From positions 1 through 52,157 of IMG/VR virus record IMGVR_UViG_3300025822_000795: 52,157 nt of DNA. One strand, written 5' to 3'. Every line of letters starts with the position of its first letter. Position 1 is the first letter of the stretch. A program made the translations under genes and the position numbers. Shown here in pieces: positions 1 through 52,157 of the stretch. The notes beneath the pieces are model-generated. The model was given only the letters and a program-made list of their open reading frames with translations, was not told the origin of the DNA and did not search any database. Origin of the DNA: a virus.

Positions 1-228
1 CGCTTATAAACTAAAAGAGTTTACGGTAACCATAACGAATGATGGAAATGGCTCTGGGTCATCGTTGGGTGCGACTACGGTAAATCAAACTATCACTCTG
101 ACTAGTACTCCTGATGCGGGGTATCAATTTAAAGAGTGGGAGGTTGTTTCTCCGGTAGCCCTTAATATTGTAAATAATGCGACATTCACTATGCCTGCAG
201 AAAATGTTCAAATAAAAGCGGTTTTTGA
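1..228 (+). repeat. direct repeat, copy 1 (B-repeat A)
   Basis: Hand alignment to 457-684 gives nine mismatches over 228 positions and no gaps. It encodes one B-repeat module, and the repeat period (456 bp, 152 codons) covers two modules, A plus B. It may begin upstream of the window. Confidence 0.9.
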
Positions 229-1840
229 GCTCAAGGAATTTACTGTCACAATTGAAAAGTCAGGTGAAACTTCGGGAGGAGTCCCAACTGGTGGTGGCAC
301 TTATACTATGGATCAATCGGTTAGTATAGACGCCGTAGTAGCTGAAGGGTATGAATTTGATGGCTGGAGTGTTGCTAGTGGCGGCACTACCCTGCAAAAC
401 GTATCAGCTGAAAATACAACGTTTACTATGCCTGCAGAAAATGTTGTAATACAGGCCGCTTATAAACTAAAAGAGTTTACGGTAACCATAACGAATGATG
501 GAAATGGCTCTGCGTCATCGTTGGGTGCGATTGCGGTAAATCGAACTATCACTCTGACTAGTACTCCTTATGCGGGGTATCAAATTAAAGAGTGGGAGGT
601 TGTTTCTCCGGTAGGCCTTAATATTGTAAATAATGCGACATTCACTATGCCTGCAGAAGATGTTGAAATAAAAGCGGTTTTTGAAGCGAAGCCAGCTTAT
701 TCATCAGAATTGGGAGCCCCTACTGCTCGTATAGTAGGCACTGACGTGTCCTTGAGTCAAGATGGAAAAATTAGGGCCGTAATAAAAGGGAGTAAACCTA
801 TTGTTCAAAATTATAATACTACAAATAATACATGGGAAGATGAATGGGCGCCAACAACCATAACCGCGTATAAAGTTTCCTTATCTGCAGATGGGACAAT
901 ACTGGCTGTTGGTTATAATAACTTTGATGATAAAAAGGGTAAAGTTGTTGTCTATGAAAATGATAATGGAAATTGGCAACAAAAAGGGTCGCAACTTACT
1001 GGAGAAAAAGGAGAATGGGTAGGAAATAGCTCGAGCGTTCAAAATTATCAATTTCAAGGAGATCGTTTTGGTAATAGTTTAGCGTTGAGTAACGACGGAC
1101 TCACTATGATTGTGGGATCTTATTCGGCTGCAGGCTCATTCTTTCATAGAAGCACAGAATACTTCTTTGATCGGGGAGGGAGAGTTCAAGTCTATCAGTT
1201 TGCTAATGGAAACTGGAGCCAATTAGGTGCAGATTTTACGGGAGAGAGTCTGTATTTAGGGTATGGTGACGAGGTGAGAATAAGCGGAAATGGCTTGGTT
1301 GTAGCCTTCACTAATTATTATTGGAGCAACGATCATGATGGGAATAAATTACATGTATATGAGTGGGCCTCGAACACATGGGTAGAAAGAACAGGTGTGA
1401 GCGCTTTTAATAACTTCAATCAAATGGGATCGCCATTTGATTTCTCTATAAACAGTAATGGATCTGTGCTTTCTGCGGGGAGGTATAGTTCTTTTGGTGG
1501 CGACGGATCTGTAATAATATATAGATACGCAAATAGTTCTTACTCCAGTGAGATTATATCGGCGGAGAGTACTAATAATATGGTTTTTGGGTACAAGGTA
1601 GATTTAGATGATTCAGGTAATTATTGCGTTATATCTGAAAATTATTCGAATATTTCCGACTCGGGTAACGAGCATATTTACGTTTACCATTATAGTGGTG
1701 GCCAGTGGAGCAATATAGGCAAAGTGTCGGGAGGAGCAATTTCATCATGGGGAAGCACAGAGACAACTAAGGTCGTACTAAGCGGAAATAAAAATGTAGT
1801 TGCTGCAATTGTAGGAGGAAAAGTAGTCCACTTTCTTTGA
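2..1840 (+). CDS. B-repeat / beta-propeller adhesin, 5' partial
   Basis: The frame is open to the window edge, so the true start lies upstream; an internal TTG at 65 is not a credible start. The first ~225 residues hold three InlB-type divergent B-repeats (pattern: GY.F.EW, then TFTMPAENV.I.A.F), arranged A-B-A. The rest is a run of propeller-like blades of the form 'SLS.DG...AVG...G.V.VYE..NGNW.Q.G..L.GE', about five units. Both are known in secreted or virion adhesins, and the position beside tail genes suggests a tail fibre or a decoration protein on the tail. The blades resemble those of the protein at 41781-44318. Propeller assignment is by repeat pattern only; no enzyme motif is visible. 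Confidence 0.75.
   Translation, partial: AYKLKEFTVTITNDGNGSGSSLGATTVNQTITLTSTPDAGYQFKEWEVVSPVALNIVNNATFTMPAENVQIKAVFELKEFTVTIEKSGETSGGVPTGGGTYTMDQSVSIDAVVAEGYEFDGWSVASGGTTLQNVSAENTTFTMPAENVVIQAAYKLKEFTVTITNDGNGSASSLGAIAVNRTITLTSTPYAGYQIKEWEVVSPVGLNIVNNATFTMPAEDVEIKAVFEAKPAYSSELGAPTARIVGTDVSLSQDGKIRAVIKGSKPIVQNYNTTNNTWEDEWAPTTITAYKVSLSADGTILAVGYNNFDDKKGKVVVYENDNGNWQQKGSQLTGEKGEWVGNSSSVQNYQFQGDRFGNSLALSNDGLTMIVGSYSAAGSFFHRSTEYFFDRGGRVQVYQFANGNWSQLGADFTGESLYLGYGDEVRISGNGLVVAFTNYYWSNDHDGNKLHVYEWASNTWVERTGVSAFNNFNQMGSPFDFSINSNGSVLSAGRYSSFGGDGSVIIYRYANSSYSSEIISAESTNNMVFGYKVDLDDSGNYCVISENYSNISDSGNEHIYVYHYSGGQWSNIGKVSGGAISSWGSTETTKVVLSGNKNVVAAIVGGKVVHFL
457..684 (+). repeat. direct repeat, copy 2 (B-repeat A')
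   Basis: This is the second copy of the repeat at 1-228, in the same reading frame. All nine differences change the encoded residue (G/A, T/I, T/A, Q/R, D/Y, F/I, A/G, N/D, Q/E). The intervening module B is clearly related at protein level but not near-identical in DNA. Confidence 0.9.
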
Positions 1841-1875
1841 GTCCAAAAACTATAAAATAACATTTTTTCTTTTAA

Positions 1876-1881
1876 TATAAT
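1876..1881 (+). promoter_or_regulatory. -10-like TATAAT directly before a start codon
   Basis: An exact TATAAT ends five bases before the ATG at 1887, and no -35 hexamer is visible at the normal distance. If used, transcription would begin at or within a base or two of the start codon. The same arrangement occurs before 10413, 27470, 44349 and, on the minus strand, 24847. Confidence 0.4.
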
Positions 1882-1886
1882 AATAC

Positions 1887-3086
1887 ATGAGCAAGCCTTT
1901 TTACAGATACGAAGATGTTCCAGTGTTGCTAGCGACCAAAGGTAGTGAGCCAATTATGGTTTTTGCTAGTTCTGCTGGACTTTCTGCGAGCCAACCGATA
2001 GAGGCTAAAAAATTCCTAGAAGACCATAATATATCTTTTGCATTACAGACTGGGGATGTGCATTTTACAGGAGCTTATGAATCTGGCTTTTTGATGGGCC
2101 CAAGAAATGGCCCAGGCGTAAAAATGCCTGAATCGGTTGAGACTATACCAAGTGGTTACAAGATAGCGTATCCAGGAGGACAATCTTTATATTTAACCGA
2201 AGATTTATCTGCTGGAGATTACTATATTAAGGTGAGGTCTACCGGTGATACATTATTGGATTATGATAGGGATATAGAATACGGAGAAGTCGATGTTTTG
2301 AGGAATTATGCGGCATCAAATGTTGTAAGGGGTGTGTTGAATATTTCCTACTATATGAACACTGGGAATCTTCATACGTTTGCAAACTTGACTGGATTAT
2401 TGGATCCAAATATTTACCCACAAATTAATGAAGAGAAAATTACAGGATCATTTGGTGATTATATTTTTGAAGACGCATACTTGAGGGAGTTGAATTTTTC
2501 GGCACAACCTTTTCAACCAATAGAGTCGAGACTAAGCATAGATATATATGGAAAAATGGAATACCGTGAGGGGTTGTCGCAGTCAATACTTGACGATTAT
2601 GGATGCTTGAAAGAGAATCAATTTAGCATACCTCACGCAGTCAATACTAAGCTTGTTGGTGCGTCCGGAATTGGCATAAATTACCCGCTTAATTTTGATT
2701 ATACTATATCGTCACAAAGATCCCCAGAGGTGCCGGTCCCATTAAGCGGTAAAATTAGCGAAGATGGAGAGGTGCCAGTTCGGGTCACGAAAGATAACAT
2801 AGATATCACTATAAAAATTCAAGGAGAGAAGCTTGATCCATTTCTAAAAATATCAGGACAAAGAGCTAACGTCACAGTTGAGCTTTCTGATATTGGATTC
2901 AATAAGGAATTCACGGACAATAACGAAGGGTTGATGAATAAATTTTCTCTAGCCGGAAGTTTGATTTATCCTGATATGCCATCTCAAAAGCTAAGGGATT
3001 ACGGGGTTGTAGAGGAAGATAATTTAAGCGTTTCAGAGGGTGGCTTTTTAAAGGGCACTGCAACAATAAAGCAGTCTTACAGGTAA
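1887..3086 (+). CDS. virion structural protein, tail-associated, unassigned
   Basis: This 399-residue protein has no family I can name. It is soluble, with no signal peptide or membrane segment, and is rich in beta-type alternation. Residues ~150-250 contain a Tyr/Asn-rich stretch and a segment 'FQPIESRLSIDIYGKMEY' that looks like a beta-sandwich strand pair. The ATG follows an AT-rich leader without a Shine-Dalgarno sequence. Its stop overlaps the next start by one base (TAATG), so it is co-translated with the gpM/vWA protein, and its place ahead of the tail-tip genes suggests a tail tube, distal tail or baseplate part. Function is inferred from position only. Confidence 0.6.
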   Translation: MSKPFYRYEDVPVLLATKGSEPIMVFASSAGLSASQPIEAKKFLEDHNISFALQTGDVHFTGAYESGFLMGPRNGPGVKMPESVETIPSGYKIAYPGGQSLYLTEDLSAGDYYIKVRSTGDTLLDYDRDIEYGEVDVLRNYAASNVVRGVLNISYYMNTGNLHTFANLTGLLDPNIYPQINEEKITGSFGDYIFEDAYLRELNFSAQPFQPIESRLSIDIYGKMEYREGLSQSILDDYGCLKENQFSIPHAVNTKLVGASGIGINYPLNFDYTISSQRSPEVPVPLSGKISEDGEVPVRVTKDNIDITIKIQGEKLDPFLKISGQRANVTVELSDIGFNKEFTDNNEGLMNKFSLAGSLIYPDMPSQKLRDYGVVEEDNLSVSEGGFLKGTATIKQSYR

Positions 3087-6000
3087 TGGATATACCAGCT
3101 TCATTATGGAATACTGGAAGGCGGTATAAGAAAGACGATATAGTTCAAATCGCAAACTTGGCCCTTCCTGGTGATGAATATAGGGACAAGGATGGAGATC
3201 TAGTTCAACCTATCACTACTAATGATTATCTTCAATTACAAACAGATAAAGAGTACGTAATATCTGCAGATGTCTTGAGCGAGGTAGATGTAATAGATAG
3301 CCAAGAAGTTACCATAGGTACATATTTTAATATCAACAAAAACCTGAATTACTCGATAGGATGTATGGTTAAGAAATTAACCGAATCGTCTTCAACCATA
3401 GATGACCAGAAAACATATATTACTCAACCATCTGAGGGAGTTGTTGATTTGGATAGTTCTATAGGCGTAGGAATAGGTGTTAAATTCCTAGACAGTCTTG
3501 GAGAGAAAATAAAAGTTTCAAATCTTAGGGATAATCACAGGTTAATGGCTGGTAGCGAGCTTAATGATAGTGAGTATTATAACGTATTGTTAGATATAGA
3601 GGCAAGTTCAATACCTGATGGTGCGGTTGGCGCATATTTATTTGTATTTGTGTACGGTATGAGGTCTGGTGGTTTTATGTTCAAGAAGCCTTTTGCATCT
3701 AATTTGGGTAGGTTTTTTTATTGCATTGAGGATCATGATTCTGGTTTTGGGAAAGAGCCAAATTCAGAAGTAGGTTCAAGGTATTGGACTCAAGATTTTG
3801 TATGGAGACCTTCTTATGGGTCAAAGTCAGATTTTGTAGCTATAAATGATGAGTTAAAGATGGGAGAGGGTAAGAATTATGTAACTAGCATGGCCATAAA
3901 TTCTTTACCAATGGAATTGACTTTGAACTTTAATAATAGAACAGATTCTGAAACTAAAGCCATAGTTCATTTTTTACAAGAAAAGTCATTTGCTTATAAT
4001 TCAATTTTTAGTTTAGATTATAAAGGTAATAGATTATTGTCAAGCGATGTAGCTTCTTTTAATTTTAAATATAGTTACCCCTATAAGGATGATTTAAAGT
4101 ATACTTGTACTGAATTTGATCATTCGATAGTTTATAGAAATAAAAACAATATCAAGGCTAAATTCGTATGCAATACTGAGAGCACTTTGGCTAGCTTCGA
4201 GAGTCACGCTGGATACAACAAAAGAGTTGACGCTTTGATACCTATATTTATAGACGAAGTAACTCACTTTAAAAAAGGAGAGCAAATAAGCTTAAATACA
4301 TTCACTCTCGAGGGGGACGATGGAGCAAAGAAAATAGAGCCAAGTAATATATTAAGAGTAAAAAGATACGACGAACCGGGAGAACTTACAAAAGGTTTAA
4401 TAATATGTAAAGAGCCAGAAAAGTTCGAGGAAGGGGATTGTGTTTTTGTAAAAGTAAAAGATCCAGAAAACTCTATATACAATGTAGGGAAAACAAAAAT
4501 ATATAAAAAAATATCTCAAACTGAATTTGTTTTTCACCCGTTATTGGAAGAGGGGTCATATGAAGACGTGGTAAATTTAAGGGCTACATCTTCGGCTGGA
4601 GAAAATACTTCAGCGCAATGGTTCGATGAGGATGTCAGTAACCAATTGAAGATAAGAGAAGAAGATATTGTTTTTGATAATGTATCAATAGTCAGAATGG
4701 CTGTGTGCCCTGAGGATTGTGCAGACAGTAAGGTTTTGATGCCAGAGGGAGTGTCTATTATACCTGCAACTAGCGAAGATCCGGCAACCGGAGAAAGCAG
4801 AAAGAGGCAAGTATATTTAAAAAACTACAGAAGGCTACAAATAGACTCAGAGATCACTGCGGAGACTCAAACTGTTAAGTTTACTCCTATGGAGAATTTT
4901 ACACTGGAAGCAAAGGATGACTTCTGGCTGCTTATTTCTGCTGTTCAAGGCAGGAGCAGCTTATACATAAAAGATCCAGACGAAATTCCAAAATACCCTT
5001 GGTTAGAAGTTAGAACCTTTGATCACAAGCCAAGTTTAAATTTCAACATAAATCACACTCCAGAAAATATACAAACAAGTTTCCTTAAATACTACAATAA
5101 GAAATATAAGAAAGAATTAAATTCTAATCTATCTACATTTAATGTAGTTTTTGATAAAAGGAGCGATCAGGAGGCTGCCGAAATATTGCAGTTCCTTGAG
5201 AGTCATCTTGGGCACAAGAAATTTAGGTTTCAAATGCCTAGGCCATATTTAAAAGATACAAGCGCGACGACTTCTCCGAGTAGACCTTTCATTTCAACTT
5301 TTTATTGTCCTAGCTGGGGGCACGATATAGTTTACAAGAATAATCATAGTATTACGGCAACCTTCATAGAGTCCACAACCTCAATAGAAGAAGATTTACG
5401 TAATGTTTTTGGCATAGGCAGGGAAGAGCAGAAGCCTTGCTATGGAGCTGAGCTTTTTGACCCTGTTACTAAATTTGAATTATGCACCTTTTCTTCGATA
5501 TTGCAGGCCACAAATGGAATTGGATTCCAGGTAGTAGAAGGTGAGAACGAGCAATTGATCGGAAAGCCTAAAGCTGTTGATTTAGTTTTTATAGTTGATA
5601 CGACGGGCAGTATGACTAACCAGAGTATAGAGACGAATGGAGTCACTAAAACAAAGTATCAGGTATGTATAGATATACTTTTGAAAATGATAACAGCTCA
5701 CGATAGCTATATCATGCCTGGAACCGAATCATATAATGGTGAATTTAACACTCCAGCATTAAGCTTTGGTTCGAATAGTGGTGATGACACTATACCTCCA
5801 TGGCCAGCAGATAATGAAGTCTTGAATAGCTTGTTACCTAAACTTTACGATCCGCTAAAGGAATTGCGAGATTCTCTTGAAAATGAGGGTTATAATTTAG
5901 AAAACCTAGATAGATTTAAAATAAAAATAGACCAAAAAAGAGTAAATCTTGGTTTTATACTGATGGCAGATCCTAGGCAGGTGATACAGGACGTATCAGA

Positions 6001-7873
6001 TTACCCTAATTCATTCGACAAGGTGCAGTCTTATAAAAGTATAAACGTAAAAGATCCACAAAGCGTACTAAAAGAAGATTCGCCTAGAGCAGTTAGTCAG
6101 GCTTTGGCTCAATTTTATAATAGTCCACGAGCTGAACATGTGACAGATAGAATAGTTATAATGCTAAGCGATGGAGTTTTTACTAGCGATGATGCGGCTA
6201 TGCCAGGAACTAATTACGATCAGTTTTATAGTCAATACACTCTTGACATGTGCGCTCAATTAAGAAAAGGTGGAGATTTGGCGGTTAGAAGACCATCTGA
6301 CGAGGTGCTCAAGAAGTATGGATACGGAAGTCAGACGCCTTTTAATAAGCTAGAGAATTATAAAACAAAAGAAAAAGATGGGGGGGTATCTCAATACAAT
6401 AACCCAGACCTTGAAAAAGAAAACCCTGTCTGGTACAATGAAGAAATGCCGACGGTATTTATGTTTGCCAGAGTGGGTATACCTGGCCAATTATCAACTT
6501 ACGCTCCAAACTATGTTTATGATTATGATAAACCGGCGCCGTATTTAGAGCCACCAAGCAAGACTCCTCAATTCTTTTTTCCAATAACGCAGGCGGGCGA
6601 CTTGAATGGCGAAGTAACTAGAATGATGGACCTAATAAAAATTGTAGAAATGCTCACCAATGATAATGGTTATCAAAACGTGTTCTCAATAGTGTTATAT
6701 AATTGCGGGCCTCATGATGTGCAACTTAAGAATACACTAGTAAACATAAAAGGCCAAGCTGGCCCGCTAAAATATACAACCGAAATCTTAAAGGAAGGAA
6801 TACCTAAGGGTGGTAACGTTCGTGACTTAAGTTATACCCAACCATACCAAAGTAAAGCATTAATAAATCAAGGTTATGGTGGTCAATATTATGGAGATCT
6901 AAATAATCAGGATTTATTTTCAGACGAATCAAGAGATTCAAATATATTGTGGTCTTCATTTAATACGAAGTACGAAGTATCTAGGGAAGGGTTTATTGAA
7001 AATATAAATGGAGGTTGGGCTGAGAATTCAACACTAAGTGAGGGAGTAAAGAATGTGGGTGTCGCTTTCAAGGGAATGCCTATAAGGGTATTTAAGGCGG
7101 ATTCAGGTTTGGAAATAACGGACTATAACATAGGCAATGTTCACGCTGGCAACCAATACAGAGGCGATTATTCACACTTGCCGGTGATTAAACCTGGGGA
7201 GAAACTTGATTTGTTTTTTGGAATAAAAACTAACAAGCTGAGCGATTTTTCTGAGAACGTGCAATTATTAATAAATTCAGACGATGGAACGATGAGGCAG
7301 ATGGACTGTTATGCTAATTATGAGTTCGACATACTCATTCCATCAAGCAAAGAGATTGTAGGTGATACCAAAACCGAAGACAAGGGTCCAAAGAATTGCC
7401 AGAGTGTATGGATGAATTCAAATCTTGTTATAGATCATCCAGAATATGGAAAAGTTTCTTTTGATAGCAGCCCTAAGTTGCCCATCGCCCCAACATACAA
7501 CCCTTGGGCTTTAAGGAATTTCGCAGACAAGCCGCCGACATCAGGGGGTAATTCTTTCAAGATGTGCAACATAGCTTCAGCTCAAACATATACATTTTCT
7601 CAACCAATAAGAAATCCTCTTTTGGCTGTTTATAGTTTGGGGAACCCTGGTTTAAGCGTGACCATAAAAACAAGTACCAAAGTTATCGATTATTCGGGAG
7701 GAGCAAAATCAGCTGACCATTCTACTATAGTTGTTGATACAGACTTTAGCTTCAAGGGGCCAGAGGCTTTTGGAGTCCTTCAGTTTCCAGGAGAACATAC
7801 AAGTATAACTTTAACGCCAAACACCGCTGAGTGTTACTATAGTCTCGTATGGGGGTTGCAATATTGCCCATGA
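3086..7873 (+). CDS. tail protein: tandem gpM-like domains fused to a vWA domain
   Basis: The 1595-residue protein has two domains (about residues 270-365 and 645-765) that share a plan: an N-terminal strand pair, 'D.E...I..FL' helix, an 'F.W/F..P'-type strand, then 'HDIVYKNNHSITATF' ending in 'ES'. This is the layout of lambda gpM-type minor tail proteins (Phage_min_tail). A von Willebrand A domain follows (~825-1180) with a MIDAS-like motif D838-T-T-G-S842 and a later 'MLSDG' (D1029), so a bound divalent metal is likely. The C-terminal ~400 residues are unassigned. It lies ahead of gpL/gpK/gpJ-like genes, as gpM does in lambda. A fusion of gpM with vWA is unusual; vWA domains commonly mediate adhesion. 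Confidence 0.65.
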   Translation: MDIPASLWNTGRRYKKDDIVQIANLALPGDEYRDKDGDLVQPITTNDYLQLQTDKEYVISADVLSEVDVIDSQEVTIGTYFNINKNLNYSIGCMVKKLTESSSTIDDQKTYITQPSEGVVDLDSSIGVGIGVKFLDSLGEKIKVSNLRDNHRLMAGSELNDSEYYNVLLDIEASSIPDGAVGAYLFVFVYGMRSGGFMFKKPFASNLGRFFYCIEDHDSGFGKEPNSEVGSRYWTQDFVWRPSYGSKSDFVAINDELKMGEGKNYVTSMAINSLPMELTLNFNNRTDSETKAIVHFLQEKSFAYNSIFSLDYKGNRLLSSDVASFNFKYSYPYKDDLKYTCTEFDHSIVYRNKNNIKAKFVCNTESTLASFESHAGYNKRVDALIPIFIDEVTHFKKGEQISLNTFTLEGDDGAKKIEPSNILRVKRYDEPGELTKGLIICKEPEKFEEGDCVFVKVKDPENSIYNVGKTKIYKKISQTEFVFHPLLEEGSYEDVVNLRATSSAGENTSAQWFDEDVSNQLKIREEDIVFDNVSIVRMAVCPEDCADSKVLMPEGVSIIPATSEDPATGESRKRQVYLKNYRRLQIDSEITAETQTVKFTPMENFTLEAKDDFWLLISAVQGRSSLYIKDPDEIPKYPWLEVRTFDHKPSLNFNINHTPENIQTSFLKYYNKKYKKELNSNLSTFNVVFDKRSDQEAAEILQFLESHLGHKKFRFQMPRPYLKDTSATTSPSRPFISTFYCPSWGHDIVYKNNHSITATFIESTTSIEEDLRNVFGIGREEQKPCYGAELFDPVTKFELCTFSSILQATNGIGFQVVEGENEQLIGKPKAVDLVFIVDTTGSMTNQSIETNGVTKTKYQVCIDILLKMITAHDSYIMPGTESYNGEFNTPALSFGSNSGDDTIPPWPADNEVLNSLLPKLYDPLKELRDSLENEGYNLENLDRFKIKIDQKRVNLGFILMADPRQVIQDVSDYPNSFDKVQSYKSINVKDPQSVLKEDSPRAVSQALAQFYNSPRAEHVTDRIVIMLSDGVFTSDDAAMPGTNYDQFYSQYTLDMCAQLRKGGDLAVRRPSDEVLKKYGYGSQTPFNKLENYKTKEKDGGVSQYNNPDLEKENPVWYNEEMPTVFMFARVGIPGQLSTYAPNYVYDYDKPAPYLEPPSKTPQFFFPITQAGDLNGEVTRMMDLIKIVEMLTNDNGYQNVFSIVLYNCGPHDVQLKNTLVNIKGQAGPLKYTTEILKEGIPKGGNVRDLSYTQPYQSKALINQGYGGQYYGDLNNQDLFSDESRDSNILWSSFNTKYEVSREGFIENINGGWAENSTLSEGVKNVGVAFKGMPIRVFKADSGLEITDYNIGNVHAGNQYRGDYSHLPVIKPGEKLDLFFGIKTNKLSDFSENVQLLINSDDGTMRQMDCYANYEFDILIPSSKEIVGDTKTEDKGPKNCQSVWMNSNLVIDHPEYGKVSFDSSPKLPIAPTYNPWALRNFADKPPTSGGNSFKMCNIASAQTYTFSQPIRNPLLAVYSLGNPGLSVTIKTSTKVIDYSGGAKSADHSTIVVDTDFSFKGPEAFGVLQFPGEHTSITLTPNTAECYYSLVWGLQYCP

Positions 7874-9249
7874 GTTTTATAACTGAACAATCTGGGGTAT
7901 GTCTCTCTCCTTCCGGTGGAACTGTCTATGCTGCATGCAATTGGTTTATCGATGAATATGGGCAGCGGTATTTGAATACGGAGGAGAGCAAGAGAATACT
8001 TCCAGAAGGGAATTGTTTACCGATTACTAATTTTGATTGTGACTCTAGTAGGAAAACGGTTGATAGTGGTAAGTTTGTATCAATTGTAAATACGTGCAGC
8101 TTGCCAATAACTATTACTGGTTTTAGAAATTCAGACCCCGAAAGGTTTTCTATATTGAGGTACCCTGAATATGCCGGATTTTCTGAATACACAACGGGGA
8201 ACACTGAAGAATTACCTTTTACTGTTGAGCCCTTTCAGAGAAAAGTGGTTAATGCATTTTTTCATCCATTAATATCTGAACTTACAAGTGGGACTCCTGG
8301 AAAGTTAGAGAATAGAAATGGAGATAAATTTAGAGCAAAAATAGATATTCTTCCTGGATTCGAAGTCTTGAACTGTCAGAAGGAAAACTTTGTTTCTGTG
8401 CTTTGGTGGGATGGATCATGTGGCGGAGGTGGAGATAACTTAATACTAATGGATCAACCAATCGAGAGTTCTGGCCAATGGTTTGAGCCATCAGGGTTAG
8501 ATTCATATATAGTAAGGACTGGAATATATTACCCAGAACAAGAAGCCGCTCAATATTTTGATCATACAGGACAAGACGTAACATTAACGGAAGACTATGA
8601 GCTTCCATCAAACTATTGTTCCGCATCGTTTAAGCTTGAAGCTGAGTTTTTGTGCGAAGCCGTTGATAGGAAATTTTTAAACAATGATGACAACTTCATA
8701 GAGCCAGACTTGTCGATAATCAAAAAAATACAAAACCAATACTCATTAAGTAAGAAAAAAACGATAGAGCTAAATATAGCAAACAATACCTCTGTGCAGA
8801 ATATTTTTACAGGACTTAGGGATTGCTCTGTGGCTTACGCTTCAATGCTGAACAACATGAATCCAATTTGGCACGAAGCTTATGGAGATGTTGGGATATC
8901 TGGATCTCTTGGCGCTTTTCATTCTTTGGTTGATGGGCTAATCAGAGCGGGGCAAGACGGTGATATTAATAATTTAATTATGTCAACTTTACCTCCAACG
9001 AATATAAATTATGGTGACGCCGAGATTCAAGTATCTTACACGAGTAATAATACAGGACAAGTGGAACTAGATGGATACCTATGGACAGGCATGGTCATAG
9101 AGAATAAGTCGGTGAAAAATGCTGGAGACTTGACAAATCAAGCGGTGTTTTTTAATGCCCAGGTAATTTCGGGACCTCAAGAAGATGTCAGAATGTTTAT
9201 AGTTGATAGCGGCGATTTTAATCTATACCCAATGAAAGAAAAAATATGA
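7870..9249 (+). CDS. virion structural protein, tail-associated, unassigned
   Basis: About 459 residues. I chose the ATG at 7870 rather than the in-frame ATG at 7849 because 7870 makes a 4-base ATGA overlap with the preceding stop, the pattern of its neighbours. The N-terminal half has many cysteines (around residues 11-170 from this start) and an Ig-like stretch reading 'VSIVNTCSLPITITGFRNSD', as in proteins with ASPM/SPD2-type beta-sandwich domains. The C-terminal half is Asn-rich and mixed alpha/beta. No signal peptide, membrane segment or catalytic motif is visible. Position between gpM- and gpL-like genes suggests a tail-tip component; that is inference. Confidence 0.6.
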   Translation: MSFITEQSGVCLSPSGGTVYAACNWFIDEYGQRYLNTEESKRILPEGNCLPITNFDCDSSRKTVDSGKFVSIVNTCSLPITITGFRNSDPERFSILRYPEYAGFSEYTTGNTEELPFTVEPFQRKVVNAFFHPLISELTSGTPGKLENRNGDKFRAKIDILPGFEVLNCQKENFVSVLWWDGSCGGGGDNLILMDQPIESSGQWFEPSGLDSYIVRTGIYYPEQEAAQYFDHTGQDVTLTEDYELPSNYCSASFKLEAEFLCEAVDRKFLNNDDNFIEPDLSIIKKIQNQYSLSKKKTIELNIANNTSVQNIFTGLRDCSVAYASMLNNMNPIWHEAYGDVGISGSLGAFHSLVDGLIRAGQDGDINNLIMSTLPPTNINYGDAEIQVSYTSNNTGQVELDGYLWTGMVIENKSVKNAGDLTNQAVFFNAQVISGPQEDVRMFIVDSGDFNLYPMKEKI

Positions 9250-10391
9250 GTATATATAATATGTCATCGGGAGATAGTGACCCAAATAATGATTTTTTGA
9301 GAATGCATATAGCTATGGATGCAGATTCAAGTTCAACTATCACAATTTTCAATAGCGGCAATGCAGGGGTCGTTAAATATAGTACAAATTCTGATTACGC
9401 ATGGAAGGTCGAGAGAATTAAATACATATCAGAAGACACAAGAGCATTAAAAGCTTCAGAGAATCAAAGGGTTGGGTACCCTGAATCTATATCCTGGATC
9501 CCTGGTTCGTTGATATCGCCGCTATCGAGCTCGGAGGAAGTGAAGGTTGGTGGCCTGAAATCATTTACAAGTAAGGATGACTTAAATGGAGCGCAATATC
9601 TAAAATCAGGACACCTAGTACTAGAAGAACACTATGAAGAACAATGGAGCCCGCAGGGTATAATTCAAGTATCAAATGTTTATTCGGAGTACGGAAACAT
9701 GCCGTTTGTTGACATAGAGAATAAAGATATAGAGTCCACAGGTGTTATAAATTTATATTCATCCTCTCTAAAGGGTTGCATTTTTAGCATCGACATAAAG
9801 AGGAATTTCATAAGTGGAGAGGCTAATGAGGCGGGCAGTATACTTCTATCAGATCAGATTGATACAAAATCAAGTAGCTCAGTAAGAAAAAACGATACAA
9901 TCAGCGAGTGGAATAGTATATTTGAAATAAATAAAAACTGCAACGCTGACTCTATATTTAAAAACGGAAAAAATAGAGACGAAGTGTTTGCAGAAGAATT
10001 AAAGTCATACCTAGATGACACTTGGCACAACAAGCTAAAGAGAAACTTGTGGGGGGATTATATAGATAATGAAAATATAGAATTAAGCTCAAGAGATCCG
10101 GAAACGCTAAAGAATCATATATTTTATTGTTTTTATTATTTTGGAGCTTCTGATGATATAAATATACTTTCTAATGCCAGTTTTTATGCTAATGAGGGGT
10201 TGAGTTGGTATATCGGTCTTGGTGGTAAAAGTTTATTCTCAGACAACATAAGGTCAATGAAAACTGAGTTGAGTTACCTCCCAGTCATATCCAAAACTAA
10301 AAAAGTAACAAAAGTTTATGGCTTGCCACCTAGAACAACTTATTCATATAATTTACAAAACAATATTAATATTGCTGATTTTATTGATTGA
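9246..10391 (+). CDS. virion structural protein, tail-associated, unassigned
   Basis: A 381-residue protein overlapping the previous gene by ATGA. It begins with a beta-rich segment containing 'SSTITIFNSGNAGVVKYSTNSD', again resembling an Ig-like or jelly-roll strand pair. A helical, charged middle (~residues 210-290) follows, and the C-terminal ~90 residues include 'GLSWYIGLGGKSLFSD'. I do not recognise the family. The gene ends 21 bases before the gpL-like gene and completes the set of structural genes upstream of the lambda-like tip cluster. Confidence 0.6.
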   Translation: MSIYNMSSGDSDPNNDFLRMHIAMDADSSSTITIFNSGNAGVVKYSTNSDYAWKVERIKYISEDTRALKASENQRVGYPESISWIPGSLISPLSSSEEVKVGGLKSFTSKDDLNGAQYLKSGHLVLEEHYEEQWSPQGIIQVSNVYSEYGNMPFVDIENKDIESTGVINLYSSSLKGCIFSIDIKRNFISGEANEAGSILLSDQIDTKSSSSVRKNDTISEWNSIFEINKNCNADSIFKNGKNRDEVFAEELKSYLDDTWHNKLKRNLWGDYIDNENIELSSRDPETLKNHIFYCFYYFGASDDINILSNASFYANEGLSWYIGLGGKSLFSDNIRSMKTELSYLPVISKTKKVTKVYGLPPRTTYSYNLQNNINIADFID

Positions 10392-10397
10392 TTAATT

Positions 10398-10403
10398 TAT
10401 AAT
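10398..10403 (+). promoter_or_regulatory. -10-like TATAAT before the gpL-like gene
   Basis: An exact TATAAT in the 21-base gap between 10391 and 10413 would place the start site about three bases before the ATG. A TTG-type -35 (TTGCTG at 10372) sits 20 bases upstream, which is too far for a standard promoter. The gap has no Shine-Dalgarno sequence. Confidence 0.4.
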
Positions 10404-10412
10404 ATATATATC

Positions 10413-11462
10413 ATGAGTAATACAGAAAAGAATATTAAAACTTTATTTGAATTGGATCCTTCTGCTATTATATGTTTGTATAGAATAAACTTAAGAGAGA
10501 AGGGTCAGTATTTATTTCATGCTGGAGAAAATGGATATAAAAATAAACTAGTATTCAATAGCCAAGAGTACGATTTTTTTCCTATAAAGGTTGATGGATT
10601 TGAAACTCCGGGAGACGGAAGGCTTCCTAGACCAAAGATGACGTTTACCAATCACCAAGGAGTAATTTCTTTGCGGCTTAATTATTTTGACGATTTTATT
10701 AATTATAAGGTTACTAGGGTAAAGACGTTTGTTAAGTATTTAGATGCAGTTAATTTTCCCCATGGTGTTAATCCTCACGCCGAGCCTGATCCTGATGCGG
10801 CTTTTGGAGAGGATGTTTTCTTTGTTAATCAGAAAACAAAAGAAGATGATAATATAGTGGAATTTGAACTTGTATCCCTGCTCGAGTTAGAGAATGCAAA
10901 TGTTCCAGCTCGAACAATTTATTCCAACAACTGCCCGTGGAACTACAGGGGCGCAATTGGCTGCGGTTATAACGGAAAACCTATATCGGACGCGAAGAAT
11001 AAGAGGTTTGTGCCGAGCGGATATCATCCTGTAAAAATAGGCGATAAGTTTTTACCAGGTGGAGCGGTTGGAGCTGATGTTTATTTTGAAGACGAGTTTC
11101 AAGGTGAGGAGTTTGCTAAAGCGGAAGGTGACGAAAGTTATCAAGATTGGCTTATAACAGAAACATATCAAAAGGGTGATGTTGTCAAAGTGGTTCCATA
11201 CGATAACGACTCAGACCTTAATCCAATAGATATATATGTATGTTTGAATAATGAAGTTAGATCTAACCCTATACATGACTCAGAAAACTGGGCCCTAGAT
11301 GATTGCGATAGAACATTGTGCGGTTGTAGGTTGAGATTCTCAGATTTAGCTACAGGGGCCGGAGGCGGATCAAGATCCTCTAATGAGGGGCTGCACGTAG
11401 AGTCAAAAGATGGACTTCCGTTTGGAGGTTTCCCTGGAGTTGACCCTTATGAATTTAAGTAA
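10413..11462 (+). CDS. tail tip protein, lambda gpL family
   Basis: A 349-residue protein matching the phage minor tail protein L plan: an N-terminal 'LDPSAIICLYRI' strand, a mid segment with 'VKTFVKYLDAVNFP', then 'VARTIYSNNCPWNYRGAIGC'-like and 'CDRTLCGCRLRF'-like cysteine clusters. In gpL-family proteins four such cysteines bind an iron-sulfur cluster; here Cys pairs at about residues 174-189 and 299-307 could supply them. About 80 residues separate the two cysteine groups. The order L, K, I/J that follows is that of lambda, which supports the call. It acts in the tail tip, joining the tube to the host-recognition protein. Confidence 0.85.
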   Translation: MSNTEKNIKTLFELDPSAIICLYRINLREKGQYLFHAGENGYKNKLVFNSQEYDFFPIKVDGFETPGDGRLPRPKMTFTNHQGVISLRLNYFDDFINYKVTRVKTFVKYLDAVNFPHGVNPHAEPDPDAAFGEDVFFVNQKTKEDDNIVEFELVSLLELENANVPARTIYSNNCPWNYRGAIGCGYNGKPISDAKNKRFVPSGYHPVKIGDKFLPGGAVGADVYFEDEFQGEEFAKAEGDESYQDWLITETYQKGDVVKVVPYDNDSDLNPIDIYVCLNNEVRSNPIHDSENWALDDCDRTLCGCRLRFSDLATGAGGGSRSSNEGLHVESKDGLPFGGFPGVDPYEFK

Positions 11463-12176
11463 ATGTTTGAAGAAAGTATCATAGTTCATGCAGAAGGTAA
11501 CCCAGAAGAAGAGGTGTGCGGATTTGTTTTGCTTCATAAAGATTTAACTGTATCAGTTGAGCCCGCAATAAATGAACATTCGGCGCCAAGAGATTGCTTT
11601 ACGATATCGCCAAAAAGCTTCATAAAACATTCTATAGACAAAACAATAGTAGGAATATACCACTCTCATCCAAGGAGCAACGAGAGGCCTTCTCCGCCAG
11701 ATATAGCTATGTCTGAGGAAATGGGTATTCCTTATTTAATCTACAGCGTAATAACCAAGAAGTTTTTTCTTTATTACCCCGAAAGCTATGAGCCAGAAAA
11801 GCTTACTGGAAAACCCTACATCAAGGGTTTCTTTGAATGCACCTGTTTACTTAAAGACTATTTCAAAAAAGAACTAAACATAAACATATCCAAATGGAAT
11901 GAAAACTATTGGCTTCCAAAAGAAGATAAAGATGCGAATAAACTATTAATAAATATATTAAATAAGAATTTAAATAAAATAGAGGATAAAAAAATACAAA
12001 AACATGATGTAATAGTGTTTAAGGTTGGGCGTAATGATAGGTGTCACGTTGGTGTATATTGCGGTGATGATTATTTCATACATCAGGCTGATAAAATTTT
12101 ATCAAGAAAGGAATTACTTGATCACCGTTGGCAAGCAAAAATAAAAGAAGTGTACAGGCACTCATCGTTAGTGTAA
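11463..12176 (+). CDS. tail assembly protein, lambda gpK family (JAMM + NlpC/P60)
   Basis: Residues 1-110 form an MPN/JAMM metallopeptidase domain with the complete zinc-binding signature H67-S-H69-x7-S77-P-P-D80 and an upstream Glu (15-17). Residues ~115-237 form an NlpC/P60 domain with the candidate nucleophile C126 and H195 in 'CHVGVY'. The two-domain order is that of lambda gpK, which processes tail components and probably cleaves peptidoglycan at entry. The start codon directly abuts the gpL-like stop. Both active sites look intact. The linker at 150-180 is Lys/Asn-rich and longer than usual. Confidence 0.9.
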   Translation: MFEESIIVHAEGNPEEEVCGFVLLHKDLTVSVEPAINEHSAPRDCFTISPKSFIKHSIDKTIVGIYHSHPRSNERPSPPDIAMSEEMGIPYLIYSVITKKFFLYYPESYEPEKLTGKPYIKGFFECTCLLKDYFKKELNINISKWNENYWLPKEDKDANKLLINILNKNLNKIEDKKIQKHDVIVFKVGRNDRCHVGVYCGDDYFIHQADKILSRKELLDHRWQAKIKEVYRHSSLV

Positions 12177-12184
12177 ATATACAC

Positions 12185-12189
12185 AAGGA
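12185..12189 (+). promoter_or_regulatory. Shine-Dalgarno AAGGA of the gpI-gpJ fusion
   Basis: AAGGA lies six bases before the ATG at 12196. It is one of very few well-placed ribosome binding sites in the window and supports that start for the largest gene. Confidence 0.7.
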
Positions 12190-12195
12190 AAAAGG

Positions 12196-15100
12196 ATGAA
12201 AAAGGTATTTTTACACGGAGAGCTCGGCAAGGAGTTTGGGAGGGAGTGGAATTTAGATGTTAAATCTGCTTCTGAGGCTTTGTCTGCCCTGTTTGCCAAT
12301 AACAGTTCAATAGAAGTTTACCTAAACAAAAAGCAGCAGGATGACGTATTTTACGGGGTAAGAAGTGGGAGATCTAAGTCATTTCTTACGAGTGAAGAAA
12401 TGAGCGCAAGGACTAATGAAGATTTCCACCTGTTCCCAATACCTCTTGGCTCTGGGGGGGCGGTGGTTGGATTATTGGTGACCGCAGCAACCACTGCCGC
12501 TAGCATGTACGTTTCTAAGAAAATGGCTGAAGCTATGCAGAGGGAGGATAAAACTGTAAAAGCTCAGACTCAATCATTTTTATTTAACGGTAGTGAGAAT
12601 AGATACGAGCAGGGGGCAACCGTTCCTTTAGGTTATGGAAGAATGAAGGTTGGAAGTAATACTATATCTGCTTGTAATGTCAATTACGATTACGACTCAG
12701 ACAAGGGAGATATATTTAATTTCACAAGCGGACTTTATAGTTTAATACCAACGTACAGCAAATACTACAATGACGAATACGGACCACTTGGTTCTTCTTT
12801 TCATGTTAATCAATTCGATGGTAGTAGCAAATTTAAAACTGCAGATCCTGCTTATTTATTTTTGAAAACAGCTCCATCATTGAATACATTCGGTTCAAAC
12901 GATGGATCATATGGTCAGTATGAAGATGCGGCAGCACAACAAGATAGGTATGTTACTCAAGATAGTAAAAACGGTAATGCTATTGGTGGGTACATGTATT
13001 ATGAGTATAATTATTTTAAAGGTTTAAATAAGTCACTACTTGGAAATGCTCAAGCTAATGGTAATTGGTTTCAGGATTCGAATATTTTAGACAATACATT
13101 GGCGGTTTCGTCGGCGGCTGCAATAAAGAGTTCGTTAGTATGCCTTCAGTCAAGCCCAATAGCTGGAAATGAAGAAAAAGTTTTTTACCCAATAATGTTT
13201 GCCGATGGCGAGCTTACTAGTGCAAGAAATCCTATAGATAGGAACAATCAGGGTTTTGCTCCAATACAGGTTGGAGAAAGGTGGAAGGGGGCAGATAAGA
13301 ATAATGGAGTAGGTTGGTTTAAGTTAGAATCCGCTTCAGTTTACAAGGCCGTGGACTTAGTGTGTGAGGGACCTATTGATGGTTTTTCAGACAACAATGG
13401 GGATACATTAAAGTTTCGCAAAGAACTAGAGAGAAACGACGATCCAGCTTTAATGAGAAACAGTATGGATGACTACCTGCAAGGGGTATACTTGAATGAC
13501 GACCAAGCTAAGGAAGTCAATCATGCGACAAATTTAGATTCTTACAATATAAACGAATTCGATATAGACATAGGTATGAATAAGGATGGTCTAATTGGGT
13601 CAAACGATCAATCTTTACTGGAACCTCAGTATTTGTTTACAGCAAATACTAAGGACATAAACGCTCCGCTGTATGGGCCAAGATCAATTAATCAAGGAGC
13701 TATAATTACAGAGCAAAGCGATATAGGTCCATTCAAGCAAAACAAAACCTACAAGTTAGGGGAATTGGTATCTTATCAGGATGACGGTCAATCTTATAAT
13801 TATAAATTAAGCAATAGTTTGTCGAATAAATTTTCAAAAAATGAGGACTATAACTATGCGGCAGATGATGTCAAGATAGTTTACGAAGAGAATGGAGATA
13901 GTAAGACTTTTTATGCTGCCACGCAATTAATAAACGAATATAATGCATTCGACGGAGGTTATGTGGACATTGAAAACGATAATTATTATCTACCTGGGGA
14001 TAAGATAAAGTCAGAAAGTTTCTTGGGGGGTGTTGAATACTACGAAATGGGCCCTGATTCTGAGAAATTTTTAGGCGTATTTGATTACAAAAAAACTTAC
14101 GCTGGCCTCAATGGATATGTAATAATGAAATCTCAGGGCGACGTAAATTCTACATCTCCCATATATAAAATAACTGGAGATTACAACCCCGCCGAGAATG
14201 ACTCGATAGGGGAATTTGCTAAATTATTAATGCACAAATATAGAGACGAAAACAATCAAGAAAAAATTGTTTCTAACGATCCAATATATATATTAAAAAA
14301 CACAGAAGATGAAGATTTGGCGGGAAATAGAATTATAGGGGATGAGCAGGATATTACTCCATCCACATCTAATTTGTGGCAGTCTATAGTTATAACATCC
14401 CCTCAGGATGAAATTAAGAATGGACCTATAGGTCCGGGCAGCCAAGGCGATAAATATGATGGAGATTTAAATTTGTTTAAATTTGCAAATAACGATTCAG
14501 TTGAATTAGTAAAGTCTCAAGAGGAGGAGTATTATGTAGCCCACTCTATAATTAATCCATTAGTTGAGGAGGTTTATGTTTCGCTACAGATTGACGAATT
14601 AGCTTACATATATGAAGGTGACGAGCTCAACGTGACATACAAACCTGGAGCATTAATGGGTGCCCTTTTTGGATTGATGATAGTTGCCGAAGATGCTACT
14701 GCTGTGGCTGGTGGTATTTTGGCAGCTATAGGTTTACCTACTGAGCCCGGAGCTAAAGTAATGGGAGGCAAGGAAATGGCAAAAGCATTAGCTAAGATAG
14801 CGGCGGTAACGACGTTGGGAGCTGTATTAGGAAACAATACAAAATTTAAAATAGGAACAAAAGTAGAAAACTCAGGAGAGACCTGGCCTAATAGGGCAAG
14901 ATTTAGAATTAAATATGGCAACCAAGGAGAATCCCAATATTCAACAGATGTATACATTTATGGGGTAGCTACGTCGCCATATAGGAAAGATGTAAAAATT
15001 TATCTACCACCAAATCCCTCCGCAAAAGACCGATCAATAAAAGTATACAAACTAAACAGGGAAAGGAACCCAGTAAAAGAAGGAGAGCAATCTGCAAGAT

Positions 15101-17493
15101 ACAAAGAGAAAATGCTACTAGCTGGAATAACGGAAATTTCACCAGTACAGTTGAGTTATCCTAATTCAGTTGTTATAGGAACAAGGATTAACGCAAAAGA
15201 TGTTCCATCAATACCTAAAAGAAATTACAATTTAAAATTAAAAAAACTAGCGATACCCTCAAACTATAATCCGGATACAAGAATATACGATGGAAGTTGG
15301 AATGGGCTATTTAGGGGCCAATCCTCAAGCAGTGATCAAGTTCCTGATGCAGCTAAAGAATGGACCGACAATCCGGCTTGGTGTTTGTATGATTTAATAT
15401 CAAGCAAGAGATACGGGGTTGGTAAGTTTGGGGTAAGGCCTGAGAATATAGACAGGTGGACCCTTTATAGAATTGCTAAATATTGCGACGAGTTTGTTCC
15501 GACTGGTTATAGCTCAAAATACAAGCAGAGAGCGTTTAAGCTATATGGAGATAGAACTATAAAAATAGACCCTACAGAAAACTTAGATATTGCAAAATTC
15601 AATAAAGAGTTTAACCATCCGAATAAGAGGTTGGCTATATATTATGATAATAACAAGTATGAATCAATAAAGATAAATGGGACTTCAAATTCTGGAAACG
15701 AAGTAAGGCTAGAAATTAATCCATCTTTAGATTTTGGTAAATGCGCAGTAGAAATAGATTACCCTCTTGTGGAGCCTAGATATACTATTAATGCTTTTTT
15801 AATGAATTCCGATAATGCGTTTAAATTAATAAATGAATTTGCGGCAATTTTTAGAGCATTTGCATATTGGTCTGGTGGGGCAATTAATTTCTTTCAAGAC
15901 GAAAAGAAGGATTCAGTGATGCTTTTCGCTAACAACAACATATCTAAGGATGGATTCTCTTATTCAAATACTCCAAAAACCAGTAGGACAAATTCGTGCA
16001 AGATAAAATATGTCGATAGGTTTAATAATTTTAAATCAAAGATAGAATATTCCGAGGAAAGGGCGTCGGTGCAGAAAAATGGAATAATAGAGCAGACAAT
16101 AGATGGTTTTGGGATAACTTCTCAAGGGCAAGCCAAGAGAGCTGCTGATTTTGTCGTCAAAAGCGCCAACATGGAGTCAGAGATATTATCTTTTACGACT
16201 AGTTCAATCGGGTCTTATTTGAAACCGGGGGACGTGATAGACGTACTAGATAATAAGAGGACTATAGGAAGGTTTGCAGGCAAGATAACGGACATATCAA
16301 TATACGGAGACGGTAAGTCTGCTGAGATATCAATAGATTACCCAATCAATGCAATTATTGAAAAAGACGAAAAGGATACATGGAAAAATATAACATTATA
16401 TAATATATCTGGAAATGAAACTATAAAATCTCTGGATGAGAAAATTAAGCCAAGCGACCAAGAGATATCAAACATGAGATCCTCTCAGATAAAAACATTT
16501 ACAGCCGCAAGCCTTTACGGGGATGATCAGAAGTTATTATTAGTAAGTAATCCATATAGTTTTATTTCAGGAGAGTATACTTGGAGGGAGGCAAAAGAAG
16601 ACGCACTAGATAGGGGTGGAAGGTTGGCCACAATTACCAATGATACTGATCAGTTATTAATGCAATCAACCATTGAGTCTGGGCAAACTGGATGGATAGG
16701 TGGGTATTTCATAGATTTACCTCCGCCTCCTAGATTCATATGGGACCAGCCTGAAGCTTGCAATACTGATGAAATATCTTTCTATAGTTGGGCTGAAGGT
16801 TTTCCAAAAATAGGAGACTCTCTTCAAGACCATGAAGATCAAACCATAGTGACAGACTGTGATGAATTTGAAATAATGACAGACCCGCCAGATGGTTTTG
16901 GTAATTTTATAGCTGCAAGTGGGTCTGAAGATAATTCAATTAATGGAGATTGGGTAACGCTATCAGGAGTTAGTAAAATAGGATACATATTAGAGAGAGA
17001 GAGTGATGATTCTCTTTTCTCTTTAAAAGATGTCAAGGGTTCGACATTTATGATGGAAGACTCGGTAAACCTTGCTAAACCTAAGCAATTTAAAGTTGTA
17101 AACATAACAGAATCATCGAATGGAATTTTTGAAGTTAGGGGGCTAGAATACAATAAAGAAAAATTTGACAACATAGAAAAAAATATGTCGATAAAACATC
17201 CAGAATCTCCTGTTATTTTTACAGAAAGCGTCCTAGATGCACCCTCAGAAATAACCATTGAGATATTGAGCGAGGATGTATCCAGGAAAATACCATACGG
17301 ACTTAAGCTTTCGTGGAACACCGTGTTGTCTGCAGCAAGTTACAAGATTCAGTTTTTTAATGGAAATATATTGATATCTACATTTGAAATACCAAATGAT
17401 AAGGGGGTTGAGGTAAATTCTTATAGTTATAGAAATGAAGCAATTAAGGAAGATGGTAATTATTACGGGAGAGTATACTCTGTAGTTTCATAA
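12196..17493 (+). CDS. tail tip attachment protein: gpI-gpJ fusion with C-type-lectin-like and FN3 domains
   Basis: 1765 residues. Residues 1-~90 look like the ubiquitin-like gpI domain, followed by its Gly/Ala hydrophobic tail (~95-120). The gpJ signature follows: 'GATVPLGYGRMKVG', and near residue 1050 'WTDNPAWCLYDLI' with the preceding 'RNYNLK...IPSNYNP'. An extra hydrophobic stretch lies at ~814-880. Residues ~1437-1602 have the C-type-lectin pattern (TWREAK, GGRLATI, GWIGG, W/SW pair, final IGYILE), and ~1680-1765 resemble FN3. gpJ is the central tip protein that contacts the receptor; in lambda I and J are separate genes. The lectin-like domain is the likely receptor or glycan binder. 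The fusion is continuous with no frameshift. Confidence 0.85.
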   Translation: MKKVFLHGELGKEFGREWNLDVKSASEALSALFANNSSIEVYLNKKQQDDVFYGVRSGRSKSFLTSEEMSARTNEDFHLFPIPLGSGGAVVGLLVTAATTAASMYVSKKMAEAMQREDKTVKAQTQSFLFNGSENRYEQGATVPLGYGRMKVGSNTISACNVNYDYDSDKGDIFNFTSGLYSLIPTYSKYYNDEYGPLGSSFHVNQFDGSSKFKTADPAYLFLKTAPSLNTFGSNDGSYGQYEDAAAQQDRYVTQDSKNGNAIGGYMYYEYNYFKGLNKSLLGNAQANGNWFQDSNILDNTLAVSSAAAIKSSLVCLQSSPIAGNEEKVFYPIMFADGELTSARNPIDRNNQGFAPIQVGERWKGADKNNGVGWFKLESASVYKAVDLVCEGPIDGFSDNNGDTLKFRKELERNDDPALMRNSMDDYLQGVYLNDDQAKEVNHATNLDSYNINEFDIDIGMNKDGLIGSNDQSLLEPQYLFTANTKDINAPLYGPRSINQGAIITEQSDIGPFKQNKTYKLGELVSYQDDGQSYNYKLSNSLSNKFSKNEDYNYAADDVKIVYEENGDSKTFYAATQLINEYNAFDGGYVDIENDNYYLPGDKIKSESFLGGVEYYEMGPDSEKFLGVFDYKKTYAGLNGYVIMKSQGDVNSTSPIYKITGDYNPAENDSIGEFAKLLMHKYRDENNQEKIVSNDPIYILKNTEDEDLAGNRIIGDEQDITPSTSNLWQSIVITSPQDEIKNGPIGPGSQGDKYDGDLNLFKFANNDSVELVKSQEEEYYVAHSIINPLVEEVYVSLQIDELAYIYEGDELNVTYKPGALMGALFGLMIVAEDATAVAGGILAAIGLPTEPGAKVMGGKEMAKALAKIAAVTTLGAVLGNNTKFKIGTKVENSGETWPNRARFRIKYGNQGESQYSTDVYIYGVATSPYRKDVKIYLPPNPSAKDRSIKVYKLNRERNPVKEGEQSARYKEKMLLAGITEISPVQLSYPNSVVIGTRINAKDVPSIPKRNYNLKLKKLAIPSNYNPDTRIYDGSWNGLFRGQSSSSDQVPDAAKEWTDNPAWCLYDLISSKRYGVGKFGVRPENIDRWTLYRIAKYCDEFVPTGYSSKYKQRAFKLYGDRTIKIDPTENLDIAKFNKEFNHPNKRLAIYYDNNKYESIKINGTSNSGNEVRLEINPSLDFGKCAVEIDYPLVEPRYTINAFLMNSDNAFKLINEFAAIFRAFAYWSGGAINFFQDEKKDSVMLFANNNISKDGFSYSNTPKTSRTNSCKIKYVDRFNNFKSKIEYSEERASVQKNGIIEQTIDGFGITSQGQAKRAADFVVKSANMESEILSFTTSSIGSYLKPGDVIDVLDNKRTIGRFAGKITDISIYGDGKSAEISIDYPINAIIEKDEKDTWKNITLYNISGNETIKSLDEKIKPSDQEISNMRSSQIKTFTAASLYGDDQKLLLVSNPYSFISGEYTWREAKEDALDRGGRLATITNDTDQLLMQSTIESGQTGWIGGYFIDLPPPPRFIWDQPEACNTDEISFYSWAEGFPKIGDSLQDHEDQTIVTDCDEFEIMTDPPDGFGNFIAASGSEDNSINGDWVTLSGVSKIGYILERESDDSLFSLKDVKGSTFMMEDSVNLAKPKQFKVVNITESSNGIFEVRGLEYNKEKFDNIEKNMSIKHPESPVIFTESVLDAPSEITIEILSEDVSRKIPYGLKLSWNTVLSAASYKIQFFNGNILISTFEIPNDKGVEVNSYSYRNEAIKEDGNYYGRVYSVVS

Positions 17494-20000
17494 TGTCATT
17501 CTCAAATTCCAGAACAGTAAAGGTGCCATTGTCGGACCCAATCCCGAAATACGGAAAAACTTTTAGGGTATCTAATATTTATTTAAATTCTTCAAGCCAG
17601 AAACAGAGGGTAAATGATCTAAGCCCATCTTCATCTCAGACATCTTATTACAGTCAAGACTTCGAGAATAAATACCTATCAGTGGGTTGGAGCGTAATAG
17701 ATCCTAGAAGCGACTACGAGTACAAGGTAAGCGCAGATATAGAAAGTAATAAATATATAAGCGGTTTTAATGTAGATATATATAAAAATTATGGAGAATT
17801 AACTGGACAAAATGCAATAGATAACGGTGAGAAAGTATTTTCAGCAACTGGAATAAAAAATAATTCTATAGAATATGAAATAAATGATAATGATTTTCAT
17901 AGAAATTATTCTGTTGAAGTGACGCTTGTTGATTTCACAGGCAACAAGAGTGTTGGATTGCTTACGACGCAGAATCCGTATGCAGAGTTTACTGTTCCCG
18001 TAAGTGGCGTGGAATCCGGTATATTTAGATGCAATTATATTAAGCCCACAGGGGAAAATGGCGAAGATGAATCTCATGATCTTCAGTATGTGACTTTTTA
18101 TGATTTTACTGGATTGCAAATGGGGACCTTCCCTGGGGCGAGCAATAGTGCAAGAAGTGTCTTGTCAAAAAATGGTTATTTAGAAATAGAATTAACCCCT
18201 GGAACTGCGAATTACATAATGTCCATAGCTTCGGATTCTTATTCGTCTGGGAGTCCATATGGATTCTTTAAAGATCAGGAATATTTAACCGGCACTGGAT
18301 TCACTGGTTACGTAGGCAGGAATGATGAGCCATTTTTAATAGATTACTACCCTGAAGTTAGCTCTATTAGTGGTGGTAGAATATCTGGAGCTGATGCATA
18401 TCATTATGAATTCGAAGTGAATTACGACACTGGCAGTAATTTACTTCATACTGTTTATGGTATAACGGGAACGGGTCAAACGTCTGGTTCTGTTTCTGGT
18501 TACGATGGGCAAATATTCTTCGATAGTGGGGTTTTGTTTAATCCAAGCTATAATGAGAGTAATACTGGATTGCAGTATATTTATGATAACTCACTTAGCC
18601 TGCAGAGCGGTTTTTTTACTGGTGAGTTAATTGACGTGCGAACGGTAACTGGAGTTGGGTTTACCGGCTCTGGAACATATGGAAGTGGAGCTGGGCATTA
18701 TTGGCAGGAAGGTTTTCCGAAATACACAGGCTACGAATCTACCGGTGCAGGAGGGGAAATAATTTCTGGGGGTTTTTATGATTATGGGTACTTTGACCCA
18801 TACATGGGGAAATTTAAATGCGCAAGTTATTCCGAAGTGAAATCCGAAAATCAGGAACCTGTTGGCATATATTCAATGCCAAAAAACAATCCAAATAGCT
18901 ATGATATAAAATATAGATCAACTTCAAATTTCACAAAAACATATGAACAGGCAGCTTCTTATTTGAATTCAATAGGAGAAATGCCGGCGGTTATATTAAA
19001 CCCTTCGCAATTAAATAAGTTAGTTAATATTAGCGGCGACATTGGGTGGGTTGGTTTGAGAAGAAATAAGGTCGCTGTGCTTACCGGAATTTTTAATCAA
19101 GATTTTGATAATCAATCATTTTTTGATGGAGTGAATTTTGATAATGAATTTAGCAGGGATTTAGAATTTATTAATTCAAGTGGGGATTTAGAGAGGTCAA
19201 GATTAGAAGTTAATAACGTAGGGGGTGATTGGTGTTGGACTAATTCAAGTGGAACTCATATATATAAATATGCGGGAAGTGGTTATGAAAAGACGAGAAG
19301 CGCAAATATATCCTTTGACATAATTAGGGATATTGATGGTAGGGTTATTAGCTCAACTGGATACACTGCGGAAGCCCCGCCGATGGAAATTTCTGAGATT
19401 ACAGTTGAGTCAGGAAATCAAACAGTAAAGTTTGATTATAAATTCACAAATCAATATTTCGAAACTGGTAATACTAATTATAACGTGGTACAAATGAACC
19501 TATATGGAGGTACAGGCGAAGGTTTTATCGCAAATGATGGTAGTTTGTTATCAACACATTACATAACAGAACAGAACAATGGATCAAATGGGGGTGATTT
19601 AATGCAAGGCTCTATTTCTTACGAAATTAATCAGGGGTACTCAGTTCCGGAATATTTTAAGTTAATGCCGTTTGATACAATAGGTTCGGGGATATTAGCC
19701 AACGTAAACGAATTAGCCGGACAAGGATCTATTACGACTAGCTCAACCGACCAAGCTACAATTATAAGTTTGGATGGGCTTTATTTTAATAAATCAAATT
19801 GCATAAATGTGGAGTTTCCATTCAACCACCCTAATGTGCCTGTTGTTACATTTGGATTGAATTATACAGGGAGCAATGATAATGTATCCTACCTGGGCGC
19901 AATGATAGCTAGTGAGCCTAGTAAGTCTTCAGTTAGGTTTGTACTAACAAGCCCTCCCCCAAGCACTGGATACGCATTAAACGTTAGATCCGTAAGTTAA
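17493..20000 (+). CDS. tail fibre / receptor-binding-like protein
   Basis: 835 residues, with its ATG overlapping the gpJ-like stop (TAATG). The N-terminal ~170 residues continue the FN3-like pattern of gpJ. Residues ~170-470 are rich in Gly, Thr, Tyr and Ser with repeated 'GTGFTGYVG'-type motifs, typical of fibrous, beta-rich phage proteins. Residues ~480-600 have a weak C-type-lectin-like plan (helix with 'YEQAASYLNSIG', 'GWVGLRR', then 'GGDWCWTNSSG'). The C-terminal ~200 residues resemble the closing domain of many marine phage fibres ('VEFPFNHPNVPVVTFGLNYTG'), where a high-variability tip is common. Role is inferred from position and composition. Confidence 0.7.
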   Translation: MSFSNSRTVKVPLSDPIPKYGKTFRVSNIYLNSSSQKQRVNDLSPSSSQTSYYSQDFENKYLSVGWSVIDPRSDYEYKVSADIESNKYISGFNVDIYKNYGELTGQNAIDNGEKVFSATGIKNNSIEYEINDNDFHRNYSVEVTLVDFTGNKSVGLLTTQNPYAEFTVPVSGVESGIFRCNYIKPTGENGEDESHDLQYVTFYDFTGLQMGTFPGASNSARSVLSKNGYLEIELTPGTANYIMSIASDSYSSGSPYGFFKDQEYLTGTGFTGYVGRNDEPFLIDYYPEVSSISGGRISGADAYHYEFEVNYDTGSNLLHTVYGITGTGQTSGSVSGYDGQIFFDSGVLFNPSYNESNTGLQYIYDNSLSLQSGFFTGELIDVRTVTGVGFTGSGTYGSGAGHYWQEGFPKYTGYESTGAGGEIISGGFYDYGYFDPYMGKFKCASYSEVKSENQEPVGIYSMPKNNPNSYDIKYRSTSNFTKTYEQAASYLNSIGEMPAVILNPSQLNKLVNISGDIGWVGLRRNKVAVLTGIFNQDFDNQSFFDGVNFDNEFSRDLEFINSSGDLERSRLEVNNVGGDWCWTNSSGTHIYKYAGSGYEKTRSANISFDIIRDIDGRVISSTGYTAEAPPMEISEITVESGNQTVKFDYKFTNQYFETGNTNYNVVQMNLYGGTGEGFIANDGSLLSTHYITEQNNGSNGGDLMQGSISYEINQGYSVPEYFKLMPFDTIGSGILANVNELAGQGSITTSSTDQATIISLDGLYFNKSNCINVEFPFNHPNVPVVTFGLNYTGSNDNVSYLGAMIASEPSKSSVRFVLTSPPPSTGYALNVRSVS

Positions 20001-20003
20001 GCG

Positions 20004-20041
20004 GCTAAGATATTAAACTGATTAATATCTTGGCGTCTTTT
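20004..20041 (+). terminator. rho-independent terminator of the tail operon
   Basis: AAGATATTAA (20007-20016) and TTAATATCTT (20022-20031) form a perfect 10-bp stem with a 5-base loop, extended by three more pairs (one G-T), and are followed by GTCTTTTT on the plus strand. It overlaps the last codons of the convergent minus-strand gene. There is no T tract on the minus side, so it is directional for the tail genes. Confidence 0.8.
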
Positions 20042-20823
20042 ACTGATATATCGTCCCAGTCTTTCCATGATTCTATATTTTTGTTTTGATACACTCCTTC
20101 TTTTTTTGCTTGCCAGCATTTCTTAATAAAAGGTTTAAAGTCTTCAAATGAATCAGTAAATAAAACGCTTTTAGCTCTATTCCTTAAGGTCGTTACTGGG
20201 CTAAATGGGTCGCTTTTTTTAGACGAATCTTGATGCGCAGGTGCGTTTGGGTTTGATTTATCAATCTCGTCATCTCCAACTATATGGACATTAAGGAAGT
20301 TCCTAACACATCTAACAAACGACCTATTGCAAGCTATGGTCTCTAGAAATTTGGTAGCAAAACTACTTGTGTTTCTTGTGCTTGCATTGGCCATATCTTG
20401 GAATGAAACTGGATTATTTCCTGTTTCATAATTAGGTATAAAGATCGTGCTACAGGTGACTGCAACGTGATCTTCTTCGCATTTATCGATAGAATAAGAT
20501 ATATTTGAAAAACCTCTTAGCCTGGCAAGCTCCTTGATTCCGCTAAGCTTAATTAATAACTGATTATCTTTTAGCCCTTCTATGGATCTTGGCATGTCTT
20601 TATTTCGGGCCTGAAACCAAAGCTTATTTGGGAATAAATGTTCTTCTTTTATCATTGCCCTCCAGTTAACTGATCCGTCCTCATTGAAGACATATTGAAT
20701 GTTTTTTAGTAAGCCGTTTTCGTCTCTGTTGAATAAAGATGGACCGATAGAGTTATCTATTTTAGAGTCTGAAATGGTTGAGGAGTTTTCGGTTGTTGTT
20801 TCACTTTTTTTTGATTTTGTCAT
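20005..20823 (-). CDS. candidate single-strand DNA annealing protein (Rad52/ERF-like)
   Basis: 272 residues. The N-terminal ~35 are Ser/Thr-rich and probably disordered. The core (~60-185) reads 'LSGIKELARLRGF', then 'VAVTCSTIFIPNYET', then a helix with 'NASTRNTSSFATKFLETIA' and 'NRSFVRCVRNFL'. This order (beta sheet, then a helix with a conserved Ala/Thr-Arg series) is like phage annealing proteins of the Rad52/ERF type, but I see no exact family signature. It is the last gene of a minus-strand operon; an SSB gene is 6 kb away on the same strand, a common partner of phage recombinases. It overlaps the GT9 half gene by 23 bases. Another DNA-binding role is possible. Confidence 0.45.
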   Translation of the reverse strand: MTKSKKSETTTENSSTISDSKIDNSIGPSLFNRDENGLLKNIQYVFNEDGSVNWRAMIKEEHLFPNKLWFQARNKDMPRSIEGLKDNQLLIKLSGIKELARLRGFSNISYSIDKCEEDHVAVTCSTIFIPNYETGNNPVSFQDMANASTRNTSSFATKFLETIACNRSFVRCVRNFLNVHIVGDDEIDKSNPNAPAHQDSSKKSDPFSPVTTLRNRAKSVLFTDSFEDFKPFIKKCWQAKKEGVYQNKNIESWKDWDDISVKDAKILISLIS

Positions 20824-21979
20824 GATTATAAATATTTAGGTGATTTATTTCTTCCCAGAAATCATCATTATCAATAATTTTTTGGTCTTCAATTCCTTTT
20901 TCGACTCCATCTTTCCATGAAGCTTTACTTGAGTATTCTTTACCATTCGATATTAATAACTTGTTGCTGTGATAGAAAGTATTATCACACAATTCAGAAC
21001 AAAAGTCAAGGTCTTTGTTTTTCTTTTTTATATATTCTTCTATGGTTCTATCAAAAAAATTAAATCTTAATTCAGATATATTCTCGCGCTCCCTGCAAAC
21101 TAATGAGTATTTAATGTTCATGGAATCTAGACTACAAAGGTAATCTTCGTCGAAATTTAAATCTTCCATAAATAATGTAATTCCTGCAATATTAGATCTA
21201 TTCCTGTAGATTAAATTTAAGTCAATCTTCCTGGAGGTCATTAGGTTAATCTTGAAATTAAACCATTCGTGAATAAATGAGTCATCGTCAGTATAGTCGC
21301 ACCGAAGATTAACTATAGATCTTGGCGAAAAACCTAATGGGCAATGATGGTCGGGCACAACCTCTAGTATACTATTATTATAGTACTGACCTATATTTAA
21401 GGTTTTATAACCATCTAGGTTGTTGTTAGCATCTATAAAGTTTAAAGCTTTGAAGAATATTTCCTCAGGATTTATTTTATCAATTGATTTATTTTTATCC
21501 GTATTTGAGTAGCTAGGTTTTGAACCTTCCAAATCAGGGGATAAGCAAAAGTGCTTAGACTCTCTATTCCATACTGGGCCAGACTGCTCTGGAAGCATAT
21601 CTGAAAATATTGATATAGATGGAATATCTAAACATGAAGACAAGTGCAAGGAGAAGCTGTCAACACAAATATGCAGAGAAGAGCCTTTCAATATATAAAC
21701 GATATTCTTAAAAGATGTAGACCCTCTAAGATCATGATCTACACCCTTACATTGGTAATCTTCTTTTGAGCCAACTTGTATTACATCATAACCTTTGGCG
21801 TTTTTTTTAATCATGGAAACCACGGTTTCCCAGTGAGAATAATTTCTTGATTGTATGCCTTTGGACGTTTGTAGGGTTATGTATTTATCGGAAGTAATTG
21901 GATAAAAATGATCAGAAATTTGTGGGCGCCCTATTTTGACTCCTAGGCATTTTGCGTACTCTTCAATTAAATGACTCAT
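20801..21979 (-). CDS. GT9 (heptosyltransferase-like) C-terminal half protein
   Basis: 392 residues. The first ~190 match the second Rossmann half of family 9 glycosyltransferases: 'YITLQTSKG', 'NYSHWETVVSMI', then 'LRGSTSFKNIVYILKGSSLHICVDSFSLHLSSCLDIPSISIF', the nucleotide-sugar-binding motif region. The N-terminal GT9 half, which holds the acceptor side, is missing here, but is found as the C-terminus of the gene just upstream on this strand. The two overlap by ATGA. Residues ~215-392 are unassigned and Asp/Asn-rich. The two polypeptides together would give one complete GT9 enzyme; see the upstream gene. Confidence 0.7.
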   Translation of the reverse strand: MSHLIEEYAKCLGVKIGRPQISDHFYPITSDKYITLQTSKGIQSRNYSHWETVVSMIKKNAKGYDVIQVGSKEDYQCKGVDHDLRGSTSFKNIVYILKGSSLHICVDSFSLHLSSCLDIPSISIFSDMLPEQSGPVWNRESKHFCLSPDLEGSKPSYSNTDKNKSIDKINPEEIFFKALNFIDANNNLDGYKTLNIGQYYNNSILEVVPDHHCPLGFSPRSIVNLRCDYTDDDSFIHEWFNFKINLMTSRKIDLNLIYRNRSNIAGITLFMEDLNFDEDYLCSLDSMNIKYSLVCRERENISELRFNFFDRTIEEYIKKKNKDLDFCSELCDNTFYHSNKLLISNGKEYSSKASWKDGVEKGIEDQKIIDNDDFWEEINHLNIYNHDKIKKK

Positions 21980-23889
21980 AATTTGCTTTTTAATTCGAAT
22001 TGGTTTTTATCTTTTCCGTTGTGCTGGAAGTTGAATATTTTCTGGGTGCCAATATGCGGGAGAAAGGCTAAATCAAAATACCCCTTATGGTCACCGCAGC
22101 CTTCTAGGAATAATAAATTATCAAGCTCCTCTTTGTACGCTATGACTTTATGTACGTTACTGTTGTCTTCGATACAATCGAAGAATTCAGGTTTAGTTAT
22201 TATGTAAATATTATGGTCAGGATAAAGGTTTTTAACTTCGCCTAATAGTCCATTAATCATTAGAACATCAGACTCATTTCTTGGGATAACAATGGCAAGT
22301 CTATTTTCAGGACCTTCGTCACCGAGTAAGTCCTTAAAATCTAAAGATTTACCGATGGTGGAGTTTTCTTTATTTGCGACATCTTTGAAATATTCAATTA
22401 TCCCCTCCCTTCTTTTTCCTTTGGAAATTTCCTGCATCCAGTATTTATGGCCATCGTCAGTATTTGGATCAACATCTACGTTTAATATGTTTTTATATAT
22501 ATCAATTAACCATTCAGAGTCAGACTCAATTGCGGGAGGATTGTATTTTGAGTTCCTTAGTTTTTCTAAAAAATCAAAATCCCAATCATTGTCTGGCATC
22601 GAGTCTATTATTCCTTCTAGTTGGGATCCAATAACGCCGCACGAGAAATTATCTTCAACAAACTTGCGACCAATCCTGCCCATTTTATCTCTCTTAACGC
22701 GCTTCATTTTGAAGACCTTAGTTAATTGTTTTGATATGCTTGACGGGTACGTGCTAGCTTTTATAAATTGAGTTCCAGGCTCTCTGTATTCAGCCCAATC
22801 CAATGGGAAAGATCCGCATTCCGTACTTGAGGTATCTTCTCCACAACTATAGTTTGTAACAAGTGTTACGAGCTCGGTAAGTTTGGCTTCTTGTATTGGT
22901 ATTTCTTGGCCTCCAGAAGTAAACGGGTGGCAATATACATCCATGAGGTTATATATTTCATTAAGTTGTTTTTCTGAAACGCCTGATTGTACGTTTGTAG
23001 TGCTCTGGGTTTTTTTTGACCCGCAGAATTTGCAATCTAATTTTTGACCTTGAAATGGTTTTATTTCATACTGCTTACAGGATGGGCAGTAGTAGGTGGT
23101 GAGAATTCGGGAGTTTTGGATTCCTTTTTCTTTTATTAATCTTATGATATCCCATCCTTCGCCCCAGTGTGTGTGGAGTAGTAACTTAGCGTTAGATTCT
23201 GGGTTTTGTTTGATAAAATCAAAGAAGCCCTCTAGTAGGTTCGGTACGCTTTTCCTTAGTTGATTCCTGAAAACAAAGCCAATTAAGAAACAGTTTGTGT
23301 CAATTAAGAATTTCTTCCTTAATGCTGACCTGCTTTCTTCTGGAATCTTGAAGAAGCTCTTTGTTTCAACAGCTCCTCTTAGTGTCTTCACTTGCTCGTG
23401 CCCTAGTTTCTTAAGCTCCCTCTCCGCAAAGCTTGCCCATACATAAAAATTTTTAACGAATGGGGCGGCCTCTATGGCTAGTGGTAAAATTGGCTCCGAA
23501 TCTAATGTTGTCCAGATCATGCAGTTGGTCTTATTCCACCAATTTCTTTTCCAATATCCATTAAAGCCCCATATGTCCTCTGCCCCTATATATACATCAG
23601 GCTTAAATTCCTTGATTAAGTCGTCTATAGTTTCAGCGCCGTAACCAGCAGCTCTAGCCATATTAGGATCTTTATTTAATTGTTTGAGTCTCTCTTGGTC
23701 GTCAGGCAGAGTTCCTACGCATTTCCATGGCAGCTTTGATAAAGCTGGGTGGAGTTTAGTCATCCCGTTGCACGCTTCTATTATTTCGTATTTGCCTGTA
23801 GAGTGTAGGTGGCGTAATACGTTTTTACAATTCTTACCGAAGCCAGTAAAAGCCTTACTGTGATTACTATGAAATAATATCTTCTTCAT
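21976..23889 (-). CDS. GT4 glycosyltransferase with zinc ribbon - DUF4214 - GT9 N-terminal half
   Basis: 637 residues. Residues 1-~440 are a GT-B, family 4 type transferase: 'HSNHSKAFTGFGKN' near the start, 'GFVFRNQLRKSVPNLLEGF', and 'HPFTSGGQEIPIQEA' as the E-x-E donor-binding region (~321-335). Inside it, C268-P-S-C271 and C286-K-F-C289 form a zinc ribbon. Residues ~458-508 fit DUF4214 (LIDIYKNIL..D.D..DDGHKYWMQEI). Residues ~528-637 match the GT9 N-terminal half ('RLAIVIPRNESDVLMINGLLGEVKNLYPDH'-like core, 'VHKVIAY'). It would transfer sugars in the cytoplasm from nucleotide donors. No Shine-Dalgarno sequence is visible. Confidence 0.75.
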   Translation of the reverse strand: MKKILFHSNHSKAFTGFGKNCKNVLRHLHSTGKYEIIEACNGMTKLHPALSKLPWKCVGTLPDDQERLKQLNKDPNMARAAGYGAETIDDLIKEFKPDVYIGAEDIWGFNGYWKRNWWNKTNCMIWTTLDSEPILPLAIEAAPFVKNFYVWASFAERELKKLGHEQVKTLRGAVETKSFFKIPEESRSALRKKFLIDTNCFLIGFVFRNQLRKSVPNLLEGFFDFIKQNPESNAKLLLHTHWGEGWDIIRLIKEKGIQNSRILTTYYCPSCKQYEIKPFQGQKLDCKFCGSKKTQSTTNVQSGVSEKQLNEIYNLMDVYCHPFTSGGQEIPIQEAKLTELVTLVTNYSCGEDTSSTECGSFPLDWAEYREPGTQFIKASTYPSSISKQLTKVFKMKRVKRDKMGRIGRKFVEDNFSCGVIGSQLEGIIDSMPDNDWDFDFLEKLRNSKYNPPAIESDSEWLIDIYKNILNVDVDPNTDDGHKYWMQEISKGKRREGIIEYFKDVANKENSTIGKSLDFKDLLGDEGPENRLAIVIPRNESDVLMINGLLGEVKNLYPDHNIYIITKPEFFDCIEDNSNVHKVIAYKEELDNLLFLEGCGDHKGYFDLAFLPHIGTQKIFNFQHNGKDKNQFELKSKL

Positions 23890-24458
23890 TAAATCGGGCA
23901 GTCTTCTTCAGTTTTAGAGTATTTAGGTTTAGAAAATGACTCAATATTTTTCTCTATGCGAAAGTTGTATATTCTAGTTAAAATAGTTTCTAGGAATCTA
24001 GATAAACATTCTGCCTCCCCAGCTTCTAGTGAGCATTTAAATGTATTGCTTCCGTTTTTTATAATTGTTAATCCGAAGTTTGGTAATATTTGAATTTCTT
24101 CTTTGTAGCTTTTTGTTTTTGCGTCAAACTTAGAAACTTTAGATTCTTTATCCCATGGAGTAAATTTTATAGTAGTTTTTTTGCCTTCGAATTGATGGAA
24201 GGTATCGTATGCAAATCTATTCTTTACTGCGTTGATTATTGAGCCGCACTCAAACTCATTGAATTTCAGGGTAATGTTTTTCTCTGGGTCTTCTTTGTTC
24301 TTGATGAAGGTTCCTCTCCTAGCTTTCTCATCCCAGCTGTGTTGCATTATGGCCGACACGAACAAGATGGGTTCGCCGCTGTTCTTGTCGTGACCCATTG
24401 AAAAACTGAAACCGAATCCAGAGTTGTATTTATTTGGTTTGTATAATTGTAAGCTCAT
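23889..24458 (-). CDS. conserved phage protein, possible ssDNA-binding fold
   Basis: 189 residues, no signal peptide or membrane segment. It has two sheet-helix units: 'ITLKFNEFECGSIINAVKNRF' then 'FHQFEGKKTTIKFTPW', and later 'FGLTIIKNGSNTFKCSLEAGEAECLSRFL'-like. The sheet followed by a long C-terminal helix, with basic and aromatic positions, recalls the PUR-alpha/Whirly/PC4-type ssDNA-binding folds, but I cannot name a family. Its stop overlaps the GT4 start by one base. Neighbouring SSB, sigma and annealing genes make a role in nucleic-acid binding plausible; that is inference. Confidence 0.5.
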   Translation of the reverse strand: MSLQLYKPNKYNSGFGFSFSMGHDKNSGEPILFVSAIMQHSWDEKARRGTFIKNKEDPEKNITLKFNEFECGSIINAVKNRFAYDTFHQFEGKKTTIKFTPWDKESKVSKFDAKTKSYKEEIQILPNFGLTIIKNGSNTFKCSLEAGEAECLSRFLETILTRIYNFRIEKNIESFSKPKYSKTEEDCPI

Positions 24459-24460
24459 AA

Positions 24461-24847
24461 TTAATCGAAGTCTATTTTAACGTTTTTACTTTCATATGTG
24501 TTACCTTTGTCCATATGATGTTTTGTTCCATTTCTCTCTTTAGAGTAATTTTCAAAGTATTTTTTCTTTAGTGGGTCTACGCCGTCATTCTTTTCGGCGC
24601 GCATAGATGAAAGTTCGGCGCTCTTATCTAACATATCACCAACACTACCCTTCATGTTTGCAGTAGAGTTTACAAAACTTGCATTGTCCCATGGGTCAAT
24701 CGACCCCTCTGTATTCAATTGGGAAGACGTGAAGATTCTCCTCCACTCTAATCCTTTTTCGTCTACATATTTCTTCTCATCATTCATGTGGAAGAACACC
24801 TCTGTTTCCTCTTGGGTCTCAGGGTTTTGAAAGATATACATTGGCAT
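24461..24847 (-). CDS. FmdB-like protein lacking the zinc-binding cysteines
   Basis: 128 residues. The first ~45 fit the FmdB/zinc-ribbon regulator pattern ('MP.Y.F......EE.EVFF.MND...Y.DE.G..WRRIFTS'), found in many marine phages. All four cysteines of the family's zinc ribbon are absent; the positions are filled by Asn, Thr, Lys and similar. The C-terminal ~80 residues are charged and low in hydrophobic residues. It is the first gene after a perfect consensus promoter, whose start site would lie about two bases before the ATG. Function unknown; a phage-specific structural or regulatory role is possible. Confidence 0.65.
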   Translation of the reverse strand: MPMYIFQNPETQEETEVFFHMNDEKKYVDEKGLEWRRIFTSSQLNTEGSIDPWDNASFVNSTANMKGSVGDMLDKSAELSSMRAEKNDGVDPLKKKYFENYSKERNGTKHHMDKGNTYESKNVKIDFD

Positions 24848-24855
24848 AGTGTTAG

Positions 24856-24884
24856 ATTATACCAAATATTTATTACATTGTCAA
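24856..24884 (-). promoter_or_regulatory. perfect sigma70-consensus promoter
   Basis: On the minus strand, TTGACA (24879-24884), a 17-base spacer and TATAAT (24856-24861). The -35 directly abuts the stop codon of the upstream gene and the predicted start site (~24849) falls at the ATG of the FmdB-like gene, so the transcript would be almost leaderless. It would drive the FmdB-like, 189-residue, GT4, GT9-half and annealing-candidate genes. Confidence 0.88.
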
Positions 24885-25181
24885 CTATTTTTTATCTAAT
24901 TTATTACAGCTTAATTGTATTAAATCCAATAGAGAATCAAATAACCAACAACAAGCACTAGAGCATAAAGGAAATAACAAATATAAAATATTACTTTCTT
25001 TAAAATTATACATTAATAAACCAATAAAGAAACCACACCAAAAGCCTAAACATAAACTACAATTAAATAATTCTTTTAATAAATTAGAATGTTTAAAAAT
25101 AAAACTTCTCAGACGGCCTAATATGGACCCATACCTAAGGATCCACATTAAGCCGACACAGGAGATCAATTCAATTACCAT
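24885..25181 (-). CDS. small membrane protein, DUF1360-like
   Basis: 98 residues with two or three predicted membrane segments (about 2-17, 46-60 and 64-85) and the motif 'FNCSLCLGFWCGFFIG', which is typical of DUF1360-type small phage membrane proteins that carry a C-x-x-C near the membrane. Cysteines are frequent (seven). It overlaps the 62-residue gene by 11 bases. No enzymatic role can be assigned; such proteins sit in the inner membrane and are often found near phage regulatory or lysis genes. Confidence 0.6.
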   Translation of the reverse strand: MVIELISCVGLMWILRYGSILGRLRSFIFKHSNLLKELFNCSLCLGFWCGFFIGLLMYNFKESNILYLLFPLCSSACCWLFDSLLDLIQLSCNKLDKK

Positions 25182-25359
25182 TGAGGGACTCTAGCGCTTC
25201 CTTGATAACTAGAAGCTGCTCTTGAGTCAAAGATACTTCCCCACCAAAATCATCAGTGAGCGTGTAATGGTCTGTTTTTTCTTTAGATTTTTTTAATACC
25301 GGACATCTTCCTTTGCCGCAGCAGAGGAGAATACCTTCGCCTTGTTTCTTAATGTTCAT
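25171..25359 (-). CDS. small cysteine-cluster protein
   Basis: 62 residues. The N-terminus has 'LLCCGKGRCPVL', three cysteines in eight residues, a compact metal- or redox-active pattern. The C-terminal part has 'YTLTDDFGGEVSLTQEQLLVIKEAL', a strand followed by a helix. The stop-start overlap with the upstream GT4 gene (ATGA) and position in the operon support a real gene. I do not recognise the family. Confidence 0.6.
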   Translation of the reverse strand: MNIKKQGEGILLCCGKGRCPVLKKSKEKTDHYTLTDDFGGEVSLTQEQLLVIKEALESLNGN

Positions 25360-26441
25360 TTGTTTGTTAGGTTTAAGATTTTTTCAACTGTATTATCGTA
25401 AGTAAATACTTCTTTTATTTCAACACCTTTTTCGTTTCTTTTGTCGTATTTATCTATAGCTTTGTCTAGTGCCTTATAGAATGATTGATCGGAGAATGTA
25501 TTTAAGTTTCCTTGATTAAACGGTTGGCCTTTTTGGAAGAATGCTCCGTCATAAATTTCTTCCTGACCTTCTGGCTCGACCAATATAGAGTTATCTTTAG
25601 TAGCCCAATCCTTATGGGAGGTGGCATTCAAGACAACACTCCATTTGCCCAAACAAGTAGAATTAAATGCGGGCAAATTCCAACCTTCTGCCCCACTTAG
25701 GCCGCTCAGGTTGATGTCGATGGAATTGTAAAGCTCGTTCATTTCTGAATTAGTTTTAAGGTATGGCAGGAAGTTTATGTTTGTGTGGCGCTTGCCGCCA
25801 AGGGCTTGACTTATCGCAATATTCATTTGCTCTGGCTTGAAGAATGGATTAGTTATGCAGCATGTTAATTGGTAGTCATTATTGTTGCCGTATCTATCGG
25901 CCCAGAGTTTGATGATTTTTGCTGTATGTTTTCTTTTTTCAAACTTGCCAACTAGCCCAAAATTAACTCTACCTTTTAGGTAAACTTTGTTAGTTTCAAA
26001 AAAATCAGTATCAAAACCTATTGGTATGTATTCTGTATTCTTTAATCCCGAATTCTTGAAAATATTCATGGCGCTAGAACTACTGAAGATGCATTTCCTC
26101 TGGACCCCGCAAATACTTTTCTCTACAATAGTGGGGGAGTCGCACTCGTAGAAAGTATAAAGGAACTGATTGTTGCCTATGCCTGACTCAGATCCATTGA
26201 TGTGCCACATCTTTAAGGATGGAGAATCTGGGGATAGTGTTGAGAATCTTTCATTTGAAGACTTTTCTATCCAGGACTTTAATTTAGTGTCAATTTTATC
26301 GTAAGCTGTGAAGTCCAAAGACTTACCCATTGGGAAGAAAGAGACTTCTACCTCTTTTTTATGGAGGGATCTTAGCATGTTTACCGAAACATTGCCAAAA
26401 CTTAATGAGTTTATTGGTGCGCTGAAATTTATCTTATTCAT
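25356..26441 (-). CDS. GT4-like glycosyltransferase
   Basis: 361 residues with a GT-B, family 1/4 layout: 'LSFGNVSVNMLRSL' as the first N-terminal helix, 'VNFGLVGKFEKRKHTAKIIKLW' beginning the donor-binding half, and 'EMNELYNSIDINLSGLSGAEGWNLPAFNSTCLG' with an E-x7-x motif variant (E near residue 252). The C-terminal ~70 residues contain 'EVFTYDNTVEKIL' as in family 4 tails. It lies in a minus-strand operon with SSB and sigma factor genes, unusual for a sugar enzyme. It probably acts in the cytoplasm; donor and acceptor are unknown. Confidence 0.75.
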   Translation of the reverse strand: MNKINFSAPINSLSFGNVSVNMLRSLHKKEVEVSFFPMGKSLDFTAYDKIDTKLKSWIEKSSNERFSTLSPDSPSLKMWHINGSESGIGNNQFLYTFYECDSPTIVEKSICGVQRKCIFSSSSAMNIFKNSGLKNTEYIPIGFDTDFFETNKVYLKGRVNFGLVGKFEKRKHTAKIIKLWADRYGNNNDYQLTCCITNPFFKPEQMNIAISQALGGKRHTNINFLPYLKTNSEMNELYNSIDINLSGLSGAEGWNLPAFNSTCLGKWSVVLNATSHKDWATKDNSILVEPEGQEEIYDGAFFQKGQPFNQGNLNTFSDQSFYKALDKAIDKYDKRNEKGVEIKEVFTYDNTVEKILNLTNK

Positions 26442-26443
26442 AT

Positions 26444-26833
26444 TTAAAATGGCATTTCTTCTTCTTCTACTATTGATTGTATAGTAGGGCTTGGTTGTGG
26501 ATTTTCAATAACAACATTGGTTGATTCTTTTTTTCCGCTTGGTAGAAACCTGACTAAGTCTGCGCCAAGGTAGAACTTCTGCCTTGGGTTTCCATTTTTG
26601 TCCTCCCATTTGCTGACTTTTATTTTACCCTCAACATAAACACAAGATCCTTTTGATAAAAACTTCTTGCAGTTGTCTGCGGTTTTGTTCCAGCATTCCG
26701 TATCCATAAAAAGAACTTCGTCCTTGGAGTTGTTTATTGCTAATGAAAATGAACATTTAGTGTTGCTGCTTTCGAATGATTTAGTCTCTGGGTCTTTTGT
26801 TAGGTGACCTATTCCTATAAATTTATTTATCAT
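26444..26833 (-). CDS. ssb: single-stranded DNA-binding protein
   Basis: 129 residues. Residues 1-~100 form the OB fold of bacterial-type SSB: 'NKFIGIGHLTKDPE', 'CSFSLAIN', 'DTECWNKTADNCKKFLSKGS..YVEGKI', 'RQKFYLGADLVRFL'. A Pro/Gln linker follows, and the C-terminus ends 'EEEEMPF', the acidic tip that recruits partner proteins (DDDIPF in E. coli). It coats ssDNA during phage replication and recombination. The ATG overlaps the sigma-factor stop by four bases. Assignment is firm. Confidence 0.93.
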   Translation of the reverse strand: MINKFIGIGHLTKDPETKSFESSNTKCSFSLAINNSKDEVLFMDTECWNKTADNCKKFLSKGSCVYVEGKIKVSKWEDKNGNPRQKFYLGADLVRFLPSGKKESTNVVIENPQPSPTIQSIVEEEEMPF

Positions 26834-27426
26834 AATTCGTTTTTTAGTTCTCTTTTTATTTTAGTGATTGCTTTGTCGTGGATGTTTATGCATCCCTGTA
26901 TGCTAAGCTTTAGTGGCTTGCATATTTTATTCCATGGCATTACGTTGTTTCTCTGCCCTTCTATGTATCTCATTTTGAATATCTTTGAAACCCTGGTGTC
27001 AGGATCTTTATTTATTAGGTTCATTATCTTGCTTAAAACTTCTAGGTCTACTTTTTTATCTTCAGGCTTATCCTCTGACCTCTTTCCGATATCAGCATAA
27101 TCCATGTGAACTTCTTTTGAGTTCTTATTTTTATTATATAAGTTCAAGCACAACCATCTAGTCTCGTTACCAAGATGGGTTGAGAATTTAGTATTTCTAG
27201 AGTCATCGTATTTTAGCGCCGCTTTATAAATATAGTAATTTCTATCCTTCAGTAGATCTACCCTGTCTGAGACTATCCCGGACGTGCTAGTAGGAGAGTA
27301 ATTATTCACCATCGTTATGAATATACCACTATGACGTTGAACCAATTCGCCCAAGCTTTGCTCGGGTTCTACGCCAACCTGCAAATTGCAGACTAGCTCA
27401 TTATCGGATAAGGAGTTTATTTCCAT
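26830..27426 (-). CDS. phage sigma-70-family RNA polymerase sigma factor
   Basis: 198 residues. Region 2 is visible at ~24-100, with 'LGELVQRHSGIFITMVNNY' and 'YYIYKAALKYDDSRNTKFSTHLGNETRWLCLNLYN', matching the 'A...FD...G.KFSTY....IR' core that binds polymerase and melts the -10. Region 4 (~125-195) ends in a helix-turn-helix 'MPWNKICKPLKLSIQGCINIHDKAITKIKREL'. Regions 1 and 3 are absent or short. It is first in an operon read leftward from the divergent control region, and would redirect host polymerase to phage promoters. It may recognise the -10-only motifs described in the findings. Confidence 0.8.
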   Translation of the reverse strand: MEINSLSDNELVCNLQVGVEPEQSLGELVQRHSGIFITMVNNYSPTSTSGIVSDRVDLLKDRNYYIYKAALKYDDSRNTKFSTHLGNETRWLCLNLYNKNKNSKEVHMDYADIGKRSEDKPEDKKVDLEVLSKIMNLINKDPDTRVSKIFKMRYIEGQRNNVMPWNKICKPLKLSIQGCINIHDKAITKIKRELKNEL

Positions 27427-27456
27427 TTTTTATTTAGAATAAATAAGAGACTAACA

Positions 27457-27462
27457 TATAAT
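27457..27462 (+). promoter_or_regulatory. -10-like TATAAT before a 27-codon ORF
   Basis: An exact TATAAT sits seven bases before the ATG of the small ORF at 27470; no -35 is visible. It has the same position relative to the start as the motifs before 1887, 10413 and 44349. Confidence 0.35.
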
Positions 27463-27469
27463 CATAGTA

Positions 27470-27553
27470 ATGTCAAGTAAAAAGAAAGAAAAAAATCTCG
27501 CGCGCTTGGTCTTCGTAAGATATGAGGTCTCCGTAAGATTACTAATTGATTAG
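27470..27553 (+). CDS. possible 27-residue leader peptide
   Basis: ATG to TAG encodes MSSKKKEKNLARLVFVRYEV.., 27 residues, with the same first codons (MSSK) as the gene at 27636 because of the duplicated 'AGTAATGTCAAG' sequence. It is basic and has no known motif. It may be a leader peptide or simply the remains of a duplicated gene start. It overlaps the weaker leftward TTGACA. Low confidence that it is translated. Confidence 0.3.
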   Translation: MSSKKKEKNLARLVFVRYEVSVRLLID

Positions 27554-27588
27554 ACTAACGTGAGACAAATAAGATTAACATGAGAATA

Positions 27589-27614
27589 GCTTCAATAGCT
27601 AAAGCTTTTGAAGC
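27589..27614. promoter_or_regulatory. 26-bp palindromic operator candidate
   Basis: GCTTCAA (27589-27595) and TTGAAGC (27608-27614) are exact inverted repeats, and the inner AGCT/AGCT also pairs, leaving one mismatch and a two-base centre. It directly follows the leftward -10 and covers the predicted start site (~27608), the usual place for a repressor site. In RNA it would form a 7-bp stem at the 5' end of the transcript. Confidence 0.55.
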
Positions 27615-27642
27615 ATTATAACATAAATTTAAGTAATGTCAA
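27615..27642 (-). promoter_or_regulatory. leftward sigma70-like promoter of the sigma/SSB operon
   Basis: On the minus strand, TTGACA (27637-27642), a 16-base spacer and TATAAT (27615-27620). Both hexamers are perfect and the spacer is one below optimum. The -35 overlaps the first codons (ATGTCAAGC) of the opposite gene at 27636. A second TTGACA at 27471-27476 has only a poor -10 (TAGTCT). Confidence 0.78.
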
Positions 27643-28403
27643 GCAAAAATAATAGAACCCTAATATTAACCTCCTACTTTTCGGTAAAGCCGCACCCGAA
27701 TGATCCGGGTGATAGTGCAGTAGTGGGTAGGGGTCCAGATGGAATGGTTGCTAAATCTGACATTAATTACATAAAAGAATGGTACGATTCTGTGGTTAGG
27801 AATAAAATAAAATCTGTAGTTTTTCACGACAACCTAGAGGATGACCTGATTAGGGACTACTCAAATAATTATGTATCTTTTGAAAAAGTATCACCAACTG
27901 AATATTCAAACAATGATTATAGATTTTTTTGCTTCAGTAATTACCTTGAGAGCTTGAGTGAAAAGCCCAGTGTGGTATTTCATACTGACGCATCAGATGT
28001 TAAGGTCGTTATGGATCCGGTAAGTCTCATTGATCAGAACGATTCGATAGATTATTTTGCCTGCAAGGATTCAATACCATTAAGCCAGTTTCCGTATAAA
28101 AAAATACATGATCACTTTAACTGGGATGATAGTTTTAACTTTGATATAAATTACGGTTTATGGGATTTGATTAACATGGGCGTTGTGGGCGGATCATTTG
28201 AGAAAATGGTAAAATTTTATAAAACTTTCGTTGAAGTAAGAGAGTCCATGGGGCAACCAGATTTCAATTCAGACATGTGGATACTACAATACTTATTAAG
28301 GTCCAAACTTCAACCTTGTGAATTTATTATGGGCGAACCTGTGTGTAGTCAGTTTAAAGGTTACCAAAGCGAAAGGGAGGATGTCTACTTTATCCACAAG
28401 TAA
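27636..28403 (+). CDS. GT-A-fold glycosyltransferase-like protein
   Basis: 255 residues. 'RTLILTSYFSVK' begins the N-terminal Rossmann strand, 'SVVFHTDASDVKVVMDPVSL' holds the DxD-like donor and metal motif (D118-D121), and 'FDINYGLWDLINMGVVGGSF' fits the 'N.G...G' motif of small GT-A enzymes, with 'PDFNSDMWILQYLL' near the end. These are the marks of short nucleotide-diphospho-sugar transferases found in phages and giant viruses. No signal peptide or membrane segment, so it is cytoplasmic. It is the first gene of the rightward glycan cluster; the start lacks a Shine-Dalgarno sequence and overlaps a leftward promoter. Confidence 0.7.
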   Translation: MSSKNNRTLILTSYFSVKPHPNDPGDSAVVGRGPDGMVAKSDINYIKEWYDSVVRNKIKSVVFHDNLEDDLIRDYSNNYVSFEKVSPTEYSNNDYRFFCFSNYLESLSEKPSVVFHTDASDVKVVMDPVSLIDQNDSIDYFACKDSIPLSQFPYKKIHDHFNWDDSFNFDINYGLWDLINMGVVGGSFEKMVKFYKTFVEVRESMGQPDFNSDMWILQYLLRSKLQPCEFIMGEPVCSQFKGYQSEREDVYFIHK

Positions 28404-29109
28404 AATTACAGTTTACTGCTCGACCTATAATTCGATTAAGTGGATTAAAGGCTATTTGAACAATATAAACTCTCAGATCTCTGAGCCGTTTGATTTATTT
28501 TTCATAGACGCAGGTTCTACGGATGGCTCCCTTGAAGAAATTAAACAATTCAAATTTAATCGACATATTAATGTTTCTATTTTTGAGCCTGGATTTTTAT
28601 CTATTTATGAAGCGTGGAATCTTGCGGTAGCTAAATCCAACACTCCATATTTAGTTAATTTTAATACAGATGATAGGCTTAACTTTCACACACTTTCAAC
28701 TTACCATAATTACATCGAGGGACATCCAGAAGTAGATTTATTTTACGGAGTGCATAACTTCGTGTCTGAAATTGGCGGACCCAATCTGCCAATAGGTGAG
28801 TACTGGAGAAATTTAACCAACTCCTTACTGTCTGAATCAGAAGAAAAGTTAATGTTTTCTATTAATCCCTGTGGGCCATTTCCTTTAGTCAAAAAAGCCT
28901 CCCTGATGGATGCTGGTGAATTTGATGAAAAATATTTTTCTTCTGCGGACTACGACATGTGGTTGCGAATGTTTTCGATGGGCATGAGGTTTAAAAGAAC
29001 TCAAGATATCATTGGCGACTTTTTATATAGACCTGATTCAACCTCTCAAGCGAAACTTAAAGAGTCAGAACTACATGATAAAGAAATACAGGCAAAATAT
29101 AAAACATGA
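28381..29109 (+). CDS. GT2-family glycosyltransferase
   Basis: The ATG at 28381 (242 residues) is preferred over an in-frame ATG at 28318 because a GGGAGG lies directly before it and the domain starts here with 'ITVYCSTYNS.KWIKGYL'. GT2 motifs are clear: 'DLFFIDAGSTDGSLEEI' (D43, D48), 'EAWNLAVAKSNTPYLVNFNTDDR' (D97/D98), 'GEFDEKYFSSADYDMWLRMFSMG' in the C-terminal part. Such enzymes transfer a sugar by inversion from a nucleotide donor. It overlaps the preceding gene by 23 bases and is co-translated with the next. Confidence 0.85.
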   Translation: MSTLSTSKITVYCSTYNSIKWIKGYLNNINSQISEPFDLFFIDAGSTDGSLEEIKQFKFNRHINVSIFEPGFLSIYEAWNLAVAKSNTPYLVNFNTDDRLNFHTLSTYHNYIEGHPEVDLFYGVHNFVSEIGGPNLPIGEYWRNLTNSLLSESEEKLMFSINPCGPFPLVKKASLMDAGEFDEKYFSSADYDMWLRMFSMGMRFKRTQDIIGDFLYRPDSTSQAKLKESELHDKEIQAKYKT

Positions 29110-29768
29110 AAAAAGTAGTATCATTTTCACTTTGGGGAGACTGCGAGCGTTACACAGTCGGCGCAATTGAAAACGCAAAAAGTATTGGTAGTGAATTTTA
29201 TGCAGGCTGGGAAAGCTGGTTTTATACGCATCCGCTCGTAAGCAAAAAAAATCAAGAAAGGATTAAAGAAGAAGGCGGAAAGGTTATTTTGACAAATGAT
29301 AATTCAGATTTTTCTATGTCTTTCGCTCGATTCAAGCCCATGACATGCAACGATGTATCTGTTTTCGTCAGTCGTGATTGCGATTCAAGAATTTCGGATA
29401 AAGAATATCAAGCTGTAATTGAATGGGAAAAAAGCGAAATGCAGTTCCATTGCATGAGGGATCATAAATTCCATAATGATTGGCCAGTTATGGCTGGCAT
29501 GTGGGGTTGCAAGCGATCAGGTTGCGCTGACTTAAGTGAAATTTACGAAGATTTAATTAGTTTTCGCAAAGGCGATGAATATCATAATGATCAACATGGA
29601 CTAAAAAGTATGTATTCTAAAATCCGATTTCTATTTTTAGAACATGATGATTTCAGAAGGGGTTCAGGCATACAATTCCCTAATCATCAACCTTTTAAAT
29701 ACGGCTCGTTTGTTGGTGAGCGTATAACATCAGATAATAAAATTGGGCCAATAGAAAAATGGAGTTAA
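29106..29768 (+). CDS. GT-A-like putative glycosyltransferase
   Basis: 220 residues starting 'KKVVSFSLWGDCERYTVGAIENAKSIG', a family common in marine viruses. 'VSVFVSRDCDSRIS' holds the DxD-type motif (D..D) and 'HCMRDHKFHNDWPVMAGMWGCKR' fits the acceptor side. It has no signal peptide. The start overlaps the GT2 gene stop by four bases. The exact sugar is unknown. Confidence 0.7.
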   Translation: MKKVVSFSLWGDCERYTVGAIENAKSIGSEFYAGWESWFYTHPLVSKKNQERIKEEGGKVILTNDNSDFSMSFARFKPMTCNDVSVFVSRDCDSRISDKEYQAVIEWEKSEMQFHCMRDHKFHNDWPVMAGMWGCKRSGCADLSEIYEDLISFRKGDEYHNDQHGLKSMYSKIRFLFLEHDDFRRGSGIQFPNHQPFKYGSFVGERITSDNKIGPIEKWS

Positions 29769-30421
29769 ACACAAAAAGCGTTCTTATTCATCACCATCTC
29801 GGCCTCGGAGATCATATTGTTTGCAATGCAATAGTTAGAAAACTTCATAAAAAATATAAAAAAATAAAACTCGCAGTGAAACATCATAATTTATCCAGCG
29901 TAAAGCAACTATATAGAGATATTGATGTAGAACTTTATCCCGTAAACTCGGATTCCGATTGCGAAAAAATGTATAAAAATAACAAGTTCATCAGAATTGG
30001 TTTTGAGAATTGCAAGCTGCCCAATTGGGAGGAATCTTTTTACGATCAAATGAATATAGATTATTCGTACCGATTTTCACATTTCTTTATCGAAAGAGAT
30101 TATGAGAGAGAAAATTTATTAGAACAAAAGCTAGAGCTTGCCGATAAGTTTTCATTTCACAACAACTCATATAGCGGCGGAAAAATTGAAATAAATTTCA
30201 CAAGCTCTTTACGTAAAATCTTCCTATCACCAATTACAGATAGTATTTTTGACTGGATTGGTGTACTTGAAAAAGCTGAAGAAATACACACCATAGACAG
30301 TTCAATATTTCAATTAATAAAACAGTTAAATATTAAATCTAAGAATTATTTCTATAGCCACAGGAATCCATTCTTTAATTTCTCAAAAGAATGTGATCAG
30401 ATATGGAATATTATCGAATGA
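29759..30421 (+). CDS. GT-B / heptosyltransferase-like protein
   Basis: 220 residues. 'KSVLIHHHLGLGDHIVCNAIVRKLHKKY' is the GT9-type N-terminal Gly-rich loop (L-G-D). The protein is shorter than a usual GT9 (~350), and its second half has only 'IFDWIGVLEKAEEIHTIDSSIFQLIKQL', a reduced nucleotide-binding half. It may be a minimal GT9-like enzyme or an accessory protein. It overlaps the previous gene by ten bases. Arg/Lys and AT content are like those of its neighbours. Confidence 0.6.
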   Translation: MELNTKSVLIHHHLGLGDHIVCNAIVRKLHKKYKKIKLAVKHHNLSSVKQLYRDIDVELYPVNSDSDCEKMYKNNKFIRIGFENCKLPNWEESFYDQMNIDYSYRFSHFFIERDYERENLLEQKLELADKFSFHNNSYSGGKIEINFTSSLRKIFLSPITDSIFDWIGVLEKAEEIHTIDSSIFQLIKQLNIKSKNYFYSHRNPFFNFSKECDQIWNIIE

Positions 30422-30440
30422 TGATGTAATATCATATATT

Positions 30441-30935
30441 ATGATTGAAACAATTTGCTTCAAAGATGAATCCTATCCACTATTTCAAAGCAGAGGTTAC
30501 GCATCCCAATTCTGCATTCCTTTTGCAAAGCATGTGTGCAAGGGTAGTGGGTACGATGTGGGATGCATGAAAAAAGAATGGAGCTACCCTGGAGCAAAAC
30601 CAATAGATATTTCTTTTGATGATCCATGGGATGCAAATAATTTACCTAGCAACAAAAAGGTTGATTATATTTTTTCCAGTCACTGCCTTGAGCACGTTCC
30701 CCACTGGGTTGATACACTAGATTATTGGTATGATTTTATCGAAAGTTCCGGCACTTTATTTTTATACTTACCAGATTATAGTCAAACTTATTGGAGGCCA
30801 TGGAACAACAGAAAACATATACATATTTTCTCCAGAGATATAATTCATGACTATCTAAAAGATAAAGGTTATTCTAATATTTTTGTATCCAATGTAGATT
30901 TAAACAATTCCTTCATAGCTATGGCTGAAAAATAA
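30441..30935 (+). CDS. SAM-dependent methyltransferase
   Basis: The ATG at 30441 (164 residues) is preferred over 30393 because the domain begins after it. Motif I is reduced to 'GSGYDVGCMKKEWSY' (usually D.GCG.G), and motif II/III reads 'VDYIFSSHCLEHVPHWVDTLDYWYD', then 'ESSGTLFLYLPDY', the class I Methyltransf_11 pattern. The SAM loop is degenerate, so activity is plausible but not certain. In a glycan cluster the likely role is sugar O-methylation. Confidence 0.7.
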   Translation: MIETICFKDESYPLFQSRGYASQFCIPFAKHVCKGSGYDVGCMKKEWSYPGAKPIDISFDDPWDANNLPSNKKVDYIFSSHCLEHVPHWVDTLDYWYDFIESSGTLFLYLPDYSQTYWRPWNNRKHIHIFSRDIIHDYLKDKGYSNIFVSNVDLNNSFIAMAEK

Positions 30936-30947
30936 CATCCCCCTAAA

Positions 30948-31739
30948 ATGAAGATAATAAAACCACTAATAGGCGGCCACGATGGATCATCATTCAGGGA
31001 ACTGCTTGACGCATGGGAGGAAAAAGGTTTTTGCGATATTGAAAATGGGCCAACTCATAGGTCTCCTGGATTCCAATCAGATCCAGATTCTCCAGAGGCA
31101 AAGTGCTGGGTAGAACAACAAGGAGGTGTATTATTATATGATTTTCCCCTCCTAGATAGATTAAAGCATGATTACGATATGTGTCTTTTTTCAAATACAT
31201 TTAAAAATGGGACTGGAAATAAAAAGTGGATCTTCTGGCCTTGGCGATCAAAAACTTATGAAGCATTAAAGAACGAATTACGCTTAAGTTATGAATCTAG
31301 AATGATAAATATAGGCTTTATTGGTACGCCTACCAATCATGAAAGGCACAAACTTTCTTTTGAGTGGTCAAAACATTGCGATTTATTCCATTATGAAACC
31401 AGAAAAGTAGATCATATAGATTACCTTAGATCTCTTTCTCGCATGAAATATGGATTATGCTTAAGGGGGGTCGGGCCAAAATGCCTTAGAGATATAGAAT
31501 TAATGGGAATGGGGACGGTTCCTATTTTTACCGAAGGGGTGTGTGCTGATTATCCAGAACCTTTAATTGAAAACGTTCATTATGTTTGCGGCAAGAACTT
31601 GCAAATATCTCTTGAGAAAATCAAATCTACAACAAAGAAACAATGGGTGCGCATGTCTAATAATTGCATAGATTGGTTTGAAAGAAATTGCTCGATTGAA
31701 GGATCTTTTAATAAAACTTTATCTATAATCAATGAATAG
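30948..31739 (+). CDS. exostosin/GT47-like glycosyltransferase
   Basis: 263 residues. The C-terminal donor half has 'RSLSRMKYGLCLRGVGPKCLRDIELMGMGTVPIFTEGV', the 'C.RG.G..C.RD.E.M..G..P' signature of exostosin-like enzymes. The N-terminal half ends with 'WIFWPWRSKTYE'. It is cytoplasmic with no membrane anchor, unlike eukaryotic exostosins. The exact sugar is unknown. The start lies 12 bases after the methyltransferase stop. Confidence 0.65.
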   Translation: MKIIKPLIGGHDGSSFRELLDAWEEKGFCDIENGPTHRSPGFQSDPDSPEAKCWVEQQGGVLLYDFPLLDRLKHDYDMCLFSNTFKNGTGNKKWIFWPWRSKTYEALKNELRLSYESRMINIGFIGTPTNHERHKLSFEWSKHCDLFHYETRKVDHIDYLRSLSRMKYGLCLRGVGPKCLRDIELMGMGTVPIFTEGVCADYPEPLIENVHYVCGKNLQISLEKIKSTTKKQWVRMSNNCIDWFERNCSIEGSFNKTLSIINE

Positions 31740-31902
31740 TCTCGAAATTTCAATGTCTCACTTAGATGGGGACCCATCTATTTTACCATTTTCTCACATA
31801 ACCAATCAGAGACGCTGGTACAAAACAATACTTGAAAAATACGAAATAATAAAGACAATAGATAAAGGACAAATGCTAGCGGTCTTAAAAAAGAATACAT
31901 AG
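31732..31902 (+). CDS. small hypothetical protein, possibly a broken transferase fragment
   Basis: 56 residues (ATG to TAG), overlapping the previous gene by eight bases. 'NQRRWYKTILEKYEIIKTI', then 'GQMLAVLKKNT', resembles the C-terminal strand of some SAM methyltransferases or sugar enzymes, so this may be a decayed tail rather than a free-standing gene. No start signal is visible. Coding is supported by the open frame and the tight overlap only. Confidence 0.4.
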   Translation: MNSLEISMSHLDGDPSILPFSHITNQRRWYKTILEKYEIIKTIDKGQMLAVLKKNT

Positions 31903-31946
31903 AAATCATTATTGATCAACAATTTCACAAAGCCACAATGCACTAA

Positions 31947-32978
31947 ATGAAAAAAATAATTATAACAGGAGTAACCGGTCAAGACGGAAGTCACATGGTC
32001 GACTATTTATTAAAGAACACTGATCATAAAATTTATGGCTCGGTACGCAGGTTGAGCGTTAAAAACCACGAGAATATCCTGCATCTAGAAGGCAATCCTA
32101 GATTCGAGTTAATCAACATGGATTTAAATGATGCGCACAGTATTCGGGACGTAATACTAGATATTAAGCCAGATTATTTTATTAATTTTGCAGCTCAATC
32201 TTTTGTGGCTGGAAGCTGGGATTATCCAATCCAGACATGGGATACTGACGCTGACGCGGTTCTACATATCATGGAATCGATAAGAAGATTTGCTCCGGAA
32301 TGTAGATTTTATAATGCTGGATCATCTGAAGAATTCGGAGATGTGGTGTGCGTTCCTCAAGATGAGAATCACCCACTGAGACCACAATCTCCCTATGGTG
32401 CTGCTAAGTGCGCAGCTAGGCATATTGTCAGGGTCTACAGGGAGTCCTACAATTTATATGCAGTACAGGGTTGGCTATTTAATCATGAAGGTACTCGGCG
32501 AGGTCTTGATTTTGTAACCAGAAAAATTAGCCACAGTATAGCGAAAATTAAAATTGCCTTAGAAGATGGAAGAGATATACCTATTCTTCAATTAGGAAAC
32601 CTTGATGCTAAGAGAGACTGGAGTGATGCCGAAGATTTCATGTCTGGCGTATGGATCATGCTCAATCAAGACAAGCCTAAGAATTACGTATTGGGTAGCG
32701 GGGAAATGCACACCGTAAGAGAATTCCTAACCAAGACTTTAGAGTTCGCAGAAATAGATTTCTACTCTGAGGGTCAAGATGATAATGAAAAATTTTACAC
32801 AAAAAAAGGCAAATTATTCTTTGAGGTTAGTCCCAAATACTATAGGCCAGCTGAAGTCCACAAGCTTTGCGGAGACTGCTCTCTTGCTGAAAAGGAACTT
32901 GGTTGGGTCAGGAAGGTAGACTTTTTTGGGCTCGTTTCTAAGATGTACCATAACGATTATTCGTTATTATCTAAGTGA
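31947..32978 (+). CDS. gmd: GDP-mannose 4,6-dehydratase
   Basis: 343 residues of the extended SDR family. 'ITGVTGQDGSHMVDYLL' is the NADP-binding loop, 'NFAAQSFVAGSWDYPIQT' is typical of Gmd, and the catalytic set is 'AGSSEEFGD' (Ser-Ser-Glu), with 'SPYGAAKCAARH' giving Tyr and Lys. It makes GDP-4-keto-6-deoxymannose from GDP-mannose, the first step to GDP-fucose. The next gene (GTGA overlap) is the second step, a firm functional pair. The protein is about 30 residues shorter than the E. coli enzyme, but motifs are complete. Confidence 0.93.
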   Translation: MKKIIITGVTGQDGSHMVDYLLKNTDHKIYGSVRRLSVKNHENILHLEGNPRFELINMDLNDAHSIRDVILDIKPDYFINFAAQSFVAGSWDYPIQTWDTDADAVLHIMESIRRFAPECRFYNAGSSEEFGDVVCVPQDENHPLRPQSPYGAAKCAARHIVRVYRESYNLYAVQGWLFNHEGTRRGLDFVTRKISHSIAKIKIALEDGRDIPILQLGNLDAKRDWSDAEDFMSGVWIMLNQDKPKNYVLGSGEMHTVREFLTKTLEFAEIDFYSEGQDDNEKFYTKKGKLFFEVSPKYYRPAEVHKLCGDCSLAEKELGWVRKVDFFGLVSKMYHNDYSLLSK

Positions 32979-33940
32979 AGCAAGAAAAAATATTCATAGC
33001 TGGCCATCGAGGAATGGTCGGCTCTTCTATACTTGAGAAGCTTGAGTCCCTAAACTATTCTAATATCATAACTAGGACTAGGCAGGAAATGAACCTCATG
33101 AACAAACATAAGGTCATGGACTTCTTTAGTGATGAAAAAATTGACACGGTAATTCTTTGTGCAGCTAAAGTTGGTGGAATTCTAGCCAACAATACATACA
33201 GAGCAGACTTCCTTTATGATAATTTACAGATTTCATCAACAATAATAAAGGCTGCGCAAAAATTTGGAGTCAAGAAGTTAATCAACTTAGGTTCTTCATG
33301 CATATATCCAAAGCATGCAGACATACCAATCAAGGAAGAATACTTACTTACCGGCCCGCTTGAACATACTAACGAGCCTTACGCTATAGCTAAAATAGCC
33401 GCGCTCAAAATGTGCGAAAGCTTTTACGATCAATATGGTTGCAACTTTTACTCGGTAATGCCGTGCAACCTATATGGCCCTAGGGATAATTTTGATCTTA
33501 AGAGTTCGCACGTCTTACCTGCCTTAATAAACAAAATACATTGCGCAAAAGAAAAAGGTGACAGATCAATAGAAGTATGGGGGTCTGGAAAACCTATGCG
33601 TGAATTTTTATATGTAGAAGATCTGGCCGATGGAGTTATTCATTGCATGGAAAACATAAATGCAAAAGACATATATAGCGACGGCATTTCCCATATAAAT
33701 TGTGGCTCAGAGCATGAAGTTAGTATATTAGAATTAGTGCATTTAATTAAAGACGCAGTTGGTTATGACGGAAAAATAGTATTTGACAGCTCCAAGCCAG
33801 ACGGAACTTTTAGAAAAAAAATGGATAACACAAGAATCAAATCAAAAGGGTTCTCGCCGAAAGTCGCACTAAAGGACGGGATAGTTAAAACATACAAATG
33901 GTATCTTAAAAATTTAAATATTGACTGTGATCAAGTGTAA
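32975..33940 (+). CDS. fcl: GDP-L-fucose synthase
   Basis: 321 residues with a GTG start overlapping the gmd stop. 'IFIAGHRGMVGSSILEKL' is the NADP loop, 'NLGSSCIYPKHADIPIKE' carries the catalytic Ser/Cys, 'NEPYAIAKIAALKM' the Tyr-x3-Lys, and 'LYGPRDNFDLKSSHVLPALI' the epimerase His. It converts the Gmd product to GDP-L-fucose by epimerisation and NADPH reduction. With gmd this makes a full two-step supply of GDP-fucose for the fucosyltransferase-like gene at 48986. Confidence 0.93.
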   Translation: MKQEKIFIAGHRGMVGSSILEKLESLNYSNIITRTRQEMNLMNKHKVMDFFSDEKIDTVILCAAKVGGILANNTYRADFLYDNLQISSTIIKAAQKFGVKKLINLGSSCIYPKHADIPIKEEYLLTGPLEHTNEPYAIAKIAALKMCESFYDQYGCNFYSVMPCNLYGPRDNFDLKSSHVLPALINKIHCAKEKGDRSIEVWGSGKPMREFLYVEDLADGVIHCMENINAKDIYSDGISHINCGSEHEVSILELVHLIKDAVGYDGKIVFDSSKPDGTFRKKMDNTRIKSKGFSPKVALKDGIVKTYKWYLKNLNIDCDQV

Positions 33941-33948
33941 CACTAATT

Positions 33949-34860
33949 ATGTCAAAGAAAAAATGTTTAGTTACAGGTGGCGCCGGGTTTATTGGCGGTC
34001 ATCTTGTTGAAAGATTACTTAAAGCCGGACACGATGTCGTCGTAGTTGATGATGAATCCTCCACTGCAAATTCTAATTTTACATGGAGAGATGATTGCGA
34101 AAACCACAAAGTAGATATTTGCGATTTCGAGAAACTCAATCCACTCTTCAAGGGTGTTGACTTAGTTTTTCATTTAGCCGCCAGGTCCAGGATACAAATT
34201 TGCGTACAGGATCCAGCTGATGCTGTCAAGAACAACTCACTAGGAACTTGCAACGTTCTTCAGGCCGCGCGATTAAATAACTGCAAAAAAGTAATGTTCG
34301 CAGGGACATCCTCTTGCTATGGACTTAAAAATCCAATTCCCTTAAAGGAGGATATGCCGAATGATTGCTTGAACCCATATTCTGTAAGCAAGTCTAATTG
34401 TGAAGAGCTTTGCAAAATGTATACAAAACTTTTTGGCCTAGAAACTGTTCTATTTAGATTCTTTAACGTCTACGGGGAGCGTCAGCCTTTAGCTGGAGAT
34501 TACGCGCCAGTTGTCGGCCTATTCTTTAGGCAAAAAGAATCAGGCGAAGCAATGACTGTTGTTGGAGATGGCCTTCAAACCAGAGACTACACTCACGTTA
34601 AAGACATAGTCGAGGCAATGTTTCTTGCTGGAGAGTCGGATGATAAGAAAATCGTAGGAGAGCTTTTTAATCTCGGAACTAGCACAAATCATTCAGTCTT
34701 AGATTTGGTTAAATTAACTGGAGGTGAACACGTTCATATCCCAGCAAGACCAGGAGAGTCAAGGGAAACTCTTGCGGACAACACTAAGGCTAAAACTATG
34801 CTTGGATGGAACCCATCCCGCAAAATAGAAGATTGGATTGAAAAGAACAGACCAAATTAA
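33949..34860 (+). CDS. NAD-dependent sugar epimerase/dehydratase (SDR)
   Basis: 303 residues. 'CLVTGGAGFIGGHLVERLL' is the NAD loop, 'FHLAARSRIQICVQDP' follows, and the active site is 'GTSSCYGL' plus 'NPYSVSKSNCEE' (Tyr-x3-Lys). The sequence 'FRFFNVYGERQPL.GDYAPVV' fits the UDP-hexose 4-epimerase/UDP-glucuronate enzyme group. It overlaps the UDP-sugar dehydrogenase gene, so it probably acts on the same sugar, giving for example UDP-galacturonate or UDP-xylose. The exact reaction is not decidable from sequence by eye. Confidence 0.8.
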   Translation: MSKKKCLVTGGAGFIGGHLVERLLKAGHDVVVVDDESSTANSNFTWRDDCENHKVDICDFEKLNPLFKGVDLVFHLAARSRIQICVQDPADAVKNNSLGTCNVLQAARLNNCKKVMFAGTSSCYGLKNPIPLKEDMPNDCLNPYSVSKSNCEELCKMYTKLFGLETVLFRFFNVYGERQPLAGDYAPVVGLFFRQKESGEAMTVVGDGLQTRDYTHVKDIVEAMFLAGESDDKKIVGELFNLGTSTNHSVLDLVKLTGGEHVHIPARPGESRETLADNTKAKTMLGWNPSRKIEDWIEKNRPN

Positions 34861-35695
34861 AATCGGAGTTATAGGGAATGGCTTCGTTGGTTCCGCAGTT
34901 GCCAACGGATTTTCGTCTGAGGAAGTAAAGGTATATGATAAAAATCCAGACTCGTCAACTCACCCACTTAGAGATGTAATACTTCAGGATTTTGTTTTCA
35001 TATGCGTCCCAACGCCAATGAGGGATGTTATGGGAGATGACTGCAATCTATCAATTATAGAGTCCTGCTTTAGCGAAATTAAATCCATCGGATCGAACGC
35101 CACCTTCATAATAAAATCAACGGTTCCAATTGGGACAACCGAAAGCCTACAGGAAGCGCATCCGGAATTACATATCATCCATTCCCCAGAATTTCTTACC
35201 GCTAAATTCGCAAAAGAAGATTTCATTAATGCAGATAGGCACATAATAGGCTATACCAAATACCAGCACGTCGCACAGGAAGCTGCCAGCTTATTTAAAT
35301 ACAATTTTCCTGATGTGCCATGTCTTATAATGAAAAGCGTTGAGTCTGAATCTGTAAAGTATATCGCTAATTGTTTCTTTGCTACCAAGGTTAGTTTTTT
35401 CAATGAGATACACTTGCTGATTGATAAACTTGGATTAGATTGGAACTCTATTATTAATGGAGTTATTAGTGACAAAAGAATAGGTGAGTCCCACTATCAA
35501 GTTCCCGGTCACGACGGAGACAAAGGTTTTGGTGGCACATGCTTCCCAAAAGACATTAATGCATTAATATCCACCTTTGAGAAAAATGGGCTAGATGCGA
35601 AACTTTTAAAATCAGCATGGTCAGTTAATCTAGACGTAAGGAAAGACCTGGACTGGGCAAACTCAACTTCTGCCGTAGACAATAGCGATTCATAA
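34838..35695 (+). CDS. short UDP-glucose/GDP-mannose dehydrogenase
   Basis: 285 residues, TTG start overlapping the epimerase by 23 bases. 'IGVIGNGFVGSAVANGF' is the NAD loop, 'IKSTVPIGT' holds T95, 'HSPEFLTAKFA' E118, 'SVKYIANCF' K174/N178, and 'KGFGGTCFPKD' the nucleophile C235 with D239. The oxidation domain therefore looks intact. The C-terminal nucleotide-binding domain (usual length 390-440) is missing, so it either acts as a dimer with a reduced site or binds the donor differently. It would make a UDP-uronate (or GDP-mannuronate) for the glycan pathway. Confidence 0.8.
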   Translation: MKRTDQIKIGVIGNGFVGSAVANGFSSEEVKVYDKNPDSSTHPLRDVILQDFVFICVPTPMRDVMGDDCNLSIIESCFSEIKSIGSNATFIIKSTVPIGTTESLQEAHPELHIIHSPEFLTAKFAKEDFINADRHIIGYTKYQHVAQEAASLFKYNFPDVPCLIMKSVESESVKYIANCFFATKVSFFNEIHLLIDKLGLDWNSIINGVISDKRIGESHYQVPGHDGDKGFGGTCFPKDINALISTFEKNGLDAKLLKSAWSVNLDVRKDLDWANSTSAVDNSDS

Positions 35696-35711
35696 ATTTA
35701 ACAATAAGCAC

Positions 35712-35767
35712 ACTAGGGATTCTGTCTATCATCTTGTTTGTTTAAGATTCTCATATTCATCCTTGGT
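35712..35767 (+). ncRNA. structured element, copy 1 (before nrdA)
   Basis: A 9-bp outer stem (35712-35720 with 35759-35767) encloses conserved 'TTCTGTCTATC' and an inner hairpin ATCTTG/TAAGAT (35731-35736, 35743-35748). The 33-base core is 30/33 identical to copy 2. The two copies have three double compensatory changes in the outer stem, so the pairing is conserved while the sequence is not. It lies after the dehydrogenase stop and 35 bases before the nrdA promoter. Function unknown: terminator, mRNA end element or module boundary. Confidence 0.6.
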
Positions 35768-35801
35768 TCTCTTATTGTTAATAAATTATTTTCGTTTTTA
35801 C

Positions 35802-35830
35802 TTGATCTACACGTTTTTTTATGTTAGTAT
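35802..35830 (+). promoter_or_regulatory. sigma70-like promoter of nrdA
   Basis: TTGATC (35802-35807), 17-base spacer, TAGTAT (35825-35830). The predicted start site is near 35837, giving a leader of about 59 bases that has no Shine-Dalgarno sequence before the ATG at 35896. Confidence 0.65.
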
Positions 35831-35895
35831 GCTTTCTTTAACAAAACTTACATTTTTTATAAAACAACACAACCCCTTAGTGTAAAAACAATTTC

Positions 35896-38364
35896 ATGAA
35901 TATTAAAGTTAAGAAAAGAAACGGCCGCCTAGAAGAATTTGAAGTAGATAAAATAAACGCAAGCGCATTAAGAGCGTGCAGTGACATAGACAACGTTTCT
36001 CCAAGCGAAATAGTTCTAGATGCCCAATTACAGTTATTCGACAAAATAACTACTATCGAAATAGACAAAGCTTTAGTTTTATCTGCTAGGGAAAAAATAG
36101 AAAAAGAGCCAAACTACTCTTACGCTGCTGCAGGGTTACTATTAAACTGCTTATACAAAGAAGTATTCAAAGAAGGGGTCGACTCAGAAGCTTTTGAATT
36201 GCAGTACAGAAAAAGCTTCATACAGAACATTAAAAAATTAGTAAAGCAAGAGATGCTGGACGAAAGATTACTTGGCTTTGATTTCACCAAACTCTCAGAG
36301 GCGCTAAAGATAGACAGGGACAAGAAGTTTAAATACCTAGGAATCCAGATACTATTTGATCGTTACTTCATAAGAAGTGAAAAGAAAATAATGGAAACTC
36401 CTCAAGCTTTTTGGATGAGAGTTGCAATGGGTCTAGCTATTAACGAAGAAGATAAAAACGAAAAAGCAATAGAGTTTTACAATCTGTTTAGTCAATTTTT
36501 ATACACAGCTTCTACCCCCACACTATTCAATAGTGGCACAACCCACTCGCAACTTAGCTCTTGCTATCTCAATACTTTTGATGATAGTATTGATGGCATA
36601 TTTGATGGAGCTTGGCAGGAAGCTAGAAAATCTAAGTTTGCGGGTGGTCTAGGTTTTGATGTAACTCCATTTAGGTCTTCAGGCTCCCACATCAAGGGAA
36701 CAAATGGAACTTCTGGAGGCTTAATTCCATGGTTGAAAATTTACAACGACTTGCTGGTTGCTGTAAACCAAGGTGGAAAGCGTCCAGGAGCAGGTTGTGC
36801 ATACCTAGAGCCTTGGCATTTAGACTTTGAGGATTTCTTAAACTTAAGAAGAAATACTGGTGACGATAGACTCAGATGTCACGATATGAATACCGCCTCA
36901 TGGATCCCAGATATCTTCATGAGAAAAGTTGAAGCTAATGAGGATTGGTACTTCTTCGACCCGAACGAAAAGCTCACTGATAGCGATGTAAGCCTACACG
37001 ATTCCTTTGGTAAAGATTTTGACAATAGATATCAAGCAATGTGTCAATCAGCAGAAGACGGAAATGTTAAAAACTTTAGAAAAACTCCAGCAAAAGAGTT
37101 GTGGAAAAAAATGCTCAAGGTATTATTTGAGACATCACATCCTTGGTGCACATTCAAAGATCCGTGTAATATAAGATACACTAATCAGCACGAAGGAGTT
37201 GTCCATAGTAGTAATCTATGTACAGAAATAACACTCCACACTAAAGCCTCTAAATATAAATCCGGCGAGAAGACTGAAATTGGCGAGACTGCTGTATGCA
37301 ACCTAGGATCAATAAATCTACTGAACCATGTGGAGGAGAAGTCCACGCACGGTAAGTCTGGTTATTTCATTAATTACGATAAACTAAAATCAACAATACA
37401 CACGGCCGTAAGAATGCTTGATAATGTTATTGATATCAACTTTTATCCAACAAAAGAAGCCGCTAACTCAAATCTAAAAAATCGCCCTATAGGGCTAGGT
37501 ATGATGGCGATACACGACGTGCTTCATAAATTAAATATTAATATTGATAGCGATGAATCTATTAAATTCAACGATGAATTGTTTGAGTTTTATTCCTGCC
37601 AGTCTATATATGCTAGCTCCATACTAGCTAAGGAAAGAGGATCCTATGAAACTTATGAAGGCTCATTATGGAGTCAAAACATTTTTCCAATTGATTCCTA
37701 CAATAACCTAATGTCCTACAAGGGTCAAGCTCCACTTGGTAATGGTGAAACCAAGAAAGACGAGTGGGAAATCTCAAGGCAACATGTTTCTGAATTCGGT
37801 ATGAGAAACTCTAATGTTATGGCTATTGCGCCAACTGCAACCATAGGTTATATTAACGGAGTAGAGCAAAGCATTGAGCCCAACTTTTCCGTACTCTTTG
37901 TTTATGAAAATAAAAGCGGCAACTTCTTTATTACCAACCAGCATTTTATTGATGACATGAAAAACGAAGGCTTATGGAGCCCAGAGGTGGCAAAGCTAGT
38001 CAAGGATGTTGACGGAGATCTTTCTTTACTTGATGGCGATATCCCACAGTGGATAAAGGAAAAATACAAAACCGCCTTTGACAGGGATATGTTCAAGTTA
38101 ATAGAATGCAATGCAGCTAGGCAAAAATGGCTCGACCAAGCGATTAGCTTTAATTTATACAACAAGTCAACATCCTTGAAGTACTTAAACGACATTTATA
38201 TGGAGTGCTGGAAATTAGGACTAAAGACAACGTATTATTTAAGGAATAGGGCCGCCAGTAAGGTGGAGAAGTCAACCTCCGAAGAGTCAAATTCTTCTAG
38301 CTCTCAAACTTCCTGCAGTATTGAAGCAATGAAGAATGGTGGAGAATGTGAAAGCTGCCAATAG
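35896..38364 (+). CDS. nrdA: ribonucleoside-diphosphate reductase alpha subunit (class I)
   Basis: 822 residues. Residues 1-~90 form an ATP-cone ('VKKRNGRLEEFEVDKI'), the allosteric activity site. The barrel carries C223 ('SSCYLNTFD'), thiyl C442 with E444 ('NLCTEI'), N440 and C468 ('ETAVCNLGSINL'). 'VMAIAPTATIGYINGVEQSIEP' and Y780/Y781 for radical transfer are present. The end has C818-x-x-C821 for re-reduction by thioredoxin or glutaredoxin. All catalytic residues are intact. It makes dNDPs for replication with the NrdB at 40648. A Ser-rich linker (792-808) precedes the Cys tail. Confidence 0.95.
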   Translation: MNIKVKKRNGRLEEFEVDKINASALRACSDIDNVSPSEIVLDAQLQLFDKITTIEIDKALVLSAREKIEKEPNYSYAAAGLLLNCLYKEVFKEGVDSEAFELQYRKSFIQNIKKLVKQEMLDERLLGFDFTKLSEALKIDRDKKFKYLGIQILFDRYFIRSEKKIMETPQAFWMRVAMGLAINEEDKNEKAIEFYNLFSQFLYTASTPTLFNSGTTHSQLSSCYLNTFDDSIDGIFDGAWQEARKSKFAGGLGFDVTPFRSSGSHIKGTNGTSGGLIPWLKIYNDLLVAVNQGGKRPGAGCAYLEPWHLDFEDFLNLRRNTGDDRLRCHDMNTASWIPDIFMRKVEANEDWYFFDPNEKLTDSDVSLHDSFGKDFDNRYQAMCQSAEDGNVKNFRKTPAKELWKKMLKVLFETSHPWCTFKDPCNIRYTNQHEGVVHSSNLCTEITLHTKASKYKSGEKTEIGETAVCNLGSINLLNHVEEKSTHGKSGYFINYDKLKSTIHTAVRMLDNVIDINFYPTKEAANSNLKNRPIGLGMMAIHDVLHKLNINIDSDESIKFNDELFEFYSCQSIYASSILAKERGSYETYEGSLWSQNIFPIDSYNNLMSYKGQAPLGNGETKKDEWEISRQHVSEFGMRNSNVMAIAPTATIGYINGVEQSIEPNFSVLFVYENKSGNFFITNQHFIDDMKNEGLWSPEVAKLVKDVDGDLSLLDGDIPQWIKEKYKTAFDRDMFKLIECNAARQKWLDQAISFNLYNKSTSLKYLNDIYMECWKLGLKTTYYLRNRAASKVEKSTSEESNSSSSQTSCSIEAMKNGGECESCQ

Positions 38365-38758
38365 AAGAGCTTCTGGGGTTGCTGTACTATTTGAAAATTC
38401 AGTACTATTAGCGAAGAGATCAGAGAAGTGCCACGTTACCGGAAGGTCATATCCTTACGGAGGTTACTGGTCTGTTTTCGGTGGATCAATAGACGAAGGC
38501 GAAACTCCAATTGAATGCGCCGGAAGAGAATTATTAGAAGAGTCTAAAATATTTGCAGACTTTAAATTTATTGAGTTTATCGATGTGATAAGAGATGAAT
38601 CTTGCGATTTCTACTTTCACATATATAGATCCAACAAGATAGTGATTCCAGAGCTTTGCCAAGAACACACCGAGTTTGGTTGGTTTAAAATCAACGAGCT
38701 GGTTCACTTCCAAGACTTGATAGACTACAACATAGTTAGGCTGCTAGATAGTATATAA
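38336..38758 (+). CDS. Nudix hydrolase
   Basis: 140 residues, ATG overlapping the nrdA end by 29 bases. The Nudix box is 'GGSIDEGETPIECAGRELLEESKI', i.e. G-x5-E-x7-R-E-L-x-E-E with the usual Gly near the end replaced by Lys. 'VAVLFENSVLLAKRSEK' and 'YWSVFGGS' fit the family core. These enzymes hydrolyse nucleoside diphosphates linked to another group; here the coupling to nrdA suggests cleaning of damaged dNTPs or nucleotide-sugar recycling. The start is not supported by a Shine-Dalgarno sequence. Confidence 0.85.
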   Translation: MVENVKAANRRASGVAVLFENSVLLAKRSEKCHVTGRSYPYGGYWSVFGGSIDEGETPIECAGRELLEESKIFADFKFIEFIDVIRDESCDFYFHIYRSNKIVIPELCQEHTEFGWFKINELVHFQDLIDYNIVRLLDSI

Positions 38759-38784
38759 TTACAATTTCATGTGTATTTATATAC

Positions 38785-39930
38785 ATGAGTAAAAAACTAA
38801 TACAATCAATAATTTCCGTATTACTAGACAATCCAGTATCCAAATACGTCAAAAAAAATAAATTTTCAGAAAAAAAATTAAATGTTTCCGAGCATCCTGC
38901 CGATAAAAGAGATTGGGTTCACGTCTCTCAGTATTTAAAATCTGAAAGTATTAGCAGTAAGGAATTCTCCAGAAGATCACTATGCGTAAGCGTCGCTAAC
39001 CAAGGGTCAATAGGTTCATGCGTGGGTCACAGCGGAAGGGTTGTTCTTGGTTCGGCTAGTGCGTTTAAGGCTGAAGAGCCAAGCCCTATGTGGATATACA
39101 AGACTGCTAAAAAATACGACCCATGGGCTGGCGAAGATTACTCAGGAACATCGATCAGGGGGGCTGCTAACGCATTAATAAACGAAGGTTGCTGCTTTGA
39201 AAGCTTTTGGCCATATATAGATAGCGAATCCAGCAGCCCTAAAGAAGGGGCAAAAGAAGACGCTGGACTAAAGAAGATTAGCTCCTACCACGTTATACCC
39301 TGCTCCGAAACAGAAGAGATCAAAAGGATGGTGATTGACCGGCCACTTTGGTATGCATTCAAGGTTAGGGATTACTTTTTCTCTATTGGATATGACGGCA
39401 TTGTTGACACAGAAAAATACTTAGCATCAGAGGTTGCTGGCGGCCACGCAGTATGTCTTATCGGATGGAAGTATATAAACGACAAGCTTTATTGGGAATT
39501 TCAAAACAGTTGGGGTTTATTTTTTGGAAACTCTGGCTACTTTTTTATGGAGGATTCCTTATTTAGGTCTTCTATCATGAACTCTATTGGCCCCTACTAT
39601 GTAGAGCTTTCGGATGGGTTTGTTAATCCAAAACCAATTGACCCCGATCCAGAACCTATCGAACCAGATCCAGAACCTATCGAACCAGAACCAGAACCTA
39701 TCGAACCAGAACCAGAACCCATCAAACCAGAACCTAAGAAAAGCAAAAACATACCATTGATAATTTGCGCAATAATTGTGATTCTAGCATTAATTATATT
39801 TTCCAGCTCCTCTGACCCCGAAGCATTACCAATGAACTGGGATGAAAAATTAGAAAAAGAGTTTAAAGAGAAAGGCATAGATAGAGACTCATACTTGCGC
39901 GATTTTAAGAAAAAACAGCAAGCAGAGTAA
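38785..39930 (+). CDS. papain-like cysteine protease with C-terminal membrane anchor
   Basis: 381 residues. The C1 peptidase set is complete: oxyanion Q73, nucleophile C79 ('QGSIGSCVGHS'), H221 ('AGGHAVCLIGW'), N241 ('FQNSWG'). Residues ~285-318 are a Pro/Glu spacer with four 7-residue units (E/D-PEPIEP), and ~323-341 a single hydrophobic helix, followed by a charged tail. No N-terminal signal peptide is present, so the C-terminal helix is a tail anchor that would leave the protease in the cytoplasm unless inserted otherwise. Its substrate is unknown; host defence or virion processing are options. Confidence 0.8.
   Translation: MSKKLIQSIISVLLDNPVSKYVKKNKFSEKKLNVSEHPADKRDWVHVSQYLKSESISSKEFSRRSLCVSVANQGSIGSCVGHSGRVVLGSASAFKAEEPSPMWIYKTAKKYDPWAGEDYSGTSIRGAANALINEGCCFESFWPYIDSESSSPKEGAKEDAGLKKISSYHVIPCSETEEIKRMVIDRPLWYAFKVRDYFFSIGYDGIVDTEKYLASEVAGGHAVCLIGWKYINDKLYWEFQNSWGLFFGNSGYFFMEDSLFRSSIMNSIGPYYVELSDGFVNPKPIDPDPEPIEPDPEPIEPEPEPIEPEPEPIKPEPKKSKNIPLIICAIIVILALIIFSSSSDPEALPMNWDEKLEKEFKEKGIDRDSYLRDFKKKQQAE
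39646..39729 (+). repeat. four tandem 21-bp repeats (PEPIEP units)
   Basis: Four in-frame copies of GA(T/A)CCAGAACC(T/C)ATC(G/A)AACCA encode the Pro/Glu spacer of the protease. Copies 1 and 2 are identical; copies 3 and 4 differ at one to three positions. Copy number is likely to vary between strains. Confidence 0.9.
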
Positions 39931-40247
39931 TGAATCTGATCATAGACTCAACCCTATCCGAACCTCCCAGCGAGATATCCTGCTTCAGGGACGTAACTAT
40001 GTATAGTAAAGTGTTTCATTTTGAAAACGTACTACTTTCCTGCAAGATGGGCACAAGATCTATGTACTGGAACTGGTTAAAGAATAACGGCGCTCATGAT
40101 TTCATCTCTTATGTTCTCCACGAGGGAGAGTTGGAATCTGGCGCATTAATGCATCCAGAAAAAGGAGATATAGTCGTAGATAGAATAAACGCGCTCAACT
40201 TAAACTACATAATAACCAGGCTCAAAAGAATATCAGAAAATCTATAA
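39930..40247 (+). CDS. hypothetical protein
   Basis: 105 residues; ATG overlaps the protease stop (TAATG). It is soluble with no signal or membrane segment and is mixed alpha/beta. 'FENVLLSCKMGTRSMYWNWLKNNGAHDFISYVLHEGE' is the most distinctive part. I do not recognise a family. Tight coupling to the protease and to the next gene suggests that the three genes work together. Confidence 0.5.
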   Translation: MNLIIDSTLSEPPSEISCFRDVTMYSKVFHFENVLLSCKMGTRSMYWNWLKNNGAHDFISYVLHEGELESGALMHPEKGDIVVDRINALNLNYIITRLKRISENL

Positions 40248-40571
40248 ATGAAAAAATATATATTAATTTTAATCATTCCCTTCTTGCTTAATTGTTCTAC
40301 ATTTAAAAAAAGTAAAAACACCAATAACTCAACAAGTATACAACAAGTTATACCAAGTATTAATGATTTCAATAAAGCTGATATAAATAAAGACCAAGTT
40401 ATAGATAAAAATGAATCAATTAAATTTTTTAATAAAAACAATTCAATAGACTACAATACTCCTTTTGCAGTTTTCTCTATACTGTCGACCATTGTTATGG
40501 TTATTTGTTTTTGGCCGATAGTTTATTCTTATTTATCGTCTTTAATTAAAAGATTCAAGAATCGTTCTTGA
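40248..40571 (+). CDS. small lipoprotein-like protein with EF-hand loop and C-terminal membrane segment
   Basis: 107 residues. The N-terminus 'KKYILILIIPFLLNC' is a short signal peptide with C16 as candidate lipid site, although Asn at -1 is atypical. Residues 45-56 are an EF-hand/dockerin calcium loop D-I-N-K-D-Q-V-I-D-K-N-E, with all ligands present. A second hydrophobic segment (~73-98) ends before a basic tail. It would be anchored at both ends, spanning little of the periplasm. A spanin-like or envelope role is possible but I cannot assign it. The gene follows the previous stop directly. Confidence 0.6.
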   Translation: MKKYILILIIPFLLNCSTFKKSKNTNNSTSIQQVIPSINDFNKADINKDQVIDKNESIKFFNKNNSIDYNTPFAVFSILSTIVMVICFWPIVYSYLSSLIKRFKNRS

Positions 40572-40579
40572 TTTTTTAC

Positions 40580-40608
40580 TTGACCTTTCTTGTTTTTTAT
40601 TGTATAGT
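40580..40608 (+). promoter_or_regulatory. sigma70-like promoter of nrdB
   Basis: TTGACC (40580-40585), 17-base spacer, TATAGT (40603-40608). Predicted start near 40615, leaving a leader of about 33 bases without a Shine-Dalgarno sequence. Confidence 0.78.
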
Positions 40609-40647
40609 TATGTGATCTAATTATTAATCGCATTCGTTATACTATAC

Positions 40648-41661
40648 ATGAAAGATAAAACAGGAGAACTTTTAACAGACAACATCGCCGGAGTAAACAG
40701 AATTTTACCCCACAAACATAAATACGCATGGGACCTATTCCTTAAGAGTTGTGCAAACAACTGGATGCCCACTGAAATATCTATGCAAAATGATATAGCC
40801 CAATGGAAGAACAATGAAATTACAGAAGATGAGAAATTACTTGTTAAACGATGTCTTGGATTTTTTGCTGGAAGTGAGTCTCTGGTTGGCAATAATTTGC
40901 TTTTGTCCGCTTTTCGTTATATTACAGACGCTGAGTGTCGCCAGTATATATTGCGTCAAGCTTTTGAAGAAAGTCTTCACAACCTAACTGTTGTATATAT
41001 ATGCGATAGTCTTGATTTAGAAATTGATGAGGTTTATGCGGCCTATCAAAATGTTCCAAGCATTAAAGCTAAGGATGACTTCTTAATGCAGATTACTGAT
41101 GATATTAGTTCTAATGACTTTAACTCAACTAGCATTGAGGGCAAGCAGGCCATACTAAGAAACTTCTTAACCTATTGGATTATATGCGAAGGTACTTTTT
41201 TCTTTAGTGGCTTTGCTATGCTTCTTGCGCTTGGTCGTCAAAATAAATTACAGGGTGTTTCTGATCAGATTAAATATACTTTGAGGGACGAAAGCTCTCA
41301 CATTGCATTTGGAACTTATCTCATCAATACTTTAATTGATCAAAACCCCTCTATTTGGACTAAAGAAATTCAAGAGGAATTCATTGAACACATTAAAAAA
41401 GCAGTTGACCTTGAAATTGCTTACGCAAAAGATGTTCTTCCCACTGGAATACTTGGGTTGAATGCAGACATGTTCGTAGACTATATGCATTATATCGGCA
41501 ATAGACGCTTAGAGGCCATAGGATTAGATTACAGGTTCCCTAGTGATAAGAACCCATTCCCTTGGCTAGGAGAGGTTGTTGACGTGCAGGCGATGGGTAA
41601 TTTCTTCGAAAGAAGAGTTCGCGAGTATCAACAAAGCGGCTCTTTAGAAGACGACTTTTAA
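40648..41661 (+). CDS. nrdB: ribonucleoside-diphosphate reductase beta subunit, class Ic-like
   Basis: 337 residues. Metal ligands can be placed: E77 ('GSESLVGNN'), E108 and H111 ('EESLHN'), E181 ('CEG'), E215 and H218 ('DESSHI'). The first is Glu, not the Asp of E. coli NrdB, and the position of the radical Tyr (H111+4) is V115. Y117 (H111+6) corresponds to chlamydial Y129. This matches the Chlamydia-type class Ic enzymes, which use a Mn/Fe cofactor without a tyrosyl radical, though Val rather than Phe is seen here. The C-terminal Y327 could serve radical transfer to NrdA. It has its own promoter. Confidence 0.92.
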   Translation: MKDKTGELLTDNIAGVNRILPHKHKYAWDLFLKSCANNWMPTEISMQNDIAQWKNNEITEDEKLLVKRCLGFFAGSESLVGNNLLLSAFRYITDAECRQYILRQAFEESLHNLTVVYICDSLDLEIDEVYAAYQNVPSIKAKDDFLMQITDDISSNDFNSTSIEGKQAILRNFLTYWIICEGTFFFSGFAMLLALGRQNKLQGVSDQIKYTLRDESSHIAFGTYLINTLIDQNPSIWTKEIQEEFIEHIKKAVDLEIAYAKDVLPTGILGLNADMFVDYMHYIGNRRLEAIGLDYRFPSDKNPFPWLGEVVDVQAMGNFFERRVREYQQSGSLEDDF

Positions 41662-41674
41662 ATTCTAAAAAGCG

Positions 41675-41732
41675 CCTTGGAGATTCTGTTTATCATCTTG
41701 TTTGATCAAGATTCATGTTTTCATCTTCAAGG
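41675..41732 (+). ncRNA. structured element, copy 2 (after nrdB)
   Basis: A 10-bp outer stem (41675-41684 with 41723-41732), conserved 'TTCTGTTTATC', and a 6-bp inner hairpin ATCTTG/CAAGAT (41695-41700, 41707-41712), then GAGTTTAATTTTATT. The conserved core aligns with copy 1 without gaps (offset 5964). Double compensatory changes in the outer stem support pairing. The trailing T-rich stretch could make this copy a terminator for nrdB. Confidence 0.6.
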
Positions 41733-41744
41733 AGTTTAATTTTA

Positions 41745-41773
41745 TTGGATATATAGCTTGCATGTAGTGTAAT
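41745..41773 (+). promoter_or_regulatory. weak sigma70-like promoter of the LamG adhesin
   Basis: TTGGAT (41745-41750), 17-base spacer, TGTAAT (41768-41773). The start site would be one base before the GTG at 41781, again a nearly leaderless transcript. Confidence 0.4.
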
Positions 41774-41780
41774 TTACATA

Positions 41781-44318
41781 GTGGCATGCAGTCGTATATA
41801 TATATTATCTAGCGTAAGTGGAGAAACTGGAACTCTTCGCTATATATCCAGTGAATCAATATCAAATTCTCACAGAGTAACCACTTCAGAGATTTATTCC
41901 ACAAATGGTAATATAACGAATCTAAGTTCTACTAACGCAAAAATTTATGACTCAGAAAGTTTCCACAAGGGTTATAAGAATTATGCAATTAACTATGAGT
42001 ATCCAGAAACAACATCTAGTAGTTCTTTTTTTTACTCAAGCAAAGAGCCATATATTTCAGGCGAATCTTCCGATTTTATTGGCGAATCCATAAAACTTAA
42101 TGATGACGGAAAAGTTCTTGCCGTAAGCTCTCCTTCTGGAAATGGCCTTGTTAGAGTTTTTTCTTCTGATGGAGACTATTGGGAGCAGCTGGGTGCAGAT
42201 ATAGAGGGTGCTTTTCCTGAAGGTCTAGGCTCCTCTATAGATTTAAACAAAGAAGGCGACATGTTAGCGATTGGGGTTCCTTTTGCAAATCTAAATTCAG
42301 GTTTAGTTAAAATTTATGACTGGGATAACTCTTCCTGGATTGCTAGAGATCCATCTATTAGCGGGAAATCTATTGAGAATTTTGGCTGTTCACTTTCCTT
42401 AAGTAAAGACGGCGATCATATTGCAATTGGCGGAGTCTCAGCCAATCTAAATTCAGGTATTTCTCGTGTTTATAATTGGGTCAATGGATCGTGGAGCGAA
42501 ATGGGCAACGGTGTTAGCGGAATTTCCGATGAAGAACATTTAGGCTCTGCTATAGATATATCTACAGATGGGCAAACCATCTTGGTTGGTGGATCTGGAG
42601 ATGATGGCGGCAATGGGCTAGTTAGGTCTTACCATTATAGCGGAGCTGCTTCTAGCGGACTGCTAGGTGGATTGATTTTTACCTCAAACGAAGAAGATTC
42701 TTCTTATAATGACTTTTCTATTTCAGTTTCTCAAATAGCTGGAGGCACAACTGCCCCTAACGCACCGACTCCAGCTACTGTTGCCTATAATGCCCCAGCG
42801 AATCTAATCGTATCTGCCGACATAAACAATGGGCAAGCCACAAATAGCGGTGTAGCAATCAATCTATCCTCCCCCGCAAATTCCGCTGAACTTTCTTCCG
42901 CTGGCTTTTCTGTATCCATGGCTAGCGGTCTAGAATTGGATCCTATAATATCTTCCGGGCCGACCCTAACAGAGGGTGGTATCGATCCATATTGGAACCA
43001 ATTAGGTCAAACTATTAATGGGTCAAATAATGAAAAATTTGGATCCTCCGTAAAAATGCGTGATTCACATTATTTTGCAGCAGGAGGGGTTGAGGGAAAT
43101 AACGGAGATGGATCTATACGCGCATATGAATTTCACAGCACATCAACCGTAAATTCGTGGAATCTGCATCAAAACTTACCTAGTGGCAAGAATTTTGATC
43201 TTAATACTAACTTCAGTATTCTTTCTGTGGGTCACCCTGAAGCTAATCTTGGGAGTGGTTTGTGCAGGACTTACGGATACCACTCAGATTGGGAGCCAAT
43301 TGGACAAGACCTAATGGGTGAATCACAAGATGAAAGATTTGGTAAGTCTGTATCTCTTAATTCAAATGGTTCATTTCTTTGCAGCTCCGCCAATCTTTAC
43401 GGCGTAAATAAAGGACTAGTTCGCGTGTATAATTTTGATTATATTGCTGATTTAAATTTAAATTCCACAAGAGTTACCTCAGAAAAACTTAATCTGGACT
43501 ATTACAAACTACCCACATTTGACCCTTTGGTTATAGGGGACGTATGGAGATCTGAGGGCGACTTTTTAAAAATTAGCGCGGGATGGAGTCCTGCTGTCAT
43601 CAATACGCTTGCATGGTATGATGCTGCAGATGCGTTCACTATAACCTCTTCTTCAAATATTATTAGCGAGGTCAAGGATAAGTCTGGAAATGGGTTAAAT
43701 TTAACAGTGATAACCCCTGGAAGGACTGGCCCAAAAACAGGAAGAAGGACACTCAATGGATTAAATGTCATTGACTGGGACGAAGACAGACAATTCCTTG
43801 AAAATCTTAACTTCTCTCACGATCAAGCGTCGACCCCCTTGTTTATAGCTGTGGTATTTAAAGCTGATGTAGATGGTAATCAAGATTTTATTTTTGCAGG
43901 CACGACATCATCTGCAATTGGTGATAGGATGGCGTTAAGAAGATTCAACACAAGTAATGGTTTTCAAATTTTAGGCGGTAGCGGTACTGGCACAAACATA
44001 GCTATGGATTCCGGTGCGGACACAGTATTAGAGGGCGAGACCTATATAATTCTTTCAAAGTTGAATTCATCGAACTCACAAATAAGAATAGATGGACATT
44101 TTAAAAATACTGGCAACATAGGAACCAATCATTTAAATTCTATAAAATTAGGCGGAAATGCTATTGGTGGCTCAAACCTAGAAGGTTATGTTGCTGAATT
44201 TATTATTTTCTCAGATATAGGTGAACAAGAAAACATAGAGGGCTACTTAGCTCACAAATGGGGTCTTACTTCAAAATTACCAGCAGATCATACCCATAAA
44301 AACAATTTAGCTTTTTAA
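41781..44318 (+). CDS. beta-propeller / LamG adhesin
   Basis: 845 residues with a GTG start; no in-frame ATG occurs until far inside the propeller. Residues ~95-290 and ~390-560 have propeller blades ('SIDLNKEGDMLAIGVPFANLNSGLVKIYDW' type), split by a ~100-residue Ser/Ala-rich insertion. Residues ~610-845 are a concanavalin-like LamG domain ('TPLFIAVVFKAD', 'YIILSKLNSSNSQIRIDG') that ends in 'IEGYLAHKWGLTSKLPADH', a common closing motif in marine phage and planctomycete proteins. It resembles the adhesin at the window start. A role in glycan or cell-surface binding is likely. Confidence 0.7.
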   Translation: MACSRIYILSSVSGETGTLRYISSESISNSHRVTTSEIYSTNGNITNLSSTNAKIYDSESFHKGYKNYAINYEYPETTSSSSFFYSSKEPYISGESSDFIGESIKLNDDGKVLAVSSPSGNGLVRVFSSDGDYWEQLGADIEGAFPEGLGSSIDLNKEGDMLAIGVPFANLNSGLVKIYDWDNSSWIARDPSISGKSIENFGCSLSLSKDGDHIAIGGVSANLNSGISRVYNWVNGSWSEMGNGVSGISDEEHLGSAIDISTDGQTILVGGSGDDGGNGLVRSYHYSGAASSGLLGGLIFTSNEEDSSYNDFSISVSQIAGGTTAPNAPTPATVAYNAPANLIVSADINNGQATNSGVAINLSSPANSAELSSAGFSVSMASGLELDPIISSGPTLTEGGIDPYWNQLGQTINGSNNEKFGSSVKMRDSHYFAAGGVEGNNGDGSIRAYEFHSTSTVNSWNLHQNLPSGKNFDLNTNFSILSVGHPEANLGSGLCRTYGYHSDWEPIGQDLMGESQDERFGKSVSLNSNGSFLCSSANLYGVNKGLVRVYNFDYIADLNLNSTRVTSEKLNLDYYKLPTFDPLVIGDVWRSEGDFLKISAGWSPAVINTLAWYDAADAFTITSSSNIISEVKDKSGNGLNLTVITPGRTGPKTGRRTLNGLNVIDWDEDRQFLENLNFSHDQASTPLFIAVVFKADVDGNQDFIFAGTTSSAIGDRMALRRFNTSNGFQILGGSGTGTNIAMDSGADTVLEGETYIILSKLNSSNSQIRIDGHFKNTGNIGTNHLNSIKLGGNAIGGSNLEGYVAEFIIFSDIGEQENIEGYLAHKWGLTSKLPADHTHKNNLAF

Positions 44319-44335
44319 AATATTCTCTTTTAACT

Positions 44336-44341
44336 TATAAT
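44336..44341 (+). promoter_or_regulatory. -10-like TATAAT before the J-domain gene
   Basis: An exact TATAAT ends seven bases before the GTG at 44349, preceded by CTCTTTTAAC, which resembles the CTTTTAA before the motif at 1876. No -35 is visible. Confidence 0.4.
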
Positions 44342-44348
44342 CCATTAA

Positions 44349-44885
44349 GTGGATGATTATAAATCAAAATTATTAAGAAAACTAAAAGCTAAATGCTCTG
44401 AACTCAACGGCGAGTTATCGGAAGTTAACTCTATATACGAAGAGTCAGTTCCCATATTTTGTTCTGAGGTTTGTGATTATTGCAGTAGAAACGACCTACA
44501 AAACCCACTAGAAAAACTCAAAGAAGATAAAGAAAAGAAGGGTGAGCCTGAAGTTGCTCCCGAGTTTAAATCCTTATACAGAAAGATAGCAATCGAAACT
44601 CACCCAGATAAAGTCGCCAATAATGATAAAAAACTAGACGCATACCAAGAAGCAACAGAGGCAAAAAAAGAAAACAAGATAGACAAACTAGTCTCAATAG
44701 CTAAAGATTTAAAAATAGACTTGAATAAAATGAAGTTCTCAGACATTAAACATATAGAAGAGAGCATAATCAAAACTGAAAAGACTATATCTGACATCAG
44801 GAATAGTTACGTATGGCTGTGGGCCTTCTCTTCTAAAAAAGAAAGGGGAGATATTATAGTAAGATTTATACTCAATAATGTGTAA
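44349..44885 (+). CDS. J-domain (DnaJ-like) protein
   Basis: 178 residues with a GTG start. Residues ~72-125 form a J-domain with the H85-P-D87 triad ('LYRKIAIETHPDKVAN') and a following helix with 'AYQEATEAKKENKIDKL'. The N-terminal ~60 residues are charged, with two cysteine pairs (C38, C42, C45). No Gly/Phe or zinc-finger region of full DnaJ is present. Small J-proteins occur in marine phages and giant viruses, where they may direct host Hsp70 to virion or polymerase assembly. It follows the LamG adhesin. Confidence 0.8.
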   Translation: MDDYKSKLLRKLKAKCSELNGELSEVNSIYEESVPIFCSEVCDYCSRNDLQNPLEKLKEDKEKKGEPEVAPEFKSLYRKIAIETHPDKVANNDKKLDAYQEATEAKKENKIDKLVSIAKDLKIDLNKMKFSDIKHIEESIIKTEKTISDIRNSYVWLWAFSSKKERGDIIVRFILNNV

Positions 44886-44993
44886 TCTAACTAACGATGC
44901 TCTGTACGATTTCAACTATTTTTTATTTTTCTCTAGTTCTTTCGGATTTTAAATTAATTAATAATTCATAATTTACTGTGCTTAACTTACTTT

Positions 44994-45746
44994 ATGGATC
45001 ACAATGGCCTTATTAATTATAAAAAAAACCGCCAAATTAATAGTCAAAAAACTATCAAAAATGGTAGTTCATCAGGTCGTCGACCCTCCAGCTCCATCAA
45101 CTTAATGATATCTTATTTTAAAAAAAAACTAAATAAAGCCAAAACAGCATACGAAAATAAAAGCCTTCAAATATTAAAATACCTAGATAGAGAATTAAAC
45201 TACGAACAATCACTTAAATACTATACTGAACAAGACAAAATAAAAAAACTAACAATGGAATACAAATCTTACAAATTTGAAAACGAAATCCATAGCCTTA
45301 GCTCCATGCCGGAAACAGCTATCGAAGAAATAATAAGAATCAATAAAAGGATTACCGAGCATACTTGGGGAGTTATTCTCGAGGCCGACAAAGTTAGTGA
45401 TATTAATGTTTATATCGCGCAAATGAATAAAGTTCAAATCAATGCGAGAAAAGCTAATTTCTTTGTGGTTACCGACTCAGAAGATATTCTTTTAAAATTA
45501 AATGATGTGTTTAACTGGATGAATAAGATTTTTTACATAGTTCCAAATACATACAATCACAACATAGATAAACAATACAGAAATAGTATAAATTTTCACT
45601 GCTTAAAGCATCTTGAAAAGCACGTATCCACTCCAGAATCTGTGCACATGAACATGTTAAAAGAAATTGGAGGCATACAAGTTACAGTGCCTAATCAAAA
45701 TCGCGTTTTCTGTTTTAACTCTAAAAGATTAGTTCCAGGATCATGA
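44994..45746 (+). CDS. hypothetical protein in the second glycan cluster
   Basis: 250 residues. The N-terminal ~45 are basic and Ser/Asn-rich, residues ~45-120 are helical and Lys-rich, perhaps a coiled coil, and the C-terminal half is mixed alpha/beta ('ANFFVVTDSEDILLKLNDVFNWM'). I see no catalytic motif. It overlaps the next glycosyltransferase by ATGA, so it is likely to be expressed with the glycan genes. The 108 bases before it hold no promoter, hairpin or other signal that I can support. Confidence 0.5.
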   Translation: MDHNGLINYKKNRQINSQKTIKNGSSSGRRPSSSINLMISYFKKKLNKAKTAYENKSLQILKYLDRELNYEQSLKYYTEQDKIKKLTMEYKSYKFENEIHSLSSMPETAIEEIIRINKRITEHTWGVILEADKVSDINVYIAQMNKVQINARKANFFVVTDSEDILLKLNDVFNWMNKIFYIVPNTYNHNIDKQYRNSINFHCLKHLEKHVSTPESVHMNMLKEIGGIQVTVPNQNRVFCFNSKRLVPGS

Positions 45747-46672
45747 AAAGAATATCTTACATATTAGTTTCCAGAAATGATAATTACAATGGCGATTCGG
45801 TTGGCCGTTGTGTCAACACAGTTAATCATGCCTGTGAAATCATTGCAAAGAATAATGTTATTGATCAATCTGAAGTCGTACTGGTTGATTGGTGCTCTCG
45901 TAGCGGCTCTTTAAAGGAGTCTATATCCTCTAGATTGGCTCCAGAAGCTAAAGGTCTACTCAAAATAGTTACCGTGCCACCTGAGGTAGCTGACAGGCAC
46001 CAGGGAGACTCTCCATTCTCAGAGGTTCACGCAATGAATGTTGGATTCAGAAACATGGAGGGTAAACATTTTGCGAGAATTGATCAAGACACCTTGATAG
46101 GTCAAAGGTTTATGGATTGGTTTTATCACGAGTATGAAGTTAAAGACTATGGTTGGAGCTGGCCAAGGGCGGCATTTTGCAGTCGCAGAAACTTAAGTGA
46201 AGACCAATCTCATCATTCTGTTTTTAGGGATTATATATACGATCAACAATTATCCAGGAAGGTTGATATTTGTCACGAGCACAATCACTATAGCCGATTA
46301 ATGCCAAACGGCGAAGTTTTCCCTTTTTATGGCGGTGCAGTTGGTGTTATGATGGTTGACAGGGAATGCTACCTGGAACATAAAGGCTTTAATGAAAAGC
46401 TGGTCTACATGAATAGTATGGATACAGAGTTCCTTAATCGTATTGCGGCGAAAGAAGATATATATAATTTATGTTTATCAATAGATGCTGATTTTTATCA
46501 TCAAAATCATGACAGATCCGAAGGAGCATCCAACGATACCACGCAGCCTCACGCACAACAAGAAGGGGAGCGCAAGACCAACGACCTAGATATCAGAAAT
46601 AAAATGATAGATAACCCAAACCCAGACAACTGGGGCTTGCTTGACGAAGATTTAGAAATAACCATAGTATGA
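45743..46672 (+). CDS. GT2-like glycosyltransferase
   Basis: 309 residues. 'RISYILVSRNDNYNGDSVGRCVNTV' opens the domain, 'HAMNVGFRNMEGKHFARIDQDT' holds the DxD (D114, D116), and 'FYGGAVGVMMVDRECYLEHKGFNE' fits the GT7/GT2 acceptor motif. It is cytoplasmic. Arg and acidic content are similar to neighbours. Donor unknown. It overlaps genes on both sides by four bases. Confidence 0.8.
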   Translation: MKRISYILVSRNDNYNGDSVGRCVNTVNHACEIIAKNNVIDQSEVVLVDWCSRSGSLKESISSRLAPEAKGLLKIVTVPPEVADRHQGDSPFSEVHAMNVGFRNMEGKHFARIDQDTLIGQRFMDWFYHEYEVKDYGWSWPRAAFCSRRNLSEDQSHHSVFRDYIYDQQLSRKVDICHEHNHYSRLMPNGEVFPFYGGAVGVMMVDRECYLEHKGFNEKLVYMNSMDTEFLNRIAAKEDIYNLCLSIDADFYHQNHDRSEGASNDTTQPHAQQEGERKTNDLDIRNKMIDNPNPDNWGLLDEDLEITIV

Positions 46673-47520
46673 GTAACGTAATATATATTATCAACAACCT
46701 ACCGTCTGATACGGATTTCGCAAATCCAGGCTATCAAGATGTCGCTTGGGTACCGCACTGTTTAAAGTCGCTAGAAAGATACGCATCAAAGATAAACTGT
46801 GATCTTAAGATTATCTCAATGAATGACTTCCCTGCATTCAAAGAAATAGATGATTACAACTTCAGCTTCTACCAGAAGAGCACCTTCATTAAGATTTTAT
46901 TCTTGCATGAATTCATGAAGACTAGCTATGATAAGTTTGCGCTTCTTGATCTAGATATGGTCGTTAGCAAAGACGCTACGGACATTTTTGAAACTTACGA
47001 AGAAAACGATTTCGTCATGGGTTATGGATTTCACCCAGCAGTTGTTCAGAAGAATGAAATCTTCCTTAAGAAATACCTAAAAAGCATACCAGAAGATGAA
47101 AATGTATACTGGCATAATGAAAAAACCAACAGGGATATACCAAAATACAATTTAAATTTAGGATGTTACGTTATGGGGCGAGAAGTTGTACGGAAAATGA
47201 CAAAGGTACTGCCCGACCAATACAGCTTTGTTGACTTCTTAAAGCATCATGGGTTGATAGATAATCCAGTTCTAGAAGTACTAGGAGAGAGAAAAGATTT
47301 TATTGATCAAGATTTATATGCATACGCATACACAAAAACAGATATACTTAAAGAGCACAAACCATTAGATTGGGTGTGGAACGCAAATTACCAAGCTTGT
47401 TTTCAAAAAGGAGAAGACAATAAATCTTTTAATCTGTGCCATTTATGCGGAGAGGACGGAAAGCAATTCCTCCTGGACAACCTAAGCAACCCAGAAGTAA
47501 TGGATAGAATTGATGTATAG
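46669..47520 (+). CDS. GT8-like glycosyltransferase
   Basis: 283 residues with the GT8-type core: 'FALLDLDMVVS' as the DxD (D94, D96), 'NLGCYVMGREVVRKM', and 'IDQDLYAYAY' near residue 210. 'FKIISMNDFPAF'-type N-terminal strand is present. It is a retaining GT-A enzyme by family analogy. No membrane anchor is present. It overlaps both neighbours. Confidence 0.75.
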   Translation: MSNVIYIINNLPSDTDFANPGYQDVAWVPHCLKSLERYASKINCDLKIISMNDFPAFKEIDDYNFSFYQKSTFIKILFLHEFMKTSYDKFALLDLDMVVSKDATDIFETYEENDFVMGYGFHPAVVQKNEIFLKKYLKSIPEDENVYWHNEKTNRDIPKYNLNLGCYVMGREVVRKMTKVLPDQYSFVDFLKHHGLIDNPVLEVLGERKDFIDQDLYAYAYTKTDILKEHKPLDWVWNANYQACFQKGEDNKSFNLCHLCGEDGKQFLLDNLSNPEVMDRIDV

Positions 47521-48199
47521 TCACGAACATAAATTTATATACGTTCACATGCCCAAGTCTGCAGGAACTTTTGTAAAGCATTATTTGCTTTCCAATATAG
47601 AGTCAGATTATGCAAAGAATCAAAACCAGCAGGATTATGACGACAAATATCATGTGACCTGCGAAAGAGCTCTTAATGCTATCGCGCAAGATGTGCCAGA
47701 TTACGAAGATTACTTCAAGTTCACAGTTGTTCGTAATCCATTTGATAGAGTCGTATCAATGTTTTCTTATCTTGGCGGATGGAAGTTCGATTATTTTGTT
47801 GAAAACAATATAGAATCACCAATGATGCCTTATGTTCAGAAATTTCACCAGTATTACATGTCTGATGATTTTGATGGTTTTATTAAATACGCCTACGAAG
47901 AAAAAGCTATTTTAAAATTTCACGCTGGATACTATGAAAACTATGTTGACCGCATAAAAATTAATGGAGATATTGCTATTGATAAGTTTTATAAAATGGA
48001 AAACATAGAAGGATGTCTTGATGCATTAAAAGATGTTTTTGGCTTCAGTAGCTCCTCTGGGTTCGATGACTGGCGAAAGAATAGCAGCTCCGAATACAAA
48101 AAGAAAAATAGTTACAGAGATTACTACTCTGATTACAGTCGTGAATATATAGAAGATCACTTCATTCGTGATTTAGATTACTTTGGTTATGGATTCTAA
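47513..48199 (+). CDS. sulfotransferase (Sulfotransfer_2-like)
   Basis: The ATG at 47513 (228 residues) is preferred over a TTG at 47510. 'FIYVHMPKSAGTFVKHYL' is the 5'-phosphosulfate loop that binds PAPS, and 'FKFTVVRNPFDRVVSMFSYL' the 3'-phosphate loop, both complete. It is of the carbohydrate sulfotransferase type, moving sulfate from PAPS to a sugar hydroxyl. PAPS would come from the host; no PAPS synthase is seen here. It overlaps the GT8-like gene by eight bases. Confidence 0.85.
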   Translation: MYSHEHKFIYVHMPKSAGTFVKHYLLSNIESDYAKNQNQQDYDDKYHVTCERALNAIAQDVPDYEDYFKFTVVRNPFDRVVSMFSYLGGWKFDYFVENNIESPMMPYVQKFHQYYMSDDFDGFIKYAYEEKAILKFHAGYYENYVDRIKINGDIAIDKFYKMENIEGCLDALKDVFGFSSSSGFDDWRKNSSSEYKKKNSYRDYYSDYSREYIEDHFIRDLDYFGYGF

Positions 48200-48989
48200 A
48201 TTTGTTATATTTGGTCAGGAGCGGGCTGGAACAACCAGTTTAATTTCCGCGTTGAATAAAAATGACAGAATAGTGCACGAGCCATTATCTTCACTCACAG
48301 GAGATCTTGAGCACAACCCTAGGTATTCCCAAATAATTAAGGATCACAAGATGGATCCCAATAACTTACCTGAATCTAAAAACATTCCATACTTTAATAA
48401 ATTTAACAATATAGCTGAAGATTATGAAAGACTCTGGAGTTTCCTAGACTCTCTGTTTAATACCTTTGACGGGGTAAAACATGTATGGTGTACATCCTCA
48501 GAAGAAGGAAATGAAAACTTCCTCTCCTACTGTCAAGCGCATGGTATAAAAATAATTTTCCAATATCGAGAAAGTGCTTTTGACCCTGCCGTTTCATGGC
48601 AACTCGCCAACCAAGTGCAAATTTGGCAGCTAGGAGAAAACAAAGAGCATAAGTCTACAGTGGATTCTTTTGATTATCAAGAATTAGAAGAGCCCCCCAT
48701 AAAAAGAAGAACCGCCTGGTACAAAAAATACATCCCTCACTACCACTCCCTACTTCCGCCAAACAGTCTTGTCTCTAAATATGAAGACCTATACGGACTA
48801 GAAACATACCAAGAAAGGCTAGAGAAATTCAACTCGATAGTAGACTACCTAGACATCGAGATAGATGAAAATAATGTAGAAAACTTCTTGGGCACAGACA
48901 GAAGAGTATTTGGCAAAAAAGCCTATAATAAAATACCAAATTATCAAGAAATGTTTGATAAATATGGCCGTGAGAAAATCATATTATGA
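48189..48989 (+). CDS. sulfotransferase-like protein
   Basis: The ATG at 48189 (266 residues) is preferred to a TTG at 48183. 'FVIFGQERAGTTSLISALN' is a PAPS-type loop with an unusual Gln-Glu at the start, and 'IIFQYRESAFDPAVSW' replaces the usual R-N-P with R-E-S. The 3'-phosphate site is thus altered, and the protein may use a changed donor or be less active. 'LVSKYEDLY' is the expected C-terminal 'YEDL' motif. It overlaps the previous gene by 11 bases. Confidence 0.7.
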   Translation: MDSKFVIFGQERAGTTSLISALNKNDRIVHEPLSSLTGDLEHNPRYSQIIKDHKMDPNNLPESKNIPYFNKFNNIAEDYERLWSFLDSLFNTFDGVKHVWCTSSEEGNENFLSYCQAHGIKIIFQYRESAFDPAVSWQLANQVQIWQLGENKEHKSTVDSFDYQELEEPPIKRRTAWYKKYIPHYHSLLPPNSLVSKYEDLYGLETYQERLEKFNSIVDYLDIEIDENNVENFLGTDRRVFGKKAYNKIPNYQEMFDKYGREKIIL

Positions 48990-49849
48990 GCAAGTATTAT
49001 TATTTCTCCTGGGATGCTGGCTGGGGCGACACCATATGGCACTTAACTAATGCATTAATTCATTGCGAGAATTCAAAGCAAGATATGCTTATAGATTTGC
49101 GCGGCCACTGGTCTAGCAAAGGTGAAAAAAACCTATTTAATGAATACTTCTGCTCCATAGATACCGATATAAACATTATAACTAATGAAGAATCTATAGA
49201 CCAATTAAAAAAAGATTCAGAAAAACATACAAATAAAACTGTAAAAATTAAAAACCCCTTAAAATCAAAAGAAGACACCGAGTTATTCTACAACACCTTT
49301 TCTCGCATTAAGCCCAGTGAATCGGTGACTAACACCGTCAAAGATATAGTGCGCGAAAAATTCAAAGGTAATTACATGGTCGGAGTTCACGCTAGAATGT
49401 CGAATGGAGAAGTTAAGAGTCGATTTGAAGGAGTTCGCCCAATGAAGGATGCCGTATTGTTTTATAAAGAAAAGATCGACGATATACTCTTTAACGCTCC
49501 TCGTGCTTTTTTGAAATCCTGCAAGGATTATAAATTTTTTATAGCTTCTGACTCGAGCAAATTCGTAGACATATTCAAGGATAAGTTCCCAAATACCGTT
49601 TCAATAGATAGGTATTTTGCCCCTCCAGGTTGCGGCACCGGTCACGAAATAGGTGAAGGCTCAACAGAGGAGCAGTTAAAATTAGAAGAAGTTTACGGCA
49701 AGACAAAAATAGCCAAAGAAGCTCTTGTTGATTTCTATTTACTACAGGAGACTAATTTTCTATTCAAGAACTTTAGTCGATTTAATGAGTTCTGCTTATA
49801 CAAAGGCGTGCCAAATTTTCATATAAATTTCCAGGAGAAGTGTTATTAA
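48986..49849 (+). CDS. fucosyltransferase-like protein (NodZ/FUT8 fold)
   Basis: 287 residues. 'NYMVGVHARMSNGE' carries the H135-A-R137 (HxR) donor motif, 'YKFFIASDSSKFVDIFKDKF' the second motif, and 'ALVDFYLLQETNFLFKNFSRFNEF' the third, the order of GDP-fucose alpha-1,6/O-fucosyltransferases. The N-terminal ~110 residues are a reduced acceptor domain. With gmd and fcl in the window a GDP-fucose donor is available. The fit is at motif level; another GT-B donor is possible. Confidence 0.7.
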   Translation: MSKYYYFSWDAGWGDTIWHLTNALIHCENSKQDMLIDLRGHWSSKGEKNLFNEYFCSIDTDINIITNEESIDQLKKDSEKHTNKTVKIKNPLKSKEDTELFYNTFSRIKPSESVTNTVKDIVREKFKGNYMVGVHARMSNGEVKSRFEGVRPMKDAVLFYKEKIDDILFNAPRAFLKSCKDYKFFIASDSSKFVDIFKDKFPNTVSIDRYFAPPGCGTGHEIGEGSTEEQLKLEEVYGKTKIAKEALVDFYLLQETNFLFKNFSRFNEFCLYKGVPNFHINFQEKCY

Positions 49850-50488
49850 ATGATTAGTCACAGGTATAAATGCATCTTCCTTCATATCCCTAAAGCTGCC
49901 GGCACTTCAATTGAGCGGCTTTTATCTGGAGCCGACATAGATATACCCCAAAAAGTTCCAAGAAAACGTGGCTTTTCTCATTTTTTAAACGAGCACTTGG
50001 ACTATTATGTCTTCTCTGTTGTTCGTAATCCATATGACCGCTTCGTATCTGCATGGAAATGGGGCGAGTTAAAATTCGAAAAAGAAGGCGGCCTACCATT
50101 CTATAATAAAGAAAGATCAGTATCGTTCGAGGAATATGTTCTACTAACTACTGACATCGATTACCGCAAAAACAATAAAAACTTATGGAGCGAATACGAC
50201 GAATACCATACGCTGCCACAGTTTGAATTCTTCCCTCATTTAAATGGCGGTCATTATTTTACAGACACAATAAAGCCTGAATTTACTTGTGATTTTATTG
50301 GTCGATTTGAAAACCTTCACGAAGATCTCAATGAGGCCTGGTCTAGTATTGGTATAAATCAGTTTGACTTACCTCATGCATATAATTCAAAGACGTTCAA
50401 AAAAGAAGCCATATGGTCGAGTGAGTTAAAAGATAAGATGTATAATTATTACAAAAAAGATTTTGAATTATTTAATTACGAAAAATGA
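49850..50488 (+). CDS. sulfotransferase (Sulfotransfer_2-like)
   Basis: 212 residues. 'CIFLHIPKAAGTSIERLL' is the PAPS loop and 'YYVFSVVRNPYDRFVSAWKW' the 3'-phosphate loop, both complete. 'DFIGRFENLHEDL' is the usual C-terminal 'G.FE.L' motif. It directly abuts the fucosyltransferase-like gene, so sulfation of a fucose residue is an attractive but unproved role. Confidence 0.87.
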   Translation: MISHRYKCIFLHIPKAAGTSIERLLSGADIDIPQKVPRKRGFSHFLNEHLDYYVFSVVRNPYDRFVSAWKWGELKFEKEGGLPFYNKERSVSFEEYVLLTTDIDYRKNNKNLWSEYDEYHTLPQFEFFPHLNGGHYFTDTIKPEFTCDFIGRFENLHEDLNEAWSSIGINQFDLPHAYNSKTFKKEAIWSSELKDKMYNYYKKDFELFNYEK

Positions 50489-51366
50489 AATTTTGCATAT
50501 TCACTCATTTGTTCTTCAGGCCCAATCTTTTTCATTTTGAGGAATGGTTGAAGTATCATATTGATTTTGGAGTAGACCACTTTTACTTTTACGAAAGTTC
50601 TCATTCGGGAATACCTTGCCTAGCAAAAGATACAAAAAGGCAAATAGATATACCCTTAGTTGGCGATATTCCGTACAGTCGTATTTATAAATACTACGAT
50701 GAAATTAGGGAAAGGTATAAAGATTACTGCACTTTTATCAAATGGTTACCAAAGGATAAAAACGGTAACTACCTAGAGCACCATCAAATTCATGCTTACG
50801 AACAAGCCACGGCTTTTAATCATTTCTATAAAAATTATGCCAAAAAACACGACAGAGTATCAACTATAGATTGCGATGAATTTTATTATAGCGACAAACA
50901 TGACAACATTACAAGTTTTTTAGATAAAAACAAACAAGATATTTCGTTATTAGGTTGTAAGTTTTTTGAATCTGTGTTTGTTCATGTCGGCGACTTGGTA
51001 GCGCAGAAGACAAAATGCTTAGATAAATTCTCAAGAGTTGGCCCTAAATATATATTCAATGCTCAAAACGCAAACTTGATATACAAAAACTCGCCCCACT
51101 TCCCTCCCAGTAAAAACAGAACTAGTGTAAATATAAGTCAAGAAGAACTTTGCTTCTATCATTATAAAGTTAATAAAAATGCAAAAATTTCAATAGAACA
51201 CCACAGCAAACAAAAAATGAAATACGCAGAAGATAAATCAATGGCTAAAAAAGCCCAGTATTTACAAGATTATAATTTTATAGCAAAGCCGCAAACAAAA
51301 CAAAACTTCATCGATTCAGAAGAAGACATATTAGGTTTAGATTTATTTACATGGGACCAAAGATGA
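50485..51366 (+). CDS. GT92-like glycosyltransferase
   Basis: 293 residues with the GT92 (DUF23) pattern: 'FEEWLKYHIDFGVDHFYFYESSH', then 'AYEQATAFNHFY', and 'RVSTIDCDEFYY' (D129, D131, E132, F133). 'VGDLVAQKTKC' and 'CFYHYKVNKNAK' follow as usual. Family members transfer galactose in animals, but bacterial and viral forms are of unknown donor. The start overlaps the sulfotransferase by four bases. Confidence 0.8.
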   Translation: MKFCIFTHLFFRPNLFHFEEWLKYHIDFGVDHFYFYESSHSGIPCLAKDTKRQIDIPLVGDIPYSRIYKYYDEIRERYKDYCTFIKWLPKDKNGNYLEHHQIHAYEQATAFNHFYKNYAKKHDRVSTIDCDEFYYSDKHDNITSFLDKNKQDISLLGCKFFESVFVHVGDLVAQKTKCLDKFSRVGPKYIFNAQNANLIYKNSPHFPPSKNRTSVNISQEELCFYHYKVNKNAKISIEHHSKQKMKYAEDKSMAKKAQYLQDYNFIAKPQTKQNFIDSEEDILGLDLFTWDQR

Positions 51367-52088
51367 ACCTTAAAATTATATCATTCTGCAACTATCCTTA
51401 CAGAGAAATAGCCTTAAACTGGGTCAAGCACTTAGAAGCTTTGTCCATAGATAATTACGAAGTTTTATGTCTCGATTCTGAATCTGACGAATATTTAAAA
51501 TCCCACGGCTGCCACTCAAGAGTTCTAGATGAATTTAATGGTGACTGGATTTCTGGCTGCAAGCATACCATGCGCCGCACCTTGATATTTAAAAAGTACT
51601 TAGAAGAAGGTTATGACATTATTCATTCAGACACTGATGCGCTTTGGCTCAAAAACCCTATACCTGAATTGATCGAATCAAACAGTCAAGATATTATTGT
51701 ATCAACGGTTAGGCATAAAGGAGCATTCCCACCAGAGGTTCGCGAAGCTTTTGGATTTACATGCTGCATGGGCTGGATATTTTTTCGAAGCAATAAAAAC
51801 ACAATCAACTATCTAGATAAATTCCTTAACACTAGAGAGGTCAAGGGCTCAGATCAGAAAAACTTCAATGAATTCTTATTGAGCAATAATCCATCAATTA
51901 GCCCGCTCGACAATGGAGATGAGCTAATCATTACCAATGACTTAAACGTCTCATTGCTTGGGCTATCAAAGCCTCTAGTCAAGCGCGGCCCAATAGAAGA
52001 AGAAACATACGTCTGGCATCCAAACACAAGAAAAGAAGCCGAGCATAAAAAACAATCGTTTATAGATAGAGGACTATGGAAAATTTAA
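51363..52088 (+). CDS. GT77-like nucleotide-sugar transferase
   Basis: The ATG at 51363 (241 residues) makes an ATGA overlap with the GT92-like stop and is preferred to 51351. 'NYEVLCLDSES' and 'YDIIHSDTDALWLKNPIPEL' (D90, D92) are the GT77 core (nucleotide-diphospho-sugar transferase family). 'GSDQKNFNEFLL' is the expected DQ motif. No anchor is present. In plants such enzymes transfer xylose, galactose or arabinose. Confidence 0.8.
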   Translation: MNLKIISFCNYPYREIALNWVKHLEALSIDNYEVLCLDSESDEYLKSHGCHSRVLDEFNGDWISGCKHTMRRTLIFKKYLEEGYDIIHSDTDALWLKNPIPELIESNSQDIIVSTVRHKGAFPPEVREAFGFTCCMGWIFFRSNKNTINYLDKFLNTREVKGSDQKNFNEFLLSNNPSISPLDNGDELIITNDLNVSLLGLSKPLVKRGPIEEETYVWHPNTRKEAEHKKQSFIDRGLWKI

Positions 52089-52157
52089 TCTCACATCTTG
52101 AAGGCCCGAATAAGCATATTATTAATTTAATAAACCTTGATAGCGGCGAAGTTGTCA
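52076..52157 (+). CDS. hypothetical protein, 3' partial
   Basis: ATG at 52076 overlaps the GT77-like stop by 13 bases and the frame is open to the window end (27 complete codons). The start reads MENLISHLEGPNKHIINL. Too short to assign, but tight overlap with the glycan genes suggests it belongs to the same cluster. Confidence 0.55.
   Translation, partial: MENLISHLEGPNKHIINLINLDSGEVV

What the first reader, a model, noticed from the sequence alone, without database searches (positions are those of the whole stretch)
35712..41732. A covarying structured element flanks the ribonucleotide reductase block as direct repeats
Two elements (35712-35767 and 41675-41732) align without gaps at an offset of 5964. 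The core is 30/33 identical, while the outer stem differs in sequence but stays paired: C-G becomes U-A, A-U becomes G-C, G-C becomes A-U, plus G-U to U-A. Three double compensatory changes in one 8-bp stem are strong evidence for selection on an RNA (or cruciform) structure. One copy lies just before the nrdA promoter, the other just after nrdB. They could be terminator-like mRNA elements, a nucleotide-responsive RNA, or recombination boundaries of a movable nrd module.
Basis: seen in the sequence. Interest (0 to 1): 0.85.

Follow-up and report, generated by a model that had tools for sequence, protein, structure and literature searches.

The report
Paired RNA hairpins flanking phage genes
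An uncultured phage carries the same folded hairpin right after two of its gene blocks, where transcription probably ends; its stem keeps its pairing while its letters change, so the fold itself seems to be selected, but it is most likely an unusual form of a familiar stop signal.

Summary
Two 69-nt elements (35706-35774, 41670-41738) align without gaps; the 33-nt core is 30/33 identical and the outer stem keeps all 9 pairs with four double compensatory changes. Homologues were found only in very close relatives: six virus records (window included) have both sites, a seventh fragment has site A, and a near-identical contig sits in a Flavobacteriaceae bin. Seven distinct full-length copies give 94% paired cells. 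G-U cells (19) outnumber A-C cells (3), pointing to coding-strand RNA.

Both copies begin 8-10 nt after a stop codon and precede a putative promoter. In my scan 14 of 80 NrdB relatives have a canonical terminator after nrdB (random windows: 6 of 800). Best reading: a transcript-end hairpin, probably a terminator, with an unexplained conserved apical core. Two records have site A without the core but with the basal stem.

An nrd riboswitch and a movable nrd module are not supported: relatives without the elements keep the nrd genes between the same outer neighbours. Against one relative (L019), element B is a sharp edge of an exchanged or remodelled downstream segment, which recalls promoter-terminator cassettes (PeSLs) of T4-like phages. 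No RNA data were at hand; function is inferred.

The parts
35706..35774 (+). Element A (69 nt), 10 nt after the stop codon of the UDP-glucose/GDP-mannose dehydrogenase-family gene
   Evidence: covariance model hit 93.5 bits, a sequence the model was built from
35712..35720 (+). Element A outer stem, 5' arm (pairs with 35759-35767)
   Evidence: fold, pair counts
35759..35767 (+). Element A outer stem, 3' arm
35731..35748 (+). Element A inner hairpin AUCUUG-UUUGUU-UAAGAU, conserved in sequence
35698..35708 (+). Basal extension of the A stem, TTAACAATAAG, pairs with 35771-35781
   Evidence: fold of 35670-35900
35771..35781 (+). Basal extension of the A stem, 3' arm CTTATTGTTAA
35802..35830 (+). 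Putative promoter of nrdA downstream of element A: TTGATC, 17 nt, TAGTAT (8 of 12 matches to the sigma-70 consensus; below the cut-off of the promoter scan)
   Evidence: read by eye; a similar sequence at the same place in L022; not listed
41670..41738 (+). Element B (69 nt), 8 nt after the stop codon of nrdB
   Evidence: covariance model hit 92.1 bits, a sequence the model was built from
41675..41684 (+). Element B outer stem, 5' arm (pairs with 41723-41732)
41723..41732 (+). Element B outer stem, 3' arm
41695..41712 (+). Element B inner hairpin AUCUUG-UUUGAU-CAAGAU
41767..41773 (+). GTGTAAT, putative promoter-like motif just upstream of the gene after nrdB
   Evidence: the same motif follows nrdB in L003, L016, L018, L021 and L022
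34838..35695 (+). UDP-glucose/GDP-mannose dehydrogenase-family gene ('UGD') upstream of A
   Evidence: Pfam PF00984, PF03721
35896..38364 (+). nrdA, ribonucleotide reductase large chain
   Evidence: Pfam PF02867, PF00317, PF03477
40648..41661 (+). nrdB, ribonucleotide reductase small chain
   Evidence: Pfam PF00268
41675..44348 (+). Segment that differs from L019: from the 5' arm of element B through the 845-aa gene to the start of the DnaJ-like gene
   Evidence: no differences to L019 in 41400-41674, 13 in 41675-41738; L019 has only a short related gene (match to residues 570-601) until about 44350

Best explanation
Each element is an RNA hairpin at the 3' end of a coding-strand transcript, most likely acting as a transcription terminator (or transcript-end former) for the block upstream (the sugar-nucleotide dehydrogenase block for A, the nrd block for B) and insulating the block downstream, which has its own putative promoter. 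Shown: two homologous copies, outer stem kept by compensatory change, sense-strand bias of wobble pairs, place after a stop codon and before the next gene's putative promoter. Inferred: that the RNA is made, that the hairpin ends transcripts, and that the conserved apical part (10x10 internal loop plus a 6-bp hairpin with a 6-nt loop) is read by a host or phage factor. The duplicate, and the sharp edge at B against one relative, are what dispersed copies of such a signal would allow by recombination.
For: Seven distinct full-length copies: 94.0% of cells paired and covariation score 0.281, against 88.2% and 0.171 in shuffles (0 of 500 reach either; the tool warns that related sequences can exceed shuffles without structure); sliding the partner by 1-3 columns gives at most 57.1%. 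G-U cells 19, A-C cells 3, of 133. The plus strand folds better than the minus strand in 6 of 7 full-length copies, though by only 0.2 kcal/mol in L018B. The element starts 8-10 nt after stop codons at both sites. 14 of 80 NrdB relatives have a canonical GC-rich hairpin plus T-run within 130 nt after nrdB, against 6 of 800 random windows of the same loci (the random windows are not matched for intergenic DNA). Six of those 14 have AAGC...GCTT arms as printed, and element B in L016 has AAGCGCC/GGCGCTT. Element A in L018 has seven T in a row after CCTTGG, some of which the fold pairs. The core-less copies in L016 and L158 keep the basal stem. The window's convergent gene junction near 20000 also carries a 13-bp hairpin between AAG and CTTTT.
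Against: The T-run is good only in some copies: L018A scores 5.32 and L018B 3.45, but L016B 1.93, L003B 2.42, winB 2.50, and winA and L003A 2.74, on a tail score whose formula is recalled. The terminator scan does not report either element; its loop limit is 8 nt. A terminator does not need a conserved apical sequence, yet that is the best conserved part. L018B has 2 of 19 pairs broken and does not fold this way by minimum energy. L021 and L022 lack the element at both sites, had no canonical terminator after nrdB in my scan, and none was seen by eye before nrdA. L016B folds slightly better on the minus strand. Stability is not exceptional for the window.
Confidence: 0.55

Rival explanations
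1. A processing or protein-binding RNA: a cleavage site (RNase III-like: long hairpin with internal loop between genes) or a stability element, with the conserved core as the binding site of a specific factor.
For: The core varies least: winA and winB share 29 of 32 core columns but 5 of 19 columns of the outer stem and its flanks. The inner hairpin is paired in all 7 copies counted. Stem, symmetric internal loop and apical hairpin stack into one long rod in winA, winB and L003A.
Against: The core is missing at site A in two records, while the rest remains. No covariation in the inner hairpin: 5 of 6 pairs never vary. No binding factor or cleavage was looked for or could be.
Confidence: 0.22
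2. A DNA-level element: a small fold-back insertion (MITE-like) or a repeat kept for recombination, whose hairpin is a by-product.
For: Homologous copies at two places 6 kb apart; absent at the corresponding junctions in L021, L022, L024 and L026. Site A has an 11-bp inverted repeat around it, whose right half (TTGTTAA) is also in element-free relatives. Against L019, element B is a sharp edge of an exchanged or remodelled segment.
Against: G-U cells outnumber A-C cells 19 to 3, which a DNA cruciform does not explain, though several are inherited. No third copy in the six carrier records, which may be fragments. Six exact patterns in IMG/VR gave no copy outside the close group. No clear target duplication by eye. 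Window and L019 stay alike across UGD and A, and divergence rises inside nrdA, not at A.
Confidence: 0.17
3. A nucleotide-responsive cis-regulatory RNA (riboswitch-like) of the nrd genes.
For: The two sites flank the nrd block in all six records that hold both.
Against: A lies upstream of the putative nrdA promoter and B after nrdB, so neither looks like a leader of an nrd gene. Among the 80 NrdB loci searched, no relative outside the close group scores above 18.5 bits. No Rfam family at gathering score in the window; matches below it around the two elements are weak and of unrelated families.
Confidence: 0.04

Closest known systems
Intrinsic (Rho-independent) terminators of bacteria and T4-like phages
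   Same: Hairpin just after a stop codon, T-rich downstream, at the end of a gene block; AAGC...GCTT arms as in 6 of the 14 canonical terminators found after nrdB in 80 relatives.
   Different: Stem not GC-rich in most copies, a 38-nt apical part with an internal loop and second hairpin, conserved apical sequence, and interrupted T-runs in several copies. PMC2988022 (passages seen) describes T4 terminators as GC-rich stem, 4-nt loop and poly(U) tract.
PeSLs, composite promoter-terminator motifs of T4-like myoviruses (Arbiol 2010, Comeau 2014; known here only through one citing passage and reference entries)
   Same: Stem-loop plus putative promoter between genes; B is an edge of an exchanged or remodelled segment against L019. 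[quoted passage not shown]
   Different: Only the stem-loop is shared by A and B, not the promoter; only two copies; T4-like affiliation is not shown; the nrd block itself is not shown to shuffle.
RNase III processing hairpins of T7 (recalled, no call)
   Same: Intergenic stem, internal loop, upper stem.
   Different: Internal loop is 10x10 and the core is conserved in sequence; no cleavage data.

Membership tests
Intrinsic terminator | Stable hairpin on the sense RNA | tested here: met
   z -2.2 to -4.3 in the four copies tested; a further copy, L018B, fails by minimum energy
Intrinsic terminator | T-run right after the stem | tested here: inconclusive
   7 T in a row in L018A; interrupted in the other copies
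Intrinsic terminator | GC-rich stem with a short loop | tested here: not met
   Mixed stem, 38-nt apical part; not reported by the scan, whose loop limit is 8 nt
Intrinsic terminator | Ends transcripts | not testable with these tools
   No RNA data
PeSL cassette | Stem-loop next to a promoter, both repeated as one cassette (definition inferred from the title of Comeau 2014 and one citing passage) | tested here: not met
   Repeat A/B covers the stem-loop only (D4: 59 nt); the sequences downstream differ
PeSL cassette | Gene exchange at the repeats | tested here: inconclusive
   Sharp edge at B against L019; against L020 and L016 the nrdB side also differs (143/150 and 141/150 over its last 150 nt), so the edge is less sharp; none at A
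PeSL cassette | T4-like myovirus | tested here: inconclusive
   10 proteins against PHROGs gave only minor tail protein, glycosyltransferase and a weak regulator, with no family for the other 6; no megablast match to 24 kb among 50,697 phage records
Rfam families (any) | Score at or above the gathering cut-off | tested here: not met
   0 matches in the whole window
Insertion-type mobile element | Copies at many unrelated sites with target duplication | tested here: not met
   Two sites only, the same in the six records that hold both; no clear duplication by eye

The most novel reading that the evidence does not exclude
A factor-controlled terminator: the basal stem ends transcription, while the conserved 10x10 internal loop and apical hairpin bind a phage or host protein that switches read-through, so that the nrd block and the segment after it can be joined to or cut from the upstream transcript during infection. 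Core-less natural alleles would be constitutive versions.
Probability: 0.1. Interest if true: 0.65.

Novelty: new variant of a known kind. Interest (0 to 1): 0.4.

Why it matters
Two copies in one genome and their relatives show a stem whose pairing is kept while its letters change, in an uncultured phage with no megablast match among 50,697 phage records and a closest NrdB there of 45% identity. If the conserved apical part is a binding site, it would be a controllable transcript-end signal; the natural core-less alleles give a ready comparison.

Tried and rejected
Chance similarity: rejected. Wider families: relaxed exact patterns in IMG/VR brought in other places that I take for chance. L007-L015 were judged by eye to lack the flanking stem, without a model search. 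L119, L121, L122 and L126 match only the inner hairpin, 20.8 bits. L128-L156 reach at most 18.4 bits. L159-L166 reach at most 24.9 bits; that best one, L165 (E 0.00066), was chosen by pattern, so its E-value is biased, and it was not pursued. The one pattern hit in genome contigs (L127, labelled Flavobacteriaceae MAG) is a 7.7-kb contig of a near-identical phage, so it says little about the host. Blast of element A against phage records: 5 weak matches, none covering 80%. Stability rank as proof of function: rejected, many coding windows rank higher. Promoter and terminator scan: reported neither element nor the putative nrdA promoter. A marine origin is my guess and comes from no call.

Rows dropped before the covariation count: copies identical to counted ones (L001/L002/L017 equal the window; L004/L020 equal L003; L127 equals L003A) and the core-less copies in L016 and L158. 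Seven rows were counted. The A copies barely vary among themselves in the stem, so most of the signal is A against B plus changes among B copies; these are few independent events.

Paper searches: (listings seen; one search found none). Passages were seen in PMC4503421, PMC2988022 and PMC3014915; only reference entries in PMC4177764, PMC5931544 and PMC5348500. Arbiol 2010 is not held; Comeau 2014 was not looked up.
Full report
Observation. They belong to one ungapped repeat, 59 nt at 78% identity and offset 5964. The 23-nt core occurs twice in the window and nowhere else in it at up to 3 mismatches, with 0.01 expected. The outer stem has 9 pairs in both copies. Between them four pairs change on both sides, one changes on one side and none is lost; random arms with as many changes keep all pairs in 1303 of 2,000,000 draws (8316 with the changed positions fixed). 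In winA, winB and L003A the fold is a stem of 9-10 pairs, a symmetric 10x10 internal loop, and a 6-bp hairpin with a 6-nt loop; L003B folds with extra inner pairs. At A a further 11-bp basal stem (35698-35708 with 35771-35781) encloses it.

Relatives. A covariance model of four copies (R1) was run over 85 sources: the window, the loci L001-L004 and the 80 NrdB-based loci, which kept the best 80 of 175 relatives. Sixteen full-length matches scored 71.5-96 bits and a core-less copy scored 35.2; several of these are the same contig seen twice, and four are the model's own sequences. One 24.9-bit row is the reverse strand of L016 B, and the other ten rows score 14.1-18.5. All real matches lie in six virus records (window, G001-G005), each with the same two sites next to UGD and nrdB; in G004 (L016) site A is core-less. 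Of 14 records searched whole, these 6 carry copies, 2 have chance-level matches (E 0.30 and 0.57) and 6 have none. A seventh carrier, L158, shows site A in the core-less form near the end of its contig. A contig in a Flavobacteriaceae MAG is a near-identical phage. So the element is real but, as far as searched, confined to a narrow group.

Structure test. Seven distinct full-length copies give 94.0% paired cells, 5 pairs with double changes, 11 double-change cells and a score of 0.281. Shuffles reach the paired percentage, the double-change cells and the score in 0 of 500, and the number of double-change pairs in 16 of 500; the number of further pair types is not higher than in shuffles (357 of 500 reach it). 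Related sequences can exceed shuffles without structure, and the structure was derived from some of these sequences, which favours it over slid versions. The inner hairpin has no double change. L018B has two A-C mismatches and does not fold in this shape by minimum energy. G-U cells (19) against A-C cells (3) of 133 favour an RNA of the + strand; seven of the 19 are one invariant G-U pair.

Place. A begins 10 nt after the stop codon of a UDP-glucose/GDP-mannose dehydrogenase-family gene and ends 27 nt before a putative promoter of nrdA, which is a weak match not listed by the scan. B begins 8 nt after the nrdB stop and is followed by a GTGTAAT motif and the next gene. By a simple ORF-based gene call these are the two largest gaps between neighbouring + strand genes of the window (200 and 119 nt). 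After nrdB, 14 of 80 relatives have canonical terminators by my scan, against 6 of 800 random windows, which are not matched for intergenic DNA. This makes a transcript-end role the simplest reading. The T-run is good in L018A but interrupted in others.

Gain, loss and recombination. Of the 24 loci mapped gene by gene (L016-L039), L021, L024 and L026 have UGD before nrdA and the DnaJ-like gene after nrdB without either element; L024 and L026 differ in the genes between nrdA and nrdB. L022 shows no dehydrogenase match and no element. The nrd block therefore keeps its place without the repeats. The core-less allele differs by 28 nt, and the missing piece is bounded by GATTC repeats, as a slippage deletion would leave; it is present in two contigs of different data sets. 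Window and L019 are identical from 41400 to 41674, differ at 13 of 69 positions in element B, then diverge: L019 has only a short related gene, matching residues 570-601 of the 845-aa protein, and the two are again 97.8% alike from about 44350. An exchange with a more distant lineage, or loss of the gene body with rapid change, would both fit. Against L020 and L016 the nrdB side also differs (143/150 and 141/150 over the last 150 nt; B 56/69 and 58/69), so the edge is sharp only against L019. At A, window and L019 differ at 1 of 69 positions and the rise in divergence lies inside nrdA. Element B thus changes or is exchanged faster than nrdB, with its stem kept in three of the four B copies compared (one of these, L016B, with a single A-C mismatch) and weakened in L018B.

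What it is. I take it as a sense-strand transcript-end hairpin, probably a terminator, with an elaborate apical part of unknown use (0.55). A processing or protein-binding hairpin is next (0.22), a DNA-level repeat third (0.17), an nrd riboswitch unlikely (0.04). No Rfam family reaches its curated cut-off in the window. Among systems known to me, the PeSL cassettes of T4-like phages come closest in genomic behaviour; the original PeSL papers were not read, and a feature I take as defining (promoter and stem-loop repeated together) was not met. Six paper searches showed no description of this element in their listings; that is not proof of absence from print.

Noticed in passing
12171, 33935, 35880, 41767 (+): The motif GTGTAA occurs 8 times on the + strand; four of these lie 14-25 nt before an ORF start (12196, 33949, 35896, 41781), as a late-promoter-like signal would. 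Chance was not computed, and the 5 minus-strand occurrences were not examined.
   Followed up: partly
25113-25155 (-): Part of the most stable 95-nt window of the sequence: a 17-pair stem (some G-U) with an 8-nt loop, inside the 5' part of the minus-strand ORF 24885-25181.
   Followed up: no
20004-20034: A 13-bp hairpin with AAG before and CTTTT after it lies at the junction of convergent ORFs (17493-20000 + and 20005-20823 -), like a bidirectional terminator.
   Followed up: no
38785-39930: A papain-family (C1) protease gene with a proline/glutamate-rich repeat lies inside the nrd block; the repeat is longer in L003.
   Followed up: no
40648-41661: NrdB is far more conserved than its neighbours: 96% identical to L021 while NrdA is 79%.
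   Followed up: no
35775-35784: TTGTTAATAA just after element A is kept in element-free relatives upstream of nrdA (L021, L024, L026; L022 lacks its first T); possible regulatory site.
   Followed up: no
L127 3895-3963: A near-identical phage contig is binned in an uncultured Flavobacteriaceae genome; a weak hint at the host or a binning error.
   Followed up: partly
L165 4882-4953: A 24.9-bit model match (E 0.00066 in a pattern-selected set) with the inner hairpin and a following GATTCTCATAT; probably chance.
   Followed up: no
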